A DNA stretch of 64,000 nucleotides from assembly GCF_003853705.1 (NCBI RefSeq), contig NZ_QTQI01000002.1:1-64000 (forward strand), in the 5' to 3' direction. The stretch is from Burkholderia sp. Bp8992 (lineage in GTDB: Bacteria > Pseudomonadota > Gammaproteobacteria > Burkholderiales > Burkholderiaceae). Below, piece after piece: positions 1 through 64,000 of this stretch. A program made the position numbers and the translations under genes. Under the pieces are notes generated by a model. It worked only from the letters and a program-made list of their open reading frames with translations. It was not told the DNA's origin and made no database searches. Within the stretch, counting starts at the first letter, position 1, and each line of letters opens with the position of its first letter.

Positions 1-251
1 CGCGCGCGGCAGTCGACGCCGGCTACGTGCCGAACGACTACCAGGTCGGCCAGACCGGCAAGATCGTCGCACCGCAGTTGTACATCGCAGTCGGTATTTC
101 GGGCGCGATCCAGCATCTGGCCGGCATGAAGGATTCGAAGATGATCGTCGCGATCAACAAGGATCCGGAGGCACCGATTTTCAGCGTGGCCGACTACGGC
201 GTGGTCGGTGACCTGTTCGCGCTCGTGCCGGAAGTCGTCGCGGCGCTTTGA
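1..251 (+). CDS. etfA: Electron transfer flavoprotein alpha subunit, C-terminal part
   Basis: This is the 3' end of a gene that begins before the window; the reading frame starts at base 3 and stops with TGA at 249-251. The visible residues carry the FAD-binding C-terminal signature of ETF-alpha ([20 protein letters not shown], then [10 protein letters not shown] and the [16 protein letters not shown] stretch). ETF shuttles electrons from acyl-CoA and related dehydrogenases to ETF:quinone oxidoreductase in the cytoplasm. The beta subunit is expected just upstream, outside the window. The next gene starts 2 bases after this stop, so the two are probably co-transcribed and translationally coupled. 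Confidence 0.93.
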
Positions 252-253
252 CG

Positions 254-781
254 ATGCCGCTGTTCGAATTCAACGGGATGCGGCCGCGCGTCGACCCGTC
301 CGCGTATGTCGACCCGACCGCGGTCGTGATCGGCGACGTGACGATCGGTGCGCGCTGCTACATCGGTCCGCATGCGAGCCTGCGCGGCGACTTCGGTGCG
401 ATCGTCGTGGAGGACGGCAGCAACGTGCAGGACGGCTGCGTGCTGCATGTCGGGATCGGCGAGACATGCCGGCTCGGCGTGAACAGCCACGTCGGCCACG
501 GCGCGATCGTGCATGGCGCGACGCTCGAACCCGACACGATGATCGGGATGAACGCGGTCGTGATGGACGGCGCGACGATCGGGGCGACGACGATCGTCGC
601 CGCGTGCGCGTTCGTGAAGGCCGGTTACGACGTGCCGGGCGGCGTGCTGCTCGCGGGGGTGCCGGGGCGCGTCGTGCGGCGGCTGAGCGACGCGGAGATC
701 GAAGCGAAGGCGAGCGGCACGCGGATCTATCAACAACTGGCGGCGGACTGCCTGAGGACGATCAGGCCGATCGGCGGGTGA
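254..781 (+). CDS. PaaY/CaiE-type gamma-carbonic-anhydrase-like hexapeptide protein
   Basis: This 175-residue protein consists largely of left-handed beta-helix hexapeptide repeats (for example VVIGDVTIGARCYIGPHASL) followed by a C-terminal helical tail. It resembles PaaY (phenylacetate degradation) and CaiE (carnitine metabolism), a gamma-carbonic-anhydrase-related family with thioesterase activity reported for PaaY. His65, His82 and His87 (in LHVG and HVGHGAIVHG) are the likely metal ligands. ATG at 254 follows the etfA stop directly; a TTG at 248 would overlap etfA and is an alternative start. The link to ETF resembles the fix/cai arrangement and hints at acyl-CoA metabolism. The exact substrate cannot be read from sequence. 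Confidence 0.82.
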   Translation: MPLFEFNGMRPRVDPSAYVDPTAVVIGDVTIGARCYIGPHASLRGDFGAIVVEDGSNVQDGCVLHVGIGETCRLGVNSHVGHGAIVHGATLEPDTMIGMNAVVMDGATIGATTIVAACAFVKAGYDVPGGVLLAGVPGRVVRRLSDAEIEAKASGTRIYQQLAADCLRTIRPIGG

Positions 782-896
782 GCGGGGCGCACATCTTTCG
801 CGCGTGCCGGTCAATCGGGACGATACCCGATCAATTGCGTGACACATCGCCCTTGGCTTAAGATCGGCAGGAGTTCACCACACGCGTCCAGCACCA

Positions 897-1145
897 ATGA
901 AAAAGAGCATGAGCCTGCGGGTCGCCGTCATCGCCTCGGCCGTTGCGGCATACAGCATCTACATGCACATCGACCAACTGATCAGCGGCTGCATGTGGGT
1001 CAGGGGCCGTCAGCGCTGCAGTTTCGAAAACAGCGCGAATTTCGAGGGCTGGATGAATCTCGACCTGCTGCTCACGTGTTGCTGGATCGCCACCGCGGTG
1101 GTCGGATGGATGACGTTCGCGCAGTCGGGGAAGAAGCCGGGCTAG
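897..1145 (+). CDS. Small membrane protein, unknown function
   Basis: This 82-residue protein has two hydrophobic segments (about residues 5-22 and 52-74) and three cysteines between them, which fits a two-pass inner-membrane protein with a short Cys-containing loop. I do not recognise the family. The closest purine-rich ribosome site (aggag at 868-872) is about 24 bases before the ATG, further than usual, so the start is uncertain. It lies between the hexapeptide protein and another small membrane protein, all on the same strand. It may be a spurious call, but the membrane topology and codon bias favour a real gene. Confidence 0.5.
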   Translation: MKKSMSLRVAVIASAVAAYSIYMHIDQLISGCMWVRGRQRCSFENSANFEGWMNLDLLLTCCWIATAVVGWMTFAQSGKKPG

Positions 1146-1364
1146 AGGCGTGGCGCACGATTTCCCCTGAACGATCCCGAAGCAGCCGGCGTTCGCGTCA
1201 ATCCTGTCAATCCGTGACAACGCGTATTCGCCGCTCGATGGCGATTCCGTTGCGGATTCAAGCGAGCCGGAAAACCACGCACAAACTTGCTGCCCGCAGG
1301 CGAGATCACGGTGGTTCCGACCGGAATGCGTTGTAGCGCGCGTACGGCGCGAGGGGAGGCTCCC

Positions 1365-1664
1365 ATGCAATTTCCGACCGGATCGGTGGTCGCGCTCAGT
1401 TCGGCGGCCGCGACGATGTTTTCGCTGGGCATGCTGTTTCTCGGCTACTGGGGGCTGCACGAACCGCTGCCCTGGCGGTTCGGCGACTACGTCGTGATCG
1501 TGCCCGCGCTCGCGGGCTTCGCGTGCCTCGCCAGCGTGCCGTTTCTCGCGACGTCGCCGATGAAAACGCCCGACGACGAGTCGCGGATGTTCGTCGCGCG
1601 GCGCGTGTTTTTGTGCGGTGCGAGTGCGGTGTGGTGCGCGATCGTCGCGTCGTTGTTCGTTTGA
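1365..1664 (+). CDS. Small integral membrane protein, unknown function
   Basis: This 99-residue protein has three hydrophobic segments (about residues 8-30, 41-62 and 80-99), so it is probably a multi-pass inner-membrane protein. ATG 1365 was chosen over upstream in-frame starts because a strong ribosome site (gaggggagg, 1351-1359) lies just before it. No family is recognised. It precedes the DUF1326/DUF2182/CusF-like set on the same strand with a 166-base gap, so it may belong to the same neighbourhood, although nothing ties it to metal handling. Confidence 0.65.
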   Translation: MQFPTGSVVALSSAAATMFSLGMLFLGYWGLHEPLPWRFGDYVVIVPALAGFACLASVPFLATSPMKTPDDESRMFVARRVFLCGASAVWCAIVASLFV

Positions 1665-1830
1665 GATCGGGGCGGCGAGACGGTGGCCGGAGCCGCGTTG
1701 CGGGCGCGTGCCGACACGCGTCGTGCGCAGCCGGTACGCAGGGTTTTCACACCGCCATTCCTGCTTTGATTTCCCCATTGCGTGCACTAGATTCGAAGCG
1801 TTTGCATGTCACCGAGCGCGAGGTGGAGCC

Positions 1831-2475
1831 ATGACGCCGTGGGAGATTCAGGGTACCGAAATGATCAGCTGCAATTGCTCATACGGTTGCCCGTGCCAGT
1901 TCAATGCGTTGCCGACCAACGGCAATTGCGAAGCGATGGGGGCGATATCGATCGACAGCGGCCACTACGGCGACGTGGTGCTCGATGGTGTGAGGATCGC
2001 GGTCGTGTTCCAGTGGCCGGGTGCCGTTCACGAAGGCCGGGGCAAGTGCCAGCCGATCGTCGACGAACGTGCCAGCCCCGAGCAGCGCGATGCCGTGCTG
2101 AAGATCATGACCGGTCAGGATACCGATCCATTCGCGACGATGTTCTCGGTGTACGCGTCGACGCTCGAGCACGCGTTCGATCCGATCTTCACGACGATCG
2201 ATTTCGACGTCGATGTCGATGCGCGGCGCGGCCGGATTCACGTCGACGGCGTGTTCGACGCAACCGGCGAACCGATCCGCAACCCGGTGACGGGCGCCGA
2301 GCATCGCGCGCGGATCGACCTGCCGCACGGTTTCGAATACGAGGTGGCGGAAATCGGCTCGGGCTCGGGGCGCTCGCAAGGCAACATCGTGTTGAATCTC
2401 GACGGCACCTATGCGCAGTTCGCGCGGCTGCACATGAACAACCACGGATTGATCCGGCATCGCGTCGCGGCATGA
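1831..2475 (+). CDS. DUF1326 domain-containing protein
   Basis: This 214-residue cytoplasmic protein matches the DUF1326 family. The hallmark is the N-terminal cysteine cluster CNCSYGCPCQF (about residues 13-23), followed by another Cys in NGNCEAM, which looks like a metal or redox site. A good ribosome site (gaggtggag) precedes ATG 1831. Its stop overlaps the start of the next gene (ATGA at 2472-2475), which indicates translational coupling with the DUF2182 membrane protein; the two families are commonly adjacent. No function is established. Binding of a soft metal is my inference from the cysteines and from the CusF-like gene downstream. Confidence 0.85.
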   Translation: MTPWEIQGTEMISCNCSYGCPCQFNALPTNGNCEAMGAISIDSGHYGDVVLDGVRIAVVFQWPGAVHEGRGKCQPIVDERASPEQRDAVLKIMTGQDTDPFATMFSVYASTLEHAFDPIFTTIDFDVDVDARRGRIHVDGVFDATGEPIRNPVTGAEHRARIDLPHGFEYEVAEIGSGSGRSQGNIVLNLDGTYAQFARLHMNNHGLIRHRVAA

Positions 2476-3260
2476 CCCCGTTCGACACCTGGCTCGGCCG
2501 CGAGCGCGTCATCACGCTGCTCGCGATGGCCGCGCTCGCCGGCGTGTGCTGGTTCTACCTGTGGACCGGTGCGGGGACCGGCATGTCGGCACTGGACATG
2601 ACGACGTTCGCGCTCTTTCCGCACCGTCTCGCGGACGACACGGGCAGCATGGATCCATCGCTGCCGACCGTGATCGCGATGTGGTGGGTCATGATGATCG
2701 CGATGATGACGCCCGGCGCGGCGCCGCTCGTGATGCTGTACCGGCGCGTGCTGCGGCATCGCGGCGGCCCTTCCGGCTCGGCGTTCACGTCGGTGTCGCT
2801 GCTGGCCGGCTACCTGACGGCCTGGCTCGCGTTCTCGATCGGCGCCGCGCTGCTGCAGGCGATGCTGCAGCCGGCCGGATTGATCTCCTCGATGATGCTG
2901 TGGTCGAAGAGCGCGGTCCTTTCCGCTGTCGTCCTGGCGCTCGCCGGGCTCTATCAATTCTCGCCGCTGAAGCGCGCGTGCCTGCGGCAATGCCGTGCGC
3001 CGGCGGCGTTCCTGGTTGCGCACTGGCGTCCGGGTATCGCTGGCAGTTTCCTGCTCGGCGCGCGTCACGGCGCGTACTGCGTGGGCTGCTGCTGGCTACT
3101 GATGGCGCTGCTGTTCGTCGGCGGCGTGATGAACGTCGTGTGGATTGCCGCGTTGTCGCTCCTCGTGTTCGCGGAAAAAGTCCTGCCCGGCGGCGAACGC
3201 ATCAGCCGCGCGCTGGGCATCGTGCTGATCGCGTGGGCCGGTGCGACGTTGATCGTGTGA
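2472..3260 (+). CDS. DUF2182 predicted metal-binding integral membrane protein
   Basis: This 262-residue protein has about six hydrophobic segments. It shows the conserved DUF2182 features: a Met-rich transmembrane stretch (MWWVMMIAMMTPGAAPLVML, about residues 74-93), a CLRQCR motif near residues 173-178, and a CVGCCWLLM motif near residues 203-211. The Met and Cys residues placed within or beside membrane helices suggest a path or site for a soft metal ion such as copper. It starts inside the stop codon of the DUF1326 gene and is followed 53 bases later by a CusF-like protein. Its function is undetermined in the family. Confidence 0.85.
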   Translation: MTPFDTWLGRERVITLLAMAALAGVCWFYLWTGAGTGMSALDMTTFALFPHRLADDTGSMDPSLPTVIAMWWVMMIAMMTPGAAPLVMLYRRVLRHRGGPSGSAFTSVSLLAGYLTAWLAFSIGAALLQAMLQPAGLISSMMLWSKSAVLSAVVLALAGLYQFSPLKRACLRQCRAPAAFLVAHWRPGIAGSFLLGARHGAYCVGCCWLLMALLFVGGVMNVVWIAALSLLVFAEKVLPGGERISRALGIVLIAWAGATLIV

Positions 3261-3313
3261 CGGGCGCCGCCGCCCGGCAGCGGAAACTTGCGGGGCCCGT
3301 CGGGAGACTTTCG

Positions 3314-3661
3314 ATGAAAACCTGGTTTCATGCCGTCGCCGCTTGGTGCGCGATGGCTGTCGTCGCGATGCCGGTGTTCGCGGGCGGCGACATGTCCGGC
3401 ATGCAAATGGGCGACACGACGACGTCGGCGCCGGATGCGAAGTTGACCGATGCCGAGGTCAGGGCGGTCGATGCCGGGCGCGGGCGGGTGACGCTGAAGC
3501 ACGGTGCGCTCGACAACGTCGGGATGCCGCCGATGACGATGGCGTTCAAGGTCGGCGACGTGGCGATGATCCCGTCGCTGCATGCGGGCGACAAGGTCCG
3601 GGTTCGGGTTGAACGCGTCAATGGCACGCTCACGATCGTGAAGCTCGTCAAGCGGCCGTGA
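3314..3661 (+). CDS. Periplasmic CusF-like copper-binding protein
   Basis: This 115-residue protein has a clear signal peptide (residues 1-23, ending VFAGG), a short Met/Asp linker (GGDMSGMQMGD), and a CusF-like OB-fold domain at about residues 40-113. The domain holds the metal site KHG...MPPMTMAF; compared with E. coli CusF, the Trp of the Cu(I) site is replaced by Met while the two downstream Met residues are kept. Proteins of this type carry Cu(I)/Ag(I) in the periplasm. It is the third gene of the DUF1326-DUF2182 set, so a shared copper role is plausible. It ends 9 bases from the convergent cupin gene. Confidence 0.85.
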   Translation: MKTWFHAVAAWCAMAVVAMPVFAGGDMSGMQMGDTTTSAPDAKLTDAEVRAVDAGRGRVTLKHGALDNVGMPPMTMAFKVGDVAMIPSLHAGDKVRVRVERVNGTLTIVKLVKRP

Positions 3662-3670
3662 CGGGTGACG

Positions 3671-4126
3671 CTATTCGTCGTGATCGACGAACACCTTGTT
3701 GGCGCCCGCCTTGTACAGCCGCTTGCCGAGTTTCGGGTAGTCGCACACGTCGTGCTCCGGCCGATCGCCGGCGACGATATAGACGAGCGGCAGGTCGCCG
3801 GTATTGAGCATCGTATGCGCGGGGCCGCCGCGCGGGAATCCCATGAAGTCTCCCGGGCCGACCGGACAGGTCTGGCCGCCGATGGTTGCCTCGCCGAATC
3901 CGGACAGCACGTAGACGCATTCCTCGCCGTACAGGTGCCGGTGATATTCGGTCGATTCGTGACCCGGCATCAACGTCATCAGATGGAAGCCCAGTTGCGT
4001 CAGCCCGGTGGCGTCACCCAGTGACCGCTTCAGGCGGACGGCATTCGCGTTCAGCGGATGGACGGAATGCTCGGGTTCCATCGCCGCGATATCGGCGGCG
4101 CTCAGGATGGCTCGCGGGTTGTTCAT
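3671..4126 (-). CDS. Cupin domain protein
   Basis: This 151-residue protein has a single conserved cupin barrel. Motif 1 is seen in YHRHLYGEECVYVLSGFGEATIGG and motif 2 in VGPGDFMGFPRGGPAHTMLN; the histidines and glutamate are those that bind the metal in cupins. There is no DNA-binding domain, so it is a stand-alone cupin, perhaps a sugar isomerase, dioxygenase or metabolite binder; the substrate is unknown. ATG at 4126 gives the conserved start MNNPRAIL, and a longer upstream extension has unnatural composition. It is convergent with the CusF-like gene. An inverted repeat lies about 140 bases upstream. Confidence 0.8.
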   Translation of the reverse strand: MNNPRAILSAADIAAMEPEHSVHPLNANAVRLKRSLGDATGLTQLGFHLMTLMPGHESTEYHRHLYGEECVYVLSGFGEATIGGQTCPVGPGDFMGFPRGGPAHTMLNTGDLPLVYIVAGDRPEHDVCDYPKLGKRLYKAGANKVFVDHDE

Positions 4127-4261
4127 CGTCTGTCTGGTCCGGGGATCGGGGCGCCGGCGGCACGGATTGCAGGCTTTCGGGCAGGTATCGACGATAGCAT
4201 CGTTTGGGGGCGCTCGAAGGAGGCGGCGACGCAGCGCGCGGTCGTTTGACATGTAGTGCTA

Positions 4262-4284
4262 CGTAACACCGGATTCGTGTTACG
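4262..4284. promoter_or_regulatory. Inverted repeat, candidate operator
   Basis: CGTAACAC at 4262-4269 and GTGTTACG at 4277-4284 are perfect inverted copies separated by 7 bases. The site lies in the 344-base gap between the divergent cupin (starts 4126, minus) and the Ser/Gly-rich lipoprotein (starts 4471, plus), where a regulator could serve either gene. A third partial copy (gtgttat) follows at 4288-4294. The cognate regulator is unknown. The rest of the gap shows no gene. Confidence 0.45.
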
Positions 4285-4470
4285 CATGTGTTATCGGAAC
4301 GTAAGGTGCGCGTGCGCCGAAAGATCGGGCGACGGCGCCGTGCGTGGTGCGTGCCACGGGCGTCGGGACGGGGGATCCGCTGAGATTGCGGGACCACCAG
4401 CGGTTCTGATCGCGATGGCACGGTAGATGCTTGCCGGAAGCCCGGAGTTGAATAGCAGACGGGGACTTCC

Positions 4471-5592
4471 ATGCACAAACATTTCATCAACGCGAATGTC
4501 GCGCTCGCCGCCGTTGCTGCGGCGTGTGCGCTGGCGGCATGCGGCGGCGGGGACATCACGGCGCCGACGCTGTCGGGCAACAACATCGGGGCGAGCACGA
4601 GCGGGGCCAGTGGCACGAGCGGCAGCAGCGGCACGAGCGGTAGCAGCGGCACAAGCAGCAGCGGCACGAGCAGCAGCGGTTCGAGCAGCGGCAACACCAG
4701 CGGCTTCGGGACCAGCGGCACGCCGGGCACGAACGGCATCATCAGCTCCGTCGGCGGCGTCGTCATGGCCGCGGGCACGACGATCGACGGCGTGACGCCT
4801 CCCGTCGGCAAGGACGTGACGGCCGGACTCGGCAACACGGTCAACGGCGCCGGCACGATCATTCGCGATACCGCCAATGCGGTGAGCAACGGGATCGGCC
4901 GGATCGGCATCGCATCGAATCCGGTCGGCACGACCGTTGCCGGCCTCGGCTCGCTCGTCGGCTCGGCGAGCAGCCCGGTCACGGGCCTGAGCCAGACCGC
5001 GACGGCGCTCGGCACCGGGCCGCTCGCACCGCTGGCGCCGATCACGGCGCCCATCGGCGGCCTGCTCGATACGGTGGCCGGCGGTCTCCAGGGCGCCGGC
5101 GCGACACTCGGTTCGACGCTGTCGTCGGGCCCGGTGCAACAGGCGACGCAGGCGATCAGCACCGCGATCACGCCGCTCGTCACCACCACCGGCCAGCTCA
5201 CGCAGCAGGTCGGCACGGCAACGGGCCTCGGACAGCCGGTTGCCGGCCTGCTCGGACAGGTCGGCGCGGCGATCACCTCGGCGGGCGGCAAGGTGGCGTC
5301 GGCGTCGTCGCAGCCGATCGTCGGCGCCGTCGGCCAGGTCGTGTCAGCGGTCGGCAACACGGTGACCAATGCGGGCGGCCTCGTGAGTCCGAAAGGCGCG
5401 AACGGCGGCGCGCCGATTCCCGGTCTGGTGATCAGCGTCGCCGGCGGCATGCCGGCGATGGTGATAAACGGCCCCGGGGCCGGTACGGGCGGCGGTGCGG
5501 CGTCGGGCGGCACGGGCAATCCGCTCGCGCCCGTCACGTCGCTGGTGGGTGGCCTGCTCGGCGGTGTGACGGGCGGAGTCGCCGGCAAGTAG
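4471..5592 (+). CDS. Collagen-like/low-complexity exported lipoprotein
   Basis: This 373-residue protein begins with a lipoprotein signal peptide ending in the lipobox LAAC (Cys about residue 24), so it should be lipidated and carried to the envelope. A Ser/Gly/Thr tract (about residues 40-85) made of short SGTSG-like units follows, then a long Gly/Ala/Thr/Val-rich region with recurring LGS, VAGL and TGLG patterns. Burkholderia annotations usually call such proteins collagen-like triple-helix repeat proteins, but the repeats here are not strict Gly-X-Y. It is probably a surface or matrix protein. It stands alone with its own promoter region and is convergent with the Lrp-type regulator. Confidence 0.7.
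   Translation: MHKHFINANVALAAVAAACALAACGGGDITAPTLSGNNIGASTSGASGTSGSSGTSGSSGTSSSGTSSSGSSSGNTSGFGTSGTPGTNGIISSVGGVVMAAGTTIDGVTPPVGKDVTAGLGNTVNGAGTIIRDTANAVSNGIGRIGIASNPVGTTVAGLGSLVGSASSPVTGLSQTATALGTGPLAPLAPITAPIGGLLDTVAGGLQGAGATLGSTLSSGPVQQATQAISTAITPLVTTTGQLTQQVGTATGLGQPVAGLLGQVGAAITSAGGKVASASSQPIVGAVGQVVSAVGNTVTNAGGLVSPKGANGGAPIPGLVISVAGGMPAMVINGPGAGTGGGAASGGTGNPLAPVTSLVGGLLGGVTGGVAGK
4591..4716 (+). repeat. Ser/Gly/Thr codon repeat tract
   Basis: Within the lipoprotein gene, ggc-acg-agc and ggc-agc-agc codon blocks repeat with small variations and encode SGTSG/SSGTS units. Such tracts commonly vary in length between strains by slipped-strand mispairing or recombination. Confidence 0.7.
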
Positions 5593-5710
5593 CCGGAGCG
5601 CGTCGGTCATCTTGGAAAAGGGGGATGGCCGGCCGCTGGCTTGAGATCGGCCGGTCGCCGCCGCTCACGACTTTCGCGGCGCGGCCGGGCCGACAGCGGC
5701 GATCAGCGCG

Positions 5711-6172
5711 TCAGCCGCGATTGCCGTCGAGCTTCGACGGCGGTCGCGCCAGCCCGCGCACCGGCACGGGCGTCGACATCACGATCGACGTGCGCGTTTC
5801 GCCGTACAGGTTGATACGCTCGATCAACTGTTCGAGATGGGTCATGCTGGTCGCGACGAACCGCATCACGTACGAATCCGCGCCCGTCACGTGTCGGCAC
5901 TCGACGACTTCGGGAATCGCTTCCAGCAGCTTGAGGAATTTGGCCTTGGCCGGCTGCGGCACCGTGATGCCGATCAGCGCGCTCACCGGGTAGCCGGCCG
6001 CGGCCGGATTGATCCGGGCCGTATAGCCCTCGATGACGCCGGACGCCTCGAGGCGCTTCACGCGCTCCGTCACCGCCGGCACCGACAGGTGAACCTGGCG
6101 CGCGAGTTCCGTATAGCTGATGCGGGCGTTGGCCTGCAACAGCGCCAGTACCTTCCAGTCCAGATCATCCAT
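5711..6172 (-). CDS. Lrp/AsnC family transcriptional regulator
   Basis: This 153-residue protein has the standard Lrp layout: an N-terminal winged helix-turn-helix (LDWKVLALLQANARISYTEL...VHLSVPAVTERVKRLEASGVI, residues 3-48) and a C-terminal RAM/ligand-binding domain with the conserved GADSYVMRF segment. It senses an amino acid and controls the divergent LysE-type exporter gene, the usual arrangement for this pair. ATG 6172 is preferred because it leaves an operator-like palindrome (6184-6217) in the intergenic region; an upstream in-frame start at 6223 would place the palindrome inside the gene. Confidence 0.9.
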   Translation of the reverse strand: MDDLDWKVLALLQANARISYTELARQVHLSVPAVTERVKRLEASGVIEGYTARINPAAAGYPVSALIGITVPQPAKAKFLKLLEAIPEVVECRHVTGADSYVMRFVATSMTHLEQLIERINLYGETRTSIVMSTPVPVRGLARPPSKLDGNRG

Positions 6173-6183
6173 CGCGGCGGTAT

Positions 6184-6217
6184 TTTTTAAGGTGGAGTCT
6201 CCATTTTTCCTTAAAAA
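6184..6217. promoter_or_regulatory. Palindromic operator between Lrp-type regulator and LysE exporter
   Basis: TTTTTAAGG at 6184-6192 and CCTTAAAAA at 6209-6217 are perfect inverted 9-mers, and a second short palindrome (GGAGTCTCC, 6194-6202) lies between them. The AT-rich dyad in the 116-base divergent gap is the expected form of an Lrp-family binding site that both represses the regulator and controls the exporter. Confidence 0.65.
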
Positions 6218-6288
6218 CTGCATTCAGCGGTGACCGGATTTTCCCTACGATGCCTGTTCAATTCGTTGCATGTCGCAAGGAGCAGGCG

Positions 6289-6921
6289 ATGCTGTTCATC
6301 AAGTCCGTCGTGATGGGGCTGTCGATCGCGGTGCCGGTCGGCCCGATCGGCATGCTGTGCATTCAGCGCAGCCTGAGCCGCGGTTTTCAGGCAGGGTTCG
6401 CGACGGGCATCGGTGCCGCGTGCGCCGATGCGATCTACGGCCTGCTCGGCGCGCTGGGTATCGCGGGCATCGTCACCGCATTCCCGATGCTGACCGTCGC
6501 CCTCAAGATCGCCGGCGGCGCGTTCCTCGTGTGGCTTGCGTGGTCCATCGCGCGCCAGCCGCCGGCCGTGTCGGCGCCGCAGCGCGACCTGCCGCGCACG
6601 ACCATCCTGCGCGACTTCCTGACGACGTTCGGCCTGACGCTGTCGAACCCGATGACGATCCTGTCGTTCGTCGGGATTTTCGCGGCCCTCGGCCCGCTGT
6701 CGGGTTCACACGAAGGGGCGATGCGGCCGGCGGTCGAATGGATGGTCGCCGGCGTGTTCGTCGGTTCGGCAACCTGGTGGCTGTGCCTGAGCGGCGCGAC
6801 GGCCGCGCTGCGCACGAGGATGTCGTTCGCGTTCATGCACCGGTTGTCGCGCGTGTCGGCCGCCGTCATCGCGGCATTCGGCGTGATCCAGCTGGCCGCG
6901 GGCGTGCGCGGCCTTGTCTAG
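6289..6921 (+). CDS. LysE/RhtB family amino-acid exporter
   Basis: This 210-residue inner-membrane protein has about six hydrophobic helices. It has the family's N-terminal signature (GLSIAVPVGPIGMLCIQRSLSRGFQAGFATGIGAACADAIYG) and the mid-protein GLTLSNPMTILSF motif. It would export an amino acid or related compound to prevent toxic build-up. ATG 6289 is chosen because AAGGAG at 6277-6282 sits 6 bases before it; an in-frame ATG at 6250 lacks such a site. It is divergent from the Lrp-type regulator, its likely controller, and convergent with the BtuB-like receptor. Confidence 0.9.
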   Translation: MLFIKSVVMGLSIAVPVGPIGMLCIQRSLSRGFQAGFATGIGAACADAIYGLLGALGIAGIVTAFPMLTVALKIAGGAFLVWLAWSIARQPPAVSAPQRDLPRTTILRDFLTTFGLTLSNPMTILSFVGIFAALGPLSGSHEGAMRPAVEWMVAGVFVGSATWWLCLSGATAALRTRMSFAFMHRLSRVSAAVIAAFGVIQLAAGVRGLV

Positions 6922-6930
6922 TACCCCGAC

Positions 6931-6950
6931 GCTGGCGCCAAGGCGCCGGC
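6931..6950. terminator. Hairpin between convergent lysE-like and btuB-like genes
   Basis: A GC-rich inverted repeat (gctggcgcc/ggcgccggc) with a 2-base centre lies in the 32-base convergent gap. There is no clear T-run, so intrinsic termination is uncertain. Confidence 0.35.
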
Positions 6951-6953
6951 CCG

Positions 6954-8882
6954 TCAGAACGTATAACTGACCTTCCCGAACGCAGTCCGCCCGAGCGTGT
7001 TGTAGCCGTACGCGGTCATGTATTGCCGGTCGAACAGGTTCGACAGCGTGGCCGACACCGTCAGGTGCGAATTGATCCGGTACGACGCGCGCAGGTTCAC
7101 GGTCAGGTACGACGGCAGGTACGTCGCGTTGACCGGATCGTCGAACGTCGTACCGCCGTAGTTCAGCGCCGCCCCCGTGCTGAGCGCGTGCAGGTGCAGT
7201 TCGTCCCACGTGTGGTCCACGTTCAGGCTGACCGTCTGGCGCGGCCGGCGGTTCAGCCAGCTGTCATGGGTCTCGTCCTGCGGATTCAGTATGCCGATCG
7301 CGACGCTCACCGGCGTGTAGCGGCCGATCGTCCCCTTGTACGACAGGTCGATTCCGCGGATATGCGCGCGGCCGATGTTCATCGGCGAATACGTCGCCGG
7401 GTTGTAGGCGATCAGGTTGCTGACGCGCGTGTCGTAGATCGCCGCGGAAAACGTGCCGTACGACGTGTTCGCGTCGAGCGCGGCCTCGACCGACGTGCTG
7501 CGTTCCGGGCTGAGGTTCGGATTGCCGTAGCCGGGGTAGTACAGGTCGTTGAAACTCGGCAGGCGGAAGGCATTGCCGTACGACACGCGAGCCGTGTAGA
7601 CCGGCGTGATCGCCCACGACAGCGCGGCATTGCCGGTGTTCACGCCTTGTCCGGCGATGATCTCGCGACGCCCCGCGAGGAACAGCGTCACGCTGCCGAG
7701 CGTGGCCGACTGGTGCAGCGAGAACGCGGAGTCGTTGCGCGTCGGAATGCCGCCGGGTGCATCGACCGGCAGGAACGCCTGTTCGCGCGTGAAATCGTAC
7801 GCGAGCTTGCTCTCGCCCGACAGCGGCAGGCCGAACAGGTGGAATCCGCGCGCCTGATGGGTCAGCGACGTCGACGTGCTGATGCGCTGCGAATCGATCT
7901 GGCCGGTCGGGATGGCCGGATCGCTCGCATAGAGGAACTGGCGATCGTTCGCATAACCGAACGACTGGTCGAACTGCGTATCGGGCGTGATGTCGAGATG
8001 GAACGCGAGCCCGGTCGTCAGCTGGTGATCGAGCTCGCGGTTCGCATAGCCGCTGTTGTCGAAGGACAGGTCGGAGCGGTGATAGAGCGCGAACGTCGAG
8101 ATCGACCAGTTGTCGCGCGCGTAGCCGAGGCGCGCATCGAGATCCTGCGCGTGATACGGATTGCGGCCGTCCTCGTGATACGGCAGGACGGGCCGCGTCG
8201 AATCGATGCCGGCCGTGTTGTACGCGTGCAGGCCGAGCGAGTAGGTGAGCCCGCCGAGCGCGGCGAGCGGGCCGGTCGACGGCACCGTGCCCGACGTGCG
8301 CAGCTGCGTGTCGAAGGTCTTGTTCGACCCGCCGCCGAACGACACGATGGTCTGGTTCGGCTGGTTCGACGAGCGGCGCGTGAACAGCTGCACGACACCG
8401 CCCATCGCGTTGGCGCCGAACGACGCGGCGGCCGGCCCCGAAATCACCTCGACCCGTTCGAACGCATCCGTCGGCAGGTCGGCCCACGGCGCGATGCCGG
8501 TGGTCGGCGAGCCGATCCGGATGCCGTCGATGAACACGGCGACCTGGCTCGCCGACGAGCCCCGGATGCTGACCGATGCGGACGAGCCGGGGCCGCCGGT
8601 TTGCGACACGGTCACGCCGGGCAGCGTCGCGAGTGCCTGCGTGATGCTCGGGTCGCTCGGCGACAGCCGGTCGAGATCGGTTCGCGTGAGGACCTGGGTC
8701 GACGCATAGCGTCCGTCGAACGATTCGGGCAGGCGACGCGTGTCGGTCACGCTGATCGTCGGCAGGTCGGCGCTTTCCGCTGGCTGGGCGGATTGGGGGA
8801 GCGCGGTGTCGCCGGCGGCATGGGCGATCGGAGCAAGCAGCGCGGTGGCGGCGGACGTGGCGAGCAGGTAGCGAATGTTCAT
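6954..8882 (-). CDS. btuB: TonB-dependent receptor, BtuB-like (cobalamin/cobinamide uptake)
   Basis: This 642-residue outer-membrane receptor has a signal peptide (residues 1-25, ending AHAA), a TonB-box-like segment (TISVTD), a plug domain (SVSIRGSSASQVAVFIDGIR, then VEVISGPAAASFGANAMGGVVQLFTRR) and a 22-strand-type barrel ending in aromatic Phe, as required for outer-membrane insertion. Length and plug sequence fit the BtuB group. The strongest functional evidence is the cobalamin riboswitch directly upstream on the same strand, which should shut off expression when adenosylcobalamin is abundant. ATG 8882 gives the clean signal peptide. No other cobalamin genes are in the window. Confidence 0.9.
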   Translation of the reverse strand: MNIRYLLATSAATALLAPIAHAAGDTALPQSAQPAESADLPTISVTDTRRLPESFDGRYASTQVLTRTDLDRLSPSDPSITQALATLPGVTVSQTGGPGSSASVSIRGSSASQVAVFIDGIRIGSPTTGIAPWADLPTDAFERVEVISGPAAASFGANAMGGVVQLFTRRSSNQPNQTIVSFGGGSNKTFDTQLRTSGTVPSTGPLAALGGLTYSLGLHAYNTAGIDSTRPVLPYHEDGRNPYHAQDLDARLGYARDNWSISTFALYHRSDLSFDNSGYANRELDHQLTTGLAFHLDITPDTQFDQSFGYANDRQFLYASDPAIPTGQIDSQRISTSTSLTHQARGFHLFGLPLSGESKLAYDFTREQAFLPVDAPGGIPTRNDSAFSLHQSATLGSVTLFLAGRREIIAGQGVNTGNAALSWAITPVYTARVSYGNAFRLPSFNDLYYPGYGNPNLSPERSTSVEAALDANTSYGTFSAAIYDTRVSNLIAYNPATYSPMNIGRAHIRGIDLSYKGTIGRYTPVSVAIGILNPQDETHDSWLNRRPRQTVSLNVDHTWDELHLHALSTGAALNYGGTTFDDPVNATYLPSYLTVNLRASYRINSHLTVSATLSNLFDRQYMTAYGYNTLGRTAFGKVSYTF

Positions 8883-9111
8883 GAGACAGCGGGAGAAAGC
8901 GTGTTGCGCGTACGGCGATCGTGAGCGGACGGCGGGCAGGTTGCGCACAGCGACGGCGTGTCGGTGCGACGCTTCCGGCACGGAAGCGGATTCGGGAACG
9001 AAGGACATCTGACGGATCCTGAGGTCGGGACGTCCATGCAACGGGCGACCGCCAACGGCGGCGCCTGGCGCATCGGGACACCCCGCCCGGTGCGGCTGCT
9101 GGACCTCGGGT

Positions 9112-9285
9112 CGATGGCAGGTCTCCTGGCTCGCGGGTCGTCATCCGTGCAGGCCTTCCCGGTTTCCCAGTGGCATGCAGAGGCACGGATTCGCCGCTCA
9201 CAGTTGCGGGGGCAGCCGCAGATTCGAGGCATTGCCCCTCCTGCGTTCCCTTTTGATCCCATCCCTGGGAACCATCAGCGCGCAA
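9112..9285 (-). ncRNA. Cobalamin riboswitch (AdoCbl element)
   Basis: Read on the minus strand, the region shows the conserved blocks of a cobalamin riboswitch in order: GGGAA/GGAACGC near 9270-9240, the core CTGCCCCCGCAACTGTGAGC at about 9217-9198 (complement), GCCACTGGG (B12 box, 9174-9166), GGGAAGG (9160-9154), and the 3' closing element with CGCGAGCCAGGAGACCTGCC (9134-9115). It sits about 230 bases upstream of the BtuB-like receptor start, in the leader, where ligand binding would repress translation or transcription. Confidence 0.93.
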
Positions 9286-9601
9286 GGGTAATGGCGTGCG
9301 CTCGGGCGCGTCAATTGCCGCGCCGTGCGGGGATGCGAAAAAACGTCATTACCCGGCCATCGCTTTCCGAATCCTTTCCGTCATGCGTCGATGCCGTGTT
9401 TATCGTCTGATGAATGGGGCGCGCGCGAACGCGCGCCGGAACGCCGCCTCGCCGACGAAGCCGCGCGTCGCCAGTTTTCCGCTCGAACAGGCGGCCCGCG
9501 CACTCGATCTCGTTCAAACGGGCGAGGCGAAAACCAGGCTCGTGCCGCATGTTGCGGATATCGCGGGCCGAACAACACGCATCGAAACGACTGGAGACAT
9601 C

Positions 9602-9814
9602 ATGACCGACACCCCAGCCCCGATCCTGGCCGGCAAGTGCACGTTCGCGCTGTGCAGCCTGCCGGCGCGCGAGCGCACGGGCCTCGTCACGCACAGCCTG
9701 CATTTCCCGCTCGCGCAGCCACGCGCGGCGCGCTCGCTCGACGGCCGCACGCCGCTGCCGCCGCCGGTGATTCCCGCATACGCGCATTCTCTCCTCGACC
9801 CCACAGGACTCTGA
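9602..9814 (+). CDS. Small hypothetical protein upstream of an SDR
   Basis: This 70-residue open frame has a good ribosome site (ggagacatc before ATG 9602) and ends 5 bases before the SDR start, so it could be co-translated with it. The sequence is Pro/Ala/Arg-rich with no recognised domain, signal peptide or membrane segment. It may be a real small protein or a leader frame. The 9286-9601 stretch upstream carries no other gene that I can support. Confidence 0.4.
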   Translation: MTDTPAPILAGKCTFALCSLPARERTGLVTHSLHFPLAQPRAARSLDGRTPLPPPVIPAYAHSLLDPTGL

Positions 9815-9819
9815 CTGAC

Positions 9820-10644
9820 ATGACGAATTCGATTCGCTTCGACGGCGGCACCGCCGTGATCACCGGCGCGGCCAGCGGCATCGGCAGCGGGCTGGCACGC
9901 CATGCGGCCGCGCTCGGCATGCGCGTCGTGCTGGCCGATCTCGATCCGGCGAAGCTCGATGCGTTCGCCGCGACGCTCGATACCGACGTGCTGTGCGTGC
10001 CGACCGACGTCAGCCGGCCGGAAGCCGTCGACGCGCTGGCCGAAGCCGCGTGGCGGCGTTTCGGCGGCGTCGACCTGCTGTTCAACAACGCGGGCGTGAT
10101 GGCGACGGGCTTCAGCTGGGAAATCACGCCGGAACGCTTCGAGCGCAGCTTCGCGATCAACGTGCACGGCGTGCTGAACGGAGTCCGCAGCTTCGTGCCG
10201 CGGATGCTCGAGCGCAATATGCCGGCGCGGGTCGTGAACACCGCATCGGTCGGCGGCTTCCTGCCGAGCCCGCTGATGTCGCCGTATTCTGCGACGAAGT
10301 TCGCGGTGGTCGCACTGACCGAGTCGCTATATGGAGAACTGAAGATGCTCGGCGCGCCGGTCGGCGTATCGCTGCTCGCGCCGGGGCCCGTGCAGTCGGG
10401 CATCTTCAACGATCCGTTCGGCGCCGCGCACGACCGGCCCGAGGTGCGCGGTTTCGTCGACACGATGCGCGCGATGCTGAACGCACACGGGCTCACGCCC
10501 GACGCGTTTGCCGAACGGGTGTTCGACGGCATCCGCGCAGGGCGCTACTGGCTGATTCCGCAACCGGAGACGATCGACGGCGCGCTGCAGCGGCGTACCG
10601 GCGACATTCTTGCTGCGCGCGATCCGTCGCTGCCGTCGTTCTGA
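9820..10644 (+). CDS. Short-chain dehydrogenase/reductase (SDR)
   Basis: This 274-residue classical SDR has the cofactor-binding TGAASGIGSGLA near residues 14-25, an acidic residue after beta-2 (LADLD) favouring NAD(H), NNAG (about 91-94), the catalytic Ser in NTASVGG and YSATK (Tyr/Lys) near residues 155-160. The C-terminal region (PEVRGFVDTMRAML...RAGRYWLIPQPE) is typical of SDRs that act on hydrophobic alcohols or ketones. It follows a 70-residue small frame by 5 bases. The substrate is not inferable from context. Confidence 0.88.
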   Translation: MTNSIRFDGGTAVITGAASGIGSGLARHAAALGMRVVLADLDPAKLDAFAATLDTDVLCVPTDVSRPEAVDALAEAAWRRFGGVDLLFNNAGVMATGFSWEITPERFERSFAINVHGVLNGVRSFVPRMLERNMPARVVNTASVGGFLPSPLMSPYSATKFAVVALTESLYGELKMLGAPVGVSLLAPGPVQSGIFNDPFGAAHDRPEVRGFVDTMRAMLNAHGLTPDAFAERVFDGIRAGRYWLIPQPETIDGALQRRTGDILAARDPSLPSF

Positions 10645-10688
10645 ATGCCGGCGGGACCGGGCGCGGCAGCAGTGCCCGGCGCGCGCCG

Positions 10689-10937
10689 TTACATGTGCGT
10701 GCCGGCGTGCGAGCGGCCGCCCGGGTCGCCGCCGCGATCGGGCGGCGAATTGTTCTGATCGATCTTCGCGAGCACGAAGCCGGCGTGCGGCAGCGCGCCG
10801 GGCGAGCGGCGCATCGCCTGCGCGACGGCGTCGTGCGGCGATGCGGCGGGGAAACCGGAGGACGTCGCGCCCGGTTGAGCGAACGCCGAAAGGGAGGCGG
10901 CCGCCAGGGCGGCGGCGACGATCGCGTGCGTGTTCAT
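10689..10937 (-). CDS. Small exported hypothetical protein
   Basis: This 82-residue protein has a clear cleavable signal peptide (MNTHAIVAAALAAASLSAFA, residues 1-20) and a mature part of about 60 residues that is hydrophilic and Pro/Gly/Asp-rich at the end (NNSPPDRGGDPGGRSHAG). The start ATG (complement of 10935-10937) has a ggag ribosome site. It stands between a convergent SDR and the ammonia-lyase gene. Function unknown; small periplasmic proteins of this kind are common in Burkholderia. Confidence 0.65.
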   Translation of the reverse strand: MNTHAIVAAALAAASLSAFAQPGATSSGFPAASPHDAVAQAMRRSPGALPHAGFVLAKIDQNNSPPDRGGDPGGRSHAGTHM

Positions 10938-11054
10938 GGTGGCTCCTTCACGACTGACTGCGGGACAACGTAATCAGTCTAGGGCGCGGAACTTAACGCG
11001 ACGTGAAGGCGCAATGACGCACGGATTACAGGATATTCATGTACGCCGCGCGCG

Positions 11055-12029
11055 TCAGGCCGGCGTCGATACCAGCGCGCAGAAGTTCTCGAGATCGACG
11101 TTGCCGCCGCTGATCACGACGCCGACGCGCTTGCCCTGCAGCGCGTCCTTCATCCGCCGCACGGCGGCGAACGACAGGCAGCCGGTCGGCTCGACGACAA
11201 TCTTCATACGCGTGGCGAAGAAGCGCATGCAGTCGACCAGTTCCGCGTCGGTCGCGGTCAGGATGTCGTCGACATCGCGGCGAATGATCGGGAACGTCAG
11301 GTTGCCGAGGTACTGCGTCTGCGCGCCGTCGGCGATCGTACGCGGCGTGTCGATCCGGACGATCGCGCCGGACCGGAACGATTGCTGGCCGTCGTTACCG
11401 GCTTCGGGCTCGACGCCGTACAGCTTCGCGTGCGGCGACAGCGCGCGCGTGGCGAGCGCGGTGCCCGACAGCAGGCCGCCGCCGCCGAGCGGCGCGAACA
11501 CCGCGTCGAGCGGGCCGACTTCGTCGAACAGTTCCTTGGCCGCCGTGCCCTGGCCGGCGATCACGTCCGCGTGGTCGTAGGGCGGGATCAGCGTGAGCCC
11601 GTGCTGCTCCGCGAGATCGCGGCCGATCTGCTCGCGGTCCTCGGTGTAGCGGTCGTAGGTCACGACGTTGCCGCCGTAGCCGCGTGTCGCGGCCATCTTC
11701 GCGGCCGGTGCGTCCTGCGGCATCACGATCGTCGCCGGAATGCCGAGGATGCGTGCCGACAACGCGATCGCCTGTGCATGGTTGCCGGACGAGAACGCGA
11801 CGACGCCGTGGCGGCGCTGTTCGGCGTTGAAACGCGACAGCGCGTTGAACGCGCCGCGGAACTTGAATGCGCCCATGCGCTGCAGGTTCTCGCACTTGAA
11901 GAACACCTGCGCGCCGAGTGCCTCGTCGACCGTTCTCGAAGTCAGCACCGGCGTGCGGTGCGCATGGCCTTCGAGCCGGGCCGCGGCGGCGGCGACGTCG
12001 TCATACGTGGGGAGAGTCGGAGCGTTCAT
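11055..12029 (-). CDS. Threo-3-hydroxyaspartate/threonine ammonia-lyase-like PLP enzyme
   Basis: This 324-residue fold-type II PLP enzyme has the cofactor lysine in KFRGAFNAL (about residue 55), the GGGGLL phosphate-binding loop (about 180-185) and the conserved SSGNHAQ motif. The length without a C-terminal ACT domain, and the sequence MGAFKFRGA, fit the serine racemase/threo-3-hydroxy-L-aspartate ammonia-lyase group better than biosynthetic IlvA. It would release ammonia from a hydroxyamino acid to give a 2-oxo acid. It is the last gene of a three-gene reverse-strand operon after a YheO/DauR-type regulator and a YbaK-like deacylase. Plain catabolic threonine dehydratase remains possible. 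Confidence 0.8.
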   Translation of the reverse strand: MNAPTLPTYDDVAAAAARLEGHAHRTPVLTSRTVDEALGAQVFFKCENLQRMGAFKFRGAFNALSRFNAEQRRHGVVAFSSGNHAQAIALSARILGIPATIVMPQDAPAAKMAATRGYGGNVVTYDRYTEDREQIGRDLAEQHGLTLIPPYDHADVIAGQGTAAKELFDEVGPLDAVFAPLGGGGLLSGTALATRALSPHAKLYGVEPEAGNDGQQSFRSGAIVRIDTPRTIADGAQTQYLGNLTFPIIRRDVDDILTATDAELVDCMRFFATRMKIVVEPTGCLSFAAVRRMKDALQGKRVGVVISGGNVDLENFCALVSTPA

Positions 12030-12087
12030 GGTGGGTCGTGAGTCGGAAAGAGCAGTCAACTGGGAAGAAGCCGCGCGCGTATGACTT

Positions 12088-12726
12088 CTACTTCGCATCG
12101 TTGTAGACGGTCGCGCGCGAGACGCCAAGATGCTGCGACACGATTTCCATCGCGCGGCGCACCTCGAGGAAGCCGTCGGCCTTGAGTGTTTGCAGCAACT
12201 CGCGGCGCTGGTCGGTCTTCAGCTCGCGCGGCGTCGTCGCGAGGCGCGTCGCGAACGCGTCGATGCGCTGCCGGATCGCGTCGGCGCCGGCCGGGTCGAG
12301 CGTCTCGACGATGGCCTCGCCGTCGGTGCGGCAGAACTGGTTCAGCATGCCCTGGAAGCCGCGGAACAGCGTGACGTCGGCGTTCAGGCACAGCGCGGCG
12401 ACGTAGCGCCCGGTCGAATCCTTGATGCCGATCGACGTGCTTTTCGCGGTGCGGCCGTCGGCGAAGCGGTTCGGGTAGTTCGCGAGCACCTGCGGGAAAT
12501 CGTCGTCGGCGATGCGGGCGAGGCCGAGTTCGGTCGCCGGATCGCCGACCGCGCGCCCGGACAGGTTGTTGTGGATCGCGAGGATCGCGTGTTCCGGCGT
12601 GCGCAGGTCGTGCACGACGACTTCGGTGAATGGCGCGAACATCTCGCCGAGCCCTTCGGCGATGCGCTGCACCTGTTCGATCAGCGACGCCTGCTCAGAC
12701 GGCGGCGGGGTGCGGTGCGTGGTCAT
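12088..12726 (-). CDS. YheO/DauR-type PAS-HTH transcriptional regulator
   Basis: This 212-residue protein has an N-terminal YheO-like PAS domain (about residues 25-130; FTEVVVHDLRTPEHAILAIHNNLSGRAVGDPAT) and a C-terminal HTH (ATPRELK...FLEVRRAMEIVSQHLGVSRATVYNDAK). This is the architecture of DauR, the repressor of D-arginine catabolism. It lies between a YbaK-like deacylase gene, whose stop overlaps this start by 4 bases, and the ammonia-lyase it probably controls. The effector is likely an amino acid or hydroxyamino acid, by inference from context. Confidence 0.85.
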   Translation of the reverse strand: MTTHRTPPPSEQASLIEQVQRIAEGLGEMFAPFTEVVVHDLRTPEHAILAIHNNLSGRAVGDPATELGLARIADDDFPQVLANYPNRFADGRTAKSTSIGIKDSTGRYVAALCLNADVTLFRGFQGMLNQFCRTDGEAIVETLDPAGADAIRQRIDAFATRLATTPRELKTDQRRELLQTLKADGFLEVRRAMEIVSQHLGVSRATVYNDAK

Positions 12727-13244
12727 GCGCTTTCCTGCGGGGACGGCGCGTCGGTCGTTTCCGGCCGCGTGATGTCGGCCAGCAACGGCTGCGCGATCCG
12801 CACGTAGTCGGCCGAGTCGAGCACGACCGAGCGGTCGAGGCGGCCCGCGTTGAATGCGATCTCGGCGTTGCGTTCGACCAGTGCGGGATCGACGACGAGC
12901 GTCACGTTCGCGTCGAACACGAACGGCGGCACGGCGCCCATCACGCAGCGCGTGACGGCGGCCGCGACGTCGGGCGATGCGAGCGTCGCCTTGCGGCGGC
13001 CCACGGCATCGGCAACCTTGCGGAAATCGATCTTCAGGTGGCCGGGGATCACGGCGAGCGCGGTGGTGTCGCCACCGTCCTTGAACGTGCAGAGCATCGC
13101 CTTCGCCCCTTGTTCGGGGCGTGTGCCGCGGATCGCGGCGATCACGTCGGATTTGCCTTCCGCCGGATGTTCGAGCACGCGGAATCGCGCACCGGACGTA
13201 TTCAGCAGATGGCAAAGCGTGTCGAAAACGGGAGAGTCGTTCAT
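12723..13244 (-). CDS. YbaK/ProX-like aminoacyl-tRNA deacylase domain protein
   Basis: This 173-residue single-domain protein of the YbaK/EbsC/ProX editing-domain fold has the conserved EGKSDVIAAIRG segment near the start, KAMLCTF, the PGHLKIDFRKVADAVGRRKATLASP block, and GAVPPF in the C-terminal half. Members hydrolyse mischarged tRNAs such as Ala- or Cys-tRNA(Pro). It is the first gene of the regulator/ammonia-lyase operon and overlaps the regulator start (ATGA). Its presence there suggests protection against mischarging by an unusual amino acid handled by the pathway, which is my inference. Confidence 0.82.
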   Translation of the reverse strand: MNDSPVFDTLCHLLNTSGARFRVLEHPAEGKSDVIAAIRGTRPEQGAKAMLCTFKDGGDTTALAVIPGHLKIDFRKVADAVGRRKATLASPDVAAAVTRCVMGAVPPFVFDANVTLVVDPALVERNAEIAFNAGRLDRSVVLDSADYVRIAQPLLADITRPETTDAPSPQESA

Positions 13245-13647
13245 GTCGCTCCGGCCAGGAGGGGGCGCACGCAGTGCACGGGAAGCGGGCGTGCTGATCG
13301 CTATCGATGAATTGTCCAAGTATAGACGTTTTGTCATGCGATGTGGCAAAAGCAGAGGCTGCCGCGCCTGGCGTTTCTCCAACTGCGAAAGGGCTTTTCA
13401 CATTGCGAAACTCGCGGGAAATTCTTGCCGCGTCGTCTTTCCGCCGCTTGAAAAGTTGTTTTGCATCGCAAAATCGATTAGCTATCTCATTGAAAAACAA
13501 GAGGAATTTATATCTTATGTCTTATATAAGAGTTGATCGACAGCGGGCTCGACAGGATTAATATTGAGTCCATGCAGTTCGCTTCGTCACACGGGGCGGG
13601 CACGCTGAACCCTTTACTCAAATGCGCTTCGTTCCCAGGAGATCGAC
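13245..13647. promoter_or_regulatory. Divergent regulatory region upstream of isocitrate lyase
   Basis: This 403-base gap between the YbaK-like gene (minus) and aceA (plus) carries no gene. It is more AT-rich than its surroundings near 13440-13540. It contains two TGCGAAA direct repeats exactly 20 bases apart (13384-13390, 13404-13410) and a near-perfect palindrome TTTTGC-ATC-GCAAAA (13459-13473). These resemble binding sites of glyoxylate/carbon-switch regulators, but the cognate protein is not known. The aceA ribosome site (caggaga) is at 13635-13641. Confidence 0.5.
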
Positions 13648-15231
13648 ATGTCCCAGTACCAAGACGACATCAAGGCAGTGGCTGGCTTGAAGGAAAACCA
13701 CGGCACCGCGTGGAATGCCATCAGCCCCGAGTACGCCGCTCGCATGCGTGCCCAGAACAAGTTCAAGACCGGCCTTGACATCGCGAAGTACACCGCGAAG
13801 ATCATGCGCGCCGACATGGCCGCGTACGACGCCGATCCGGCCAAGTACACGCAGTCGCTGGGTTGCTGGCACGGTTTCATCGGCCAGCAGAAGATGATCT
13901 CCATCAAGAAGCACTTCAACAGCACCGAACGCCGCTACCTGTACCTGTCGGGCTGGATGGTCGCCGCGCTGCGCTCGGAGTTCGGCCCGCTGCCGGACCA
14001 GTCGATGCACGAAAAGACGTCGGTCAGCGCGCTGATCCGCGAGCTGTACACGTTCCTGCGCCAGGCCGACGCCCGTGAACTGGGCGGCCTGTTCCGCGAG
14101 CTGGACGCGGCGAAGGACGCGACGGCCAAGGCAGCGATCCAGGAAAAGATCGACAACCACGTGACGCACGTCGTGCCGATCATCGCCGACATCGACGCGG
14201 GCTTTGGCAACGCGGAAGCGACCTACCTGCTGGCCAAGCAGTTCATCGAAGCGGGCGCGTGCTGCATCCAGATCGAAAACCAGGTGTCGGACGAGAAGCA
14301 GTGCGGCCACCAGGACGGCAAGGTCACGGTGCCGCACGAGGACTTCCTCGCTAAGATCCGCGCGATCCGCTACGCGTTCCTGGAACTGGGCGTGGACGAC
14401 GGCATCATCGTTGCCCGTACCGACTCGCTGGGCGCCGGCCTGACCAAGCAGATCGCCGTGACGGCCACGCCGGGCGACCTGGGCGACCAATACAATGCGT
14501 TCCTCGACTGCGAAGAGCTGTCGGCCGACCAGTTGGGCAACGGTGACGTCGTCATCAAGCGCGACGGCAAGCTGCTGCGTCCGAAGCGCCTGCCGAGCAA
14601 CCTGTTCCAGTTCCGCGCCGGCACGGGCGAAGCGCGTTGCGTGCTCGATTGCATCACGTCGCTGCAGAACGGCGCCGACCTGCTGTGGATCGAAACCGAA
14701 AAACCGCATATCGCGCAGATCGGCGGCATGGTCAGCGAGATCCGCAAGGTGATCCCGAACGCGAAGCTGGTGTACAACAACAGCCCGTCGTTCAACTGGA
14801 CGCTGAATTTCCGTCAGCAGGCATACGACGCGATGAAGGCGGAAGGCAAGGACGTGTCGGCCTACGACCGTGCGCAGCTGATGAGCGTCGAGTACGACGA
14901 GACCGAACTGGCCAAGCTCGCCGACGAGAAGATCCGTACGTTCCAGGCCGATGCATCGCGTGAAGCCGGCATCTTCCATCACCTGATCACGCTGCCGACG
15001 TACCACACGGCTGCGCTGTCGACCGACAACCTGGCCAAGGAATACTTCGGCGACCAGGGCATGCTGGGCTACGTGGCGGGCGTGCAGCGCAAGGAAATCC
15101 GCCAGGGCATCGCCTGCGTGAAGCACCAGAACATGTCGGGCTCGGACATCGGCGACGACCACAAGGAATACTTCAGCGGCGAAGCAGCGCTGAAGGCAGC
15201 GGGCAAGGACAACACGATGAACCAGTTCTGA
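13648..15231 (+). CDS. aceA: Isocitrate lyase
   Basis: This 527-residue enzyme cleaves isocitrate to succinate and glyoxylate, the first step of the glyoxylate shunt. The length matches the roughly 530-residue proteobacterial subfamily, longer than the E. coli enzyme. The catalytic cysteine is Cys219 in DEKQCGHQDGK, the long-subfamily form of the KKCGH signature; DIDAGFGNAEATYLLAKQFI supplies metal-binding acids. The C-terminal HQNMSGSDIGDDHKEYFSGE is also characteristic. It has its own promoter region and an intrinsic terminator. Malate synthase is not in the window. Together with pckG about 5 kb downstream it supports growth on two-carbon compounds and fatty acids. Confidence 0.97.
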   Translation: MSQYQDDIKAVAGLKENHGTAWNAISPEYAARMRAQNKFKTGLDIAKYTAKIMRADMAAYDADPAKYTQSLGCWHGFIGQQKMISIKKHFNSTERRYLYLSGWMVAALRSEFGPLPDQSMHEKTSVSALIRELYTFLRQADARELGGLFRELDAAKDATAKAAIQEKIDNHVTHVVPIIADIDAGFGNAEATYLLAKQFIEAGACCIQIENQVSDEKQCGHQDGKVTVPHEDFLAKIRAIRYAFLELGVDDGIIVARTDSLGAGLTKQIAVTATPGDLGDQYNAFLDCEELSADQLGNGDVVIKRDGKLLRPKRLPSNLFQFRAGTGEARCVLDCITSLQNGADLLWIETEKPHIAQIGGMVSEIRKVIPNAKLVYNNSPSFNWTLNFRQQAYDAMKAEGKDVSAYDRAQLMSVEYDETELAKLADEKIRTFQADASREAGIFHHLITLPTYHTAALSTDNLAKEYFGDQGMLGYVAGVQRKEIRQGIACVKHQNMSGSDIGDDHKEYFSGEAALKAAGKDNTMNQF

Positions 15232-15251
15232 TCATCGTCCGACCCGAAGCG

Positions 15252-15283
15252 CAACGCCAGCCCCTCGGGGCTGGCGTTTTTTT
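15252..15283 (+). terminator. Intrinsic terminator of aceA
   Basis: A strong GC-rich stem (AACGCCAGCCCC with GGGGCTGGCGTT, about 15253-15278) with a very short loop is followed by a run of seven T residues. It lies 20 bases after the aceA stop codon. The A-rich 5' side could also let it work for the convergent EthD gene. Confidence 0.92.
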
Positions 15284-15303
15284 ATCCGCCCGATTCTGGC
15301 GCG

Positions 15304-16020
15304 TCATCCGCGCACGGCCTTCACGACGTACTGGCTCGTCGGCACCACGTCGATCTTGTCGAAATCGATGAAGCGTCCGCAGCTGTCCATCATTTCGGCC
15401 ACGTTGCGCTGGAACTTTTCCTCGTCGCCGACCGCATCGAAGAACGCGTGCGGATCGGTCATGGCCGCGGCCGGGAAGCATTCCTCGACGATCGCGTCGT
15501 AGCCGGGCGCCGCATGCGTGAGCGCGCGCACGACGACGTTCTGCACGTACAGGAAATTGTCCTGCGTATCGATCGCGACGCGCGTGTGATGACCGTGCCA
15601 CACGTCGAGCCACGCTTCGTGCGTGAGACGCGGCGGCCGCTTCAGGAACGCGAGCTGCGAGAAGCCGGCCGTGCGCTCGCCGGGCCGCGCGGGGAAGCGC
15701 GTGTTCGGAATCGGCTGCGACTCGGTGACGAGATACGCGGCCATGTGCGGGACTGCCGCGCGCACCGCGTCGTCGAACGGCTGGCGGAACATCGCGTTCG
15801 CGCTGTCCATCCACACCGCGACGATGCCGTCGATGCCCGGGTGCGTGCTGGTTTGCTTCAGGGCGGCGGCCGGCGCGACATCTTCATCGACGACGTTCAC
15901 CTGCACGCCGTGCACACCGAGCGACAGCAGCGTGTCGGCGAGCTGCGCGCGCACCGTGCGGTTCCATTGGTCGGGCGCAGCCTGCGTATCGCGCCACAAC
16001 ACGTAAATGACTTTCTCCAT
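15304..16020 (-). CDS. EthD domain-containing protein
   Basis: This 238-residue cytoplasmic protein has a dimeric alpha+beta-barrel/EthD-type domain, recognisable in the C-terminal half (FLKRPPRLTHEAWLDVWHGHHTRVAIDTQDNF...VEECFP). EthD-like proteins accompany degradative oxygenase pathways, and some have dehydratase or decarboxylase-like roles on polyketides and aromatics. It is followed upstream on the same strand by a SnoaL-like protein gene 50 bases away, probably one transcript. The neighbouring SDRs and second SnoaL-like protein suggest a shared catabolic pathway of unknown substrate. Confidence 0.75.
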   Translation of the reverse strand: MEKVIYVLWRDTQAAPDQWNRTVRAQLADTLLSLGVHGVQVNVVDEDVAPAAALKQTSTHPGIDGIVAVWMDSANAMFRQPFDDAVRAAVPHMAAYLVTESQPIPNTRFPARPGERTAGFSQLAFLKRPPRLTHEAWLDVWHGHHTRVAIDTQDNFLYVQNVVVRALTHAAPGYDAIVEECFPAAAMTDPHAFFDAVGDEEKFQRNVAEMMDSCGRFIDFDKIDVVPTSQYVVKAVRG

Positions 16021-16070
16021 TGCTCCGGCTCCAGAGGGAATGACGGGATCGGCGGCGCTGCCGCCGCGGT

Positions 16071-16583
16071 TCAGGAAGCGGTGTCGGCCGCTCCGGCCGC
16101 CTGATGCGCGCCGGGTGCGAACCGGTTCGCGGTCAGCGTGCACGACGGCGGGATGGGCGACGTGACGGTTTCGAACAGCCGTTCGTGACGCGTCGCGTGA
16201 ATGCGCCACACGCCGTCGCGCTTCACGTACTGGTCGTCGTAGAACGCGGTACCGTGCAGCAGGTAGTTGTCCTCGAGATTGATCGCGTGATCCTCGAGAA
16301 ACCACACGCCGCACGCATGATCGGCGGACACCAGCGTGAGTTCCGGGTGATGGCCGTGATGCATCGTCAGGAAGGTCGGCTTGCCGATCAGGTCGCGCAG
16401 GCTCGACACGAACGCGTCGCGGCCGTCGTACACATAGCGGCCGCCATACAGCCGCGCCTCGCAATCCTCGGTCAGGCACGCCGCGAGCAGCGCCCAGTCG
16501 TGCGTATCGACCGCGCGGAAATACCGATACTTCAACTGCCGGATCTGCTCGTACTCGTGGAGCGTGCGGGTCGTGTCGTCCAT
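16071..16583 (-). CDS. SnoaL/NTF2-like protein
   Basis: This 170-residue protein has an NTF2-like cone fold: an N-terminal helix pair (EQIRQLKYRYFRAVDTHDWALLAACLTEDCEARL), the central sheet with the MHHGHHPEL pocket, and the final WRIHATRHERLFETV strand. Such proteins act as small isomerases, dehydratases or hydroxysteroid-type isomerase relatives. It is divergent from a second NTF2-like gene (16773, plus), with 189 bases between the starts, and in line with the EthD gene. The two NTF2 proteins share the xxHHGxxPxI/L pocket motif and may handle the same class of substrate. Confidence 0.78.
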   Translation of the reverse strand: MDDTTRTLHEYEQIRQLKYRYFRAVDTHDWALLAACLTEDCEARLYGGRYVYDGRDAFVSSLRDLIGKPTFLTMHHGHHPELTLVSADHACGVWFLEDHAINLEDNYLLHGTAFYDDQYVKRDGVWRIHATRHERLFETVTSPIPPSCTLTANRFAPGAHQAAGAADTAS

Positions 16584-16772
16584 CGCCGTGTCTCGTGGTG
16601 GTGTCGTTCGATGGTAGGAACGAAGCCGCCTGCATCACATCGTCTGTTCGGACGAAACCCTCATGCGTGAACAGGCCGCTAATCCGAACGGGTGATGGCC
16701 GACGCATCGCGCGGCGGTAACGTGGCGTCGACGCGGCCTTCGAACCGCGCCGGCACCGAACAAGGAGACGGA

Positions 16773-17273
16773 ATGACCCTCATCGAATCGCTGGAAACTC
16801 GCGTGCGCCGGCTCGAGGACGTCGATGCGATCCGCCGGCTGAAGGCGCGCTACTTCACGTGCTGCGATCGCAAGGATCCGCAAGGGATGCGCGACTGCTT
16901 CGTCGCCGGCCCCGTGCAGATCGACTACGGGCGGATCGGCACATTCTCCACGCGCGACGCGCTCGTCGACGTGTTCGAGCAGCTCGGCTGTCATCCGCAC
17001 ATCGTCGAGATGCATCACGGCGTGAATCCCGACATCGCCGTGCTGGACGACATGCATGCGCGCGGCACGTGGGGCCTGCACTACCAGATGATCGATACGA
17101 ACGCGCGCACGCTCACGCAGCTCGGCGCGTATTACGACGACGCGTACCGGAAGATCGACGGCGAATGGAAGATCGCGGCCACGCGCTGCGTCGTCACGTC
17201 GACGCTGTCGGCCCGCTACGAAGGCGATGCACCCGGCGTGCTGTTCGCCGGCGCGCAGCCGCCGGCCGCCTGA
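16773..17273 (+). CDS. SnoaL/NTF2-like protein
   Basis: This 166-residue NTF2-like protein has DAIRRLKARYFTCCDRKDPQGMRDCFVAG, the pocket motif EMHHGVNPDI and the terminal WKIAATRCVVTSTLSARYE strand. ATG 16773 follows a strong ribosome site (aaggag). It begins a plus-strand run with three SDR genes (17324, 18200, 19050), which looks like an operon or two closely spaced ones. NTF2/SnoaL proteins paired with SDRs often catalyse dehydration or isomerisation of hydroxylated ring compounds. The substrate here is unknown. Confidence 0.78.
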   Translation: MTLIESLETRVRRLEDVDAIRRLKARYFTCCDRKDPQGMRDCFVAGPVQIDYGRIGTFSTRDALVDVFEQLGCHPHIVEMHHGVNPDIAVLDDMHARGTWGLHYQMIDTNARTLTQLGAYYDDAYRKIDGEWKIAATRCVVTSTLSARYEGDAPGVLFAGAQPPAA

Positions 17274-17323
17274 CGCACGCGATTGCCACGGTCGTGGCGA
17301 ACATTCCACAGGAGACATCGAAC

Positions 17324-18190
17324 ATGACACGGAACCACGATGCGCCGGTCGCCGTCGTGACGGGCGCATCGCGCGGCGCGGGCAAGGGCATCGCGCGCGC
17401 GCTCGGTGCGGCCGGCATGACCGTCTACGTGACGGGCCGCTCGCAGCGCGAAGGCGATGCACCGCTGCCCGGCACGATCCACGAGACCGCACGCGAGATC
17501 GACGCGCTCGGCGGCCGCGGGATCGCGGTGGCCTGCGACCACGCGGACGATGCGCAGGTGAAGGCGCTGTTCGAGCGCGTCGAGCGCGACGGCGGGCGGC
17601 TCGACATCCTCGTCAACAACGCGACCTGCCTGCACGACCAGTTGATCCTGCCGGGCCCGTTCTGGGAGAAGTCGCTCGACCTCGTGAACATCCTCGACGT
17701 CGGGCTGCGCTCGGCGTATGTCGCGAGCTGGCATGCGGCGCCGCTGATGGCGAAGCGCCGCAGCGGGCTGATCGCGTTCACGTCGTCGTTCGGCGCGAGC
17801 TGCTACATGCATGGCGCGGCGTACGGCGCGCAGAAATCCGGCGTCGACAAGTTCGCGAAGGACATGGCCGTCGACCTGAAGCCGTTCGACGTCGCGGCCG
17901 TGTCGATCTGGATGGGCCCGCTGCGCACCGAGCGCACGACGCGCGTGTGGGAAGCACATCCGGATCTCTACAAGGAATTCTCGCTCGTCGCCGAAAGCCC
18001 GGAATTCACGGGCCGCGTGATTCATGCGATCCACGGCGATCCGCAACGCATGGCGCTGTCGGGGCAGGTGCTCGTCGGTGCGGAAGCCGCGCTGCAGTAC
18101 GGGATTGCCGATCTCGACGGCAAGCAGCCGCCGTCGTATCGCGAGCTGCTCGGCGGGCCCGTGCAGGCCCATCCGGCGATCGTCGCTTAG
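17324..18190 (+). CDS. Short-chain dehydrogenase/reductase (SDR)
   Basis: This 288-residue SDR has the nucleotide-binding TGASRGAGKGIARAL near residues 14-28, NNAT in place of the usual NNAG, Ser in AFTSSFGASC, and YGAQK as the catalytic Tyr-x3-Lys. A basic residue after beta-2 (TGRSQRE) suggests NADP(H) preference. The insertion PLPGTIHETAREIDA and the overall length match the DHRS1-like SDR group. It starts 50 bases after the SnoaL-like gene with ribosome site caggag and is followed 9 bases later by the next SDR. Confidence 0.86.
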   Translation: MTRNHDAPVAVVTGASRGAGKGIARALGAAGMTVYVTGRSQREGDAPLPGTIHETAREIDALGGRGIAVACDHADDAQVKALFERVERDGGRLDILVNNATCLHDQLILPGPFWEKSLDLVNILDVGLRSAYVASWHAAPLMAKRRSGLIAFTSSFGASCYMHGAAYGAQKSGVDKFAKDMAVDLKPFDVAAVSIWMGPLRTERTTRVWEAHPDLYKEFSLVAESPEFTGRVIHAIHGDPQRMALSGQVLVGAEAALQYGIADLDGKQPPSYRELLGGPVQAHPAIVA

Positions 18191-18199
18191 GGAGCGCGC

Positions 18200-18955
18200 A
18201 TGGACCTCCTGAAGGGCAAGGTCGCGCTCGTGACGGGCGCGGGGCAGGGCGTCGGCCAGGGCGTCGCACATGCGCTGGCGGCCGAAGGCGCGCACGTCGC
18301 GGTGGTCGGCCGTACACGCGACAAGCTGCTCGTCACGTGCGAGGCCGTTCGCGCACGCGGCGGCGTGGCCGAGCCGTTCGTGTGCGACGTGATGGACACC
18401 GTGCAGATTGCGCAGTGCGTCGATGCCGTCGTCGAGCGGTTCGGCGGCGTGCAGATCCTGATCAACAACGCGCAGGTCGTGCCGCTCGGCCGCCTGCTCG
18501 ACGTGACCGACGCGGATTTTATGGCGGGGCTCGAATCGGGGCCGATCGCGACGCTGCGGATGATGCGCGCATGTCATCCGCATCTGAAGGGTGACGGCGT
18601 GATCGTCAACTTCGCGTCGTCGGCCGCGGTGCGCTGGGATGCGTCCGGGTACGGCGCGTATGCGGCGACGAAGGAAGCGATTCGCGCGCTGACGCGTGCG
18701 GCCGCATGCGAATGGGGCGTGGACGGCATCCGCGTGAACGCGGTCGCGCCGCACGCGTTGTCGCCGGGCCTGAAGGGCTGGGTCGGCGCGAATCCGCAGG
18801 AAGCCGCTGCGTTCTTTCGCACGATTCCGCTCGGCCGCGTTGGCGACTGCGAGCAGGACATCGGGCGCGCGATCGTGTTTCTCGCGAGCCGCGACGCTGC
18901 GTACCTGACGGGCGCGACGCTGCCGCTCGACGGCGGGCAGGCGTACTGGGGCTGA
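18200..18955 (+). CDS. Short-chain dehydrogenase/reductase (SDR)
   Basis: This 251-residue SDR has TGAGQGVGQGVAHAL near residues 12-26, NNAQ in the position of NNAG, Ser in NFASSAAVR and YAATK as the catalytic pair. It ends in PLDGGQAYWG, a pattern close to 3-oxoacyl reductase-like SDRs (LDGG). It follows the preceding SDR by 9 bases, so the two are translated from one message. It probably acts in the same unknown pathway as the adjacent SnoaL-like and EthD proteins. Confidence 0.86.
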   Translation: MDLLKGKVALVTGAGQGVGQGVAHALAAEGAHVAVVGRTRDKLLVTCEAVRARGGVAEPFVCDVMDTVQIAQCVDAVVERFGGVQILINNAQVVPLGRLLDVTDADFMAGLESGPIATLRMMRACHPHLKGDGVIVNFASSAAVRWDASGYGAYAATKEAIRALTRAAACEWGVDGIRVNAVAPHALSPGLKGWVGANPQEAAAFFRTIPLGRVGDCEQDIGRAIVFLASRDAAYLTGATLPLDGGQAYWG

Positions 18956-19049
18956 CGGCATACGGCCGGTGCCAATCAATCATGAATTCGGCAATTGCGC
19001 GCCTGCATGCGCACGGTTGCCGGCAAACCGGAATCGAAGCGAGGACGAC

Positions 19050-19826
19050 ATGGGTCGACTGGCAGGAAAGGTAGCGATCGTCACGGGCGGCGCGCGCGGC
19101 ATGGGCGCGGCGACGTGCAGGCTGTTCGTCGAGGAGGGCGCGCGCGTCGTGATCGGCGACGTGCTCGATGCGGAAGGCGCAGCGCTCGCGCGCGAACTGG
19201 GCGATGCGGCGCGCTTCATGCGGCTCGACGTGGCCGACGAAGCCAGCTGGGTATGCGTGACGGAAGCGACCGTCGAGCAGTTCGGCCGCATCGACGTGCT
19301 CGTCAACAACGCGGCCGTGCTGACGTTCGGCGGCATCACCGAGCTGTCGAAGCGCGATTTCGAACGCGCGGTGTCGATCAACCTGGTCGGCACGTTCGTC
19401 GGCATCCGTACGATCGCGCCGCACATGATCGCGCAAAAGAGCGGGGCGATCGTCAACATCTCGTCGGTGGACGGGCTGCGCGGCGTGAACGCGCTGGCCG
19501 CATACGTGTCGAGCAAGTGGGGTGTGCGCGGGCTGACCAAGGTCGCGGCGCTCGAACTCGGCCACCAGGGCGTGCGCGTGAATTCGATCCATCCGGGCGG
19601 CGTGAATACCGCGATGTCGAACCCGACCGGCGCGCCGCTCGAGGAAATCAACCGGCACTATGCGAACGTGCCGCAGCAGCGCGTCGGCTTGCCTGAAGAA
19701 ATCGCGCGCGCGACGCTGTTCCTCGCGAGCGACGAAGCGTCGTATTGCAACGGTGCCGAACTGGCCGTCGACGGCGGGATGGCGGCGGGCGCGTATTACC
19801 CCGGATTGCCCGGCGCGCCGTTTTGA
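19050..19826 (+). CDS. Short-chain dehydrogenase/reductase (SDR)
   Basis: This 258-residue SDR has TGGARGMGAATCRLF, GDVLD after beta-2 (NAD-type), NNAA, Ser in NISSVDG, YVSSK and the ending LAVDGGMAAG. The closest recognisable group is the 3-alpha/20-beta-hydroxysteroid or glucose 1-dehydrogenase-like SDRs. The ribosome site is gaggacg before ATG 19050. It is third in the SDR row, separated from the previous gene by 94 bases. Whether it is co-transcribed is not certain. Confidence 0.86.
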   Translation: MGRLAGKVAIVTGGARGMGAATCRLFVEEGARVVIGDVLDAEGAALARELGDAARFMRLDVADEASWVCVTEATVEQFGRIDVLVNNAAVLTFGGITELSKRDFERAVSINLVGTFVGIRTIAPHMIAQKSGAIVNISSVDGLRGVNALAAYVSSKWGVRGLTKVAALELGHQGVRVNSIHPGGVNTAMSNPTGAPLEEINRHYANVPQQRVGLPEEIARATLFLASDEASYCNGAELAVDGGMAAGAYYPGLPGAPF

Positions 19827-20351
19827 GCAGGGGCGCGTACCGGGCATTCGATCACGATGTTTGTGTGCGCAACCTATTTCGGGGTTTGCCTGAATAGCGA
19901 AAACGCGAATTCGCCCGGTGCGCATTCGCGTTCGCTTCGCGCGGGCGCGGCACACTGAAATTGCCGCTCCCGCGAAACCCAAAGCGGACGGACGTCCCGG
20001 CCGTTTCGTCCCCAAAGCGCACGCGACGACGGCTGCAAAAAAGACCTGCCTGCAACGCGCGTGCCGGTTCGCCGTCACAGTTGTTTCTTGTTGCAACGCA
20101 ATGCTTGTCCAATAACGGCGATGGTATGCTGGCCGGAATGGAGTTGTATGGCAGGTTGCTTGCATGGCGAAACTCGCGTTCGCACCCTCTAACGAGACTT
20201 CACCTTCTCTCGCACGCATCGCGGCATCGACGCGCGTTCCGCTCGCGCGTCTCGTCCTGCGCGCTGCCTCCTCCTGCGCTCCAATCGCATCCCCCATCTC
20301 GCGGGCTTGCCCCGCATCCCCATCCCCGTCCAATAATCTGGAGACATCCCC
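19827..20351 (+). promoter_or_regulatory. Long 5' region of pckG with inverted repeat
   Basis: This 525-base gap holds no convincing gene. At 19902-19910 and 19924-19932, AACGCGAAT and ATTCGCGTT form a perfect 9-base inverted repeat with a 13-base centre; it lacks a T-run, so an operator or mRNA hairpin is more likely than a terminator. The ribosome site ggagac (20340-20345) lies before the pckG ATG. A 76-codon open frame at 20164-20394 overlaps pckG and has poor composition, so I do not call it. Confidence 0.4.
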
Positions 20352-22217
<1,866 letters not shown>

Positions 22218-22243
22218 CGATCCGTATCGACGCATCGCCCTTG

Positions 22244-22284
22244 ACGTCCCGTCGCCGGCAGCGCTTGCCGGCGGCGGGACGTTT
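22244..22284. terminator. Hairpin after pckG
   Basis: GTCCCGTCGCCGGCA (22246-22260) pairs with TTGCCGGCGGCGGGAC (22265-22280) with one G-T wobble, and is followed by gtttt. It lies 27 bases after the pckG stop. It could also serve the convergent broken gene ending at 22300. Confidence 0.7.
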
Positions 22285-22299
22285 TCGCATCCGCGTCGC

Positions 22300-22506
22300 C
22301 TATTGCGCGCGGCAATGCGCGACGACTTCGTCGACCGCGCGCTGCACGTCGCCGCGCATGTACACGTCGCACGCGACGCCCTAGGTCTCGGCATCGGCTT
22401 CGCCACCGACGAGCGTGACGGACTGGTCGTGCACGTGATGCCGGGTCGCGTCGCGAGTGCGTGCGACGTCGATGCGCAGGTTCGCATCGGACCGATCGAT
22501 ACTCAT
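22300..22506 (-). pseudogene. Small conserved-looking gene interrupted by an in-frame TAG
   Basis: On the minus strand a 68-codon frame runs from ATG (22504-22506) to TAG (22300-22302), but codon 42 is TAG (22381-22383). The frame stays protein-like on both sides: MSIDRSDANLRIDVARTRDA...SVTLVGGEADAET before the stop and GVACDVYMRGDVQRAVDEVV after it. A single C-to-T change from CAG (Gln) would explain the stop. I do not recognise the family. It may be a recent pseudogene, a strain-specific mutation, or a sequencing error. The bases from here to 22860 hold nothing else I can support. Confidence 0.5.
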
Positions 22507-22859
22507 CGTCCATACGGAGCAGGGCGAAGGTCGGGGAAAACACCGGGTCCGGCAGGCGGGCGCAACGCGACGTGGCGGCGCTGCTGCGACGCAGCGTCCG
22601 ATGCGCGGCATGCGTCTGACGATTCGCACGGCAGGTCGGTAAAGGCGTTCGATGCGGCGCGTTTGCTGGCCGCACGCGGATTCGCCGCCGACGATGTTGC
22701 GACGCCGCATGGCGTGCGACTTCCTTTCAGCGTTTGTCCCTAGTCGAAACGGACGATGGCCGCCGGCCGGGCGCTGGCTACCGTGCAGTCATCCGGTGCC
22801 GCAAGCGATGCGCGCCGGACACGAACCGCACCAGCGGCCAACCGGAGGGGACGACGATC

Positions 22860-23069
22860 ATGAGACTGACGACTCGCAAGCTGTGCGTACTGGCGATGGG
22901 CACGTTCGCTGCGATGGCGATGGCGCGATACGCTGCCGACGCGGTCCCGTCGCCGCCGTACGCGGCCGGCATCCTGCAATGCCGCTCGGTCGATCCGAAC
23001 GGCTTGCCGACCGCGTGCGTGCCGATCGATCCGTCGCACTTCGGTTTCGCCGCGTTGCGCGGCATGTGA
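22860..23069 (+). CDS. Small exported hypothetical protein
   Basis: This 69-residue frame has a signal-peptide-like start (MRLTTRKLCVLAMGTFAAMAMA, residues 1-22) and a mature part of about 45 residues with two cysteines (ILQCRSVDPNG...TACVPIDP) that could form a disulphide. A ribosome site (gagggg) lies about 9 bases upstream. No family is recognised. It lies alone upstream of the FAD-dependent enzyme on the same strand, about 230 bases away. Confidence 0.5.
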   Translation: MRLTTRKLCVLAMGTFAAMAMARYAADAVPSPPYAAGILQCRSVDPNGLPTACVPIDPSHFGFAALRGM

Positions 23070-23297
23070 CGCCAGCGGCGGTGCGCCGCGCTGCGACGCG
23101 CATGGGCCGCAGTCGACGAGTTCCGGGTGTCGCACGTTGCGTGCGGCGCCCGATCGAGTCGCCGGTTCGGCTTCACATCGTTTGATTTCCCTCGGGCAGC
23201 ACACCGTACGTGCCAGGCGTTCGCACTGCCGCGTGCCCGGCAAGCCGCTGCCACGACCACCGCTTTCCGCAGATTCCCTTCACGCTGACCCATCCTC

Positions 23298-24791
23298 ATG
23301 TCATCCGACCATTCCCTGACTCGCCCCCTGAACCTTCGCGACGTACATCGCTGGGACGCCGAACACGATGTCGTGATCGTCGGCTTCGGCGCGGCCGGCG
23401 CGTGCGCCGCGATAGAAGCCGCGAGCGCCGGCGCCGACACGCTGATCGTCGAGCGCGCATCGAGCTACGGCGGCACGAGCGCGCTGTCGGGCGGCGAGAT
23501 CTACCTCGGCGGCGGCGGCACGCCTGCGCAGCGGCAGGCCGGCTTCACCGACGACACCGAGGATCTGTACCGCTACCTGATGCTCGCGGGCGGCCGCGAC
23601 GCCGACGAGGCGAAGGTGCGCCTCTACGCGAACGAGAGCCTCGCGCACCACGACTGGCTCGTCGCGCAGGGGTTGACCTACAAGAACACGTTCATCGCCG
23701 AGCGGATCGTCGAGCCGGAAACCGACGACTGCCTGATCTGGTCCGGCAGCGAGGAGGCCTGGCCGTTCAGCGAGGCCGCGAAGCCGTGTCCGCGCGGCCA
23801 TACGCCGCAATGGCCGGGTTGGGGCGGCGGCCAGCTGCTGATGCGCGTGCTGGCCGAACGCGTGGCGGCGCTCAGCGTCGCGACGCGCTACGACACGCGC
23901 GCGCTCGCGCTGATCGTCGACGACGGCGGCACGGTGTGCGGCGCCGTGCTGCGTGCGTACGGCGAGACGGTGTTCGCGCGGGCGCGCGGCGCAGTGATCC
24001 TGTGCGCGGGCGGCTTCGCGATGAACCGCGACATGGTGCGCCGGCATGCCCCGCAATTCCTGCGCTCGGACGAGCCGATCGGCAGCCCCGGCGACGACGG
24101 CTCGGGCATCCTGCTCGGCCAGAGCGTGGGCGGCGCGGCGATCCATATGGACCAGGGTTTCGTCAGCCTGCCGTTCTACGCGCCCGAATCGCTGATCAAG
24201 GGGATCTTCGTGAATGCGCGCGGCCAGCGTTTCATCAACGAGGACGGCTATCACGGCCGCACGGGCCATCATGCGTTTCACCAGGCCGGCGATCGCATCT
24301 ACCTGCTGGTCGACCAGGCGACCTACCAGGAGCCGCCCGCGATCGCGCGGATCGGGATCGCGGCGGCCGGCGAGACGTGGGAAGAAATCGAGCGCGACCT
24401 GCAGATGCCGGCCGGCACGCTGACGGCGACCGTCGACGTGTACAACCGCCATGCGGCCGAAGGCGCCGATCCGCTGTTCCACAAGGCGAAGAAGTGGCTG
24501 CAGCCGCTGATCGAGCCGCCGTTCGTCGCGCTCGATTGCCGGATCGACTACGCGTTCTACCCGCACTTCACGCTCGGCGGGCTCGACACGCTGCCGACCG
24601 GGCAGGTGCTCGACGCGGCGCGCGCGCCGGTGCCGGGCCTCTACGCGGCCGGCCGCACGACCTGCGGGCTGCCGCGCTGGGGCGCCGGATACAGCTCGGG
24701 GCTGTCGCTGGCCGACTCGACGTTCTTCGGCCGGCAGGCCGGCCGCCATGCGGCGCAGGCGCGGCGCGACGCGTTGCGCAGCGCCGCGTAG
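23298..24791 (+). CDS. FAD-dependent dehydrogenase, KstD/fumarate reductase family
   Basis: This 497-residue flavoprotein has an N-terminal Rossmann FAD motif (DVVIVGFGAAGACAAIEAASAGADTLIVERASSYGGTSALSGG, about residues 24-66) and the C-terminal FAD motif (LYAAGRTTCGLPRWGAGYSSGLSLADSTFFGRQAG). The family includes 3-ketosteroid Delta1-dehydrogenases and flavocytochrome-c fumarate reductases. There is no heme or signal segment, so it is cytoplasmic. It probably dehydrogenates or reduces an enone-type substrate. The nearby SDR/SnoaL genes would suit a steroid- or terpenoid-like pathway, which is inference. It is convergent with the acid phosphatase gene. Confidence 0.82.
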   Translation: MSSDHSLTRPLNLRDVHRWDAEHDVVIVGFGAAGACAAIEAASAGADTLIVERASSYGGTSALSGGEIYLGGGGTPAQRQAGFTDDTEDLYRYLMLAGGRDADEAKVRLYANESLAHHDWLVAQGLTYKNTFIAERIVEPETDDCLIWSGSEEAWPFSEAAKPCPRGHTPQWPGWGGGQLLMRVLAERVAALSVATRYDTRALALIVDDGGTVCGAVLRAYGETVFARARGAVILCAGGFAMNRDMVRRHAPQFLRSDEPIGSPGDDGSGILLGQSVGGAAIHMDQGFVSLPFYAPESLIKGIFVNARGQRFINEDGYHGRTGHHAFHQAGDRIYLLVDQATYQEPPAIARIGIAAAGETWEEIERDLQMPAGTLTATVDVYNRHAAEGADPLFHKAKKWLQPLIEPPFVALDCRIDYAFYPHFTLGGLDTLPTGQVLDAARAPVPGLYAAGRTTCGLPRWGAGYSSGLSLADSTFFGRQAGRHAAQARRDALRSAA

Positions 24792-24818
24792 CGCGCCGGT
24801 CAGGCGGCTGACTGGCGG

Positions 24819-26483
24819 TCAGCCGAGATCGAGCGCGTTCGTCAGGTCGCCCGGCGGCGTCGCGCCGCGTGCGGCGAACGCCTTGTCGCGCGCGACCACG
24901 CCGTCGAGCGGCGCGAGCCCGTGCACGCGGCTGATGAAGCGCAGGATCGAGTTCGTGTCGTACAGCGTGTGATCGACGAAGCCCTGCTTCGCGAACGGCG
25001 AGATCACGAGCGCCGGAATCCGCGAGCCGGGGCCCCAGCGGTCGCCGACCGGCGGCGCGACGTGATCCCACCAGCCGCCGTTCTCGTCGTGCGTCATCAC
25101 GATCACGGTGTTTTCCCATTGCGGGCCGCGCCGGATATGGTCGATCACGGTCGCGATGTGACGGTCGCCCGATTCGATGTCCGCATAGCCCGCATGCATG
25201 TTCAGGTTGCCCTGCGGCTTGTAGAACGTGACGGCTGGCAGGCGGCCCGCGTCGATGTCGGCGATGAAGCGGTTGGTCGACGGCTCGTCGCCGAGCCCCG
25301 CGTCGCGCAGGTGCCGGCGGCGGGCTTCCGTGCCCGGCGCGTAGTTCACGAAGTAGTTGAACGGCTGGTGGTGGTACTGGAAATCCGGCACGGTGCCCGT
25401 GTCGCGGTGCTCGAGCGCGTACTGCCACGCGCCGCTGTACCACGCCCAGTCGACGTTCTTTTCCGACAGGCGATCGCCGATCGTCGCATAGCCCTGCGGC
25501 GGCATCACGCGATGGTCGGCCGGATCCGCATACGCGGCGTTGCCCGGATCGGGCGGCGGCACGTAGCTCGGCTGGTACGGCGGCGCCATCGTATTCACGC
25601 CATAGCCGTCCGGCGTCAGCGGGCCGTCGACCGCGAACTTCGGCGGGCCGTCGAGCGCGGACGCGGGCGAATCGTCGGCGAGCTTCAGGCGCGTGCCGGC
25701 CGGATCGTCGCCTTCGACCTTCGACAGCAGTTTCGCCGCATGCGGATGCTTGTGCGCGTCCGGGTACAGCGGCGGCTGCGCGGAGATCAGGAACATGTGG
25801 TTCATCCACGAACCGCCGAAAGCCGCCATGAAGAAGTTGTCGCACAGCGTGTATTGCCGTGCGAGATTCCACAGCCGCAGCGAATCGGCCGAGTTGCGGT
25901 AATGGCCCATCACGAGGCCGCCCGAATCGGCCCACGCGGCGAACTGGTTGTTGCGGCCGGCGGCGATCTGCATCTGGTTCTGGTAGAAGCGGTGCCAGAG
26001 GTCGCGCGTGATCACGCCGTTCGGCAGCGGGTTGCCTTGCGCATCGGCGATCCGGAACGGCGCATTCGGCAGCTTGTCGATGTCGCGCTCGGCGATCGCG
26101 TAGCGCTTGCCGTCCACTTCCTGCGCCTGCGGCACGAGCCCGCCCCAGATCTTCGGCAGCACGGGCAGCGGGGTCTTGCCGTCGCGGTCGAGCTGCTGCG
26201 CGTGTTCGGGCCGCACGTCGCCGAGCGGATGCTGCACGCCGGGGAAATCGCCGTACAGGTTCGCGAAGCTGCGGTTTTCCGCGTAGATCACGACGATGTG
26301 GCGCACGCGCTGGCGCAACGCTTCGTCGATGCGCAGGTCGGCGGCCGAGCGCGGTGCGCTGCCGGCGGTGGTTTCACAGCCGCTGAGCGCGACACCGGCA
26401 CCGAGTGCGGCGAGGCCGCCGAGCATGCGGCGGCGGTCGGGATCGGCGGGAAGGTCGTCGGGGCGATCGGGGGTATCGGTCAC
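24819..26483 (-). CDS. AcpA-type acid phosphatase/phosphoesterase, exported
   Basis: This 554-residue protein belongs to the AcpA/phospholipase C superfamily: HIVVIYAENRSFANLYGDFPG near residues 62-82 supplies the N-terminal metal-binding acid and nucleophile region, and MTHDENGGWWDHV near residue 465 supplies the second metal site. The N-terminus has a twin-arginine-like RRR followed by a hydrophobic stretch ending LSGC, so it is probably a Tat/Sec-exported lipoprotein. It would release phosphate from organic phosphates outside the cytoplasm. A Pho-box-like element lies about 125 bases upstream, which fits phosphate-starvation control, though the box is oriented the other way. Confidence 0.85.
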   Translation of the reverse strand: MTDTPDRPDDLPADPDRRRMLGGLAALGAGVALSGCETTAGSAPRSAADLRIDEALRQRVRHIVVIYAENRSFANLYGDFPGVQHPLGDVRPEHAQQLDRDGKTPLPVLPKIWGGLVPQAQEVDGKRYAIAERDIDKLPNAPFRIADAQGNPLPNGVITRDLWHRFYQNQMQIAAGRNNQFAAWADSGGLVMGHYRNSADSLRLWNLARQYTLCDNFFMAAFGGSWMNHMFLISAQPPLYPDAHKHPHAAKLLSKVEGDDPAGTRLKLADDSPASALDGPPKFAVDGPLTPDGYGVNTMAPPYQPSYVPPPDPGNAAYADPADHRVMPPQGYATIGDRLSEKNVDWAWYSGAWQYALEHRDTGTVPDFQYHHQPFNYFVNYAPGTEARRRHLRDAGLGDEPSTNRFIADIDAGRLPAVTFYKPQGNLNMHAGYADIESGDRHIATVIDHIRRGPQWENTVIVMTHDENGGWWDHVAPPVGDRWGPGSRIPALVISPFAKQGFVDHTLYDTNSILRFISRVHGLAPLDGVVARDKAFAARGATPPGDLTNALDLG

Positions 26484-26606
26484 GTCGTGGGCTCCTCGAA
26501 TGTCGGGTGGGCGGTGTCGTTCGATGCGCGGCGGCGCCGCTCAGGCTGCCGCGATGCGTGACGGCATGCAATGCCGGGCGCGGCGCGGCAAGCGCGGGCA
26601 GCCGTA

Positions 26607-26624
26607 TTGTCATAAAAATGTCAC
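26607..26624 (+). promoter_or_regulatory. Candidate Pho box (PhoB site)
   Basis: TTGTCATAAAAATGTCAC matches the PhoB consensus of two direct TGTCA repeats with an AT-rich 6-base spacer. It points to the plus strand and is followed 9 bases later by TATAAC (26634-26639), a -10-like hexamer, so it could drive transcription toward ftsH-2. It also lies upstream of the divergent acid phosphatase, which starts at 26483. The remaining bases of the 26484-26955 gap show no gene. Confidence 0.6.
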
Positions 26625-26955
26625 GAACGCGACTATAACGCGCCGCGTGCCGGGAACGAAAGCCGTTCGTCGGATGTATCGACGCGTGCGGCGGGCGATG
26701 CGGGACGTGCGCGCGCGAACTAGACTGGATGCAGGGGCGGCGCGTCGCGGCGTGCCGCCCGGGCGAGGATCGCCCGGCGGCGCCGGCCGATGGCGTCGCC
26801 GCGGCGTCGTCGATGCGACGAAACGAGGCGACACAGCGAGGCGACGATGGCGCGGATGGATGCCGTTTTCGCAGGGCCGCCGATGCCGCGTGCCGGTTGC
26901 GCGCGCGTGCCCGTGTGAGCGCACGCCGCGCAGCACACGAGGCCGGCCCGATGTC

Positions 26956-28932
26956 ATGGACAGGAAATTCGACTACCCGGGATTGCTGATCGCGGCGGGC
27001 TTCTTCGTGCTGTTCGCCGCGCAGTTGCTGATGCTGCATCCGACGTCGGCATCGATCGCGTACAGCGATTTCCACAAGCTCGTCGCCGCACGGCTCGTCG
27101 ACGATCTCGAGGTCGGCCCCGCGTCGATCTCGGGCACGCTGAAGATGCCGCAGGCCGGCACGATGCTGCCGGCATCCGAAGCGGCTGCCGTGCAGCAGGT
27201 CGGCGCACCGTGGCGCTTCACGACCAACCGCGTGACCGACGAGCACCTGACCGACACGCTGACCGCCGCCGGCATCCGCTATCACGGCACGCCCGACACG
27301 GGCTGGATCGCCGGGCTCGCGTCGTGGCTGCTGCCGCTCGTGCTGTTCGTGTTCGTGTGGAACATGATGCTGCGCAAGCGCGGCGGGCTGCAGGACTTCA
27401 CCGGGATGGGCAAGAGCCGTGCACGCGTGTACGTGCAGCAGGAAACCGGCATCACGTTCGACGACATCGCGGGCATCGACGAAGCAAAGGCCGAGCTGCA
27501 GCAACTGGTCGCATTCCTGCGCAATCCCGACCGCTACCAGCGGCTCGGCGGCAAGATCCCGAAGGGCGTGCTCGTGGTGGGCGCGCCGGGCACGGGCAAG
27601 ACGCTGCTCGCGCGCGCGGTGGCCGGCGAGGCGGCCGTGCCGTTCTTCTCGATCAGCGGCTCGGCGTTCGTCGAGATGTTCGTCGGCGTGGGCGCGGCGC
27701 GCGTGCGCGACCTGTTCGAGCAGGCACAGCAGAAGGCGCCGTGCATCGTGTTCGTCGACGAGCTCGATGCGCTCGGCAAGGTGCGCGGCGTCGGCCCGAT
27801 GTCGGGCAACGACGAACGCGAACAGACGCTCAACCAGCTGCTCGTCGAGATGGACGGTTTCCAGGCCGGCTCGGGCGTGATCATCATGGCCGCGACGAAC
27901 CGTCCCGAGATCCTCGATCCCGCGCTGCTGCGCCCGGGCCGCTTCGATCGCCACATCGCGATCGACCGGCCCGACGTGAACGGCCGCCGGCAGATTCTCG
28001 GCGTGCACGTGAAGCGCGTGAAGCTCGCGGCCGACGTCGACCTCGGCGAGCTCGCATCGCGCACGCCGGGCTTCGTCGGCGCCGATCTCGCGAACGTCGT
28101 CAACGAGGCCGCGCTGCATGCGGCCGAGCTCGGCAAGCCCGCGATCGGCATGGCCGACTTCGACGAGGCGATCGACCGCGCGCTGACGGGCCTCGAACGC
28201 AAGAGCCGCGTGATGAACGCGCAGGAGAAGCTGACCATCGCGTATCACGAGGCCGGCCATGCGCTCGTCGCGGAAAGCCGCTCGCATTGCGACCCGGTGA
28301 AGAAGGTGTCGATCATTCCGCGCGGTGTCGCCGCGCTCGGCTATACGCAGCAGGTGCCGACCGAGGATCGCTACGTGCTGCGCCGGAGCGAACTGCTCGA
28401 CCGGATCGATGCGCTGCTCGGCGGGCGCGTCGCGGAAGAGCTCGTGTTCGGCGACGTCTCGACCGGTGCGCAGAACGATCTCGAACGCGCGACCGCGATG
28501 GCGCGCCACATGGTCATGCAGTACGGGATGAGCGAGAAGATCGGGCTCGCGACGTTCGACGACGGCGATGCGCGCCAGGGCATGCCCGGTGCGTGGCATC
28601 CGGGCGACGGCCGCTGCAGCGAGCACACGGCGCGGATGATCGACGACGAAGTGCACACGCTGCTGGCCGATGCGCATGCGCGAGTCGCGGCGACGCTCGG
28701 CGAGCGCCGCGAAGCGCTCGAACGCATCGCGCGACGGCTGCTGCAATGCGAGGTGCTCGAACGCGACGCGCTGCAGGCGTTGATCGACGGGGGCATCGAG
28801 CCGCCGTCCGCCACGTCGGCGGCGCCCGGCGACGAAGCCGGCGCGCGGGGCGGGGCGATCGAGACGGAACAGGCCTCCGCGGTCGAACGCGACTTCGTCT
28901 CATACGGGCGGCCGCACGAGCCCGATCGCTGA
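26956..28932 (+). CDS. ftsH: Accessory FtsH-type membrane AAA+ zinc protease
   Basis: This 658-residue protein has two transmembrane helices (about residues 8-28 and 113-133) flanking a periplasmic domain, an AAA+ domain with Walker A GAPGTGKT (about 209-216), Walker [15 protein letters not shown] region [17 protein letters not shown], and a peptidase domain with the zinc motif HEAGH (about 432-436) and the third ligand region AQNDLERAT. The acidic C-terminal tail ends in [15 protein letters not shown]. The Burkholderia housekeeping ftsH is normally linked to folP/rrmJ, so this is probably a second, accessory copy. ATG 26956 was chosen as the start of the membrane anchor. It is convergent with otsA. 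Confidence 0.9.
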
Positions 28933-28971
28933 ACGCGTCGCGCCGACTTGCCGGCGGCGTGCGTCAGCGCG

Positions 28972-30378
28972 TCACGATTCGGCCGCGGCCGCGACTTCGG
29001 CCGCTTCGGCGAGTGCGTCGAGAAAGCGCGTGCGCCACCAGTGCACGTCGGTCTTGCGCACGATCGCCATCAGCGCCGAATGACGCTGGCGGCGCTCTTC
29101 GAGCGGCATCGTGAGCGCGCGCTGGATCGCCTGCGCGGTGCCTTGCGTGTCGTACGGATTGACGAGCAGCGCCGACTTCAGTTGCTCGGCCGCGCCCGCG
29201 AAACGCGACAGCACGAGTACGCCGGGATCGGCCGCGTCCTGCGCGGCGAGGAATTCCTTCGCGACGAGATTCATCCCGTCGCGCAGCGGCGTGACGAGCG
29301 CGACGCGGCTCGCGCGATACAGGCCCGGCAGGCGCTTGCGTGCAACGGTGCGGTGAATGTAGCGCATCGGCATCCATTCGAGTTCGCCGTAGTCGCCGTT
29401 GATCGCGCCGCACAGGCTGTCCATCTCGCGCCGCAGGTCGTCGTATGCGCCGAGATCCTCGCGGCTCGGCGCCGCGATCTGGATCAGCGTCGCGCGGTTG
29501 CGGTTCTCCGGATACTGTTCGAGCAGCTGGCGGAACGCATGCACGCGCTGCGGCAGGCCTTTCGTGTAATCGAGCCGGTCGACGCCGACGAGCAGTTGAC
29601 GGCGCGAATATTCATCGCGCATCCGTTCGAACATGTCGAGGCCGTCGCGATCGCGTGCGAGCGACTCGAATTCGTCGACGTTGATGCCGATCGGGAACGC
29701 ACCGGCCGACAGCGTGCGGCCGAACGCTTGCAGGCGGCCGTCCGGCAGCCGCGCGGCGCCGGCTTCCGCTTCGACGTAATGCTCGAAGTGAAGCAGGTCC
29801 GATTCGGTCTGGAAGCCGACGAGGTCGTACGCGAACAGCGAGCGCATCAGCCATTCGTGCTCCGGGATCGCGGCCATGATCGGCGGCGGCGGCATCGGGA
29901 TGTGCAGGAAGAAGCCGATCGGATTCGTGCAGCCCATCGCGCGCAATTCGGCCGCGAGCGGAATCAGCTGGTAGTCGTGAACCCAGATGGTGTCGTCGGG
30001 CCGCAGCAGCGTGCGCAACTTGCGCGCGAACAACTGGTTCACGCGCCGGTAGCCGTCGGCGAAGCGCCGGTCGAACTGCGCGAGATCGAGCCGGTAGTGA
30101 AACACCGGCCACAGCACGTTGTTCGAATAGCCGAGGTAGTACGCGTCGTAATCCTGCGGATCGAGATCGATCGTCGCGAGCTGGATGCCGCCGACGTTCT
30201 GGACCTGCACGTCGTCGCCATGCGCGGGCTGATCGTCGCCGCCGCGTAGCCTGCCGCTCCAGCCGAACCATACGCCGCCGGTTTCCTGCAGGCTGTCCTT
30301 CACGGCGACCGCGAGGCCGCCGGCCGCGGCTTTACGGGGATCTGCGATGCGATTGGATACGACGACGAGTCGGCTCAC
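28972..30378 (-). CDS. otsA: Trehalose-6-phosphate synthase
   Basis: This 468-residue glycosyltransferase family 20 enzyme joins UDP-glucose and glucose-6-phosphate to trehalose-6-phosphate. It begins SRLVVVSNRI and contains WVHDYQLIPLAAELR, the GFFLHIPMPPP loop (HTPFP in E. coli), and DRLDYTKGLPQRVHAF. GTG 30378 with a GGAG ribosome site gives a length close to E. coli OtsA (474); an upstream extension to 30477 has no family match. No otsB partner is in the window. Trehalose would serve as an osmo- or stress-protectant. Confidence 0.93.
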   Translation of the reverse strand: MSRLVVVSNRIADPRKAAAGGLAVAVKDSLQETGGVWFGWSGRLRGGDDQPAHGDDVQVQNVGGIQLATIDLDPQDYDAYYLGYSNNVLWPVFHYRLDLAQFDRRFADGYRRVNQLFARKLRTLLRPDDTIWVHDYQLIPLAAELRAMGCTNPIGFFLHIPMPPPPIMAAIPEHEWLMRSLFAYDLVGFQTESDLLHFEHYVEAEAGAARLPDGRLQAFGRTLSAGAFPIGINVDEFESLARDRDGLDMFERMRDEYSRRQLLVGVDRLDYTKGLPQRVHAFRQLLEQYPENRNRATLIQIAAPSREDLGAYDDLRREMDSLCGAINGDYGELEWMPMRYIHRTVARKRLPGLYRASRVALVTPLRDGMNLVAKEFLAAQDAADPGVLVLSRFAGAAEQLKSALLVNPYDTQGTAQAIQRALTMPLEERRQRHSALMAIVRKTDVHWWRTRFLDALAEAAEVAAAAES

Positions 30379-30865
30379 CAGCTCTCCTGACGATTGTTGG
30401 GGGAAGATTTGTGCGGCCAAGGCGCGAGAAGCAGACGCCGCCATCGGCGCGTAGTGCGCGATGCGATGGGGCCGCAATGCGAACGGACGGGAGTCAGGGC
30501 ACGCGATTCGCCGTCCGAACGGGGAGTGCTTTTTTAAGCATACTCGTCATTCGCTCGTTTTAAAAGTCTGTATCGGCGAGCGGGGCGGGCGCGAATGCAG
30601 CGCGATTTCCATGACGGCGGTATGGCAACACACGATACCCGGGCGGGATCGAAATTTGCGCGATGCGGCAAACGCAGTGTGCGCAACGGCGTGCGGAGGA
30701 CCTGCACGGTCGCGTGTCGTGGATCGGCAATGCGCGACGCCGTGCATGAATACGGCCGCACCGGACGACGATGCGCTGCTGCATCGCACGGTGTGCGCAT
30801 GCGGCACGCAGACGGGCAGGCGGAACAGCGTGCGCTTCCCCGTCTTGCGGCCGTATCGGTATCGG
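30379..30865 (-). promoter_or_regulatory. Intergenic region upstream of otsA
   Basis: This 487-base gap between the chemoreceptor stop and otsA start has no supported gene. On the minus strand TATGCT (complement of about 30537-30542) in an AT-rich patch could be a -10 element of the kind used by stationary-phase sigma factors, but no matching -35 is clear. I see no terminator-like hairpin after the chemoreceptor gene. Confidence 0.3.
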
Positions 30866-32494
30866 TTACACGACGGCCGGCTGCCAGTGATGCGTGCCGG
30901 CCTCATGCGCACCCGGCGACGTCGCGTGCGTGCCGGACGGCATCCGGAATGCAGCGACCGTTTCGGACAGCTCGCGGCCTTGCGCCTCGAGCGACTTCGA
31001 TGCGGCCGCGGCCTGCTCGACGAGCGCGGCGTTCTGCTGCGTCGTCTCGTCCATCTGCGTGATCGTCAGGTTCACCTGGTCGATCCCGCGGCTCTGTTCG
31101 GCCGATGCAGCCGCGATCTCGCCCATGATGTCCGTCACGCGCGCGACGGCCTGCGTGACGTCGGCCATCGTCTTGCCGGCTTCGCCCGCGAGCGCCGAGC
31201 CGTCCTGGATCGTCTGCACCGACGCGGAGATCAGCTCCTTGATTTCCTTCGCTGCCGTCGACGAGCGCTGCGCGAGACTGCGCACCTCGCTCGCGACGAC
31301 CGCGAAGCCGCGGCCCTGTTCGCCCGCGCGTGCGGCCTCGACGGCCGCGTTCAGCGCAAGGATGTTGGTCTGGAATGCGATGCCTTCGATGATGCCCGTG
31401 ATGTCGGCGATCTTCGACGAGCTCTGGCCGATTTCCGTCATCGTGTCGACCACGCGGCCGACCACCGAGCTGCCGCGCTGCGCGACGTCCGACGCGTTCG
31501 CGGCGAGCGTGCTCGCCTGCTGCGCGTTCTCCGCGTTCAGCCGCACCGTCGACGTGAATTCCTCCATCGTCGCGGCGGTTTCCTGCAGCGACGTGGCCTG
31601 TTCCTCGGTGCGCTGGCTCAGGTCGAGGTTGCCCGACGCGATCTCGCTCACCGCGTGCGCGATGCTGTTCGACGAATCGCGCACGCGCCCGACGATGCCG
31701 ATCAACCGCTCGTTCATTGTCCGCAGTGCGTCGAGCAGGTCGCGCGTTTCGTCGTTGCCGCTCACGTCGATGCGGCTGCCGAGATCGCCGTCCGCCACCG
31801 TGCGTGCGACGTCCACGGCCGAGCCGATCGGCACCGTGATCTTGCGCGTCAGCCACAGGCCGCCGGCGGCGGCGACAACGACCGCGATCAGGCAGATGCT
31901 GGCCAGCAGGTTGCGCTCCATCGCGTAGCGGTCTGCGAATTGCTGCGCGATCGCGAGTTCGCGTTCATGCGTATAGGCGGCATACGCGTCGGTCGCACGC
32001 ACCAGCTGGGCGAGCAGCGGGCGGCAATTGTCGTCGATGTCGGCGATCGCTTCGTCCTTCTTGCCGGCCTGTGCGAGCCCGACGATGCGCAGCGCGACGG
32101 GCCCGTAGCTGCCTTCGATGCGCACGATGTCGCCCACCAGCTCGCGTGCGCGATCGGACGTATCGGTCGCGTTCGCCATCATGTCCTTCAGCTTCGCGAG
32201 ATGCTCCTGCACGTCCTTGTGCGCCTGGTTCACGTCGGCGAGTTCGGCCTCGACGTCGGCCGGCTTGGTCGCGAGTACGAGGTTGCGCGCGGCGATCGCG
32301 CGTCGGTCGACGGCGGTGCGGATTTGCGCGGACAGGTTCGCCCGCGCGTTGATGCCGTTCATGTAGCGTGAAAACTCGGCATTCGTATCGGACAGTGCCT
32401 TGAGGGCCACGCCCGACACGATCACGACGACCGCGGCGAGCAGGCCGAAGCCGCCAAGGAGTTTTGTCTTGATGCTCATTCTGGCGATTTTCAC
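30866..32494 (-). CDS. Methyl-accepting chemotaxis protein
   Basis: This 542-residue chemoreceptor has TM1 at about residues 12-32, a four-helix-bundle periplasmic sensor domain (about 35-190), TM2 at about 192-212, a HAMP domain and a cytoplasmic signalling domain with the invariant tip [35 protein letters not shown]. The C-terminus lacks an NWETF-like CheR/CheB tether. GTG 32494 is chosen; ATG 32479 is the alternative. It stands alone, and an exact Anr/FNR-type palindrome lies about 157 bases upstream, which suggests oxygen-responsive expression and possibly an energy- or electron-acceptor-related chemosensory role. Confidence 0.92.
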
Positions 32495-32946
32495 GATGTG
32501 CCTCTGTGCGTGTGGTTGGCAAATGGATTTTATTGTTCGACCAGATACGGGCTCGTGCCCGCATTAACGGGTATGCGAGATGTTTCTTTACCCTTCGAAA
32601 ACCCTGATATTAGTTTTTCTAGCGTTGAGAGCGTTATCCGGCGGGCGTTCTTGATAAAGATCAAAAAATCGCCTGTCGCCCGTGATTCAAGGGTTTATAT
32701 GTGGAATTTGAAACCGGTTTTATTGATAAAAACAAAAACCATCTTTTTTATAATAATTGTCTGATGATTTCGTTTCGATTTATGGATGAATACTGGAATT
32801 TCGTTTTCGGTGAATCACGGGAGGTGCCGATACGAATGTCCGGCGTACGCCGCTTGACTGGCGCGATGGGCAGATAAACGGAAACGGGCACGCCATGTCG
32901 GCGCGCCCGGACCGGCCCGCGGCGGGCGCCGCGAGCCGTACAAGGG
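32495..32946 (-). promoter_or_regulatory. AT-rich promoter region of the chemoreceptor
   Basis: This 452-base gap contains an AT-rich stretch (about 32580-32790) that is unusual in this GC-rich window and includes the Anr/FNR-type site at 32651-32664. The GGATAAC-like complement at 32633-32639 could contribute a -10 element. A plus-strand open frame at 32498-32764 runs through it but has low-complexity AT-derived composition and no ribosome site. No gene is called. Confidence 0.5.
32651..32664. promoter_or_regulatory. Anr/FNR binding site
   Basis: TTGATAAAGATCAA is an exact match to the FNR/Anr consensus TTGAT-N4-ATCAA. It lies 157 bases upstream of the chemoreceptor start. A weaker half-site (TTGAT at 32723-32727) lies further upstream. 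It is the only such perfect site I noticed in the window. Confidence 0.7.
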
Positions 32947-35028
32947 TCAGAACGTAGTGCGCAACCCGGCCATCACGCTGCGGCCGCCTTCGGGCGCGAA
33001 GCCGCGCACGACCGACGTCGAATAGCGGATCTCCTGGTTCGTCAGGTTGTCGCCGCGCAGGTAGGCGAGCCAGTGCGTCGGGCCGACACGGAACTTGTAG
33101 GTCAGCACCACGCCGAGCGACGTGTAGCCGTCGGTCGAGAAGTCGTTGTCGGGCACGCGATGCTGCGACCACGCGTGCGTGACCTGTGCGCGTGCGCCGA
33201 ACGGCCCGTAGCCATAGTCGGCCGCGAGCGTCGCGCGCAGCGGCGCGATGCGCGGCAGCGGCTGGCCCGTGTCGACGTTGCGCGCATGCGTGTAGTCGGC
33301 CGTCAGTTCGAGGTCGACCGTGTGGCCCTGGCGCGAGAACGCGCGCCATTTGCCGTCCAGCTCGACGCCGTAGAACTCGGCGCGCACGCCGCGATAGATC
33401 GCCTCGTTCAGCGAGCCGTCGGTGCCGGGCGCGACAGGTTCGCCGTCGCCGTCCACGATGCGGCCCGTGTTGTACTCGGTCAGGTAGTTCGAGAAGCGGT
33501 TGTAGAACACGCCGACGCTGCCGCGATTCGGGCCGCTCGCATAGCGCAGCGACAGGTCGGTCGACACGGCTTTCTCCTTCGATGCGTTCGGGTTGCCGAT
33601 CAGGAACTGGCCGGTCGCATCGTGCGGGCCGTTCGAATACAGCTCGTAGAAGGTCGGCGCGCGTTCGGTGTATGCGACGTTCGCCGCGACCGACCATACC
33701 GGTGTCAGCGAAAACAGCGCGCCGGCCGACAGGCTGCCCGCGTTGAAGTCGCGCGGCTGCGCGCCCGCGAATTTCTCGACGCCGGCCGGATCGGGGTCGA
33801 CCTTCACGTGCTCGAAGCGGCCGCCGAGGCTCAGCTTCAGCGCGGGGACGACCTGCCATTCCTCGAGGCCGAACAGCGCGACGCTGTTCGTGCGCGTGGA
33901 CGGCACGAGCAATTCGTCGCCGAGCGCGGAGAACGTGTTCTGGCCGAACTGCACGCCGATCGCGCCTTCGAACGGGCCGATCTTGCGATGCCGCGCCTCG
34001 ATGCGCGCTTCGTAGCCGCGATTGCGGAAGGTGGTCGCCGTCTCGCCGTTGTTGACTTCCTTGTGGCGATAGTCGGTGTACGCGAAATCGAATTTCAGCT
34101 TCGTGAACGGCCCGCTCAGGTTGCGCACCTCGGACGCGAACGCAAGGCGTTCCTGCCGCATCCGCAGCCGCACGTCGCTTTCCGCGACCGAGCCGTAGTT
34201 CGATTCATAGCCGCTGTACGACAGGCCCGCGAAGCCGTCGGCCCACGTGTACGACGCGCCGACCGCGCCGCCGTGCACGCGGCCGTCGCTGTTCGGCACG
34301 TTGCCTTCCGGCTGCGGCGTGTCGGGGCCGTCGACCGCACGTTGCTGGCTGCTGCGCGCGTAGCCGGGAATCCGCAGCTTGCTCGTTTCGCGGTCGAACG
34401 CGTCGACGTGGAACGCGAAGCGGCCGTTGCCGCCTTCGACCTGCGCGGCACCGGCGCGCACGGAATTCGCGCCGCCGTAGCGCGCGTCGAGCGCGCCCGT
34501 CACGCCTTCGATCGCTTCGCGCGGAATCCGGTTGTCGATCGTGTTGACCACGCCGCCCACTGCGTTGCCGCCGTACAGCAGCGCGGCCGGGCCGCGCACG
34601 ATCTCGACGCGCTCGATCGACAGCGGATCCTGCGGCACCGCATGGTCATACGACAGCGACGACGCGTCGTAGGCCGCGACGCCGTTCTGCAGCAGCCGGA
34701 TCCGGTCGCCATCCATCCCGCGGATGATCGGGCGGCCGACCATCGGCCCGTAGGTCGTGGTCGACACGCCGGGCAGCCCGTTGAGCGTTTCGCCGAGCGA
34801 ATCGGCCTGGCGGCGCGTCAGCGCATCGCCGGAGAGCTGCACGGTCGGCGCGATCAGTTCGGTGTCGCCGAGCGGGTTCGCGGTCACGAAGATCGGTGCG
34901 AGCGAGGTGGCGGCCGGCGCCGGGTTCGACGACGCGGGTGGTTCGGTCTGCGCATGGGCGACGGCGGCGAGCAGCATCAGCGAAAGGGGCGAGAGCGGGC
35001 GAAGCGGTAAACGAGGGAGGTCGCGCAT
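32947..35028 (-). CDS. TonB-dependent receptor, ZnuD-like (probable zinc uptake)
   Basis: This 693-residue outer-membrane receptor has a signal peptide (residues 1-27, ending AHAQ), a TonB-box-like IFVTA, a plug with PIIRGMDGDRIRLLQNGVAAYDAS and VEIVRGPAALLYGGNAVGGVVNTIDNRIP, and a barrel ending in Phe. The plug with DASSLSYDHAVPQDPLSIERVE is characteristic of the ZnuD/YncD-like group that imports zinc. A Zur-like palindrome about 160 bases upstream supports zinc-repressed expression. ATG 35028 gives the signal peptide. It is divergent from the FMN-riboswitch/ribH unit. Another metal substrate cannot be excluded. Confidence 0.85.
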   Translation of the reverse strand: MRDLPRLPLRPLSPLSLMLLAAVAHAQTEPPASSNPAPAATSLAPIFVTANPLGDTELIAPTVQLSGDALTRRQADSLGETLNGLPGVSTTTYGPMVGRPIIRGMDGDRIRLLQNGVAAYDASSLSYDHAVPQDPLSIERVEIVRGPAALLYGGNAVGGVVNTIDNRIPREAIEGVTGALDARYGGANSVRAGAAQVEGGNGRFAFHVDAFDRETSKLRIPGYARSSQQRAVDGPDTPQPEGNVPNSDGRVHGGAVGASYTWADGFAGLSYSGYESNYGSVAESDVRLRMRQERLAFASEVRNLSGPFTKLKFDFAYTDYRHKEVNNGETATTFRNRGYEARIEARHRKIGPFEGAIGVQFGQNTFSALGDELLVPSTRTNSVALFGLEEWQVVPALKLSLGGRFEHVKVDPDPAGVEKFAGAQPRDFNAGSLSAGALFSLTPVWSVAANVAYTERAPTFYELYSNGPHDATGQFLIGNPNASKEKAVSTDLSLRYASGPNRGSVGVFYNRFSNYLTEYNTGRIVDGDGEPVAPGTDGSLNEAIYRGVRAEFYGVELDGKWRAFSRQGHTVDLELTADYTHARNVDTGQPLPRIAPLRATLAADYGYGPFGARAQVTHAWSQHRVPDNDFSTDGYTSLGVVLTYKFRVGPTHWLAYLRGDNLTNQEIRYSTSVVRGFAPEGGRSVMAGLRTTF

Positions 35029-35188
35029 GGTCGGTGAATCGGTTGGAATCGGGATCGGATAACGAGCGATGCGGATCACGGCTGGATACGATATATTGTT
35101 GCGTCGCTGACGCGCAGTGACCCGCTGGAACATCGCTCGGCGAGACTCGGCCACCCACGGTGGAACGGCGTCAGGCGAACGAGCACCC

Positions 35189-35211
35189 GAAATGATATGT
35201 TATATCATTTC
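35189..35211. promoter_or_regulatory. Candidate Zur box
   Basis: A 23-base near-perfect palindrome: GAAATGATATG (35189-35199), a central T, and TATATCATTTC (35201-35211); 10 of 11 positions pair. It closely matches the proteobacterial Zur consensus of GAAATGTTATA-type half-sites. It sits between the ZnuD-like receptor and the FMN riboswitch, about 160 bases from the receptor start, and would repress the receptor when zinc is sufficient. Confidence 0.75.
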
Positions 35212-35395
35212 AAATTCCAAGCCGGCAGGCAGGTTCCCGTGGGGTTTCTGTCAGATCGGTGAAAAGGGCGGCTGGAGCGGAGGGGGATTGCGGGAAATGA
35301 CCGGGGGCGCGTCGGGCGCATGACGCGAGCGGCGACGTCGAAGAGCCGACACGACGAGACTGTGATAGATTTCCGGCGCGGCCGATGTGCCGCGA

Positions 35396-35549
35396 ACGTT
35401 CTCAGGGCGGGGTGAAATTCCCCACCGGCGGTAATCGCGCGATTGCGCGTAGCCCGCGAGCGCTTGCCGGCACGCATGTGCATGGCAAGGTCAGCAGACC
35501 CGGTTCGATTCCGGGGCCGACGGTCAAAGTCCGGATGAGAGAGAGCGGG
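35396..35549 (+). ncRNA. FMN riboswitch (RFN element)
   Basis: The region contains the conserved FMN riboswitch blocks in order: TTCTCAGGGCGGGGTGAAAT (35399-35418), CCCACCGGCGGTAAT (35421-35435), GTAGCCCGCGAGCG (35449-35462), GGTCAGCAGACCCGGT (35489-35504), GATTCCGGGGCCGACGGT (35507-35524) and the closing AAAGTCCGGATGAGAGAGA (35526-35544). It lies about 68 bases upstream of the ribH start, where FMN binding would turn off expression. Confidence 0.96.
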
Positions 35550-35616
35550 GTTCGTTGCGTACGCAAGGTACGCGGCTTGTCCCTGTGCGCCCATTCAACT
35601 CACACAGGACCTATCG

Positions 35617-36123
35617 ATGACCCAACTTGCTTCCCCCTCCCAAACTGCCGCGCCGCGTATCGCCTTTGTCCAGTCGTGCTGGCACAAGGAGATCGTCGAC
35701 CAGTGCCGAAACGCGTTCGTCGACGGGCTCGCCAACGCGAACCTGAGCCGGGCGGATTGCGATTTCTTCGAAGTGGCAGGCGCCTTCGAGATCCCGCTGC
35801 ATGCCAAGCTGCTCGCGAACACCGGCAAGTACGCGGCCATCGCGTGCGCCGGCCTGGTGGTCGACGGCGGCATCTATCGCCATGACTTCGTCGCGCAGGC
35901 GGTGATTTCCGGTCTCATGCAGGTGCAGCTCGAAACCGGCGTGGTGGTGCTGTCGGCGGTGCTGACGCCGCATCATTTCCACGGCGCCGAGCATGTCGCC
36001 TACTTCCACGAGCACTTCCTCGTGAAGGGCGCGGAACTCGCGCATGCATGCGTCGATACGATCGGCAAGGTCGCCGCGCTGAAGGCGGAATCCGTGGCCG
36101 CCGCGATTCCGCAGGCTGCCTGA
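35617..36123 (+). CDS. ribH: 6,7-dimethyl-8-ribityllumazine synthase, type II
   Basis: This 168-residue lumazine synthase catalyses the penultimate step of riboflavin synthesis. It has FVQSCWHKEIVDQCRNAFVDGL, the active-site loop VAGAFEIPLHAKLL and the C-terminal VLTPHHFHGAEHVAYFHEHFLVKG with catalytic His residues. The sequence resembles the decameric RibH2 group known from Brucella more than the usual icosahedral RibH1. An FMN riboswitch controls it. It stands alone, so it is probably an additional copy beside a main rib operon elsewhere. Confidence 0.92.
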   Translation: MTQLASPSQTAAPRIAFVQSCWHKEIVDQCRNAFVDGLANANLSRADCDFFEVAGAFEIPLHAKLLANTGKYAAIACAGLVVDGGIYRHDFVAQAVISGLMQVQLETGVVVLSAVLTPHHFHGAEHVAYFHEHFLVKGAELAHACVDTIGKVAALKAESVAAAIPQAA

Positions 36124-36138
36124 CGCATTGCGGTGCGA

Positions 36139-36175
36139 ATGCCGCCGCGCGACGCAGGGTGTCGCGCGGCGGCAT
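36139..36175. terminator. Strong hairpin between convergent ribH and BNR-protein genes
   Basis: A perfect 15-base stem (starting ATGCCGCCGCGCGAC, 36139-36153, paired with 36161-36175) and a 7-base loop lie in the 68-base convergent gap. No T-run follows, so it may work with Rho or as a bidirectional block. Confidence 0.6.
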
Positions 36176-36191
36176 GGCTACGGGCGTCGCG

Positions 36192-37637
36192 TCACGGTGC
36201 GAAGAACACGTCCGTGCGGTTCGTCAGGTTGCCCGCGCTGGTCTGCACGAAGAACGGGTGGAACGACGATGACGGGAGCACGTCGAGCCCCTGGTAGTCG
36301 CCGATGAAGAACCCTTCGGCGTTGGGCGCGAGCTTCATGTCGAACGGGCCGCCGACGCGCCGCTCGTCGGCGAACGTCGTGCCGCCGTCGAGCGAGATCT
36401 TGCGCCAGAAGCCGGTCGGCAGCGTCGTCGTGTTGCCGGCCAGCAGGTCACGGAAGTCGTAGTAGGTGACCATCACGGCGCCCGAGTTGTCGACGCGCAC
36501 CGACGGATTGAACGCGGGGCGCCCGGTCGGCGTGTTCAATTGCAGCGGCGTGCTCCATGTCGCGCCGCCGTCCCTCGAGGTCGATACCGCAATCTCGTCG
36601 TACTTGCCGCCGTTGAAGCGGCTGTCCTGCCACACCACGTAGAGCTGCCCCGATGCGGGATCGATCGCGGGTTCCGGAATGATGTCGCCGGTGCGTACCG
36701 GTTCGCCGGTGTTCGGATCGGTGACGCCGACCGTCTGCAGCCCCGCGATCACCTGCGGTTTCGTCCACGTCGCGCCGTCGTCGGTCGACTTGATGAACGC
36801 GAGCTTGCCGGCCGCCTTGCTGAACGGCGGCTGGATCAGGTCGAAGAAATCGTAGAGCGTGCCGGTCTTCGGATCGACGACGATCTGGTTGCCGATCGTC
36901 TGCTGGCGCGACGGCACGTCGACGATAACCTTCGCAGCGCTCCACGTCTTGCCGCCGTCGGTCGTCTTCGAGAACAGCGTCGGCCCGCGGTACGCCTTCG
37001 TGTGCAGGTTCGCGTACGGGTTGCCGTTCGGCAGTTCGAGACGATCCCATACCGCATAGGCAGTACCGGCCTTCACGGGGTTCGCCGTCACCGATTCCTT
37101 GTCGTTGAAGAACTGCGTCGTCGGTTCGTCGTTCGCGATCAGCACGGCCGGGCTGCTCCACGTCTGTCCGCCGTCGGTCGAGACCGACGCGGCCACCGCG
37201 TTGCCGTTGTTCGACTGGTTGAACGAGATTGACACCGAATACGCGGTGCCGTCCGGCCCGAACGACACCCACGGATCGGACGCGCGCTCGTATTTCAGCC
37301 CGCCCGGCGCGCATGCGCTGAACGGCTGCGGCGTGCGCGCCCAGGTCGCGCCGCCGTCGAACGTGTAGCCGGCGACGAGCCCGTGCGCGCCGCCGTTCGA
37401 CCAGCGGTCCTGCTGCCACACGCCGATCATGTTCGTCGGGTTCGCCGGGTTGACCGCGAGCCACGGTTCCACTTCGGCATTCACGTAGTTGGTGCCGGGG
37501 CCGCCGATGGTGCACGCGGCGAACGGGCTCGGGCCGGACACGACGACAGGCTCGGCGTGCGCCGCGGCAGCGGCGGCCATCGCCATCGCGGCGGACAAAC
37601 GGGTGACAAGCGAAGGGGACACGATCGTGCGTCGCAT
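36192..37637 (-). CDS. Exported Asp-box (BNR) repeat protein, sialidase-like
   Basis: This 481-residue protein has a signal peptide (residues 1-28, ending AHAEP) and a six-bladed propeller with repeated Asp-box motifs: FDGGATW, STDGGQTW, TTDGGKTW, STDDGATW, SRDGGATW and SLDGGTTF. Asp boxes occur in sialidases and other secreted glycosidases and binding proteins. I do not see the full set of sialidase catalytic arginines or the FRIP motif, so enzyme activity is not assured. ATG 37637 follows a gaggagc ribosome site. It is convergent with ribH. The substrate is unknown. Confidence 0.78.
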   Translation of the reverse strand: MRRTIVSPSLVTRLSAAMAMAAAAAAHAEPVVVSGPSPFAACTIGGPGTNYVNAEVEPWLAVNPANPTNMIGVWQQDRWSNGGAHGLVAGYTFDGGATWARTPQPFSACAPGGLKYERASDPWVSFGPDGTAYSVSISFNQSNNGNAVAASVSTDGGQTWSSPAVLIANDEPTTQFFNDKESVTANPVKAGTAYAVWDRLELPNGNPYANLHTKAYRGPTLFSKTTDGGKTWSAAKVIVDVPSRQQTIGNQIVVDPKTGTLYDFFDLIQPPFSKAAGKLAFIKSTDDGATWTKPQVIAGLQTVGVTDPNTGEPVRTGDIIPEPAIDPASGQLYVVWQDSRFNGGKYDEIAVSTSRDGGATWSTPLQLNTPTGRPAFNPSVRVDNSGAVMVTYYDFRDLLAGNTTTLPTGFWRKISLDGGTTFADERRVGGPFDMKLAPNAEGFFIGDYQGLDVLPSSSFHPFFVQTSAGNLTNRTDVFFAP

Positions 37638-38091
37638 GGACTGCTCCTCGTTGACGTGCGGCTGCGAAGGCACGGCACGAGGCGGCCACGCGAGCCGGGG
37701 CGCGACGAATCGTGCCGCGCGCGTTGCTGCGTGTCGTTCAGGATGCCGTTTCAGCGATCGCAATCCGCGTGCGCTGGAACCCGCCAGCACGTCGGTTAAG
37801 ACTCCTCTTCATTCTCATTGCTTGTCGGGTGTGTCTGCGATGTCGACCCGACGGGAAGGCCAGTCCGGGCATGCGACGAATGTGTCGAAGTGGATTGCAA
37901 TGTAGGTGATTCGAATGCCGCGCGACAGGCAGTTTTTTGTAACAGTCGGTAGCCGGAAAGCGTTGCCGGCGGCGTGTGTCGGCAACGCAAATTTTGCCGT
38001 CGCGACGACATGAAAATCGAATCGAAAACACGAATCGCAATCGCTTTCGATTGATGCCGGCGCGAGTTGGTTGCGGCGGCCAACGTGCCGT
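37638..38091 (-). promoter_or_regulatory. Intergenic region between the MarR operon and the BNR protein
   Basis: This 454-base gap has no supported gene. A perfect 9-base inverted repeat (GCGTTGCCG at 37960-37968, CGGCAACGC at 37980-37988) lies about 100 bases after the MarR stop and could terminate that transcript, though no T-run follows on the minus strand. The rest would carry the promoter of the BNR-protein gene. Confidence 0.35.
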
Positions 38092-38523
38092 TCAGCGTTC
38101 CGCCGGGAACCGGTCCTGCAACGCGTGCAGCCAGCGCGCGACGACATCGAGTTCGTCGTCGGAAAACCCGTCGCACAGCTTGCCGTTCAGTTCGCGCAGC
38201 AGCACACGCGCGCGCTTGAGCGCCGCGTGGCCTTCGTCGGTGAGGTACAGCCGCGTTGCGCGGCCGTCGTCGGAATCGGCGTGACGCGTGATGAGGCCGG
38301 CTTTCGCCATCCGGTCGGCGAGGCCTGTCATCGCGGACGGCGCGAGCTGCAGCGCGGCGCCGACTTCGCCGATCAGCGCGCCATCCTGCTTCGCGAGACA
38401 GAACAGCGCGCCGGCCTGCGCGGCGCTCGCGCGCGTCTCGGTTTCGGCCTTGCGGTCGATCCAGCGCTGCACGCGCCGCTGGCCGATGTTCAACATGAAA
38501 AACAGTCGTCGGTCTTCGCTCAA
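38092..38523 (-). CDS. MarR family transcriptional regulator
   Basis: This 143-residue winged-helix protein has FMLNIGQRRVQRWIDRKAE at the dimerising N-terminus, the recognition region IGEVGAALQLAPSAMTGLADRMAKAGLITRHADSDDGRATRLYLTDEG (the DxRxxxLxLTxxG wing typical of MarR) and a C-terminal dimer helix. The start is a TTG at 38523 overlapping the stop of the upstream hydrolase (TTGA), a typical coupled arrangement; ATG 38496 is an alternative. It probably represses its own operon through the tandem palindromes upstream of the hydrolase. Confidence 0.9.
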   Translation of the reverse strand: MSEDRRLFFMLNIGQRRVQRWIDRKAETETRASAAQAGALFCLAKQDGALIGEVGAALQLAPSAMTGLADRMAKAGLITRHADSDDGRATRLYLTDEGHAALKRARVLLRELNGKLCDGFSDDELDVVARWLHALQDRFPAER

Positions 38524-39437
38524 GCTGGGTTCCCGGCTGCAATGGAAAGGGAGGGGCGGCCCGCGGTGCGTGGCGTGTCGAGTGCCTGCGCGAGCCAGTC
38601 GGCGACATCGGGCCACAGCACGGTGCCGGGCCGGCTGCGAAAGAAGCCCATGTGCCCGACCGGGCCGCTGCCCGCCGCGCGTGGATCGATCTGGCGGCGT
38701 TCGACCTTCGCGCGGGTCAGATAGCTTACCAGCAGGCCGATCGCAGCCGGGTTCGCCCACGGATCGTCGTCGAAGCCGAGTACGAGGATCGGCAGCCGTT
38801 GCTTCGAGAAGCGCTCGGCTGCACCGAGCGTCGGATCGTCGAAGAAATAGTGCGGCAGCGTCGTCCAGCGGCTCCATTCGCGGAACACGCCGGCCGGCAG
38901 ATCCTCGCCGAGCCCGAGCCGCTTGCCGGGGACATAACCCAGCAGCGCCGACATCAGCGGACCGAGCACGCGCAGGATCAGCCGCACCTTCAGGCGTTCG
39001 GCCGCCTGCGCGATCAGCCGCGTACTGCCTGCATGTGCGGCGACGAGCACGGCCGCGCGCAGGTGCGTGGTGGCGCCCGACATCCCGATTGCATGCCCGC
39101 CGACACTGTGGCCGACCGCCAGCAGCGGCAGCCCTTCATGCGCCTGGCGCGCCCATGCGGTCGCGGCGCCCACGTCGAGCTCCATCCAGTCGCGCATGCG
39201 GGCCTTCAGCGCCCCCAGGCGGGCGGGCCGCGATGCGCCGATGCCGCGGTAGTTGTAGGTCAGCGCCGCGAAGCCGCGTTCGGTCAGGAAGCGCGCGAAG
39301 CCCGCATACAGCCGTTCGGGCACGGCCGTCGCGGGATGGATCAGCACCAGTGCGCGTGGCGCGGCGTCCGGCGACCACAGCGTGCCGTGCAGCGCGTAAC
39401 CGTCGGCGGCGGAAAACTCGATGGGTTCGGCGGTCAT
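38520..39437 (-). CDS. Alpha/beta hydrolase
   Basis: This 305-residue alpha/beta hydrolase has the nucleophile elbow GHSVGGHA (Ser about residue 109), the oxyanion strand VLIHPATAV, YNYRGIGAS, and a late His region (GPVGHMGFFR). The family resembles serine aminopeptidase S33/YheT-like esterases. ATG 39437 is preferred (ribosome site GAGG 6 bases before); ATG 39443 is possible. It is first in a two-gene operon with a MarR regulator and has tandem operator-like palindromes just upstream. The substrate is probably an ester or acyl compound that acts as the MarR signal, or is related to it. Confidence 0.82.
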   Translation of the reverse strand: MTAEPIEFSAADGYALHGTLWSPDAAPRALVLIHPATAVPERLYAGFARFLTERGFAALTYNYRGIGASRPARLGALKARMRDWMELDVGAATAWARQAHEGLPLLAVGHSVGGHAIGMSGATTHLRAAVLVAAHAGSTRLIAQAAERLKVRLILRVLGPLMSALLGYVPGKRLGLGEDLPAGVFREWSRWTTLPHYFFDDPTLGAAERFSKQRLPILVLGFDDDPWANPAAIGLLVSYLTRAKVERRQIDPRAAGSGPVGHMGFFRSRPGTVLWPDVADWLAQALDTPRTAGRPSLSIAAGNPA

Positions 39438-39461
39438 GGACATCCTCGTTCCGGGTAGTTG

Positions 39462-39505
39462 TTTCGCATGCGAAATATAGTCCGGGATTTATTTCGTGCG
39501 CGAAA
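39462..39505. promoter_or_regulatory. Tandem MarR-type operators
   Basis: Two 14-base palindromes, TTTCGCATGCGAAA (39462-39475) and TTTCGTGCGCGAAA (39492-39505), share the pattern TTTC-N6-GAAA and are exactly 30 bases apart centre to centre. They lie 25-68 bases upstream of the hydrolase-MarR operon start. The spacing of about three helical turns suits two MarR dimers on one face of the DNA. Confidence 0.7.
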
Positions 39506-39581
39506 TATCTGTCGAGGATTCCTTCGAACGGCAGGCGGCCGAGACTGGTCCGCGCACAGCGCGTCCGAGTTCACTTCATAA

Positions 39582-39611
39582 AATATTTGCATCTTTGCAA
39601 AGCAGAATATT
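39582..39611. promoter_or_regulatory. Compound inverted repeat upstream of the SsuA-like gene
   Basis: CTTTGCAAAG (39593-39602) is a perfect palindrome flanked symmetrically by AATATT at 39582-39587 and 39606-39611, in an AT-rich patch about 125 bases upstream of the SsuA-like gene. It may be a sulfur-control site (CysB/SsuR/Cbl class), but the regulator is unknown. Confidence 0.4.
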
Positions 39612-39734
39612 GCGTTTGTCTCATGAAGCCGATCGACGTATCTTCACCGGTTCAATCCGTTCCGCCGGCCGTCGCGCATGGCGGAGCACGCGGCGGCGCC
39701 ATCGCGCTGCCGCCCGCCAACCTTCCGGGAGATC

Positions 39735-40703
39735 ATGTTGTCGAGCCGAATCGTCACGGCGCTCTTGCTGGCGCTTGCCGCGCAGCCGGGCATTGCCAAG
39801 GACACCGTCACGCTGCGCGTCGGTGAGCAGAACTACTTCAACATCCAGGCCTCGATGGAGGCGTCCGGCGTATTGAAGGACCTGCCTTACACGATCGAGT
39901 GGAAGCACTTCCAGGCCGCCGCACCGGTTGCCGAAAGCCTGAACGGCAACGCGATCGACGTCGGTTTCCTCGGCGATTCCGCATTGCTGACGCTGGCTGC
40001 GCGCGGCGCGCCGGTGAAGGTCGTCGCGGTATCGCGGCAAAGCCTCGACGGCGTCGCGATCCTCGTGCCGAAGAATTCGCCGGTGCGCACCGTGGCCGAC
40101 TTGCAGGGCAAGACCATCGCGGTATGGCGCGGCGCGTGGAGCCAGCAACTCGTGCTGCGCGCGCTCGAACACGCAGGCCTGCGCGCCGATTCGGTCAAGT
40201 ACGCGTACCTGATGCCGATCGATGCGACCAACGCGTTCGCGAACGGCTCGGTCGACGCCGTGTCGTTGTGGGAGCCGTTCGTCAGCACGCTTGCGCTGCG
40301 GCAGGGCGCACGGCCCGTGACGACCGCACAGGGGCTGATGCCCGCGCTGAGTTTCGTTGCCGCGAACGAGCAGGCCGCGTCGGACAAGCGCGCCGAGATC
40401 ACCGACTTCCTGCGGCGCGTGGTGGCCGCGCGCCAGTGGGTCGACAATCACCCGCGCGAGTATGCGGACCTGTGGGCGAAACGCGCGAAGCTCGAGCCCG
40501 ACGTCGCGTATCGCTGGCTCAACAACGCGAAGCAGCGCGTCGGCCCGGTCGACGATACGGCCGCGAAGGACGCGCAGAACACCGCCGACTTCCTGCACAA
40601 GGCCGGCGTGATTCCAAACGCGTACGACACGGCGAAGCTGCTCGACCGCTCGTATGCGGGCGCGTTCGCCGTGCCGGCGCAGAAGACGGCAGCGGCGCAG
40701 TGA
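39735..40703 (+). CDS. Aliphatic sulfonate ABC transporter substrate-binding protein (SsuA-like)
   Basis: This 322-residue periplasmic protein has a signal peptide (residues 1-20, ending GIAKD) and an SsuA/NMT1-type fold: TLRVGEQNYFNIQASMEASG, IDVGFLGDSALLTLAARG, VPKNSPVRTVADLQGKTIAVWRGAW and VDAVSLWEPFVS. It would capture sulfonates or sulfate esters. ATG 39735 follows gggaga. A luciferase-like monooxygenase gene follows 61 bases later, as in ssu operons, but no permease or ATPase accompanies this pair. Confidence 0.87.
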   Translation: MLSSRIVTALLLALAAQPGIAKDTVTLRVGEQNYFNIQASMEASGVLKDLPYTIEWKHFQAAAPVAESLNGNAIDVGFLGDSALLTLAARGAPVKVVAVSRQSLDGVAILVPKNSPVRTVADLQGKTIAVWRGAWSQQLVLRALEHAGLRADSVKYAYLMPIDATNAFANGSVDAVSLWEPFVSTLALRQGARPVTTAQGLMPALSFVAANEQAASDKRAEITDFLRRVVAARQWVDNHPREYADLWAKRAKLEPDVAYRWLNNAKQRVGPVDDTAAKDAQNTADFLHKAGVIPNAYDTAKLLDRSYAGAFAVPAQKTAAAQ

Positions 40704-40764
40704 CCGCGCGGCCATTCCGACGATTTCCCCGACTTCCGATCGACGTACCCGAGGACATTCCGAC

Positions 40765-41859
40765 ATGCCAGTCGACATCATCGGCATGATCACCGCGACG
40801 CCCGGCGCGGAGGTCGACGTACCGGGCGGCGCGGCCGTCCAGCCCGACTACGTGCGCCGCTTCGCGCAGGCGCACGAGGCCGCCGGCTTCGACCAGGTCC
40901 TGGTCGGCCATTTCAGCAACGCGGCGGACGGCTTCATCGTCGCGTCGTTCGCGGCTGCCGCGACCGAGCGCATCCGCATCCTGCTCGCGCACCGGCCGGG
41001 CGTGATCGTGCCGTCGGCCGCCGCACGGCAGATCGCGACGCTCGACGTGTTCAGCGGCGGCCGGCTCGCGCTGAACGTCGTGTCGGGCGGCGACGATACG
41101 GACCTGCAGCGCGACGGCGATTTCGTGCCGCACGATGCGCGCTACCGCCGCACCGGCGAATATCTCGACGTGCTGAAGCGGATCTGGCTGGCCGATGCGC
41201 CGGTCGATCACGACGGCGCGTTCTACCGGCTGCGCGGGGCGTCGGCGCTCGTGAAAAGCGCGCAGCAGCCGCACGTGCCGATCTATTTCGGCGGATCGTC
41301 GCCGGCCGCGCTGGCCGTCGCGGGCGAGCATGCGGACGTCTACATGACATGGGGTGAGCCGCTCGACGCGGTGCGCGAGCAGATTGCACGCGTGCGGGCC
41401 GCCGCCGCGCCGTTCGGCCGCGTGCCGCGGATCAGCGTGTCGTTCCGGCCGATCGTCGCCGATACGGAAGCCGCCGCATGGGAAAAGGCCGAGGCGATCC
41501 GCGAGCGCGTGCGCGCGGCGCGCGTCGCGAACGGGCAGCCGATCGCCGGGCACGCGCCGCAGAATGCGGGCTCGCAACGGCTGATGGCGGCCGCCGCGCA
41601 GGGCGACGTGCTCGACGAGCGGTTGTGGATGGGGGTCGCGAACCTGACCGGCGCGCGCTGGAATTCGACCGCGCTGGTCGGCACGCCGGAACAGGTCGCA
41701 CGGGCGCTGGGCGCGTATTACCGGCTCGGCGTGTCGACGTTCCTGATTCGCGGCTTCGATCCGCTCGACGATGCGCTGGCCTACGGGCGCGACCTGATTC
41801 CGGCGATTCATGCGCAGGTTGCGGCACTCGACCGGCATCAGGCGGCGGTGCCGGCGTAG
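40765..41859 (+). CDS. Alkanesulfonate monooxygenase-like flavin enzyme (SsuD-like LLM)
   Basis: This 364-residue luciferase-like FMNH2-dependent monooxygenase has DQVLVGHFSNAADGFIVASFAAAATERIRILLAHRPGVIVPSAAARQIATLDVFSGGRLALNVVSGG, the SsuD-group core, and YFGGSSPAALAVAGEHADVYMTWGEP. It would break the C-S bond of sulfonates to release sulfite, using reduced flavin from a partner reductase that is not present here. It is co-transcribed with the SsuA-like binding protein and convergent with the cystine-type ABC genes. Confidence 0.88.
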   Translation: MPVDIIGMITATPGAEVDVPGGAAVQPDYVRRFAQAHEAAGFDQVLVGHFSNAADGFIVASFAAAATERIRILLAHRPGVIVPSAAARQIATLDVFSGGRLALNVVSGGDDTDLQRDGDFVPHDARYRRTGEYLDVLKRIWLADAPVDHDGAFYRLRGASALVKSAQQPHVPIYFGGSSPAALAVAGEHADVYMTWGEPLDAVREQIARVRAAAAPFGRVPRISVSFRPIVADTEAAAWEKAEAIRERVRAARVANGQPIAGHAPQNAGSQRLMAAAAQGDVLDERLWMGVANLTGARWNSTALVGTPEQVARALGAYYRLGVSTFLIRGFDPLDDALAYGRDLIPAIHAQVAALDRHQAAVPA

Positions 41860-41881
41860 ACGAACGAGCCGCACGCCGAAT

Positions 41882-41915
41882 CGCCCCGGCATGTCCCTCG
41901 CGGCATGCCGGGGCG
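41882..41915. terminator. Bidirectional hairpin between convergent sulfur operons
   Basis: GCCCCGGCATG (41883-41893) pairs perfectly with CATGCCGGGGC (41904-41914), with a 10-base loop, in the 70-base convergent gap. A short T-rich stretch (cttgccttcatt) follows on the plus strand. Confidence 0.6.
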
Positions 41916-41929
41916 CTTGCCTTCATTCG

Positions 41930-42862
41930 TCAGAACGACGGCAGCCCCGGCGGATTGGTCTCCGCGCGTGCAATCGCTTCGCTCTGCAAACCCCAGCGCG
42001 CCAGCGCCTGCCCGTAGCGGCCGCTGCCGATCAGCGCATTCGTCGCGAGCGTCAGCGCCGGTGCCAGCCCGCTGCCGCGACGCGTCGCGATCGCGACGTC
42101 TGCATTGGCCGGCCAGCCCGCATTGACGACGCCGACGCGTCGGATCTTGCCGGTGCGCGCGGCCTCGTATGCGAGCGACGCGTTCGGGTTCAGCTCCGCA
42201 TCGGCGCGGCCCGACAGCAGCGCGACGCGTGCCGTCGCGTCGTCGTCGAAATAGAGCAGCTCGGCCGGCTTCAGCCCCTGCGCGACGTTGCGCTTGCTCC
42301 ATTCGAGCAGGATGCGCTCCTGGCTCGTGCCGGCGCCCGTGATGATCCGCAGGCCGGCGATGTCCTTCGGCTCGGCGATGCTCGCGATCGGGCTGGCGGT
42401 GCGCACATAGAAGCCATGCAGCCCGAGCCGGTAGGTCGTGAAGTCGTACTTCTCCTTGCGCTTTTCGGTGACGCCGACGTTCGAGATCACCGCGTCGTAC
42501 TTGCCGGACGTCAGCCCGAGCGGCCAGTCGGCCCACGCGATCGGCACCAGCACGAGCGTGCGGCCGAGCGCGTCGGCGACGAGCTGCGCATAGTCGGGAT
42601 CGGCGCCGACCACCGTGCGTGCGTCGGTCGCGTAAGTCGACACGGGCGGCGCATGCGGCGAAATCGCGACCGTGAACGCGCCGTCGCGCACCCAGCGGTA
42701 GGCGGCTGCGGCACGGATCGCCGCGTCGTCGCGTGCCGCGCGCAGGCGGCCGGCCTGGCGCGGGTCGAGATCGGCGGTTGCCGCCGCGGCGTGTGCGGCC
42801 TGCCACGGCAGGACGGCTGCCGCAGCCAGCGCGGCCGAGATGAACTGGCGACGGTCGGTCAT
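41930..42862 (-). CDS. Cystine/amino-acid-type ABC transporter substrate-binding protein
   Basis: This 310-residue SBP bac_3 protein has a signal peptide (residues 1-25, ending AHAA) preceded by DRR. It has the family segments [54 protein letters not shown] and LKDIAGLRI-like [22 protein letters not shown]. It resembles TcyJ/TcyK-type binding proteins for cystine and S-modified cysteines. It is last in the reverse-strand operon, next to the fused permease-ATPase. A close paralogue (47219-48166) lies at the other end, sharing [16 protein letters not shown] and the terminal NPPGLP. Confidence 0.87.
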
Positions 42863-42896
42863 CGTGCGGTCCCTCGCAGGTCGGAAGCGGCGCGCA

Positions 42897-44693
42897 TCAC
42901 AGCACCCGCGACAGGAAGGCGCGCGTGCGCGGATGCGACGGCGCGTCGAGCACGACGGCCGGCGGCCCGGCCTCGACGATGCGCCCTTGCTCCATGAACA
43001 GCACGGTGTCCGCGACTTCGCGCGCGAAGCCGATCTCGTGCGTGACGATCACGAGCGTCGTGCCCGAGCGCGCGAGTTCCTTGATCACGTCGAGCACTTC
43101 GTTGACGAGTTCGGGATCGAGCGCGGACGTCGGTTCGTCGAACAGCAGCACCTTCGGCCGCAGCGCGAGCGCCCGTGCGATCGCGACGCGCTGCTGCTGG
43201 CCGCCCGACAGCTGGCGCGGGTACGCATCGGCCTTGTCCGCGAGGCCGACACGCGCGAGCAGCGTGCGCGCGGTGCGCTCGGCCGCGTCGCGCGTCACGC
43301 CGCCGACGGCGACCGGCGCTTCGATCAGGTTCTCGAGCACCGTCAGGTGCGGGAACAGGTTGAAGTTCTGGAACACCATGCCGACGGCCGTGCGCCGCTT
43401 CAGCACGTCACGCTCCTTCAGCTCGTGGAGCACGTCGCCGTCGCGGCGATAGCCGATCAGTTCGCCGTCGATGTCGATGTAGCCGTCGTCGACGCGTTCG
43501 AGATGGTTGATCGTGCGCAGCAGCGTCGACTTGCCGGAGCCGGACGGCCCGACGATCACGGTCACGCTGCCGCGCGGCGCGACGAACGACACGTTGTCGA
43601 GCACGCGCTGCATGCCGAACTGCTTCGACACGCCGTGCACGGCCACTTCGCCGCCGGTGCGCGGCGCGGCGGAGGTAGCGGCATCGGCGAGGGCATCGCT
43701 GTCGGCTCGCGCGATCGACGCCGCGCGGCGCGACGCGGCACGCCGCCACAGCGCGCCGATGCGCACGAGCGCGAACGTGAGCACGGACGGCGGCGGGTTG
43801 CGCAGCGCGCCGCGTGCATAGTGCCGCTCGACCTGGACCTGGATCGCCGACAGCACGGTCAGGATGATCAGGTACCAGACCGTCGCGACCATCAGCAGCG
43901 GAATCACTTCGAGGTTGCGCCGATAGATCACCTGCACCGTGTAGAACAGCTCGGGCATCGCGAGCACGTACACCATCGACGTGCCTTTCGCGAGCGTGAT
44001 CAGGTCGTTGAACGCGGTCGGCAGGATCGCGCGCATCGCCTGCGGCAGCACGATCCGCGTGGTCTGGCGGCCGCGCGGCAGCCCGAGCGCGGCGGCGGCT
44101 TCGAGCTGCCCCTGGTCGACCGCGAGAATGCCGCCGCGGATCACTTCCGCGGAAAACGCCGCGTGGTTCAGCGTGAGGCCGAGCACGGCCGCGAGGAACG
44201 GGCTGATCAGGTCGGTGGTCGGCGCCTCGAACCACACGATGTCGGTGAACGGCACGCCGAGCCGCACGTGTTCGTACAGGTAGCCGAGGTTGTTCAGGAT
44301 CAGCAGCAGCACGATCAGCGGAATCGAGCGGAACAGCCACACGAAGGTCCATGCGCTCGCGGACAGCAGGCGCGAGCGCGACAGCCGGGCCAGCGCGACG
44401 AACGCGCCGAGCGCGAAGCCGAACACCGCGCCGAGCAGCGTCAGCACCAGCGTGCGCGCGAGCCCCGACAGCACCGGCGGCGACAGGAACCATTCGGCGA
44501 ATACCGGCCAGCCCCATTGCGGGTTGCCGAGGATCGAATGCAGCGTGATCGCGATCAGCACGAGCGCGAGCACGGTGCCGGCCGTGCGCGACCGGTGGCG
44601 CGCGGGCACGATCCGCAAGCGCGTGCCGGCGTCGCGCGCGACGGGGGAAGAGAGCGGCGGCAGCGCGCCGCCGAGATGGGTCGTGTCGCTCAT
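42897..44693 (-). CDS. Amino-acid ABC transporter, fused permease and ATPase
   Basis: This 598-residue fusion has an N-terminal polar-amino-acid permease domain (about residues 40-285) with helices and the EAA loop [28 protein letters not shown], then an Ala-rich linker and an ATPase (about 345-598) with Walker [10 protein letters not shown] (about 382), LSGGQQQR signature (about 494) and [11 protein letters not shown]. It combines TcyL/M- and TcyN-type functions in one chain; such fusions occur in Burkholderia and rhizobia. It would import cystine-like compounds delivered by the flanking binding proteins. It lies 34 bases from one binding-protein gene and 60 bases from the monooxygenase gene. 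Confidence 0.9.
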
Positions 44694-44753
44694 GGCGTTG
44701 GAAATCCTCGAATCGGTCGGGCGGGCGCGCCGCGCAAGGGCGGCGCGGTGATG

Positions 44754-46106
44754 TCAGGCATGTGCTTCGGCCGCCGTTTCGTGCGCGGCGCCGGGCGCCG
44801 CGTGGCGGCTCGCCTTGCGCGGCAGGCCGAGGTGGTCGCGCAGCGTCGCGCCGGGCAGGTCGCGGCTGTAGCGGCCGCGCGCCTCGAGCACCGGAATCAC
44901 GAGTTCGACGAAATCGTCGACGCCTTGCGCCTGCACCGGGAAGCCGAGGATGAAGCCGTCGCCGGCGCCCGCGTCGTGCCAGCGGATCAGCTCGTCGGCG
45001 ACGTGCTCGGCCGTGCCGATGAAGTTAGGGCGCGGCGTGGCGACCGCGAGCACCGTTTCGCGCAGCGACAGGCCTTTGCGTTTCGCGTCGGCCTTGATCC
45101 GGTCGGTGGTCGAGCGGAAGCTGTTGCGGCCGAGCTCGCCGAGCTCCGGGAACGGCGCGTCGAGCGCGTACTGGGTGAAATCGTGATGATCGAAATAGCG
45201 GCCGAGGTACGCGAGCGCCTCGTCGATCGTCAGCAGGTCGCGGATCGCCTGGTATTTGTCTTCCGCCTCGGCGGCCGTGCGGCCGACGATCGGCCCGACG
45301 CCGGGGAAGATCTTCACGTCGCCGGCTTGCCGGCCGTGCTCGATCGCGCTCTGCTTCACGCGCTGCGTGAATGCGGCCGTTTCCTCGATCGACGGCGAAT
45401 GCGTGAACACGGCATCCGCATACTTGCCCGCGAGCCCGATCCCGGTGTCGGACGAGCCGGCCTGGAAGATCACCGGCTGGCCCTGCGGCGAGCGCTGGAT
45501 GTTCAGCGGCCCCGCGACCTGGAAGAAACGGCCGCGGTGATCGAGCGTGTGAAGCTTGTCGCGATCGAAGAAGCGGCCGGTCGCGCGGTCGCGCACGAAG
45601 GCGTCGTCGTCCCAGCTGTCCCACAGGCCCTGGACGACCTCGAGGTATTCGTCGGCGATCTCGTAGCGCAGTTCGTGATCGGGGTGCGCCTTGCCGAAAT
45701 TCTTCGCGGTGCCTTCGAGCGGTGTCGTCACGACGTTCCAGCCCGCGCGGCCGCCGCTGATCGCGTCGAGCGACGCGAGCTGGCGCGCGACCGTGAACGG
45801 CTCGCTGTACGACGTCGAGATCGTACCGGCGAGCCCGATCTTCTTCGTCGCGACCGCGAGCGCCGACAGCACGGTCAGCGGCTCGAAGCGGTTCAGGAAG
45901 TGAGGGATCGACTTCTCGTTGATGTAGAGGCCGTCCGCGACGAACGCGAACGCGATGCCGGCGGCTTCCGCCTTGCGCGCGACGCCGATCATGAAGTCGA
46001 GGTTGATGCTCGCGTCGGGCGGGTTGCTCGGATGCCGCCATGCGTTCATGTGGCTGCCTGCGCCTTGCAGCATCAGGCCGAAAGGGATCGATCGTCGGGT
46101 CGTCAT
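44754..46106 (-). CDS. NtaA/SnaA/DszA-family flavin monooxygenase (CmoJ-like)
   Basis: This 450-residue luciferase-like monooxygenase of the long nitrilotriacetate monooxygenase group has MLQGAGSHMNAWRHP, FAFVADGLYI, ISTSYSEPFTVARQLASLDAISGGRAGWNVVTT and KNFGKAHPDHELRYEIADEYLEVVQGLWDSWDDDAF. The closest functional model is CmoJ (YtnJ) of Bacillus, which oxidises N-acetylated S-modified cysteines using FMNH2. It lies between the ABC transporter genes and a second luciferase-like gene, consistent with that pathway. The last 15 residues are Ala/His-rich. Confidence 0.85.
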   Translation of the reverse strand: MTTRRSIPFGLMLQGAGSHMNAWRHPSNPPDASINLDFMIGVARKAEAAGIAFAFVADGLYINEKSIPHFLNRFEPLTVLSALAVATKKIGLAGTISTSYSEPFTVARQLASLDAISGGRAGWNVVTTPLEGTAKNFGKAHPDHELRYEIADEYLEVVQGLWDSWDDDAFVRDRATGRFFDRDKLHTLDHRGRFFQVAGPLNIQRSPQGQPVIFQAGSSDTGIGLAGKYADAVFTHSPSIEETAAFTQRVKQSAIEHGRQAGDVKIFPGVGPIVGRTAAEAEDKYQAIRDLLTIDEALAYLGRYFDHHDFTQYALDAPFPELGELGRNSFRSTTDRIKADAKRKGLSLRETVLAVATPRPNFIGTAEHVADELIRWHDAGAGDGFILGFPVQAQGVDDFVELVIPVLEARGRYSRDLPGATLRDHLGLPRKASRHAAPGAAHETAAEAHA

Positions 46107-46116
46107 GATGGGAATG

Positions 46117-47166
46117 TCACGCGTTCTGGTCAGGGGAGAGGGAGCGGTCGGCCGCGAGGGCCGCCTGCAACGGGGTGGCCGATAGCGCGCCGCCGAGCCA
46201 TTCGGCCGACGCGAGCCGCGCCGCGTAGTCGGTCACCGGCGAATCGATCACGAACGCGGCGACGTCGAGCCGCCGGCTCAATGCGTCGAGCGCGCGGTGG
46301 ATGCGCTCGGGTGTATCGGCGAGTACCGTCGGGCGCAACTCGTCGATCCGGTAGTCGGACGCACCGCTTTGCCGCGCGAATTCGGCGGCTGCCTGCGCGC
46401 TGGCGAGATTGAAGCTTTGGCCGCCCGCGAACTGCAGCTTGAAGATCTTCAGCGGCCCGATCCGTTGCTCGGCTTCGTCGCGCGTCGGCGCGGCGACCGC
46501 ATACAGCGCGACGAGCGGCTTCGCGCCGCCGGCGCTGCGGTACGCATCGAGCGAGCGTTCGAGATTCGCATCGTCGCCGTTGAAATGGCCCGCGTAGCAG
46601 AAGCGCCAGCCGTTGCGTGCGGCGAGCGCGCCGCTGTCCGGCGAGCCGCCGAGCAGGATGCGTTCGGGCGGCTGCGGCGGCACCGGCATCGCGACCGCGC
46701 CGGCCAGCGGATGATCTTCGGCGACGCCCCAGCCGAGAAACGCGTCGAGTTCCGCGAGCTGGCCCGCGAAGTCGGGCTTGCGCGCCTTGTCGTGAAACCA
46801 CTGCAGCGCGCGCGTGGTCAGCGGCAGCCCGCCGGGCGCCTTGCCGATGCCGAGATCGACGCGGCCCGGCGCGAGCGCCGACAGCAGCTTGAACGTCTCG
46901 GCGACCTTGAACGGGCTGTAGTGCTGCAGCATCACGCCGCCCGAGCCGATGCGGATGCGCGACGTATGCGCGAGCAGGTGTGCGACGACGACTTCCGGCG
47001 CCGAGCTCGCGAAGCCCGGCGTGCCGTGATGCTCGGCGACCCAGAAGCGTTCGTAGCCGAGCTGTTCGGCGCGCTGCGCGAGCGTCGTCGTGAAGCGCAG
47101 CGCGTCGGCGGCGGTGGCGCCGTCGGCGATCGGGCTCTTGTCCAGCAGCGAAAGCGAATAAGACAT
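46117..47166 (-). CDS. Luciferase-like flavin oxidoreductase (CmoO/MsnO8-type LLM)
   Basis: This 349-residue luciferase-like protein begins SLSLLDKSPIADGATAADAL with FWVAEHHGTPGFASSAPEVVVAHLLAHTSRIRIGSGGVMLQHYSPFKVAETFKLLSALAPGRVDLGIGKAPGG, the signature of the YtmO/CmoO-like single-chain LLM group. It is coupled with the CmoJ-like gene (10 bases apart). In the Bacillus model, CmoO acts with CmoJ in breaking down S-(2-succino)cysteine-type compounds. The flavin reductase partner is not seen here. Confidence 0.85.
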   Translation of the reverse strand: MSYSLSLLDKSPIADGATAADALRFTTTLAQRAEQLGYERFWVAEHHGTPGFASSAPEVVVAHLLAHTSRIRIGSGGVMLQHYSPFKVAETFKLLSALAPGRVDLGIGKAPGGLPLTTRALQWFHDKARKPDFAGQLAELDAFLGWGVAEDHPLAGAVAMPVPPQPPERILLGGSPDSGALAARNGWRFCYAGHFNGDDANLERSLDAYRSAGGAKPLVALYAVAAPTRDEAEQRIGPLKIFKLQFAGGQSFNLASAQAAAEFARQSGASDYRIDELRPTVLADTPERIHRALDALSRRLDVAAFVIDSPVTDYAARLASAEWLGGALSATPLQAALAADRSLSPDQNA

Positions 47167-47218
47167 GTTGGGCGGCGTTCCTGCGTAAGCGTGGATGGAC
47201 GACGGGCGCGCGCGGTGC

Positions 47219-48166
47219 TCAGCTCTTCGGCAGTCCCGGCGGATTCGTGCGCGACTGGTCGATCGCTTCGGACGCGAGGTTCCAGCGGTCGAGCACCTGC
47301 TGGTAGCGGCCGGTCTTGATCAGCCCGTTCAGCGCGACGGTCAGCGGCTCGGCGAGGCCGCTGCCGCGACGCGTCGCGATCGCGATGTCGGCCGTGCGCG
47401 GCCAGCCGCCGCTGATCGCACCGACGAGCCGCGTCTTGCCTTGCTGCGCGCTCTGGTATGCCAGCACCGAGTTCACGCTGAACACCGCATCGGCGCGGCC
47501 CGACTGCACGGCGACGATGCGCATCGCCTGGTCGTCGTAGTACTGGAACTGCACGGGTTTCAGCCCGTGCGCGACGTTCTCGCGGTCCCATGCGAGCAGG
47601 ATCTTTTCCTGGTTGGTGCCGGCGTCGGTCACGATGCGCAGCCCCGCGACGTCCTTGGGTTCGCGGATCGCCTGGATCTTGCTGTCGTTGCGCACGTAGA
47701 AGCCGACCTGGTCCTTGCGGTAGGTCGAGAAATCGAGCTTCTGCTTGCGTTCCTCGGTGACGGTGACGTTCGAGATCACCGCGTCGACTTTCCCCGATTC
47801 GAGTGCGAGCGGCCAGTCGGCCCACGCAAGCGCGACGATCTTCAGCTTGCGGCCGAGGCTGTCGGACACGAGCTGGCCGATGTCGGCGTCGAAGCCGATC
47901 ACCGTGCGCGCGTCGGTCGCATACGAGCTGATCGGCGGCAGGCTCGGCGCGATGCCGATCGTCAGCGTGCCGGGCTCGGCGAACTTGAACGACGCGGGCA
48001 CCGCACGCTCGACCGCCGCGTCGGCCGTGCCGCGCGGACGGCCGCGCTGCTCGGGGCTCAGGTCGAACGTCGCGGCCGCTGCCGCGGCGGCGAAGGCGGT
48101 CAGGCCGATCAGCGCGGCAGCCAGCGTGCGCACGGTACGGGAGGAAGGCGGTACGGCTCGTTGCAT
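47219..48166 (-). CDS. Cystine/amino-acid-type ABC transporter substrate-binding protein
   Basis: This 315-residue exported binding protein has a signal peptide (residues 1-33, ending AAAAATF), then an SBP bac_3 fold: VIGFDADIGQLVSDSLGRKL, WADWPLALESGKVDAVISNVTVTEERKQKLDFSTYRKDQVGFYV, and the ending NPPGLPKS. It is a paralogue of the protein at 41930-42862, and one operon with two binding proteins matches Bacillus TcyJ/TcyK. It is second in the reverse-strand operon, after the GNAT gene. Confidence 0.87.
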   Translation of the reverse strand: MQRAVPPSSRTVRTLAAALIGLTAFAAAAAAATFDLSPEQRGRPRGTADAAVERAVPASFKFAEPGTLTIGIAPSLPPISSYATDARTVIGFDADIGQLVSDSLGRKLKIVALAWADWPLALESGKVDAVISNVTVTEERKQKLDFSTYRKDQVGFYVRNDSKIQAIREPKDVAGLRIVTDAGTNQEKILLAWDRENVAHGLKPVQFQYYDDQAMRIVAVQSGRADAVFSVNSVLAYQSAQQGKTRLVGAISGGWPRTADIAIATRRGSGLAEPLTVALNGLIKTGRYQQVLDRWNLASEAIDQSRTNPPGLPKS

Positions 48167-48224
48167 GAAAACGTCCTGTCGGGGAAAGCGGAAGGTGAGA
48201 CGCGAGGTGTCGGGCGCCGCGCCG

Positions 48225-48791
48225 TCAGCGCGGCAGCACCGGTTCGGGCAAGGGTGCCCACAGGTCGGCCAGCGTCGACGTGCGCGACGGATCGACGAGA
48301 TCCTTGCCGAAGCGCAGGTGGAAATATGCTTCGGGGTCGACCGACGAATCGAACAGCCGCGTATAGCCGGTGCGGTCGTAGAGCGCCCACGCTTCGGGCT
48401 GGCGAAAGCCGGTGGTCAGGTAGAGGCGGCGGTAGCCCTGTTGCGCGGCGCGCAGTTCGAGTGCTTCGACGATCTGCCGCGCGAGGCCCTGGCGGCGCAG
48501 GTCGGTGCGTGTCCAGATGCGCTTGAGTTCGGCGGTCTGTGCGTCGTAGCGCTTGAACGCGCCACCGCCGATCGTTTCGCCGTCGCGCAGCAGCAGCACG
48601 AACGCGCCTTCGGGCGGCGCGAACAGTTCGGCCGGGTAGCGCGCGAGTTCGTCGCGGGCGGACGCGCGGCTGTCGGGGCGGTATGCGTCGTAACGGGTCG
48701 AATATTCGTCGATCAGCGCGTCGATCAGCGGTTGCGCGCGGACGTCGAGCGGCGTCGTGTCGATGATGCGGTCGTTCGTGGCCATGGGCAT
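48225..48791 (-). CDS. GNAT family N-acetyltransferase
   Basis: This 188-residue GNAT acetyltransferase has GETIGGGAFKRYD, LKRIWTRTDLRRQGLARQIVEALELRAAQQGYRRLYLTTGFRQPEAWALYDRTGY (acetyl-CoA loop RRQGLA). As first gene of the tcy/cmo-like operon it corresponds to Bacillus SnaA (YtmI), which N-acetylates S-modified cysteines before oxidation. ATG 48791 or 48785 are both possible; no strong ribosome site separates them. Residues near the end (SSVDPEAYFHLRFGKDLVDPSR) are atypical and may define substrate choice. Confidence 0.82.
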   Translation of the reverse strand: MPMATNDRIIDTTPLDVRAQPLIDALIDEYSTRYDAYRPDSRASARDELARYPAELFAPPEGAFVLLLRDGETIGGGAFKRYDAQTAELKRIWTRTDLRRQGLARQIVEALELRAAQQGYRRLYLTTGFRQPEAWALYDRTGYTRLFDSSVDPEAYFHLRFGKDLVDPSRTSTLADLWAPLPEPVLPR

Positions 48792-49205
48792 CGCGAAGGG
48801 CGCGCGATGCGGACGTTCCTGGCGGGGTGCGGGCACGCGGCCCGTCCGGTCTGTTCCGTTATCGCGACGCAGTTGTCGTGATGGCGGCGGTCGCTGCGCA
48901 TCCTGCGATGCCGGTGGCGCGCCGCCGCCGTTTCGAACACGTTAGCGGTGCGACCGGCAAAGGCGAACGAAGCAATTTCGATAAGGATTTCGCGGAAGGT
49001 GGAAGAAGGCTTGCAGGGGGAGCGGGGTACCGGAGCGGCAAGCGGCCGCGGCGGGGTGCCGTGTCCGTCTGGAGCGTGGGCGACGGATACGAACGCCGCG
49101 GATCGGCAGGGGGGCGAGCGCCGGGCGGCGACGGTCCCCATCGAGTTGCCGCATCGGCGCGAAGCCCCGCCGTCCCGGGGCGGCGATCCGCGACGCCGCC
49201 GGCGT
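48792..49205 (-). promoter_or_regulatory. Promoter region of the tcy/cmo-like operon
   Basis: This 414-base gap between rdgC stop and the GNAT start has no supported gene. The AT-rich patch at 48961-48995 (gcaatttcgataaggatttc) is the most promoter-like part. I did not recognise a specific regulator site. Open frames here are GC-derived and without ribosome sites. Confidence 0.35.
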
Positions 49206-50129
49206 TCAGGCTGCTGCCGCCTGCTGAATCGCGTCCTGCTGTTCGCCGCCCAGGATATCGACGAGCCCGGTCAGCATCTGCGCCAATTCGCCCGTCATCA
49301 GCGTGAAGTCCGAATCGAAGCGTTCATCGTCGTTCTGCGCGGTGGGATCCGCCGCCTCCTTGATCACGTCGAGCGGCGTGACACGCTTGATCGTCAGCGA
49401 CGGGGTCAGCACGAACGAGATACGGTCATTCCAGGTCATCGCGAGGCGCATGCATTGCTTGCCGGCTTCGATGTGCCGGCGCATGTCGTTCGCTTCCAGC
49501 GCGTGGCCGACGTAGCGTACGGTCGCGCCGCCTTCGCCGCTCGAGCGCAGCTCGGCGTCCTGGTCCACGGTGAATCCGCCCGGCGCCTCGCCGGACAGCA
49601 GCCAGTCCGTCATCGCGGCGACCGGCGAACGCGCCACTTGAACGCCGGCGAGCGGCAACTGATCGATCGATTTGACGAGCAGGCTGCGAACGTCGTCGGC
49701 AAGCGCCTGGGCCGCAGCATCGATGACGAGCCAGCCGTTCGCCGTATCGATCCACACGCGGGTATCGCGGCGAATGCTGAACGCGCGCGGCAGCAGTTCG
49801 TCGGTCACCTGCTCCTTGAGTTCGCGCAGCTGTTTTCGGCCGACCTTGAAGCCCTGCTGCTCCTCGACTTCGAGCGCACGTGCCTTGGTCACCTGATTGA
49901 CCACCGACGCCGGGAGCAGCTTCTTTTCGGCGCGAAACAGCAGCAGCATCTGCCGGTTGTTCGAATACACGAGCGCGCCGTTGTCACGCGGCGATGCCCA
50001 GCCGTGGCGTTGCATCTCGACGCTGCTGCCCGGCTGGAACGCGTGGGGCGCCAGCCATTTTTCCATCTGGTCGGGGGTCACGGCCCAAGGTGCGGGAAGA
50101 CGATGAAGCTGAAGGTTCTTGAACCACAT
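49206..50129 (-). CDS. rdgC: Recombination-associated protein RdgC
   Basis: This 307-residue RdgC forms a ring-shaped dimer on DNA and limits RecA activity. It has the canonical start [12 protein letters not shown], the family segments [24 protein letters not shown]-like ([20 protein letters not shown]), [21 protein letters not shown] and [29 protein letters not shown]. Length is typical. ATG 50129 is used; an upstream in-frame extension has no homology. It is a single gene between the sulfur region and the GlxA-type regulator. Confidence 0.95.
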
Positions 50130-50344
50130 AGGCGTACGGGCAAAGCGCGTCATTCTATATGACGGGGGCGGCTCCCGGCCATGAAGCGTCACTCACAGGG
50201 ACGGTCATCCGGACGTTCGGGCGCCAGCTGCGCCTGCAATCCGCCGCGCGCATGCTGAAAACGCGCGCCGCATCCCCGAACAATCCCGCGCTCAATCGGG
50301 TGGGCGTTTTCGCCAGCAGGGCGATGGCGTGACGTCGCAAGGCC

Positions 50345-51382
50345 TCAGCTGTTGTTGCCTTGCTCGTCTTCCCTGTTCTTCGCCGCCGCGCGCGAAAACC
50401 GCATTTGATATTCGCTTGGGGACAAGCCGGTCTTGCGCTTGAACAATTGCCGGAACGTGCTGACATCGCCGTAACCGACGCGTTGACTCAGCGCCTCCAG
50501 CCCGATTGGCCGGGTTTCCAGCACGCGTTTCGCGACTTCGATACGCAGATTCTGCAGATACGTGAGCGGCGCGAGCCCGACGGCTTCCTTGAAGCGGCGA
50601 TTGAGCGTGCGTTCGCTCACGGCAAGCGATGCTGCCAGCTCGCTCAGCCGGAATCCCTGCTGCAATGTCGCCTCCATCTGCCGCTGGGCACGGGCGACGA
50701 GCGTATCGGTATGTCCGTGTTCCTCGAACAGCGTTGCAAAGGAAGCCTGCGAAGTCCGGTTCATGTCGATCAACAGGGCCTTCGCGGTCATCGTCGCGAG
50801 CGCCTCGCCGGCGAGTGTTGCAACGAGCTGCACGGCGAGATTCAGATACGACGTCACGGAACCGCCCGAGATGATGCCGTCTTGCTCGATCATCAGTTCC
50901 TGCGCGCGAACTTCGACTCGCGGATAGCGGCGCGCGAAATCCGAGGCCCGCGCCCAGTGCGTGGTGGCGGCGCGGCCATCCAGCAGGCCGGCCTCGGCGA
51001 GCAGGTAATTGGCGGTGCAATAGGCTGCCAGCACGGCGCCGGCCTTGCGTTGGCGCCTCAGCGCGGAAGTCAACGCGTTCAACCGCTCACGGCGCCCGAT
51101 GAATTCGTCGATGTTCGAGAAGAAGGGTGCGGTCAGCAGGACGGCGTCCGCCCGCTTGCGCGGGTCGATCTTTCCGTCGACCGGAATGGTCTGGCCCGAC
51201 GCGGCAGTGACGGGTTGACCGTCGAGCGATTCCACACGCCACGCGAGCAGGGGGGCGGCGGCGGTGCCGGCCGGCGTGGCCTTGCGCATATGGAATTGAT
51301 TGGCTGCGCTGAAGACATCGACCGGACCCGCGACGCCGGACGCGAGGATGCCGTCATAGACCCAGATGCGGATGATGGCCAT
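50345..51382 (-). CDS. GlxA-type AraC family regulator (DJ-1/PfpI + HTH)
   Basis: This 345-residue regulator has an N-terminal DJ-1/PfpI-like domain (about residues 4-190) with the elbow AYCTANYLLAEAGLLDGRAATTHW, and a C-terminal AraC double HTH (about 240-325; FRLSELAASLAVSERTLNRRFKEAVGLAPLTYLQNLRIEVAKRVLE...VGYGDVSTFRQLFKRKTGLSPSEYQMRF). Such proteins sense small metabolites and control adjacent catabolic genes. It is divergent from the tautomerase/SnoaL/hydrolase operon starting at 51489, its likely target, with 106 bases between. Confidence 0.92.
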   Translation of the reverse strand: MAIIRIWVYDGILASGVAGPVDVFSAANQFHMRKATPAGTAAAPLLAWRVESLDGQPVTAASGQTIPVDGKIDPRKRADAVLLTAPFFSNIDEFIGRRERLNALTSALRRQRKAGAVLAAYCTANYLLAEAGLLDGRAATTHWARASDFARRYPRVEVRAQELMIEQDGIISGGSVTSYLNLAVQLVATLAGEALATMTAKALLIDMNRTSQASFATLFEEHGHTDTLVARAQRQMEATLQQGFRLSELAASLAVSERTLNRRFKEAVGLAPLTYLQNLRIEVAKRVLETRPIGLEALSQRVGYGDVSTFRQLFKRKTGLSPSEYQMRFSRAAAKNREDEQGNNS

Positions 51383-51488
51383 TTGCGTGTCTGAAATTCC
51401 CTCAATAATGGCGATCCTGCCACTTATGGTCGCGCGAGTAAACCGCGATCATGGCCACATCCAACGAACCGAAAGCAGGAGCAGCACC

Positions 51489-52025
51489 ATGCCGATGATC
51501 GATGCACTGTGGCCCGAAAACGCGTTGACGCCCGAGGCCGAGGTACGCCTCGTCAAGGAACTGACCGACATCCTCATCGAGGCGGAAGGCTACGATCCCG
51601 CCAGTCCTGTCGCACAGCGCGTCACCGTATTCCACCTTCATCGACCTGCCGCGATTTACGTCGGCGGTGAACGCACGGACACGACACGTTACCGGATCAT
51701 TCCGTCCGTACCCGAAGGGCAATACACCGACGAATCGCGTCGCTGGCTCGTCAGGCGGGCCACGGAGGCGGTGGCACGCGCGGAGAACCGGTCGTTCGAC
51801 GACGTCGCGCCGCGCGTCTGGGTCTTCCCGACCGAGATCCCGGATGGCACGTGGGGCACGCGCGGCGCGATCTGGACGCTGCCCGCCATTCACGCGCTGC
51901 TGGCGGGCGAGTCCGAACGCGCCGCGGGCGTCGAACGTCTCGCACGACGCCGCCGCGAAAAAGCGTGCATCACGCTCGAAGCGGCTCGTGATGCCGCTAC
52001 CGCCGGCATCAACCGCAAACCGTGA
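51489..52025 (+). CDS. Tautomerase family protein
   Basis: This 178-residue protein begins MPMIDALWPENALTPEAEVRL; after Met removal the N-terminal proline would be the catalytic base of the 4-oxalocrotonate tautomerase/MIF superfamily. Two tautomerase-like repeats fill the chain, with the second near YRIIPSVPEGQYTDESRRWLVRRATEAVARAENRS. A strong ribosome site (aggag) is 7 bases before ATG 51489. It is first of a three-gene operon with a SnoaL-like protein and an alpha/beta hydrolase. It likely handles an enol or unsaturated acid. Confidence 0.8.
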   Translation: MPMIDALWPENALTPEAEVRLVKELTDILIEAEGYDPASPVAQRVTVFHLHRPAAIYVGGERTDTTRYRIIPSVPEGQYTDESRRWLVRRATEAVARAENRSFDDVAPRVWVFPTEIPDGTWGTRGAIWTLPAIHALLAGESERAAGVERLARRRREKACITLEAARDAATAGINRKP

Positions 52026-52038
52026 CAGGAGCATCTGC

Positions 52039-52476
52039 ATGAAATTCAACGACACAGCCCCCGTGATGCCGGCCGCCGGCGTTCCGCCGCTCTGGCTGAC
52101 GAGCCTCGCTGAAAACGCCACGCTCGAAGCCACCGTCCTGAAACGACCGATCGAAGGACGAGCAGACATTCTCTCCGTGATCCAGCACGCGGTCTCGCTC
52201 TACGAATTCCAGCATCACACCTACAAGGGCACGATCGGCGACGGTTTGTATCTGGAGTCCTATCGTTCCCGGATCCAGGGCATGCCGATCGAGACGGTGG
52301 TCATTGCGCATCTGAACGACAAGGGCGAGACGGATTCCGTGGTCATCAACCATCGCCCGCTCGAAGCGGCGATGCGGTTTTCCAGGCTGATGGCGGAACG
52401 CGTCGACGAGCGTTTCCGAGGTTGCTATCTGACGGGACCGGAAGCACGGCCGCACGATGAAGCGGCTTCTTCCTGA
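52039..52476 (+). CDS. SnoaL/NTF2-like protein
   Basis: This 145-residue NTF2-like protein starts MKFNDTAPVMPAAGVPPLW with the core LEATVLKRPIEGRADILSVIQHAVSLYEFQHHTYKG and VVIAHLNDKGETDSVVINHRPLEAAMRFSRLMAERV. It starts 13 bases after the tautomerase stop, so the two are co-translated. No catalytic residues can be fixed by eye. It may be a small-molecule isomerase, hydrolase or binding protein of the same pathway. Confidence 0.75.
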   Translation: MKFNDTAPVMPAAGVPPLWLTSLAENATLEATVLKRPIEGRADILSVIQHAVSLYEFQHHTYKGTIGDGLYLESYRSRIQGMPIETVVIAHLNDKGETDSVVINHRPLEAAMRFSRLMAERVDERFRGCYLTGPEARPHDEAASS

Positions 52477-52539
52477 TCGGACGACAGCTTCTGTACGCGT
52501 CGATTCTGCTGAGTAAGTCTTTCCAAACGAGAGCCAATC

Positions 52540-53505
52540 ATGTTCAAAGTTTCAACGAAGGCGCCACTTTCCTCCGCAGTCGCGGTGGACATTTCCCCTT
52601 GCACGATTGTGCCGGCGTCATCCTCACCGGTGCCGAAGGTTGAAGTCGGCGAGGTGCAGGTCAATGCCGACATCAAGCTGCGTCATATGGTGTATCGGCC
52701 CGCGTATTCAAAGGGTACCGTGCTGTTCCTGCACGGCTTTCCGGAGACGATGTATGCGTGGAAGCCGATCGCCGAATCGCTGTCCAGCGACCATGAAGTG
52801 CATGCGTTCGACTGGCCGGGCTATGGACAATCGTCGCGTCCGTCCGCGGACCGTTTCTCCTATGCGCCGATGGATTACGCCCGTGTGCTGGAAGACTATA
52901 TCCGCACGTCCGGCATCGACCGCTCGAAGCTGCTGATCTATGCGACCGATATCGGGGCCTTGCCCGCGCTGCTGGCCGCATTGGCGCAACCGGATATTGC
53001 CAGGGGAATCGTCGTTGGCGACTTTGCCCCGTTCAACCGCCCGCAATACATGTACGAGAGCCTGCAGGCTCTGAAGTCCAAACCTTCGTCTGACGTCGTG
53101 CATGCGGCGATGAACAAGAACCGTGACGAAATTCTCGCCAACACATTCTTTCGCGGCATGGCGGCGGAAGAGCGTTACGCATTGCCCGACGATTTCAGGG
53201 AGGATATGGCGAAAGGCTGGGACGGCGATATCACGGCGGCAGATGCCTTCTATCACTACTACTCCTGCTTCACTCGCGACCAGGACTACTTGGAAGCCAA
53301 TATCGCAAAGCTGAACATCCCCGTCAGGGTGGTATGGGGCGAACAGGACATCTATATCAAGAAGGAAATGGGTGTCGAGTATGCGAGCCGTAGCGGCGTG
53401 ACGCTCTCGATTCTCCCGGCACTCGGCCATTTTCCGCATCTGCAGGCGCCTGGGCAGACGGTGAGCGAGGTTCGGGCCGCGTTCGACGCGCTCGCAATCG
53501 AATGA
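52540..53505 (+). CDS. Alpha/beta hydrolase, epoxide hydrolase/haloalkane dehalogenase-like
   Basis: This 321-residue alpha/beta hydrolase has HGFPETMYAWKPIAESL, DWPGYGQSSRP and YATDIGALPALLAAL, where Asp takes the place of the usual Ser nucleophile. This is the pattern of epoxide hydrolases and haloalkane dehalogenases. The late acidic and His residues are VVWGEQDIYIKKEMG and LPALGHFPHLQAPG. It is third gene of the operon divergent from the GlxA-type regulator, 63 bases after the SnoaL-like gene. The first 35 residues are variable and lack a signal peptide. Confidence 0.82.
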   Translation: MFKVSTKAPLSSAVAVDISPCTIVPASSSPVPKVEVGEVQVNADIKLRHMVYRPAYSKGTVLFLHGFPETMYAWKPIAESLSSDHEVHAFDWPGYGQSSRPSADRFSYAPMDYARVLEDYIRTSGIDRSKLLIYATDIGALPALLAALAQPDIARGIVVGDFAPFNRPQYMYESLQALKSKPSSDVVHAAMNKNRDEILANTFFRGMAAEERYALPDDFREDMAKGWDGDITAADAFYHYYSCFTRDQDYLEANIAKLNIPVRVVWGEQDIYIKKEMGVEYASRSGVTLSILPALGHFPHLQAPGQTVSEVRAAFDALAIE

Positions 53506-53632
53506 GCGACTAGAGGGAGGGCACTGCCGAGGCGACCGATCCGCCTCCGGAATCCGCTGCGAGAAAGAGGCAGTCGACGATTGCATCAAGATTGATGACA
53601 ATGGAAACCATTCCAACAAGAGGGCAAAAACA

Positions 53633-54703
53633 ATGATGATTTCCGGCGACGGCCTGACCAGCCCGGCGCGGCTCCTGCGAGTCGCGTCATGGGTGATTGC
53701 GATCATCTTCGCTGTCTTTCTGAACATGCTCGGCAGTCTCGTGATCCGCGACATGGCGTTTGCGCCGAGCGGTGGTCCGCCGGTCGTGGAGCAATTCGCC
53801 GACGCTCCGGTAAAAGCGCGGCTGGACGCGGCGCGGCGCCAGTTGCAGGCACAGCGCGACGCGCTGACCGAGAAAGTCGACACGATGGAAGTGGCGCGCA
53901 GCCGTGCCGCGAAGGAGTATGCGGACGAGAAGGAGAGTTTCCGCAACTGGCTGGCCACTCGCGCGGTGACAGGGGACGGTGCGAGCGACCCGGACATTGT
54001 GGCGAGAACGCGCAAGCTGGACAAGCTGCAGGCTGTGGTGGTCGGCTGGCAGCATCAGATCGATGCGATCGCCGACCAGCAACGGGCACTGGCGTCGCAG
54101 CAGACGCAAGTCGACGCGCAAATCGCCGAAGCGGACGCAGCCGCCGAACGGCGCTTCGACGCGGCAACCCGGCACTACGAGATGCAAGTGTTCGGGCTGC
54201 GGCTTGCGCTGACGTTGCCGATACTGCTGGTGGCGACCTGGCTGTTCATCCGCTACCGCAAGGCGCGCTACTGGCCGTTCGTGTACGGTTTCGGCCTGTT
54301 TGCATTGAGCGCGTTCTTCATCGAACTGGTCCCGTACTTGCCGAATTTCGGCGGCTATGTGCGGGTCCTGGTCGGCATCGTGCTCACGGTATTCGCCGGC
54401 CTTTACATGATGAGGGCATTTCAGCGCTACGCCGAACGCAAACGGCTCGAATTGCAGCAGGATCAGGGCGAACGCGCGCGCACGATCGGCTACGAGAAAG
54501 CCGTACGGTCACTCGAGAAAAAGCGCTGCCCGTCATGCGACAAACAATGGAATCTCGGCGGCGACGACTCCACGTTCTGCGTGCATTGCGGATTGAGGCT
54601 GTTCAATGCATGCGAATGCGGCGGCCGGAATTTCTTCTTCTTCCCGCATTGCCATCAATGCGGCGTTGCGCAGGGCCATGAGTCGCCGGTGCCATCCGAC
54701 TGA
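53633..54703 (+). CDS. Membrane protein with coiled coil and C-terminal zinc ribbon
   Basis: This 356-residue protein has one N-terminal transmembrane helix (about residues 15-38), a long coiled coil (about 60-185), three further hydrophobic segments (about 193-275) and a C-terminal domain (about 295-350) with zinc-ribbon-like pairs CPSCDKQW, CVHCGLRLFNACECGG and CHQCG. I do not recognise a named family. It is preceded by 127 bases with an AT-rich stretch and an agagg ribosome site, and is convergent with the DoeB/AstE-like gene. It may be a membrane scaffold or stress protein; function unknown. Confidence 0.7.
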   Translation: MMISGDGLTSPARLLRVASWVIAIIFAVFLNMLGSLVIRDMAFAPSGGPPVVEQFADAPVKARLDAARRQLQAQRDALTEKVDTMEVARSRAAKEYADEKESFRNWLATRAVTGDGASDPDIVARTRKLDKLQAVVVGWQHQIDAIADQQRALASQQTQVDAQIAEADAAAERRFDAATRHYEMQVFGLRLALTLPILLVATWLFIRYRKARYWPFVYGFGLFALSAFFIELVPYLPNFGGYVRVLVGIVLTVFAGLYMMRAFQRYAERKRLELQQDQGERARTIGYEKAVRSLEKKRCPSCDKQWNLGGDDSTFCVHCGLRLFNACECGGRNFFFFPHCHQCGVAQGHESPVPSD

Positions 54704-54745
54704 CGGCCAGTGTGTCCGCACCGGCGGCGCCAGTCGGGTGGTCCG

Positions 54746-55780
54746 TCACGCGACGACACGCGGCGGCGTCGACAACTCCGCCAGCTGAAACATGCAATCC
54801 CCACGCTGCACCTGCGCGGGCACGCGCTTGCACACCACCTCGCCGTCGCCCTTGAACCGGTGCAGCACCGGTTCGCGCAGCGGCGTATCGGGGAAATGCA
54901 CCCACGCGGCCGGCTGCCCGGCCTTCACCTGGTCGCCAAGTTCGACGAGCGGCTCATACAGCCCGCGCTCGTACGCATAGACGAAATGGCGATCGCCGTC
55001 GACGCGCATGAAGCGTGTGACGGTGGGCGGCGCGTCGGGCACGAGCGTGCCGTGCAGCAGGCCGATATACCCGAGGTAATGCAGCAGCCCGTGGCGGCCG
55101 AGCCGGATCAGCGACGGATCGGCCATCCCGGCGCCGCCGAGTTCGGTCACGATCGAGATCGCGCCTTGCCGGCGCGCGGCCGACGCCGAATGCACGGGAT
55201 TCGGCGCATGCAGCAGCGCATTCTGCAACCCGAACGCGACCAGCAGCCCGTTGAGCTTCGCGGCTTCGTCGGCGTCGAGCGGATCGATCGCGAGCATGTT
55301 GCCGCCTTGATACAGCAGCGAGCTGCCGCCCGAGTGCAGGTCGACCAGATACTGCGCGCGCGACAGCAGCGCGTGCTCGATGAAATGGGCGATCATCTGC
55401 GTCGGCGTGCCGGTCGGGTCGCCGGGGAAGCTGCGGTTCAGGTTGCCGCCGTCGAGCGGCGACACGCGCAGGCCCGCATCCGCTGCCGGAAAATTCGCCA
55501 TCGGCAGCAGGATCAGTTGCCCGCTGACCATCTCGGGCTCGATCTCGCGCATCAGTTGCGACACGATGATCTGGCCTTCGTACTCGTCGCCGTGGTTGCC
55601 GGCCATCACGAGCGCGACCGGGCCGTTGCCGTTGCGGATCGACACGATCGGGATCGGCAGCCAGCCGTACGCCGACCGGTGCACGGAGTGCGGCAGCCGC
55701 AGATAGCCTGCGTGCTTGCCTTGCGCGTCGAGATCGATTTCGCAGTGAATGGGGTTGCGGTGTGAAGAAGAGGCGGTCAT
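54746..55780 (-). CDS. Succinylglutamate desuccinylase/aspartoacylase family (DoeB-like)
   Basis: This 344-residue M14-like zinc hydrolase has the first zinc motif NHGDEYEG (His and Glu, about residues 62-69), the second His in DLHSGG, and a C-terminal barrel-sandwich-like domain. The family includes AstE, aspartoacylase and DoeB, the N-acetyl-diaminobutyrate deacetylase of ectoine breakdown; the length and LPMANFPAADAGLRVSPLDGGNLNRSFPG fit the DoeB-like group. No other ectoine genes are nearby, so the actual N-acyl amino acid substrate is open. Confidence 0.82.
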   Translation of the reverse strand: MTASSSHRNPIHCEIDLDAQGKHAGYLRLPHSVHRSAYGWLPIPIVSIRNGNGPVALVMAGNHGDEYEGQIIVSQLMREIEPEMVSGQLILLPMANFPAADAGLRVSPLDGGNLNRSFPGDPTGTPTQMIAHFIEHALLSRAQYLVDLHSGGSSLLYQGGNMLAIDPLDADEAAKLNGLLVAFGLQNALLHAPNPVHSASAARRQGAISIVTELGGAGMADPSLIRLGRHGLLHYLGYIGLLHGTLVPDAPPTVTRFMRVDGDRHFVYAYERGLYEPLVELGDQVKAGQPAAWVHFPDTPLREPVLHRFKGDGEVVCKRVPAQVQRGDCMFQLAELSTPPRVVA

Positions 55781-55876
55781 GGCAGCGTCGTTCGATGAAC
55801 GGAATCTGCCATCTTATCGGGAAACGACCGCGGCGCGCTGCGCCGGGCGCGTGCCACGCCGAACGTCCGCACGCCC

Positions 55877-56782
55877 TCAAGCGAAATACGGCTCCAGTAC
55901 CGGTTCGATCCAGTCCATGAACGCCCGCACGCGCGGCGACAGATTGCGCCGATGAGCCACGACGAGCGACGCGGCGAGCGGTTCCGGACGCAGGTCGGGC
56001 AGCACTTCCACCAGCGCGCCGCTTGCGACGTGATTCGCGACCCCTGAATAGCCGGCCTGGATCAACCCGATGCCGGCCAGCCCGGCCGCGTGATAGGTCT
56101 GCACGTTGTTGACCTGCATCGCGCTCGGCAGCGCAAGCGTCGCATAGCCGTCACCGCTCGGATATTCCCAGCCGGCGTGCCTGGCACCGAGTGTCAGCGA
56201 GTAGTGGACCATCCGGTGCCCCTGGCCGAGCAGATCGTCGAGCGTATGCGGCACGCCATGCCGCGCGAGATAGTCGGGACTTGCCGCATTGATCATGCGC
56301 AGCCGGCCCAGCGGCCTGGCAATCAGCGTCTCGTCCACGATCGGACCGAGGCGGATCACGCAATCGAATCCTTCCTGCACGAGATCGACGCGCCGGTCGG
56401 TGCTCGACAGCTCCAGTTCCAGCTCCGGATGCGCGGCCATCAGTTGCGGGAGCGCGGGCACGACGACGCTGCGTGCCAGCTCGGTCGGCATGTCGACGCG
56501 CAACCTTCCCCGGATGCGCGTGCCGTCGCCGGAGAACATCGATTGCAGCGCCTGGACGTCGGCCAGCAGGTCCCGTGCGCGCGAATAGAACGCGCGGCCG
56601 TCGTCGGTCAGTTGCACGCTCCGCGTCGTTCGATGCAGCAGCGCAACCCCTACGTCGCGTTCGAGTTGCCGGATCACCATCGAGACACGTCCTTTCTGGA
56701 TGCCCAGGCTTTCGGCCGCCCGCGTGAAGCTCGCCATTTCGGCGACACGCGCAAAGATCAGAAGCGCATCGAGGTTTTGCAT
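55877..56782 (-). CDS. LysR family transcriptional regulator
   Basis: This 301-residue LysR-type regulator has an N-terminal HTH (LDALLIFARVAEMASFTRAAESLGIQKGRVSMVIRQLERDVGVALLHRTTRSVQLTDDGRAF, residues 4-65) and a substrate-binding domain with LRVDMPTELARSVVVPALPQLMAAHPELELELSSTDRRVDLVQEGFDCVIRLG. It is divergent from the flavodoxin-type protein gene (56901) with 118 bases between the starts, so it probably controls the flavodoxin/aldo-keto reductase pair, perhaps in response to quinones or aldehydes. Confidence 0.93.
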   Translation of the reverse strand: MQNLDALLIFARVAEMASFTRAAESLGIQKGRVSMVIRQLERDVGVALLHRTTRSVQLTDDGRAFYSRARDLLADVQALQSMFSGDGTRIRGRLRVDMPTELARSVVVPALPQLMAAHPELELELSSTDRRVDLVQEGFDCVIRLGPIVDETLIARPLGRLRMINAASPDYLARHGVPHTLDDLLGQGHRMVHYSLTLGARHAGWEYPSGDGYATLALPSAMQVNNVQTYHAAGLAGIGLIQAGYSGVANHVASGALVEVLPDLRPEPLAASLVVAHRRNLSPRVRAFMDWIEPVLEPYFA

Positions 56783-56900
56783 TGTTCACTCACGGAGTAA
56801 CAGAACGTTCAATCGATCGTCATTTATAACTCAGTTTCGACCCAGTAGAGTGCTTTCCGACGTCGTCACCCGACGACGACCTCAACGGAAGGGCACACGC

Positions 56901-57482
56901 ATGACGCAACACACTTCTCCGGTCAGAACGGCCGTGGTCTACCACTCCGGCTATGGACATACCCAGCGGTTGGCCGCGGCGGTCGCCGAGGGGGCCGCCG
57001 CCGCACTCGTCGCCATCAACGCCGACGGCAACCTGGCCGACGACGCATGGGACACGCTGGCTGGCGCCGATGCGATCCTGTTCGGTTCGCCGACCTACAT
57101 GGGCGGGCCCAGCTGGCAGTTCAAGAAGTTCGCCGATGCGTCGTCGAAGGCATGGTTCGACGGTGCATGGCGCAACAAGATCTTCGGCGGCTTTACCAAC
57201 AGCGCGAGCCTGAACGGCGACAAGCTCAATACGCTCGAGTACTTCGTCTTGCTGGCCGGGCAGCACGGGGGTATCTGGGTGAGCATGGACATCAAGCCGG
57301 CGAACCTGAAGGCGTCGGCGCGCGACGACCTGAATCGCATGGGCTCCTATATCGCGCCGATGGCGCAGACGCCGGCCGATGCGTCGCCTGACGAGATGTC
57401 GCCGGGGGATCTCGAGACCGCACGCCGCTATGGCGCCCGCGTCGCGGCGATCGCCGGACAGTTTCGGGCCGGGCAGTCCTGA
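56901..57482 (+). CDS. Flavodoxin/NADPH:quinone oxidoreductase family protein
   Basis: This 193-residue flavodoxin-like FMN protein has the phosphate loop VVYHSGYGHTQRLAAAVAEGA, FGSPTYMGGPSWQFKKFAD and FTNSASLNGDKLNTLEYFVLLAGQHGGIWVSM. It is related to WrbA-type NAD(P)H:quinone oxidoreductases that reduce quinones by two electrons. ATG 56901 is weakly supported by a purine-rich gaaggg. It lies 83 bases upstream of an aldo/keto reductase on the same strand and divergent from a LysR regulator. Confidence 0.88.
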   Translation: MTQHTSPVRTAVVYHSGYGHTQRLAAAVAEGAAAALVAINADGNLADDAWDTLAGADAILFGSPTYMGGPSWQFKKFADASSKAWFDGAWRNKIFGGFTNSASLNGDKLNTLEYFVLLAGQHGGIWVSMDIKPANLKASARDDLNRMGSYIAPMAQTPADASPDEMSPGDLETARRYGARVAAIAGQFRAGQS

Positions 57483-57565
57483 ATCAATTGAAGTCCTGGC
57501 ATGTGCGGCGCGCCGGACCGGCCGCCGCCGCATTTTTTTCGAGCCGAGCCTGAAGGAACACGACC

Positions 57566-58621
57566 ATGAAATACAAGCGACTGGGCCGCACCGGCCTGTA
57601 TGTCTCCGAGCTGTGCCTCGGCACGATGACGCTGGGCGGCAATGCGGATGCCGGCATGTGGGCGGCGATCGGCACGCTGGATCAGCGCGACGCGACCCGG
57701 CTGATTTCCCGTGCGCTGGACGCGGGCATCAACTTCATCGATACCGCCGACGTCTACTCGTTCGGCCAGTCCGAACGCCTCGTCGGACAGGCGCTCCGGG
57801 ACCTCGGCGTCCCGCGCAACGAGATCGTGCTGGCGACCAAGACGGCCGGTGCGATGGGGCCGAAGCCCAACGACCAGGGCGCGTCGCGCGGCCACATCAT
57901 GGATTCCGTGCAGCGTAGCCTGGAACGCCTCCAGGTCGACCATATCGACCTTTACCAGATACACGCCAACGATTCCGTCACGCCGATCGAAGAGACGTTG
58001 CGGGCGCTCGACGACCTGACGCGCCAGGGGCTGGTTCGCTACGTGGGCGTCTCGAACTGGCGCGCCGGAAAAATCGGCAAGGCGCTCGGCCTCAGCCAGG
58101 CGCTCCATGCGACGCGCTTCGAGACGCTGCAGGCCTACTATTCGATCGCCGGACGCGACGTGGAACGTGAATTGGTGCCGCTCGCGATCGACGAGCAGAT
58201 GGGGCTGCTGGTCTGGTCGCCGCTCGCCGGCGGGCTGCTGTCGGGAAAGTTCGGTCCCGGTGCGCCCACCGAGGAAGGCGCGCGACGCAGCCATTTCGAC
58301 TTTCCGCCGGTCGACCTGGAACGCGCGTGGCCGTGCGTTGCCGCGATGCGTTCCATCGCCGACGCGCATGGGGTATCGGTTGCGCGGATTGCGCTCGCGT
58401 GGTTGCTGGCGAAGCCGCATGTCACGAGCGTCATCGTCGGCGCCAAACGGGTCGAGCAACTCGAAGACAATCTCGGCGCGGTCGATGTCGTGCTGAGCGA
58501 GGACGAGCTTGCGTGTCTCGATACCGTGAGTGCGTTGCCGGCCGCGTACCCCGGCTGGATGATCGAGCGCCAGGACGCGGGCAGGGTGCCGCGGGCTTTT
58601 ATGGGCGTCGCGTTGAAATGA
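57566..58621 (+). CDS. Aldo/keto reductase
   Basis: This 351-residue aldo/keto reductase has KRLGRTGLYVSELCLGTMTLGG, DTADVYSFGQSE (catalytic Tyr), LATKTAGAMG (Lys), DHIDLYQIHANDS (His), SPLAGGLLSGKF and VIVGAKRVEQLEDNLGA (NADPH-binding). The family reduces aldehydes and ketones or isomerises sugars. The ribosome site gaagg lies about 9 bases before ATG 57566. It is probably co-transcribed with the flavodoxin gene under LysR control. The 279 bases after its stop contain nothing I can support. Confidence 0.92.
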   Translation: MKYKRLGRTGLYVSELCLGTMTLGGNADAGMWAAIGTLDQRDATRLISRALDAGINFIDTADVYSFGQSERLVGQALRDLGVPRNEIVLATKTAGAMGPKPNDQGASRGHIMDSVQRSLERLQVDHIDLYQIHANDSVTPIEETLRALDDLTRQGLVRYVGVSNWRAGKIGKALGLSQALHATRFETLQAYYSIAGRDVERELVPLAIDEQMGLLVWSPLAGGLLSGKFGPGAPTEEGARRSHFDFPPVDLERAWPCVAAMRSIADAHGVSVARIALAWLLAKPHVTSVIVGAKRVEQLEDNLGAVDVVLSEDELACLDTVSALPAAYPGWMIERQDAGRVPRAFMGVALK

Positions 58622-58900
58622 GACGGTGATGTCACGTTCGAGCCGGGTGATTGCAAAACCGCCCGGTGTCGAACATGAGGGAGGCAATCCGGTTGGGAGG
58701 CGGCGCGCACGAGCGGTTGGTGACGGCCAGCTTCGGTCATTTACCTGAGCGCTTGGATGGGTACTCGAACGTCACGCCGATGCGGATCGCTAACCTCTGT
58801 CGGTCGATTGCGGCCTCCGCGCCATCCGTTTTTGCGGACAGTCGCTCGGAATCCGATGCCGCTTTCCGCGTATGACTGCTTCCGCGCGAGCAGCGCTTCG

Positions 58901-60031
58901 CTATCCCTGCAACGCCCACGCAAGATTTTTTTCGGCATCTTTGTTGCCTTGTTCCGCGGCGCGGCGAAACAACTTGATCGCACGCTCCTTGTCACGGGGC
59001 ACTGAAATTCCGAACCAATAGAACTTGCCCAATTCATTTTCGGAGAAGTCATCTCCCAGCTCGGCGGCCTTTTCGTAGTCTTTAAGCGCTCGTTCCGACT
59101 GTTTCATGCCTTGATAAATGGCGCCCCTTCTTGAAAGAGCGTAACTGTTGCTCGAGTCCATGCTGATCAGCTTCGACAAAGGTTCAACTGCTTGCTCGTA
59201 CTTGTTCTCGCGAACGAGTACGTTGCTCATTTGTGTCAGCATGTCCCGGTCGTTCGGCATCAGCGCGAGCGCCTGGGCATAGGCCTTTTCTGCGCCGGAA
59301 TCGTCTCCGTCGCGATACATGACCCATCCTCTATCTGCAATGGCCATCGCTTCGAACTCTCGTAGCGCCGCTGCCGGTAGAGAGGCCCGCCGACACTCAT
59401 CGACAAAGGCCGCCATCCGTTTAGGGCTCCCGCCCCATCTTGTCTGTATCGAAATGAGATAGGTACGCCTGACCACGATGTTCCCGGGGTCCTTTTTGAT
59501 GGACTGGTCGAGCAGTTCGCGGCTTTCCTTGTTCGTGCCAGCAAGCGCCTTCCAGATCTCGATCTCCTCCATATATGACACGGTGGGCTTTGCAGTCAGT
59601 CCAGTCGACTTCGACAGATCGCGCAGAGCCATGCTGTGATAGGCCCGCATTCCGGCGAACTGTCGCTCGTTGGTGCTCCGGGCATATGCGCTGCCGCGCC
59701 TGACCCATCCCATCGCCTCGTAGTACATTCCGCGCGCCAACAACGCCGCATACGATTGCGGAAACCGAGCAACCCATTGATCGAACTTTGGTTCCAGGTC
59801 GGGGTCGGCGAAGTAAAGGGCACGGAATGCTTCGACTACTCGCTCGTCGCTTATCGAGCCATGCTCAAATGCCTGCTAAACGGCGGTCATTGCATGATCC
59901 AGCTCGGCAAATCGGCCTTCCTTGAGCAGGGCGAGCTTCTGCGTCGCATCGGGCGCAGTCGTCTCCGCCGTGCACTCGACAGTATGAAACGCGAGCCATA
60001 TCCAGCTACAGAGCAAGATTCTTCGAATCAT
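58901..60031 (-). pseudogene. Exported TPR/Sel1-repeat protein interrupted by in-frame TAG
   Basis: On the minus strand a 376-codon frame runs from ATG 60031 to TAG 58901-58903, but codon 52 is TAG (59876-59878). The reading frame is continuous on both sides: a signal peptide MIRRILLCSWIWLAFHTVECTA, then TTAPDATQKLALLKEGRFAELDHAMTAV, the TAG, QAFEHGSISDERVVEAFRALYFADPDLEPKFDQWVARFP, TPR units (GAEKAYAQALALMPNDRDML, YEQAVEPLSKLISMDSSNSYALSRRGAIYQGMKQSERALKDYEKAAELG) and a Sel1-like end (GKFYWFGISVPRDKERAIKLFRRAAEQGNKDAEKNLAWAL). One C-to-T change from CAG explains the stop. A downstream restart would lose the export signal. Confidence 0.75.
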
Positions 60032-60171
60032 TTCAGGCGCCTGTACCAGTGAATGCGAGCCCACGCGGATGTTGCAGCGATGAACACATGCCGGCGCGCG
60101 GGCCGGCTGCGTTCGTGTGTTGGAATTCGCGCCGATCCCTTGCCGCAACAGGGCCGGCGCGTGCAACCGGC

Positions 60172-60447
60172 TTACCGTCCGGATGTTTCAGCTTCGAGAC
60201 GTCCTTCTTCCCACAGTGCCCAGAAACGGCTGCCGGCACGATACGGATTCGCGCGTCGCGTGCCGTGATCGGCGACGCCCTGGCGGAACGCGCCGTACAG
60301 CGTCAGCGGCGGATTGTCGATGCAGGCGGTTTCGCGTGCGGCCGGCACGCGGCGTTCGGACACGAGCCGGCGGATCAGCGATGCGCCGTCGATCACATCC
60401 AGTTCGTCGACGGTTTCGCTGCGGCTGAGGACTTCGACGGTATTCAT
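60172..60447 (-). CDS. Small Rmf/CrpP-like protein
   Basis: This 91-residue cytoplasmic protein ends with a motif resembling the ribosome modulation factor/CrpP family: AFRQGVADHG, then NPYRAG and WALWEEGRLEAE, that is, a Gly-containing helix, N/CPY, and Trp-x-x-Gly. Rmf converts ribosomes to inactive dimers in stationary phase, and CrpP-like relatives bind nucleic acid or small molecules. The N-terminal half (EVLSRSETVDELDVIDGASLIRRLVSERRVPAARETACIDNPPLTLYG) is an extension not found in Rmf. ATG 60447 has a gggaga ribosome site. It is upstream of the broken TPR gene on the same strand. Confidence 0.6.
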   Translation of the reverse strand: MNTVEVLSRSETVDELDVIDGASLIRRLVSERRVPAARETACIDNPPLTLYGAFRQGVADHGTRRANPYRAGSRFWALWEEGRLEAETSGR

Positions 60448-60700
60448 GTTGGGTCTCCCTGACAACCTGTTTCCCTGACAGGGAGCAATAAGAGTGCCAA
60501 CCACGAAAAGCCTTGCGCTGCGTCGATCGTGCCGGCTTCTGCGGCCAACGTGACGCGCGGCGAGCAGCGATGTTACGGAACACGTCACGTGACACGCGCA
60601 TGCGCGACGCCACGTGCGAACGCGCAAGGTGTTTCGGAATTGAATCGTCGGGAGGAAGCGGCAGGCAGGAAAAAGACGGAGCGGTGCGTGCGTCGCCGGG

Positions 60701-62248
60701 TCAGCTCGCGGCGACCGGCGCCACGCGGCGGCTGCCGCTCGAGTAGAAGCAGTAGATGCCCTTGCCGGCGGACTTCGCGTCGTACAGCGCGCTGTCGGCC
60801 TGGCGGATCAGGTCGTCGGGCGAGCCGTGCCCGTCGTCGAGCGCGATGCCGATGCTGATGCCAATGGAGACGGTCTCGCCGATCGACAGCGCGTACGGCG
60901 CCGAGATCTGCCGGATGATCCGCGCGGCGAGGATCGAGCATGCCTGCATCGTCGTGTCGTCGATCGCGACGACGAACTCGTCGCCGCCGATGCGCGCCGC
61001 GAGCTCGCCGGGCGGCAGCGTCTTGCCGAGCCGCTCGGCGACCTGCGTGAGCACCTCGTCGCCGGCCTGGTGACCGAAGCGGTCGTTGATCGCCTTGAAG
61101 CCGTCGAGGTCGAGATACATGACGGCGAACGCGGGGCTCGGCAGGCGCGGCCGGCGCGCGAGCCTCCGCTTGAGCTCCGCATGCAGTTCGTGGCGGTTCG
61201 GCAAACCCGTCAGCGCGTCGTGCCGCGCGAGGTGCCGGATGTGCTGTTCGGTCCGGCGGCGCGTCGTGACATCCTCGACGATGATCACCGCATTGCCGTC
61301 CGGCACGCGATGGCGCGTCAGTTCGAGCTGGCGGCCGTCGTCGAGCACGATGTCGAACGGCACCGGTTCGACGCGGCGCAGCCACGCGTCGCATTGGGCG
61401 GCGAGCCCGTCGCCGGGACCGGTCACGGCGCTCGCGCCGAGCGCGGCAACGACGTCGGGCAGCGGCGTATCGAGCATGATTTCGCGCGGCGAGCCGAACA
61501 GCTGCGCGGTGCGCCGGTTCGCGACGATCACGCGGCTGTCGCCGTCGATCATGCACAGGCCATGCGGCATGTAAGTGAGCGCGGCGTCGAAGTGCGCGAC
61601 GAGCTCGGCGTTGCGCTGGCGTGCGGCGAGCAGCGCGACGAGCACGCGATAGTGGCGCTGGACGACCGTGCGCATCGCGGCGAGATAGATCGCGAGCGGC
61701 GGCAGCAGCAGCCACGCGCCCGAGCGGTGGGCGAGCAGCGCGCCGACACCGATCGGCAGCACGCCGAGCGTGACCTGCGTCATCGCGAGCCGCGGCAGCG
61801 CCGAATTGCGTGACGCGATCCCGCCGAACACGCCGCCGGCGACCATCACCGACAGCGTGCCGAGCTCGACGTCGACGGCCTGCACGCAGCCCATCACGCC
61901 GAGCCCGAGCACGAAGCACGCGACGAGCGAGACAGGCGCATAGCGCAACGCCCAGTATTCGGCGCGGTCGTCGCCGGCGTTGCGCTGCACGGTGTACGCG
62001 CGCGCGATCGCGAGCCTCGCGATGAGCAGGCCGAAGTCGGCGATGAGCCAGGCGAGGCACCAGAGCTGTTGCAGCCGCATCAGGGCAACGGCCGCAACGA
62101 AGCTGCTCGCGAGCCCGGACAGCGCCATCGGGCGCACGTCCTCGAACAGCGTCACGAGCATCGACGGGCGCAGCGCGGCCGTCACGCGGTGGTTGCCGGA
62201 GGCGGGAGTGGCGAGAACGGAGTTCAGGAGAAAGGTCCTGACTGCCAT
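60701..62248 (-). CDS. Diguanylate cyclase with MASE-like membrane domain and PAS
   Basis: This 515-residue protein has about five or six hydrophobic helices (about residues 32-190), a PAS-like domain (about 213-325; FDAALTYMPHGLCMIDGDSRVIVANRRTAQLFG) and a GGDEF domain (about 345-505) with DALTGLPNRHEL, the active-site RIGGDEFVVAI near residue 421 and ADSALYDAKSAGKG. The residues upstream of GGDEF (LPPGEL) lack the RxxD inhibitory site, so product inhibition through the I-site is unlikely. It would make cyclic di-GMP at the inner membrane. ATG 62248 is preferred over an upstream extension without family features. Confidence 0.92.
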   Translation of the reverse strand: MAVRTFLLNSVLATPASGNHRVTAALRPSMLVTLFEDVRPMALSGLASSFVAAVALMRLQQLWCLAWLIADFGLLIARLAIARAYTVQRNAGDDRAEYWALRYAPVSLVACFVLGLGVMGCVQAVDVELGTLSVMVAGGVFGGIASRNSALPRLAMTQVTLGVLPIGVGALLAHRSGAWLLLPPLAIYLAAMRTVVQRHYRVLVALLAARQRNAELVAHFDAALTYMPHGLCMIDGDSRVIVANRRTAQLFGSPREIMLDTPLPDVVAALGASAVTGPGDGLAAQCDAWLRRVEPVPFDIVLDDGRQLELTRHRVPDGNAVIIVEDVTTRRRTEQHIRHLARHDALTGLPNRHELHAELKRRLARRPRLPSPAFAVMYLDLDGFKAINDRFGHQAGDEVLTQVAERLGKTLPPGELAARIGGDEFVVAIDDTTMQACSILAARIIRQISAPYALSIGETVSIGISIGIALDDGHGSPDDLIRQADSALYDAKSAGKGIYCFYSSGSRRVAPVAAS

Positions 62249-62747
62249 GGTTTTTGACCTCGACACGATGTCGCGATGGCCGGCGGCGCCCGCACGGCAC
62301 GTGGCGGAAGCGCCGGCCCGGCCGGATGCGCACGACATTACCATGAAAGATGGACGGCGCGGCAGGGCGGGAGGACCCGATGCCGAGCCGGCTGCTGGTC
62401 GTCAACCACGCCGGCGAAAGGCTTGCGCATCCGTCGGCGCGGGGGCAGCATCGTTGCGAACGGGACGATGCGCGGCGGCCGACCGGAGACCGGCCGCGAT
62501 GCATGGCGCGCATGCCTGCCGCATGCCGTCGATACGTCCCGGGCCGGAGCGAACCGGGGTAAACCAGGCGATGTACGCCCCGCGACCGCCCGCCGCAGGC
62601 CGGCTGAATCCCGTTATAAGGAATTCAATAAGTATTTCATGCGGGAAATACTATAGGCGATATATCTAAAACAATGCCAGAATGCGCGCCGCTCCGAACG
62701 TCGCGACACCCGATCGCCGTCCGAGCCGCATCAGGAGGTTCCCCCCA
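62249..62747. promoter_or_regulatory. Divergent intergenic region with inverted repeat
   Basis: This 499-base gap lies between the diguanylate cyclase (minus) and the molybdenum enzyme gene (plus). It holds no convincing gene. AGTATTTC (62631-62638) and GAAATACT (62645-62652) are perfect inverted copies six bases apart in an AT-rich patch about 100 bases before the molybdenum enzyme start, suitable for a MarR/TetR-type operator. The ribosome site aggagg is at 62733-62738. Confidence 0.5.
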
Positions 62748-64000
62748 ATGAAAAACCACGGCCTGTCACGGCGGGGTTTTCTGAAAGCCAGCGTGCTGGC
62801 GGGCGTCGCGGTGTATGTCGCGCCCCTGGGCAGCCGCGCATTCGCGGCGCTCTTCGAAGAAAAACTCCTCACCCCTGTCAAATGGGATAGCGTCACCGGC
62901 ATCCCCCAATCCCGCATCGACGGCATCGCGAAGGTCACGGGCTCGAAAGTGTTCGCCCGCGACGTGCGTGCCGCCGACATGCCGCACTGGCCGCAGCAGC
63001 AGTCGCATGCGCTGATCCTGCGCGTCACGCAGGCCGATCGCACGTACGAAGGCTTCGACCTGTCGCTGCTCGGCGACGACCTGAAGCCGGACCGCGTGGT
63101 CACGGCCGACGATCTCGCGCGCGACGGCGTCGCGTTCCCGACGTTCTACGGCGACGACATGCTGTTGCCGGCCGGCAAGACGCCCGCGTATCTCGGCCAT
63201 GCGGTCGCGATCCTGATCTATCACGACTTCGCGCGCTTCCGCTTCGCGAAGAACGCGCTCAAGTTCCGCGACGACGTGATCCGCTACGGCGCGGTCACGG
63301 GCCCGCTCGAGCGCGACCCGTGGGGCACCTTCCGTTACGTGCGCGTGGGCGGCAAGACGGCCTACGACGACGACGTCTATTCGAGCCTGAAGGACGCGCC
63401 GATCTTCCCGAGCATGATGCGTAAGCACCTGCCGGTTTGGCCGGACGGCAAGGAGCACGGCAAGCTCGACGAGCAGGGCATGTTCCTGGCCGGGCAGATC
63501 GCCAGCGAGCTCGACCATCCGTCGGCCGACTGGCTCGTGTTCGATCGCGAATACAACACGCAGTCGGTCGATACGGCCGCGCTCGAACCCGACAACGCGA
63601 ACTGCTGGTACGACGCCGCGACGCAGTCGCTGCACCTCGTGGTGCCGACGCAGTCGCCGCTCGAAGTGTCGGAGAACGCGGCCGCGATGGTCGCGAAATG
63701 CCGCTTCCCGGTGAAGAAGCTGTTTGTGCATCCGTGCTACACGGTCGGCTACGGCTCGAAGGATCACTTCAACGTGCCGTTCTACGGCCTCGTCTGCGCG
63801 CTGTATGCGGACGGCCGTCCGGTGCGTTTCGCGAACGACCGCTACGAGCAGTTCCAGACGTCGCTGAAGCGCCACGCGTTCAAGATGCACTACCGGATCG
63901 CGGTCGACCGCAACACGGGCCTGCTGCAGTCGTTCAAGGGCGACTTCGAGGCGAACGGCGGCGGCCGCTCGAACTTCTCGCCGTCGGTCGCGATGGTCGG
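62748..64000 (+). CDS. Xanthine dehydrogenase-family molybdopterin-binding subunit (partial, exported)
   Basis: The first 417 codons of a large gene are visible; it runs past the window end. It starts with a Tat signal (SRRGFLKASVLAGVAVYVA, residues 7-25), then the first domain of the aldehyde oxidase/xanthine dehydrogenase large subunit (GIPQSRIDGIAKVTGSKVFARDVR, LGHAVAILIYHDFARFRFAKNALK) and the beginning of the molybdopterin-binding domain (LHLVVPTQSPLEVSENAAAMV...). A Tat-exported large subunit is typical of periplasmic aldehyde or isoquinoline-type oxidoreductases with partner 2Fe-2S and cytochrome subunits. A strong aggagg site is 9 bases before ATG 62748. Confidence 0.85.
   Translation, partial: MKNHGLSRRGFLKASVLAGVAVYVAPLGSRAFAALFEEKLLTPVKWDSVTGIPQSRIDGIAKVTGSKVFARDVRAADMPHWPQQQSHALILRVTQADRTYEGFDLSLLGDDLKPDRVVTADDLARDGVAFPTFYGDDMLLPAGKTPAYLGHAVAILIYHDFARFRFAKNALKFRDDVIRYGAVTGPLERDPWGTFRYVRVGGKTAYDDDVYSSLKDAPIFPSMMRKHLPVWPDGKEHGKLDEQGMFLAGQIASELDHPSADWLVFDREYNTQSVDTAALEPDNANCWYDAATQSLHLVVPTQSPLEVSENAAAMVAKCRFPVKKLFVHPCYTVGYGSKDHFNVPFYGLVCALYADGRPVRFANDRYEQFQTSLKRHAFKMHYRIAVDRNTGLLQSFKGDFEANGGGRSNFSPSVAMV

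Follow-up and report, generated by a model that had tools for sequence, protein, structure and literature searches.

PF09948 is currently named "PpoB2, Copper chaperone" in Pfam. PpoB2 of Marinomonas mediterranea is encoded together with the tyrosinase PpoB1; it is reported to take part in a specific transfer of copper to PpoB1 and not to the laccase PpoA, and is described as the first COG5486 protein with an assigned role (PMC2855505). Other copper proteins of relevance here are CusF, which according to PMC10656224 usually feeds an efflux pump, and SBP56, reported to be a copper-dependent thiol oxidase (PMC5739008, PMC10362175). It is still unsettled by which routes copper gets into the cytoplasm of bacteria and which of the proteins there make use of it. 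A review states that bacterial cytosolic copper proteins generally bind the metal only transiently, and that further, uncharacterised copper importers likely exist (PMC7558416). Here we describe a locus in which a PpoB2 gene lies between a DUF1326 gene and a CusF-like gene. It is part of a stretch of 64,000 nucleotides from Burkholderia sp. Bp8992, in the following referred to as the window.

The three-gene locus

The coordinates and Pfam scores agree with a preliminary description of the window, which had listed three adjacent genes of which the first two, DUF1326 and DUF2182, overlap by 4 bases (Table 1). The motifs named there (CNCSYGCPCQF and CVGCCW) are likewise present in the sequence, as is MMIAMM. 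The overlap consists of ATGA at 2472-2475, and the CusF-like gene starts 53 bases past the DUF2182 stop. DUF1326 scored 179.6 bits against PF07040 (curated cut-off 25), DUF2182 220.5 bits against PF09948 (curated cut-off 28.7) and the CusF-like protein 78.6 bits against PF11604 (cut-off 27). With the NCBIfam CusF model, which is narrower than PF11604, the last protein reached 34.9 and thus stayed below the threshold of 143. The DUF2182 protein, in the following called PpoB2, is 90.1% identical to a protein of B. arboris. Past the CusF-like gene (3671-5592) follow a cupin gene on the minus strand and then a gene on the plus strand for a Ser/Gly-rich, repetitive, secreted-looking protein.

Table 1. 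Positions of genes and sequence features of the locus in the window
Feature	Position	Strand	Description and basis
DUF1326 gene (PF07040)	1831..2475	+	214 aa, without export signal; Pfam match, translation
CxCx3CxC motif of DUF1326 (residues 14-22, CNCSYGCPC)	1870..1896	+	four Cys invariant in 67 sequences
Fifth invariant cysteine of DUF1326, C33	1927..1929	+	alignment of 67 sequences
PpoB2/DUF2182 membrane protein gene (PF09948)	2472..3260	+	262 aa, about 7 predicted TM helices, N-terminus predicted inside
Predicted periplasmic loop 1 of PpoB2 (residues 34-64)	2571..2663	+	3 Met here; family mean 5.2
MMIAMM in TM2 of PpoB2 (residues 74-79)	2691..2708	+	sequence and alignment
CLRQC, the CLxxC motif of the predicted cytoplasmic loop of PpoB2 (residues 170-174)	2979..2993	+	alignment, hydropathy
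CVGCCW in TM5 of PpoB2 (residues 203-208)	3078..3095	+	predicted cytoplasmic half; alignment, hydropathy
CusF-like gene (PF11604)	3314..3661	+	periplasmic Cu(I)/Ag(I) carrier type; signal-like N-terminus
CusF metal site H63...M71..M74.M76	3500..3541	+	Met replacing the capping Trp; alignment with E. coli CusF

That neither DUF family has an established function, as had been stated in the same description, no longer holds for DUF2182: since PF09948 is now PpoB2, a copper chaperone, one of the two families has a published role. For DUF1326 the statement stands, as no function was found in the literature searched. Neither DUF1326 nor the name DUF2182 led to a paper in this search, which lay mostly outside subscription journals.

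DUF1326 and PpoB2 form a conserved pair

We determined the gene neighborhood of DUF1326 and PpoB2 at increasing phylogenetic distance from the window. The 61 genomes of the genus hold 130 PpoB2 places and 74 DUF1326 places, and all 74 DUF1326 places have a PpoB2 gene within 1 kb. In 200 genomes of the phylum PpoB2 adjoins 28 of 29 DUF1326 genes, as judged by comparing coordinates by eye, and the remaining one has no PpoB2 beside it. For a wider survey GTDB was scanned with a PpoB2 alignment, a procedure that selects for two PpoB2 motifs, and the best 80 of 562 confirmed stretches were evaluated. DUF1326 is the same-strand neighbor of PpoB2 at 75 of these best 80 loci, 74 times upstream and once downstream. 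The other five comprise one divergent DUF1326, three loci cut by a contig end and one (L132) without an intact neighbor. Members of Bdellovibrionota, Chloroflexi, Gemmatimonadaceae, Acidobacteriota, Opitutus and Sinomicrobium are found among the best 80, and the pair is also present in 9 of 10 annotated plasmid records, including those of the actinobacteria Nocardioides, Streptomyces and Rhodococcus, the cyanobacterium Leptolyngbya and the haloarchaeon Natrinema. DUF1326 and PpoB2 therefore are a tight and widespread conserved pair, far beyond close relatives.

A recurrent third gene beside the pair was looked for and rejected: the immediate same-strand neighbors, whose N-termini were read by eye, differ between loci. 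On pHG1 of Cupriavidus necator H16 the gene annotated straight after the pair codes for a GDCCVxC (seleno)protein without a Pfam match (L072: 8832-9059); this is the place that CusF has in the window. Variants of the arrangement occur as well. Three loci (L097, L104, L122) carry two tandem DUF1326 genes ahead of a single PpoB2 gene. One genome has a DUF1326 gene without adjoining PpoB2 (L026, G140:C1:112835-113386) and a second DUF1326 gene with PpoB2. At L132 an 84-aa ORF upstream of the intact PpoB2 gene (7244-7495) resembles a DUF1326 remnant by eye.

Conserved residues and predicted topology

We aligned 66 of the 78 DUF1326 homologues found together with the window protein (67 sequences). 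C14, C16, C20, C22 and C33 are invariant, and the window protein has all five. The CxCx3CxC motif was present in 77 of the 78 homologues; the remaining one is cut by a contig end. A hydrophobic N-terminus is absent in all 67 aligned proteins. A PDB profile search with DUF1326 yielded no relative, the top match being a designed knot protein (E 0.037).

The PpoB2 alignment contains 70 sequences (69 of the 80 scan loci and the window protein), in all of which C170 and C174 are conserved. Conservation of the MM..MM and CxGCCW columns is not countable in this set, as the scan had selected for both motifs. Averaged over the 70 sequences PpoB2 shows about 7 hydrophobic stretches, and the mean number of K+R per loop alternates from the N- to the C-terminus (3.0, 1.1, 3.4, 0.5, 5.0, 0, 2.5). 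Applied to these charges, the positive-inside rule predicts a cytoplasmic N-terminus, a cytoplasmic CLxxC loop and a periplasmic loop of residues 34-64. In the family this loop has on average 5.2 Met per 32 residues, the window protein having 3. When a similar stretch of 42 residues was compared between PpoB2 proteins with different neighbors (see below), the mean Met content was 4.7 for DUF1326-linked, 4.1 for DUF899-linked and 0.4 for tyrosinase-linked proteins (5 of 9), so that a Met-rich loop is not common to every PpoB2 branch. The PDB profile search with PpoB2 gave no match; an antibody hit with E 0.52 was dismissed as chance.

Alternative partners of PpoB2 and their cysteine patterns

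At 56 places in the genus PpoB2 occurs without DUF1326. One fragment was left out; among the 55 places examined 46 lie by DUF899, 8 by a tyrosinase and one, a fragment, by neither; for a few of these loci the neighbor family was verified by Pfam. A hand tally of 398 genomes of the phylum gave 65 PpoB2 genes over the cut-off: 56 by DUF1326, 5 by DUF899, 2 by a tyrosinase and 2 by none of these. A further partner may be SBP56, which forms a run with a 2Fe-2S protein (Fer2) and PpoB2, in this order, on a Paracoccus plasmid and in genome G587. In one family SBP56 is present in 67 and PpoB2 in 110 of 198 genomes, and the SBP56 operon was seen by eye in only one of them. The link between SBP56 and PpoB2 is thin and rests on these two loci.

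The partner is reflected in the PpoB2 sequence. When rows were aligned to the window PpoB2, C170, C174, C203, C206 and C207 were all kept in 51 of 52 DUF1326-linked proteins. In DUF899-linked proteins C170 is replaced by Arg or His (47/47), in tyrosinase-linked ones C206 by Thr, Asn or Ala (9/9). Since most of the rows come from one genus, these patterns are not independent events. With C206 kept, and with DUF1326 and CusF-like neighbors instead of a tyrosinase, the window PpoB2 does not belong to the Marinomonas-type tyrosinase-linked proteins. We also mapped the partner on a tree made by a quick method from 112 rows: 75 with DUF1326, 24 of the 47 with DUF899 plus three others, 9 with tyrosinase and one with SBP56. 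The partner label changes 4 times on this tree, the least possible number being 3; shuffled labels gave a mean of 33.8 changes, and none of 200 shuffles was as low. Each partner type thus has its own PpoB2 branch and its own cysteine pattern. Two exceptions were noticed: L006 has lost C170 while keeping its DUF1326 neighbor, and at L245, which covers 5.6 kb, a PpoB2 with the five cysteines has no partner.

All partner types share the lack of a signal-like N-terminus, which was found in none of 67 DUF1326 proteins, 40 DUF899 proteins, 9 tyrosinases and 1 SBP56 (CusF-like control 2.16). Start codons for this comparison were set by rule, so that an upstream start may have been missed. DUF899 weakly matches AhpC/TSA, a thioredoxin-like hint.

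Further observations concern single loci. At L251 (G402:C1:65995-71387) a broken PpoB2 gene with an internal stop lies about 1.5 kb from a gene of the MbnB/TglH/ChrH family (PF05114), whose enzymes take their name from the modification of RiPPs. At L264 and L265 (genomes G611 and G499) SBP56 is found 1-3 kb from the PpoB2 gene with a regulator-like gene in between; PpoB2 at L265 is part of a DUF1326-PpoB2 pair. On a Caballeronia grimmiae plasmid (L217) a DUF1326-DUF2182 pair and a tyrosinase-family gene lie about 2.3 kb apart.

A possible role of the pair in copper delivery

Both the PpoB2 family and its connection with copper were known before. For the partnership with DUF1326, the exchange of partners and the matching cysteine patterns we found no description in the literature searched. 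We propose that DUF1326 is the dedicated cytoplasmic copper client of its PpoB2 branch and that PpoB2 brings Cu(I) inward, a proposal that we regard as about evenly balanced between right and wrong. With its Met-rich loop PpoB2 would capture periplasmic Cu(I), in this genus perhaps from the CusF-like carrier as an optional donor. From there the paired Met residues in TM2 and the TM5 cysteines may relay the metal to the CLxxC motif on the cytoplasmic side, and PpoB2 would finally load the co-encoded DUF1326, whose five invariant cysteines would form the acceptor site. We infer copper as the metal because Marinomonas PpoB2 serves a copper enzyme, the tyrosinase, and because SBP56 is copper-dependent. 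By analogy with this tyrosinase, the client of Marinomonas PpoB2, DUF1326 may be a client rather than a store or a donor. The predicted topology of PpoB2 and its partners without export signal favor the direction from periplasm to cytoplasm. The handling of a soft metal by proteins arranged across the inner membrane, which the preliminary description had suggested while leaving the direction open, is thus supported, with copper as the probable metal and import as the favored direction.

Several observations count against copper delivery. These are the exceptions L006 and L245, the lone DUF1326 gene (1 of 29) and the SBP56 link with its two loci; in addition, transient copper binding is described as general for cytosolic proteins (PMC7558416), and the weak AhpC/TSA match of DUF899 points to thiol redox no less than to copper. 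In a wider and more tentative reading, possible but on balance doubtful, the PpoB2 family consists of client-dedicated copper importers. If each branch loads its own cytoplasmic copper protein, then DUF1326, and perhaps DUF899, would be copper proteins or enzymes so far overlooked in the cytoplasm of bacteria and archaea. With one half belonging to a copper-chaperone family whose other branches lie beside known copper enzymes, the pair makes DUF1326 a specific candidate for a copper protein, with C170, C206 and the CxCx3CxC motif as residues for testing.

The same predicted topology can be read in the opposite direction. DUF1326 would then collect cytoplasmic Cu(I) and pass it to the CLxxC motif of PpoB2 for export or detoxification, in this genus to the CusF-like carrier. 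The cysteines of DUF1326 and the CLxxC motif are both predicted inside, which suits DUF1326 equally in the role of donor and of acceptor, and the usual role of CusF in feeding an efflux pump (PMC10656224) fits as well. However, neither an ATPase nor another source of energy is a repeated neighbor of the pair, as far as neighbor N-termini judged by eye rather than by family search can tell, most pairs are without CusF, and the Marinomonas tyrosinase and SBP56 are not exporters but enzymes that have to be loaded. We therefore consider export unlikely.

Alternatively, PpoB2 could carry reducing equivalents instead of metal across the membrane and so connect its opposite side with thiol proteins of the cytoplasm (DUF899, DUF1326). 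Conserved cysteines are abundant in DUF1326 and PpoB2, DUF899 has its weak AhpC/TSA match and SBP56 is a thiol oxidase. The reported transfer of copper by PpoB2 to the tyrosinase, a copper enzyme (PMC2855505), speaks against such a redox pair, as do the Met-rich outer loop and the Met pairs of TM2, which suit Cu(I) but not electrons, and we hold it to be quite unlikely. In a further alternative DUF1326 would not be an enzyme-like client but would be filled by PpoB2 so as to store copper in the cytoplasm or serve there as a general chaperone. Its five cysteines, and the fact that no downstream client gene recurs beside the pair, would fit this. But the exchange of DUF1326 for a tyrosinase or SBP56 suggests that the neighbor of PpoB2 is its client, which makes a store or general chaperone very improbable.

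The CusF-like gene is a local accessory

In the alignment with E. coli CusF the metal-capping Trp corresponds to Met71 of the window protein, as had been noted before; the other three residues of the His-Trp-Met-Met site are kept. Among the CusF proteins adjoining the pair all 17 that were aligned, a count that omits the truncated L048 and the spurious match L054, have a His-Met-Met-Met site, which indicates that the change from Trp to Met is fixed in this local CusF branch. A literature search for a Trp-to-Met mutant of CusF gave no match.

Across the genus (61 genomes) a CusF-like gene adjoins 20 of the 74 DUF1326-PpoB2 pairs, but in the phylum sample (200 genomes) it adjoins none of the 29 DUF1326 genes. 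By sequence search it is present at 3 of the best 80 GTDB loci, all of them from Burkholderia, and at one more locus 8 kb off. The genome nearest to the window lacks CusF at its pair, and an Lrp-like regulator directly follows PpoB2 there. The CusF-like gene therefore is a local accessory confined to part of the genus. What had been described as an undescribed module of three genes thus stands for the DUF1326-PpoB2 pair, whose linkage extends beyond close relatives, but not for CusF as a member, which the GTDB scan placed beside the pair in Burkholderia only. Although the gene lies next to the pair on the same strand here and its site is uniform, a three-gene metal module is hardly credible, and as a general unit it is refuted by these linkage counts.

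Comparison with known systems

The window CusF-like protein shares with CusF/SilF (PF11604) the fold family, the His and two Met of the metal site and a signal-like N-terminus. It differs in the Met at the position of the capping Trp and in its neighborhood, which is the DUF1326-PpoB2 pair and not a CusCBA pump. Copper importers of the CcoA type resemble PpoB2 in that the direction proposed here also leads from periplasm to cytoplasm (PMC7558416). CcoA, however, is described as an MFS transporter (PMC7558416), whereas PpoB2 has about 7 predicted helices and no relative by sequence in the PDB. The methanethiol oxidase MtoX is an SBP56 copper enzyme that likewise has a copper helper, SCO1/SenC, encoded alongside it (PMC5739008); in contrast to MtoX, reported to be exported and periplasmic (PMC5739008), SBP56 beside PpoB2 is without a signal-like N-terminus.

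PpoB1-PpoB2 of Marinomonas also is among the closest described systems. The partner in the window is DUF1326 and not a tyrosinase, and the window PpoB2 keeps five cysteines and falls on another branch of the tree than the tyrosinase-linked proteins of this analysis. Both systems have in common a membrane protein of the PpoB2 family encoded beside a signal-free partner, and tyrosinase-adjoining relatives of PpoB2 exist in the window's own genus.
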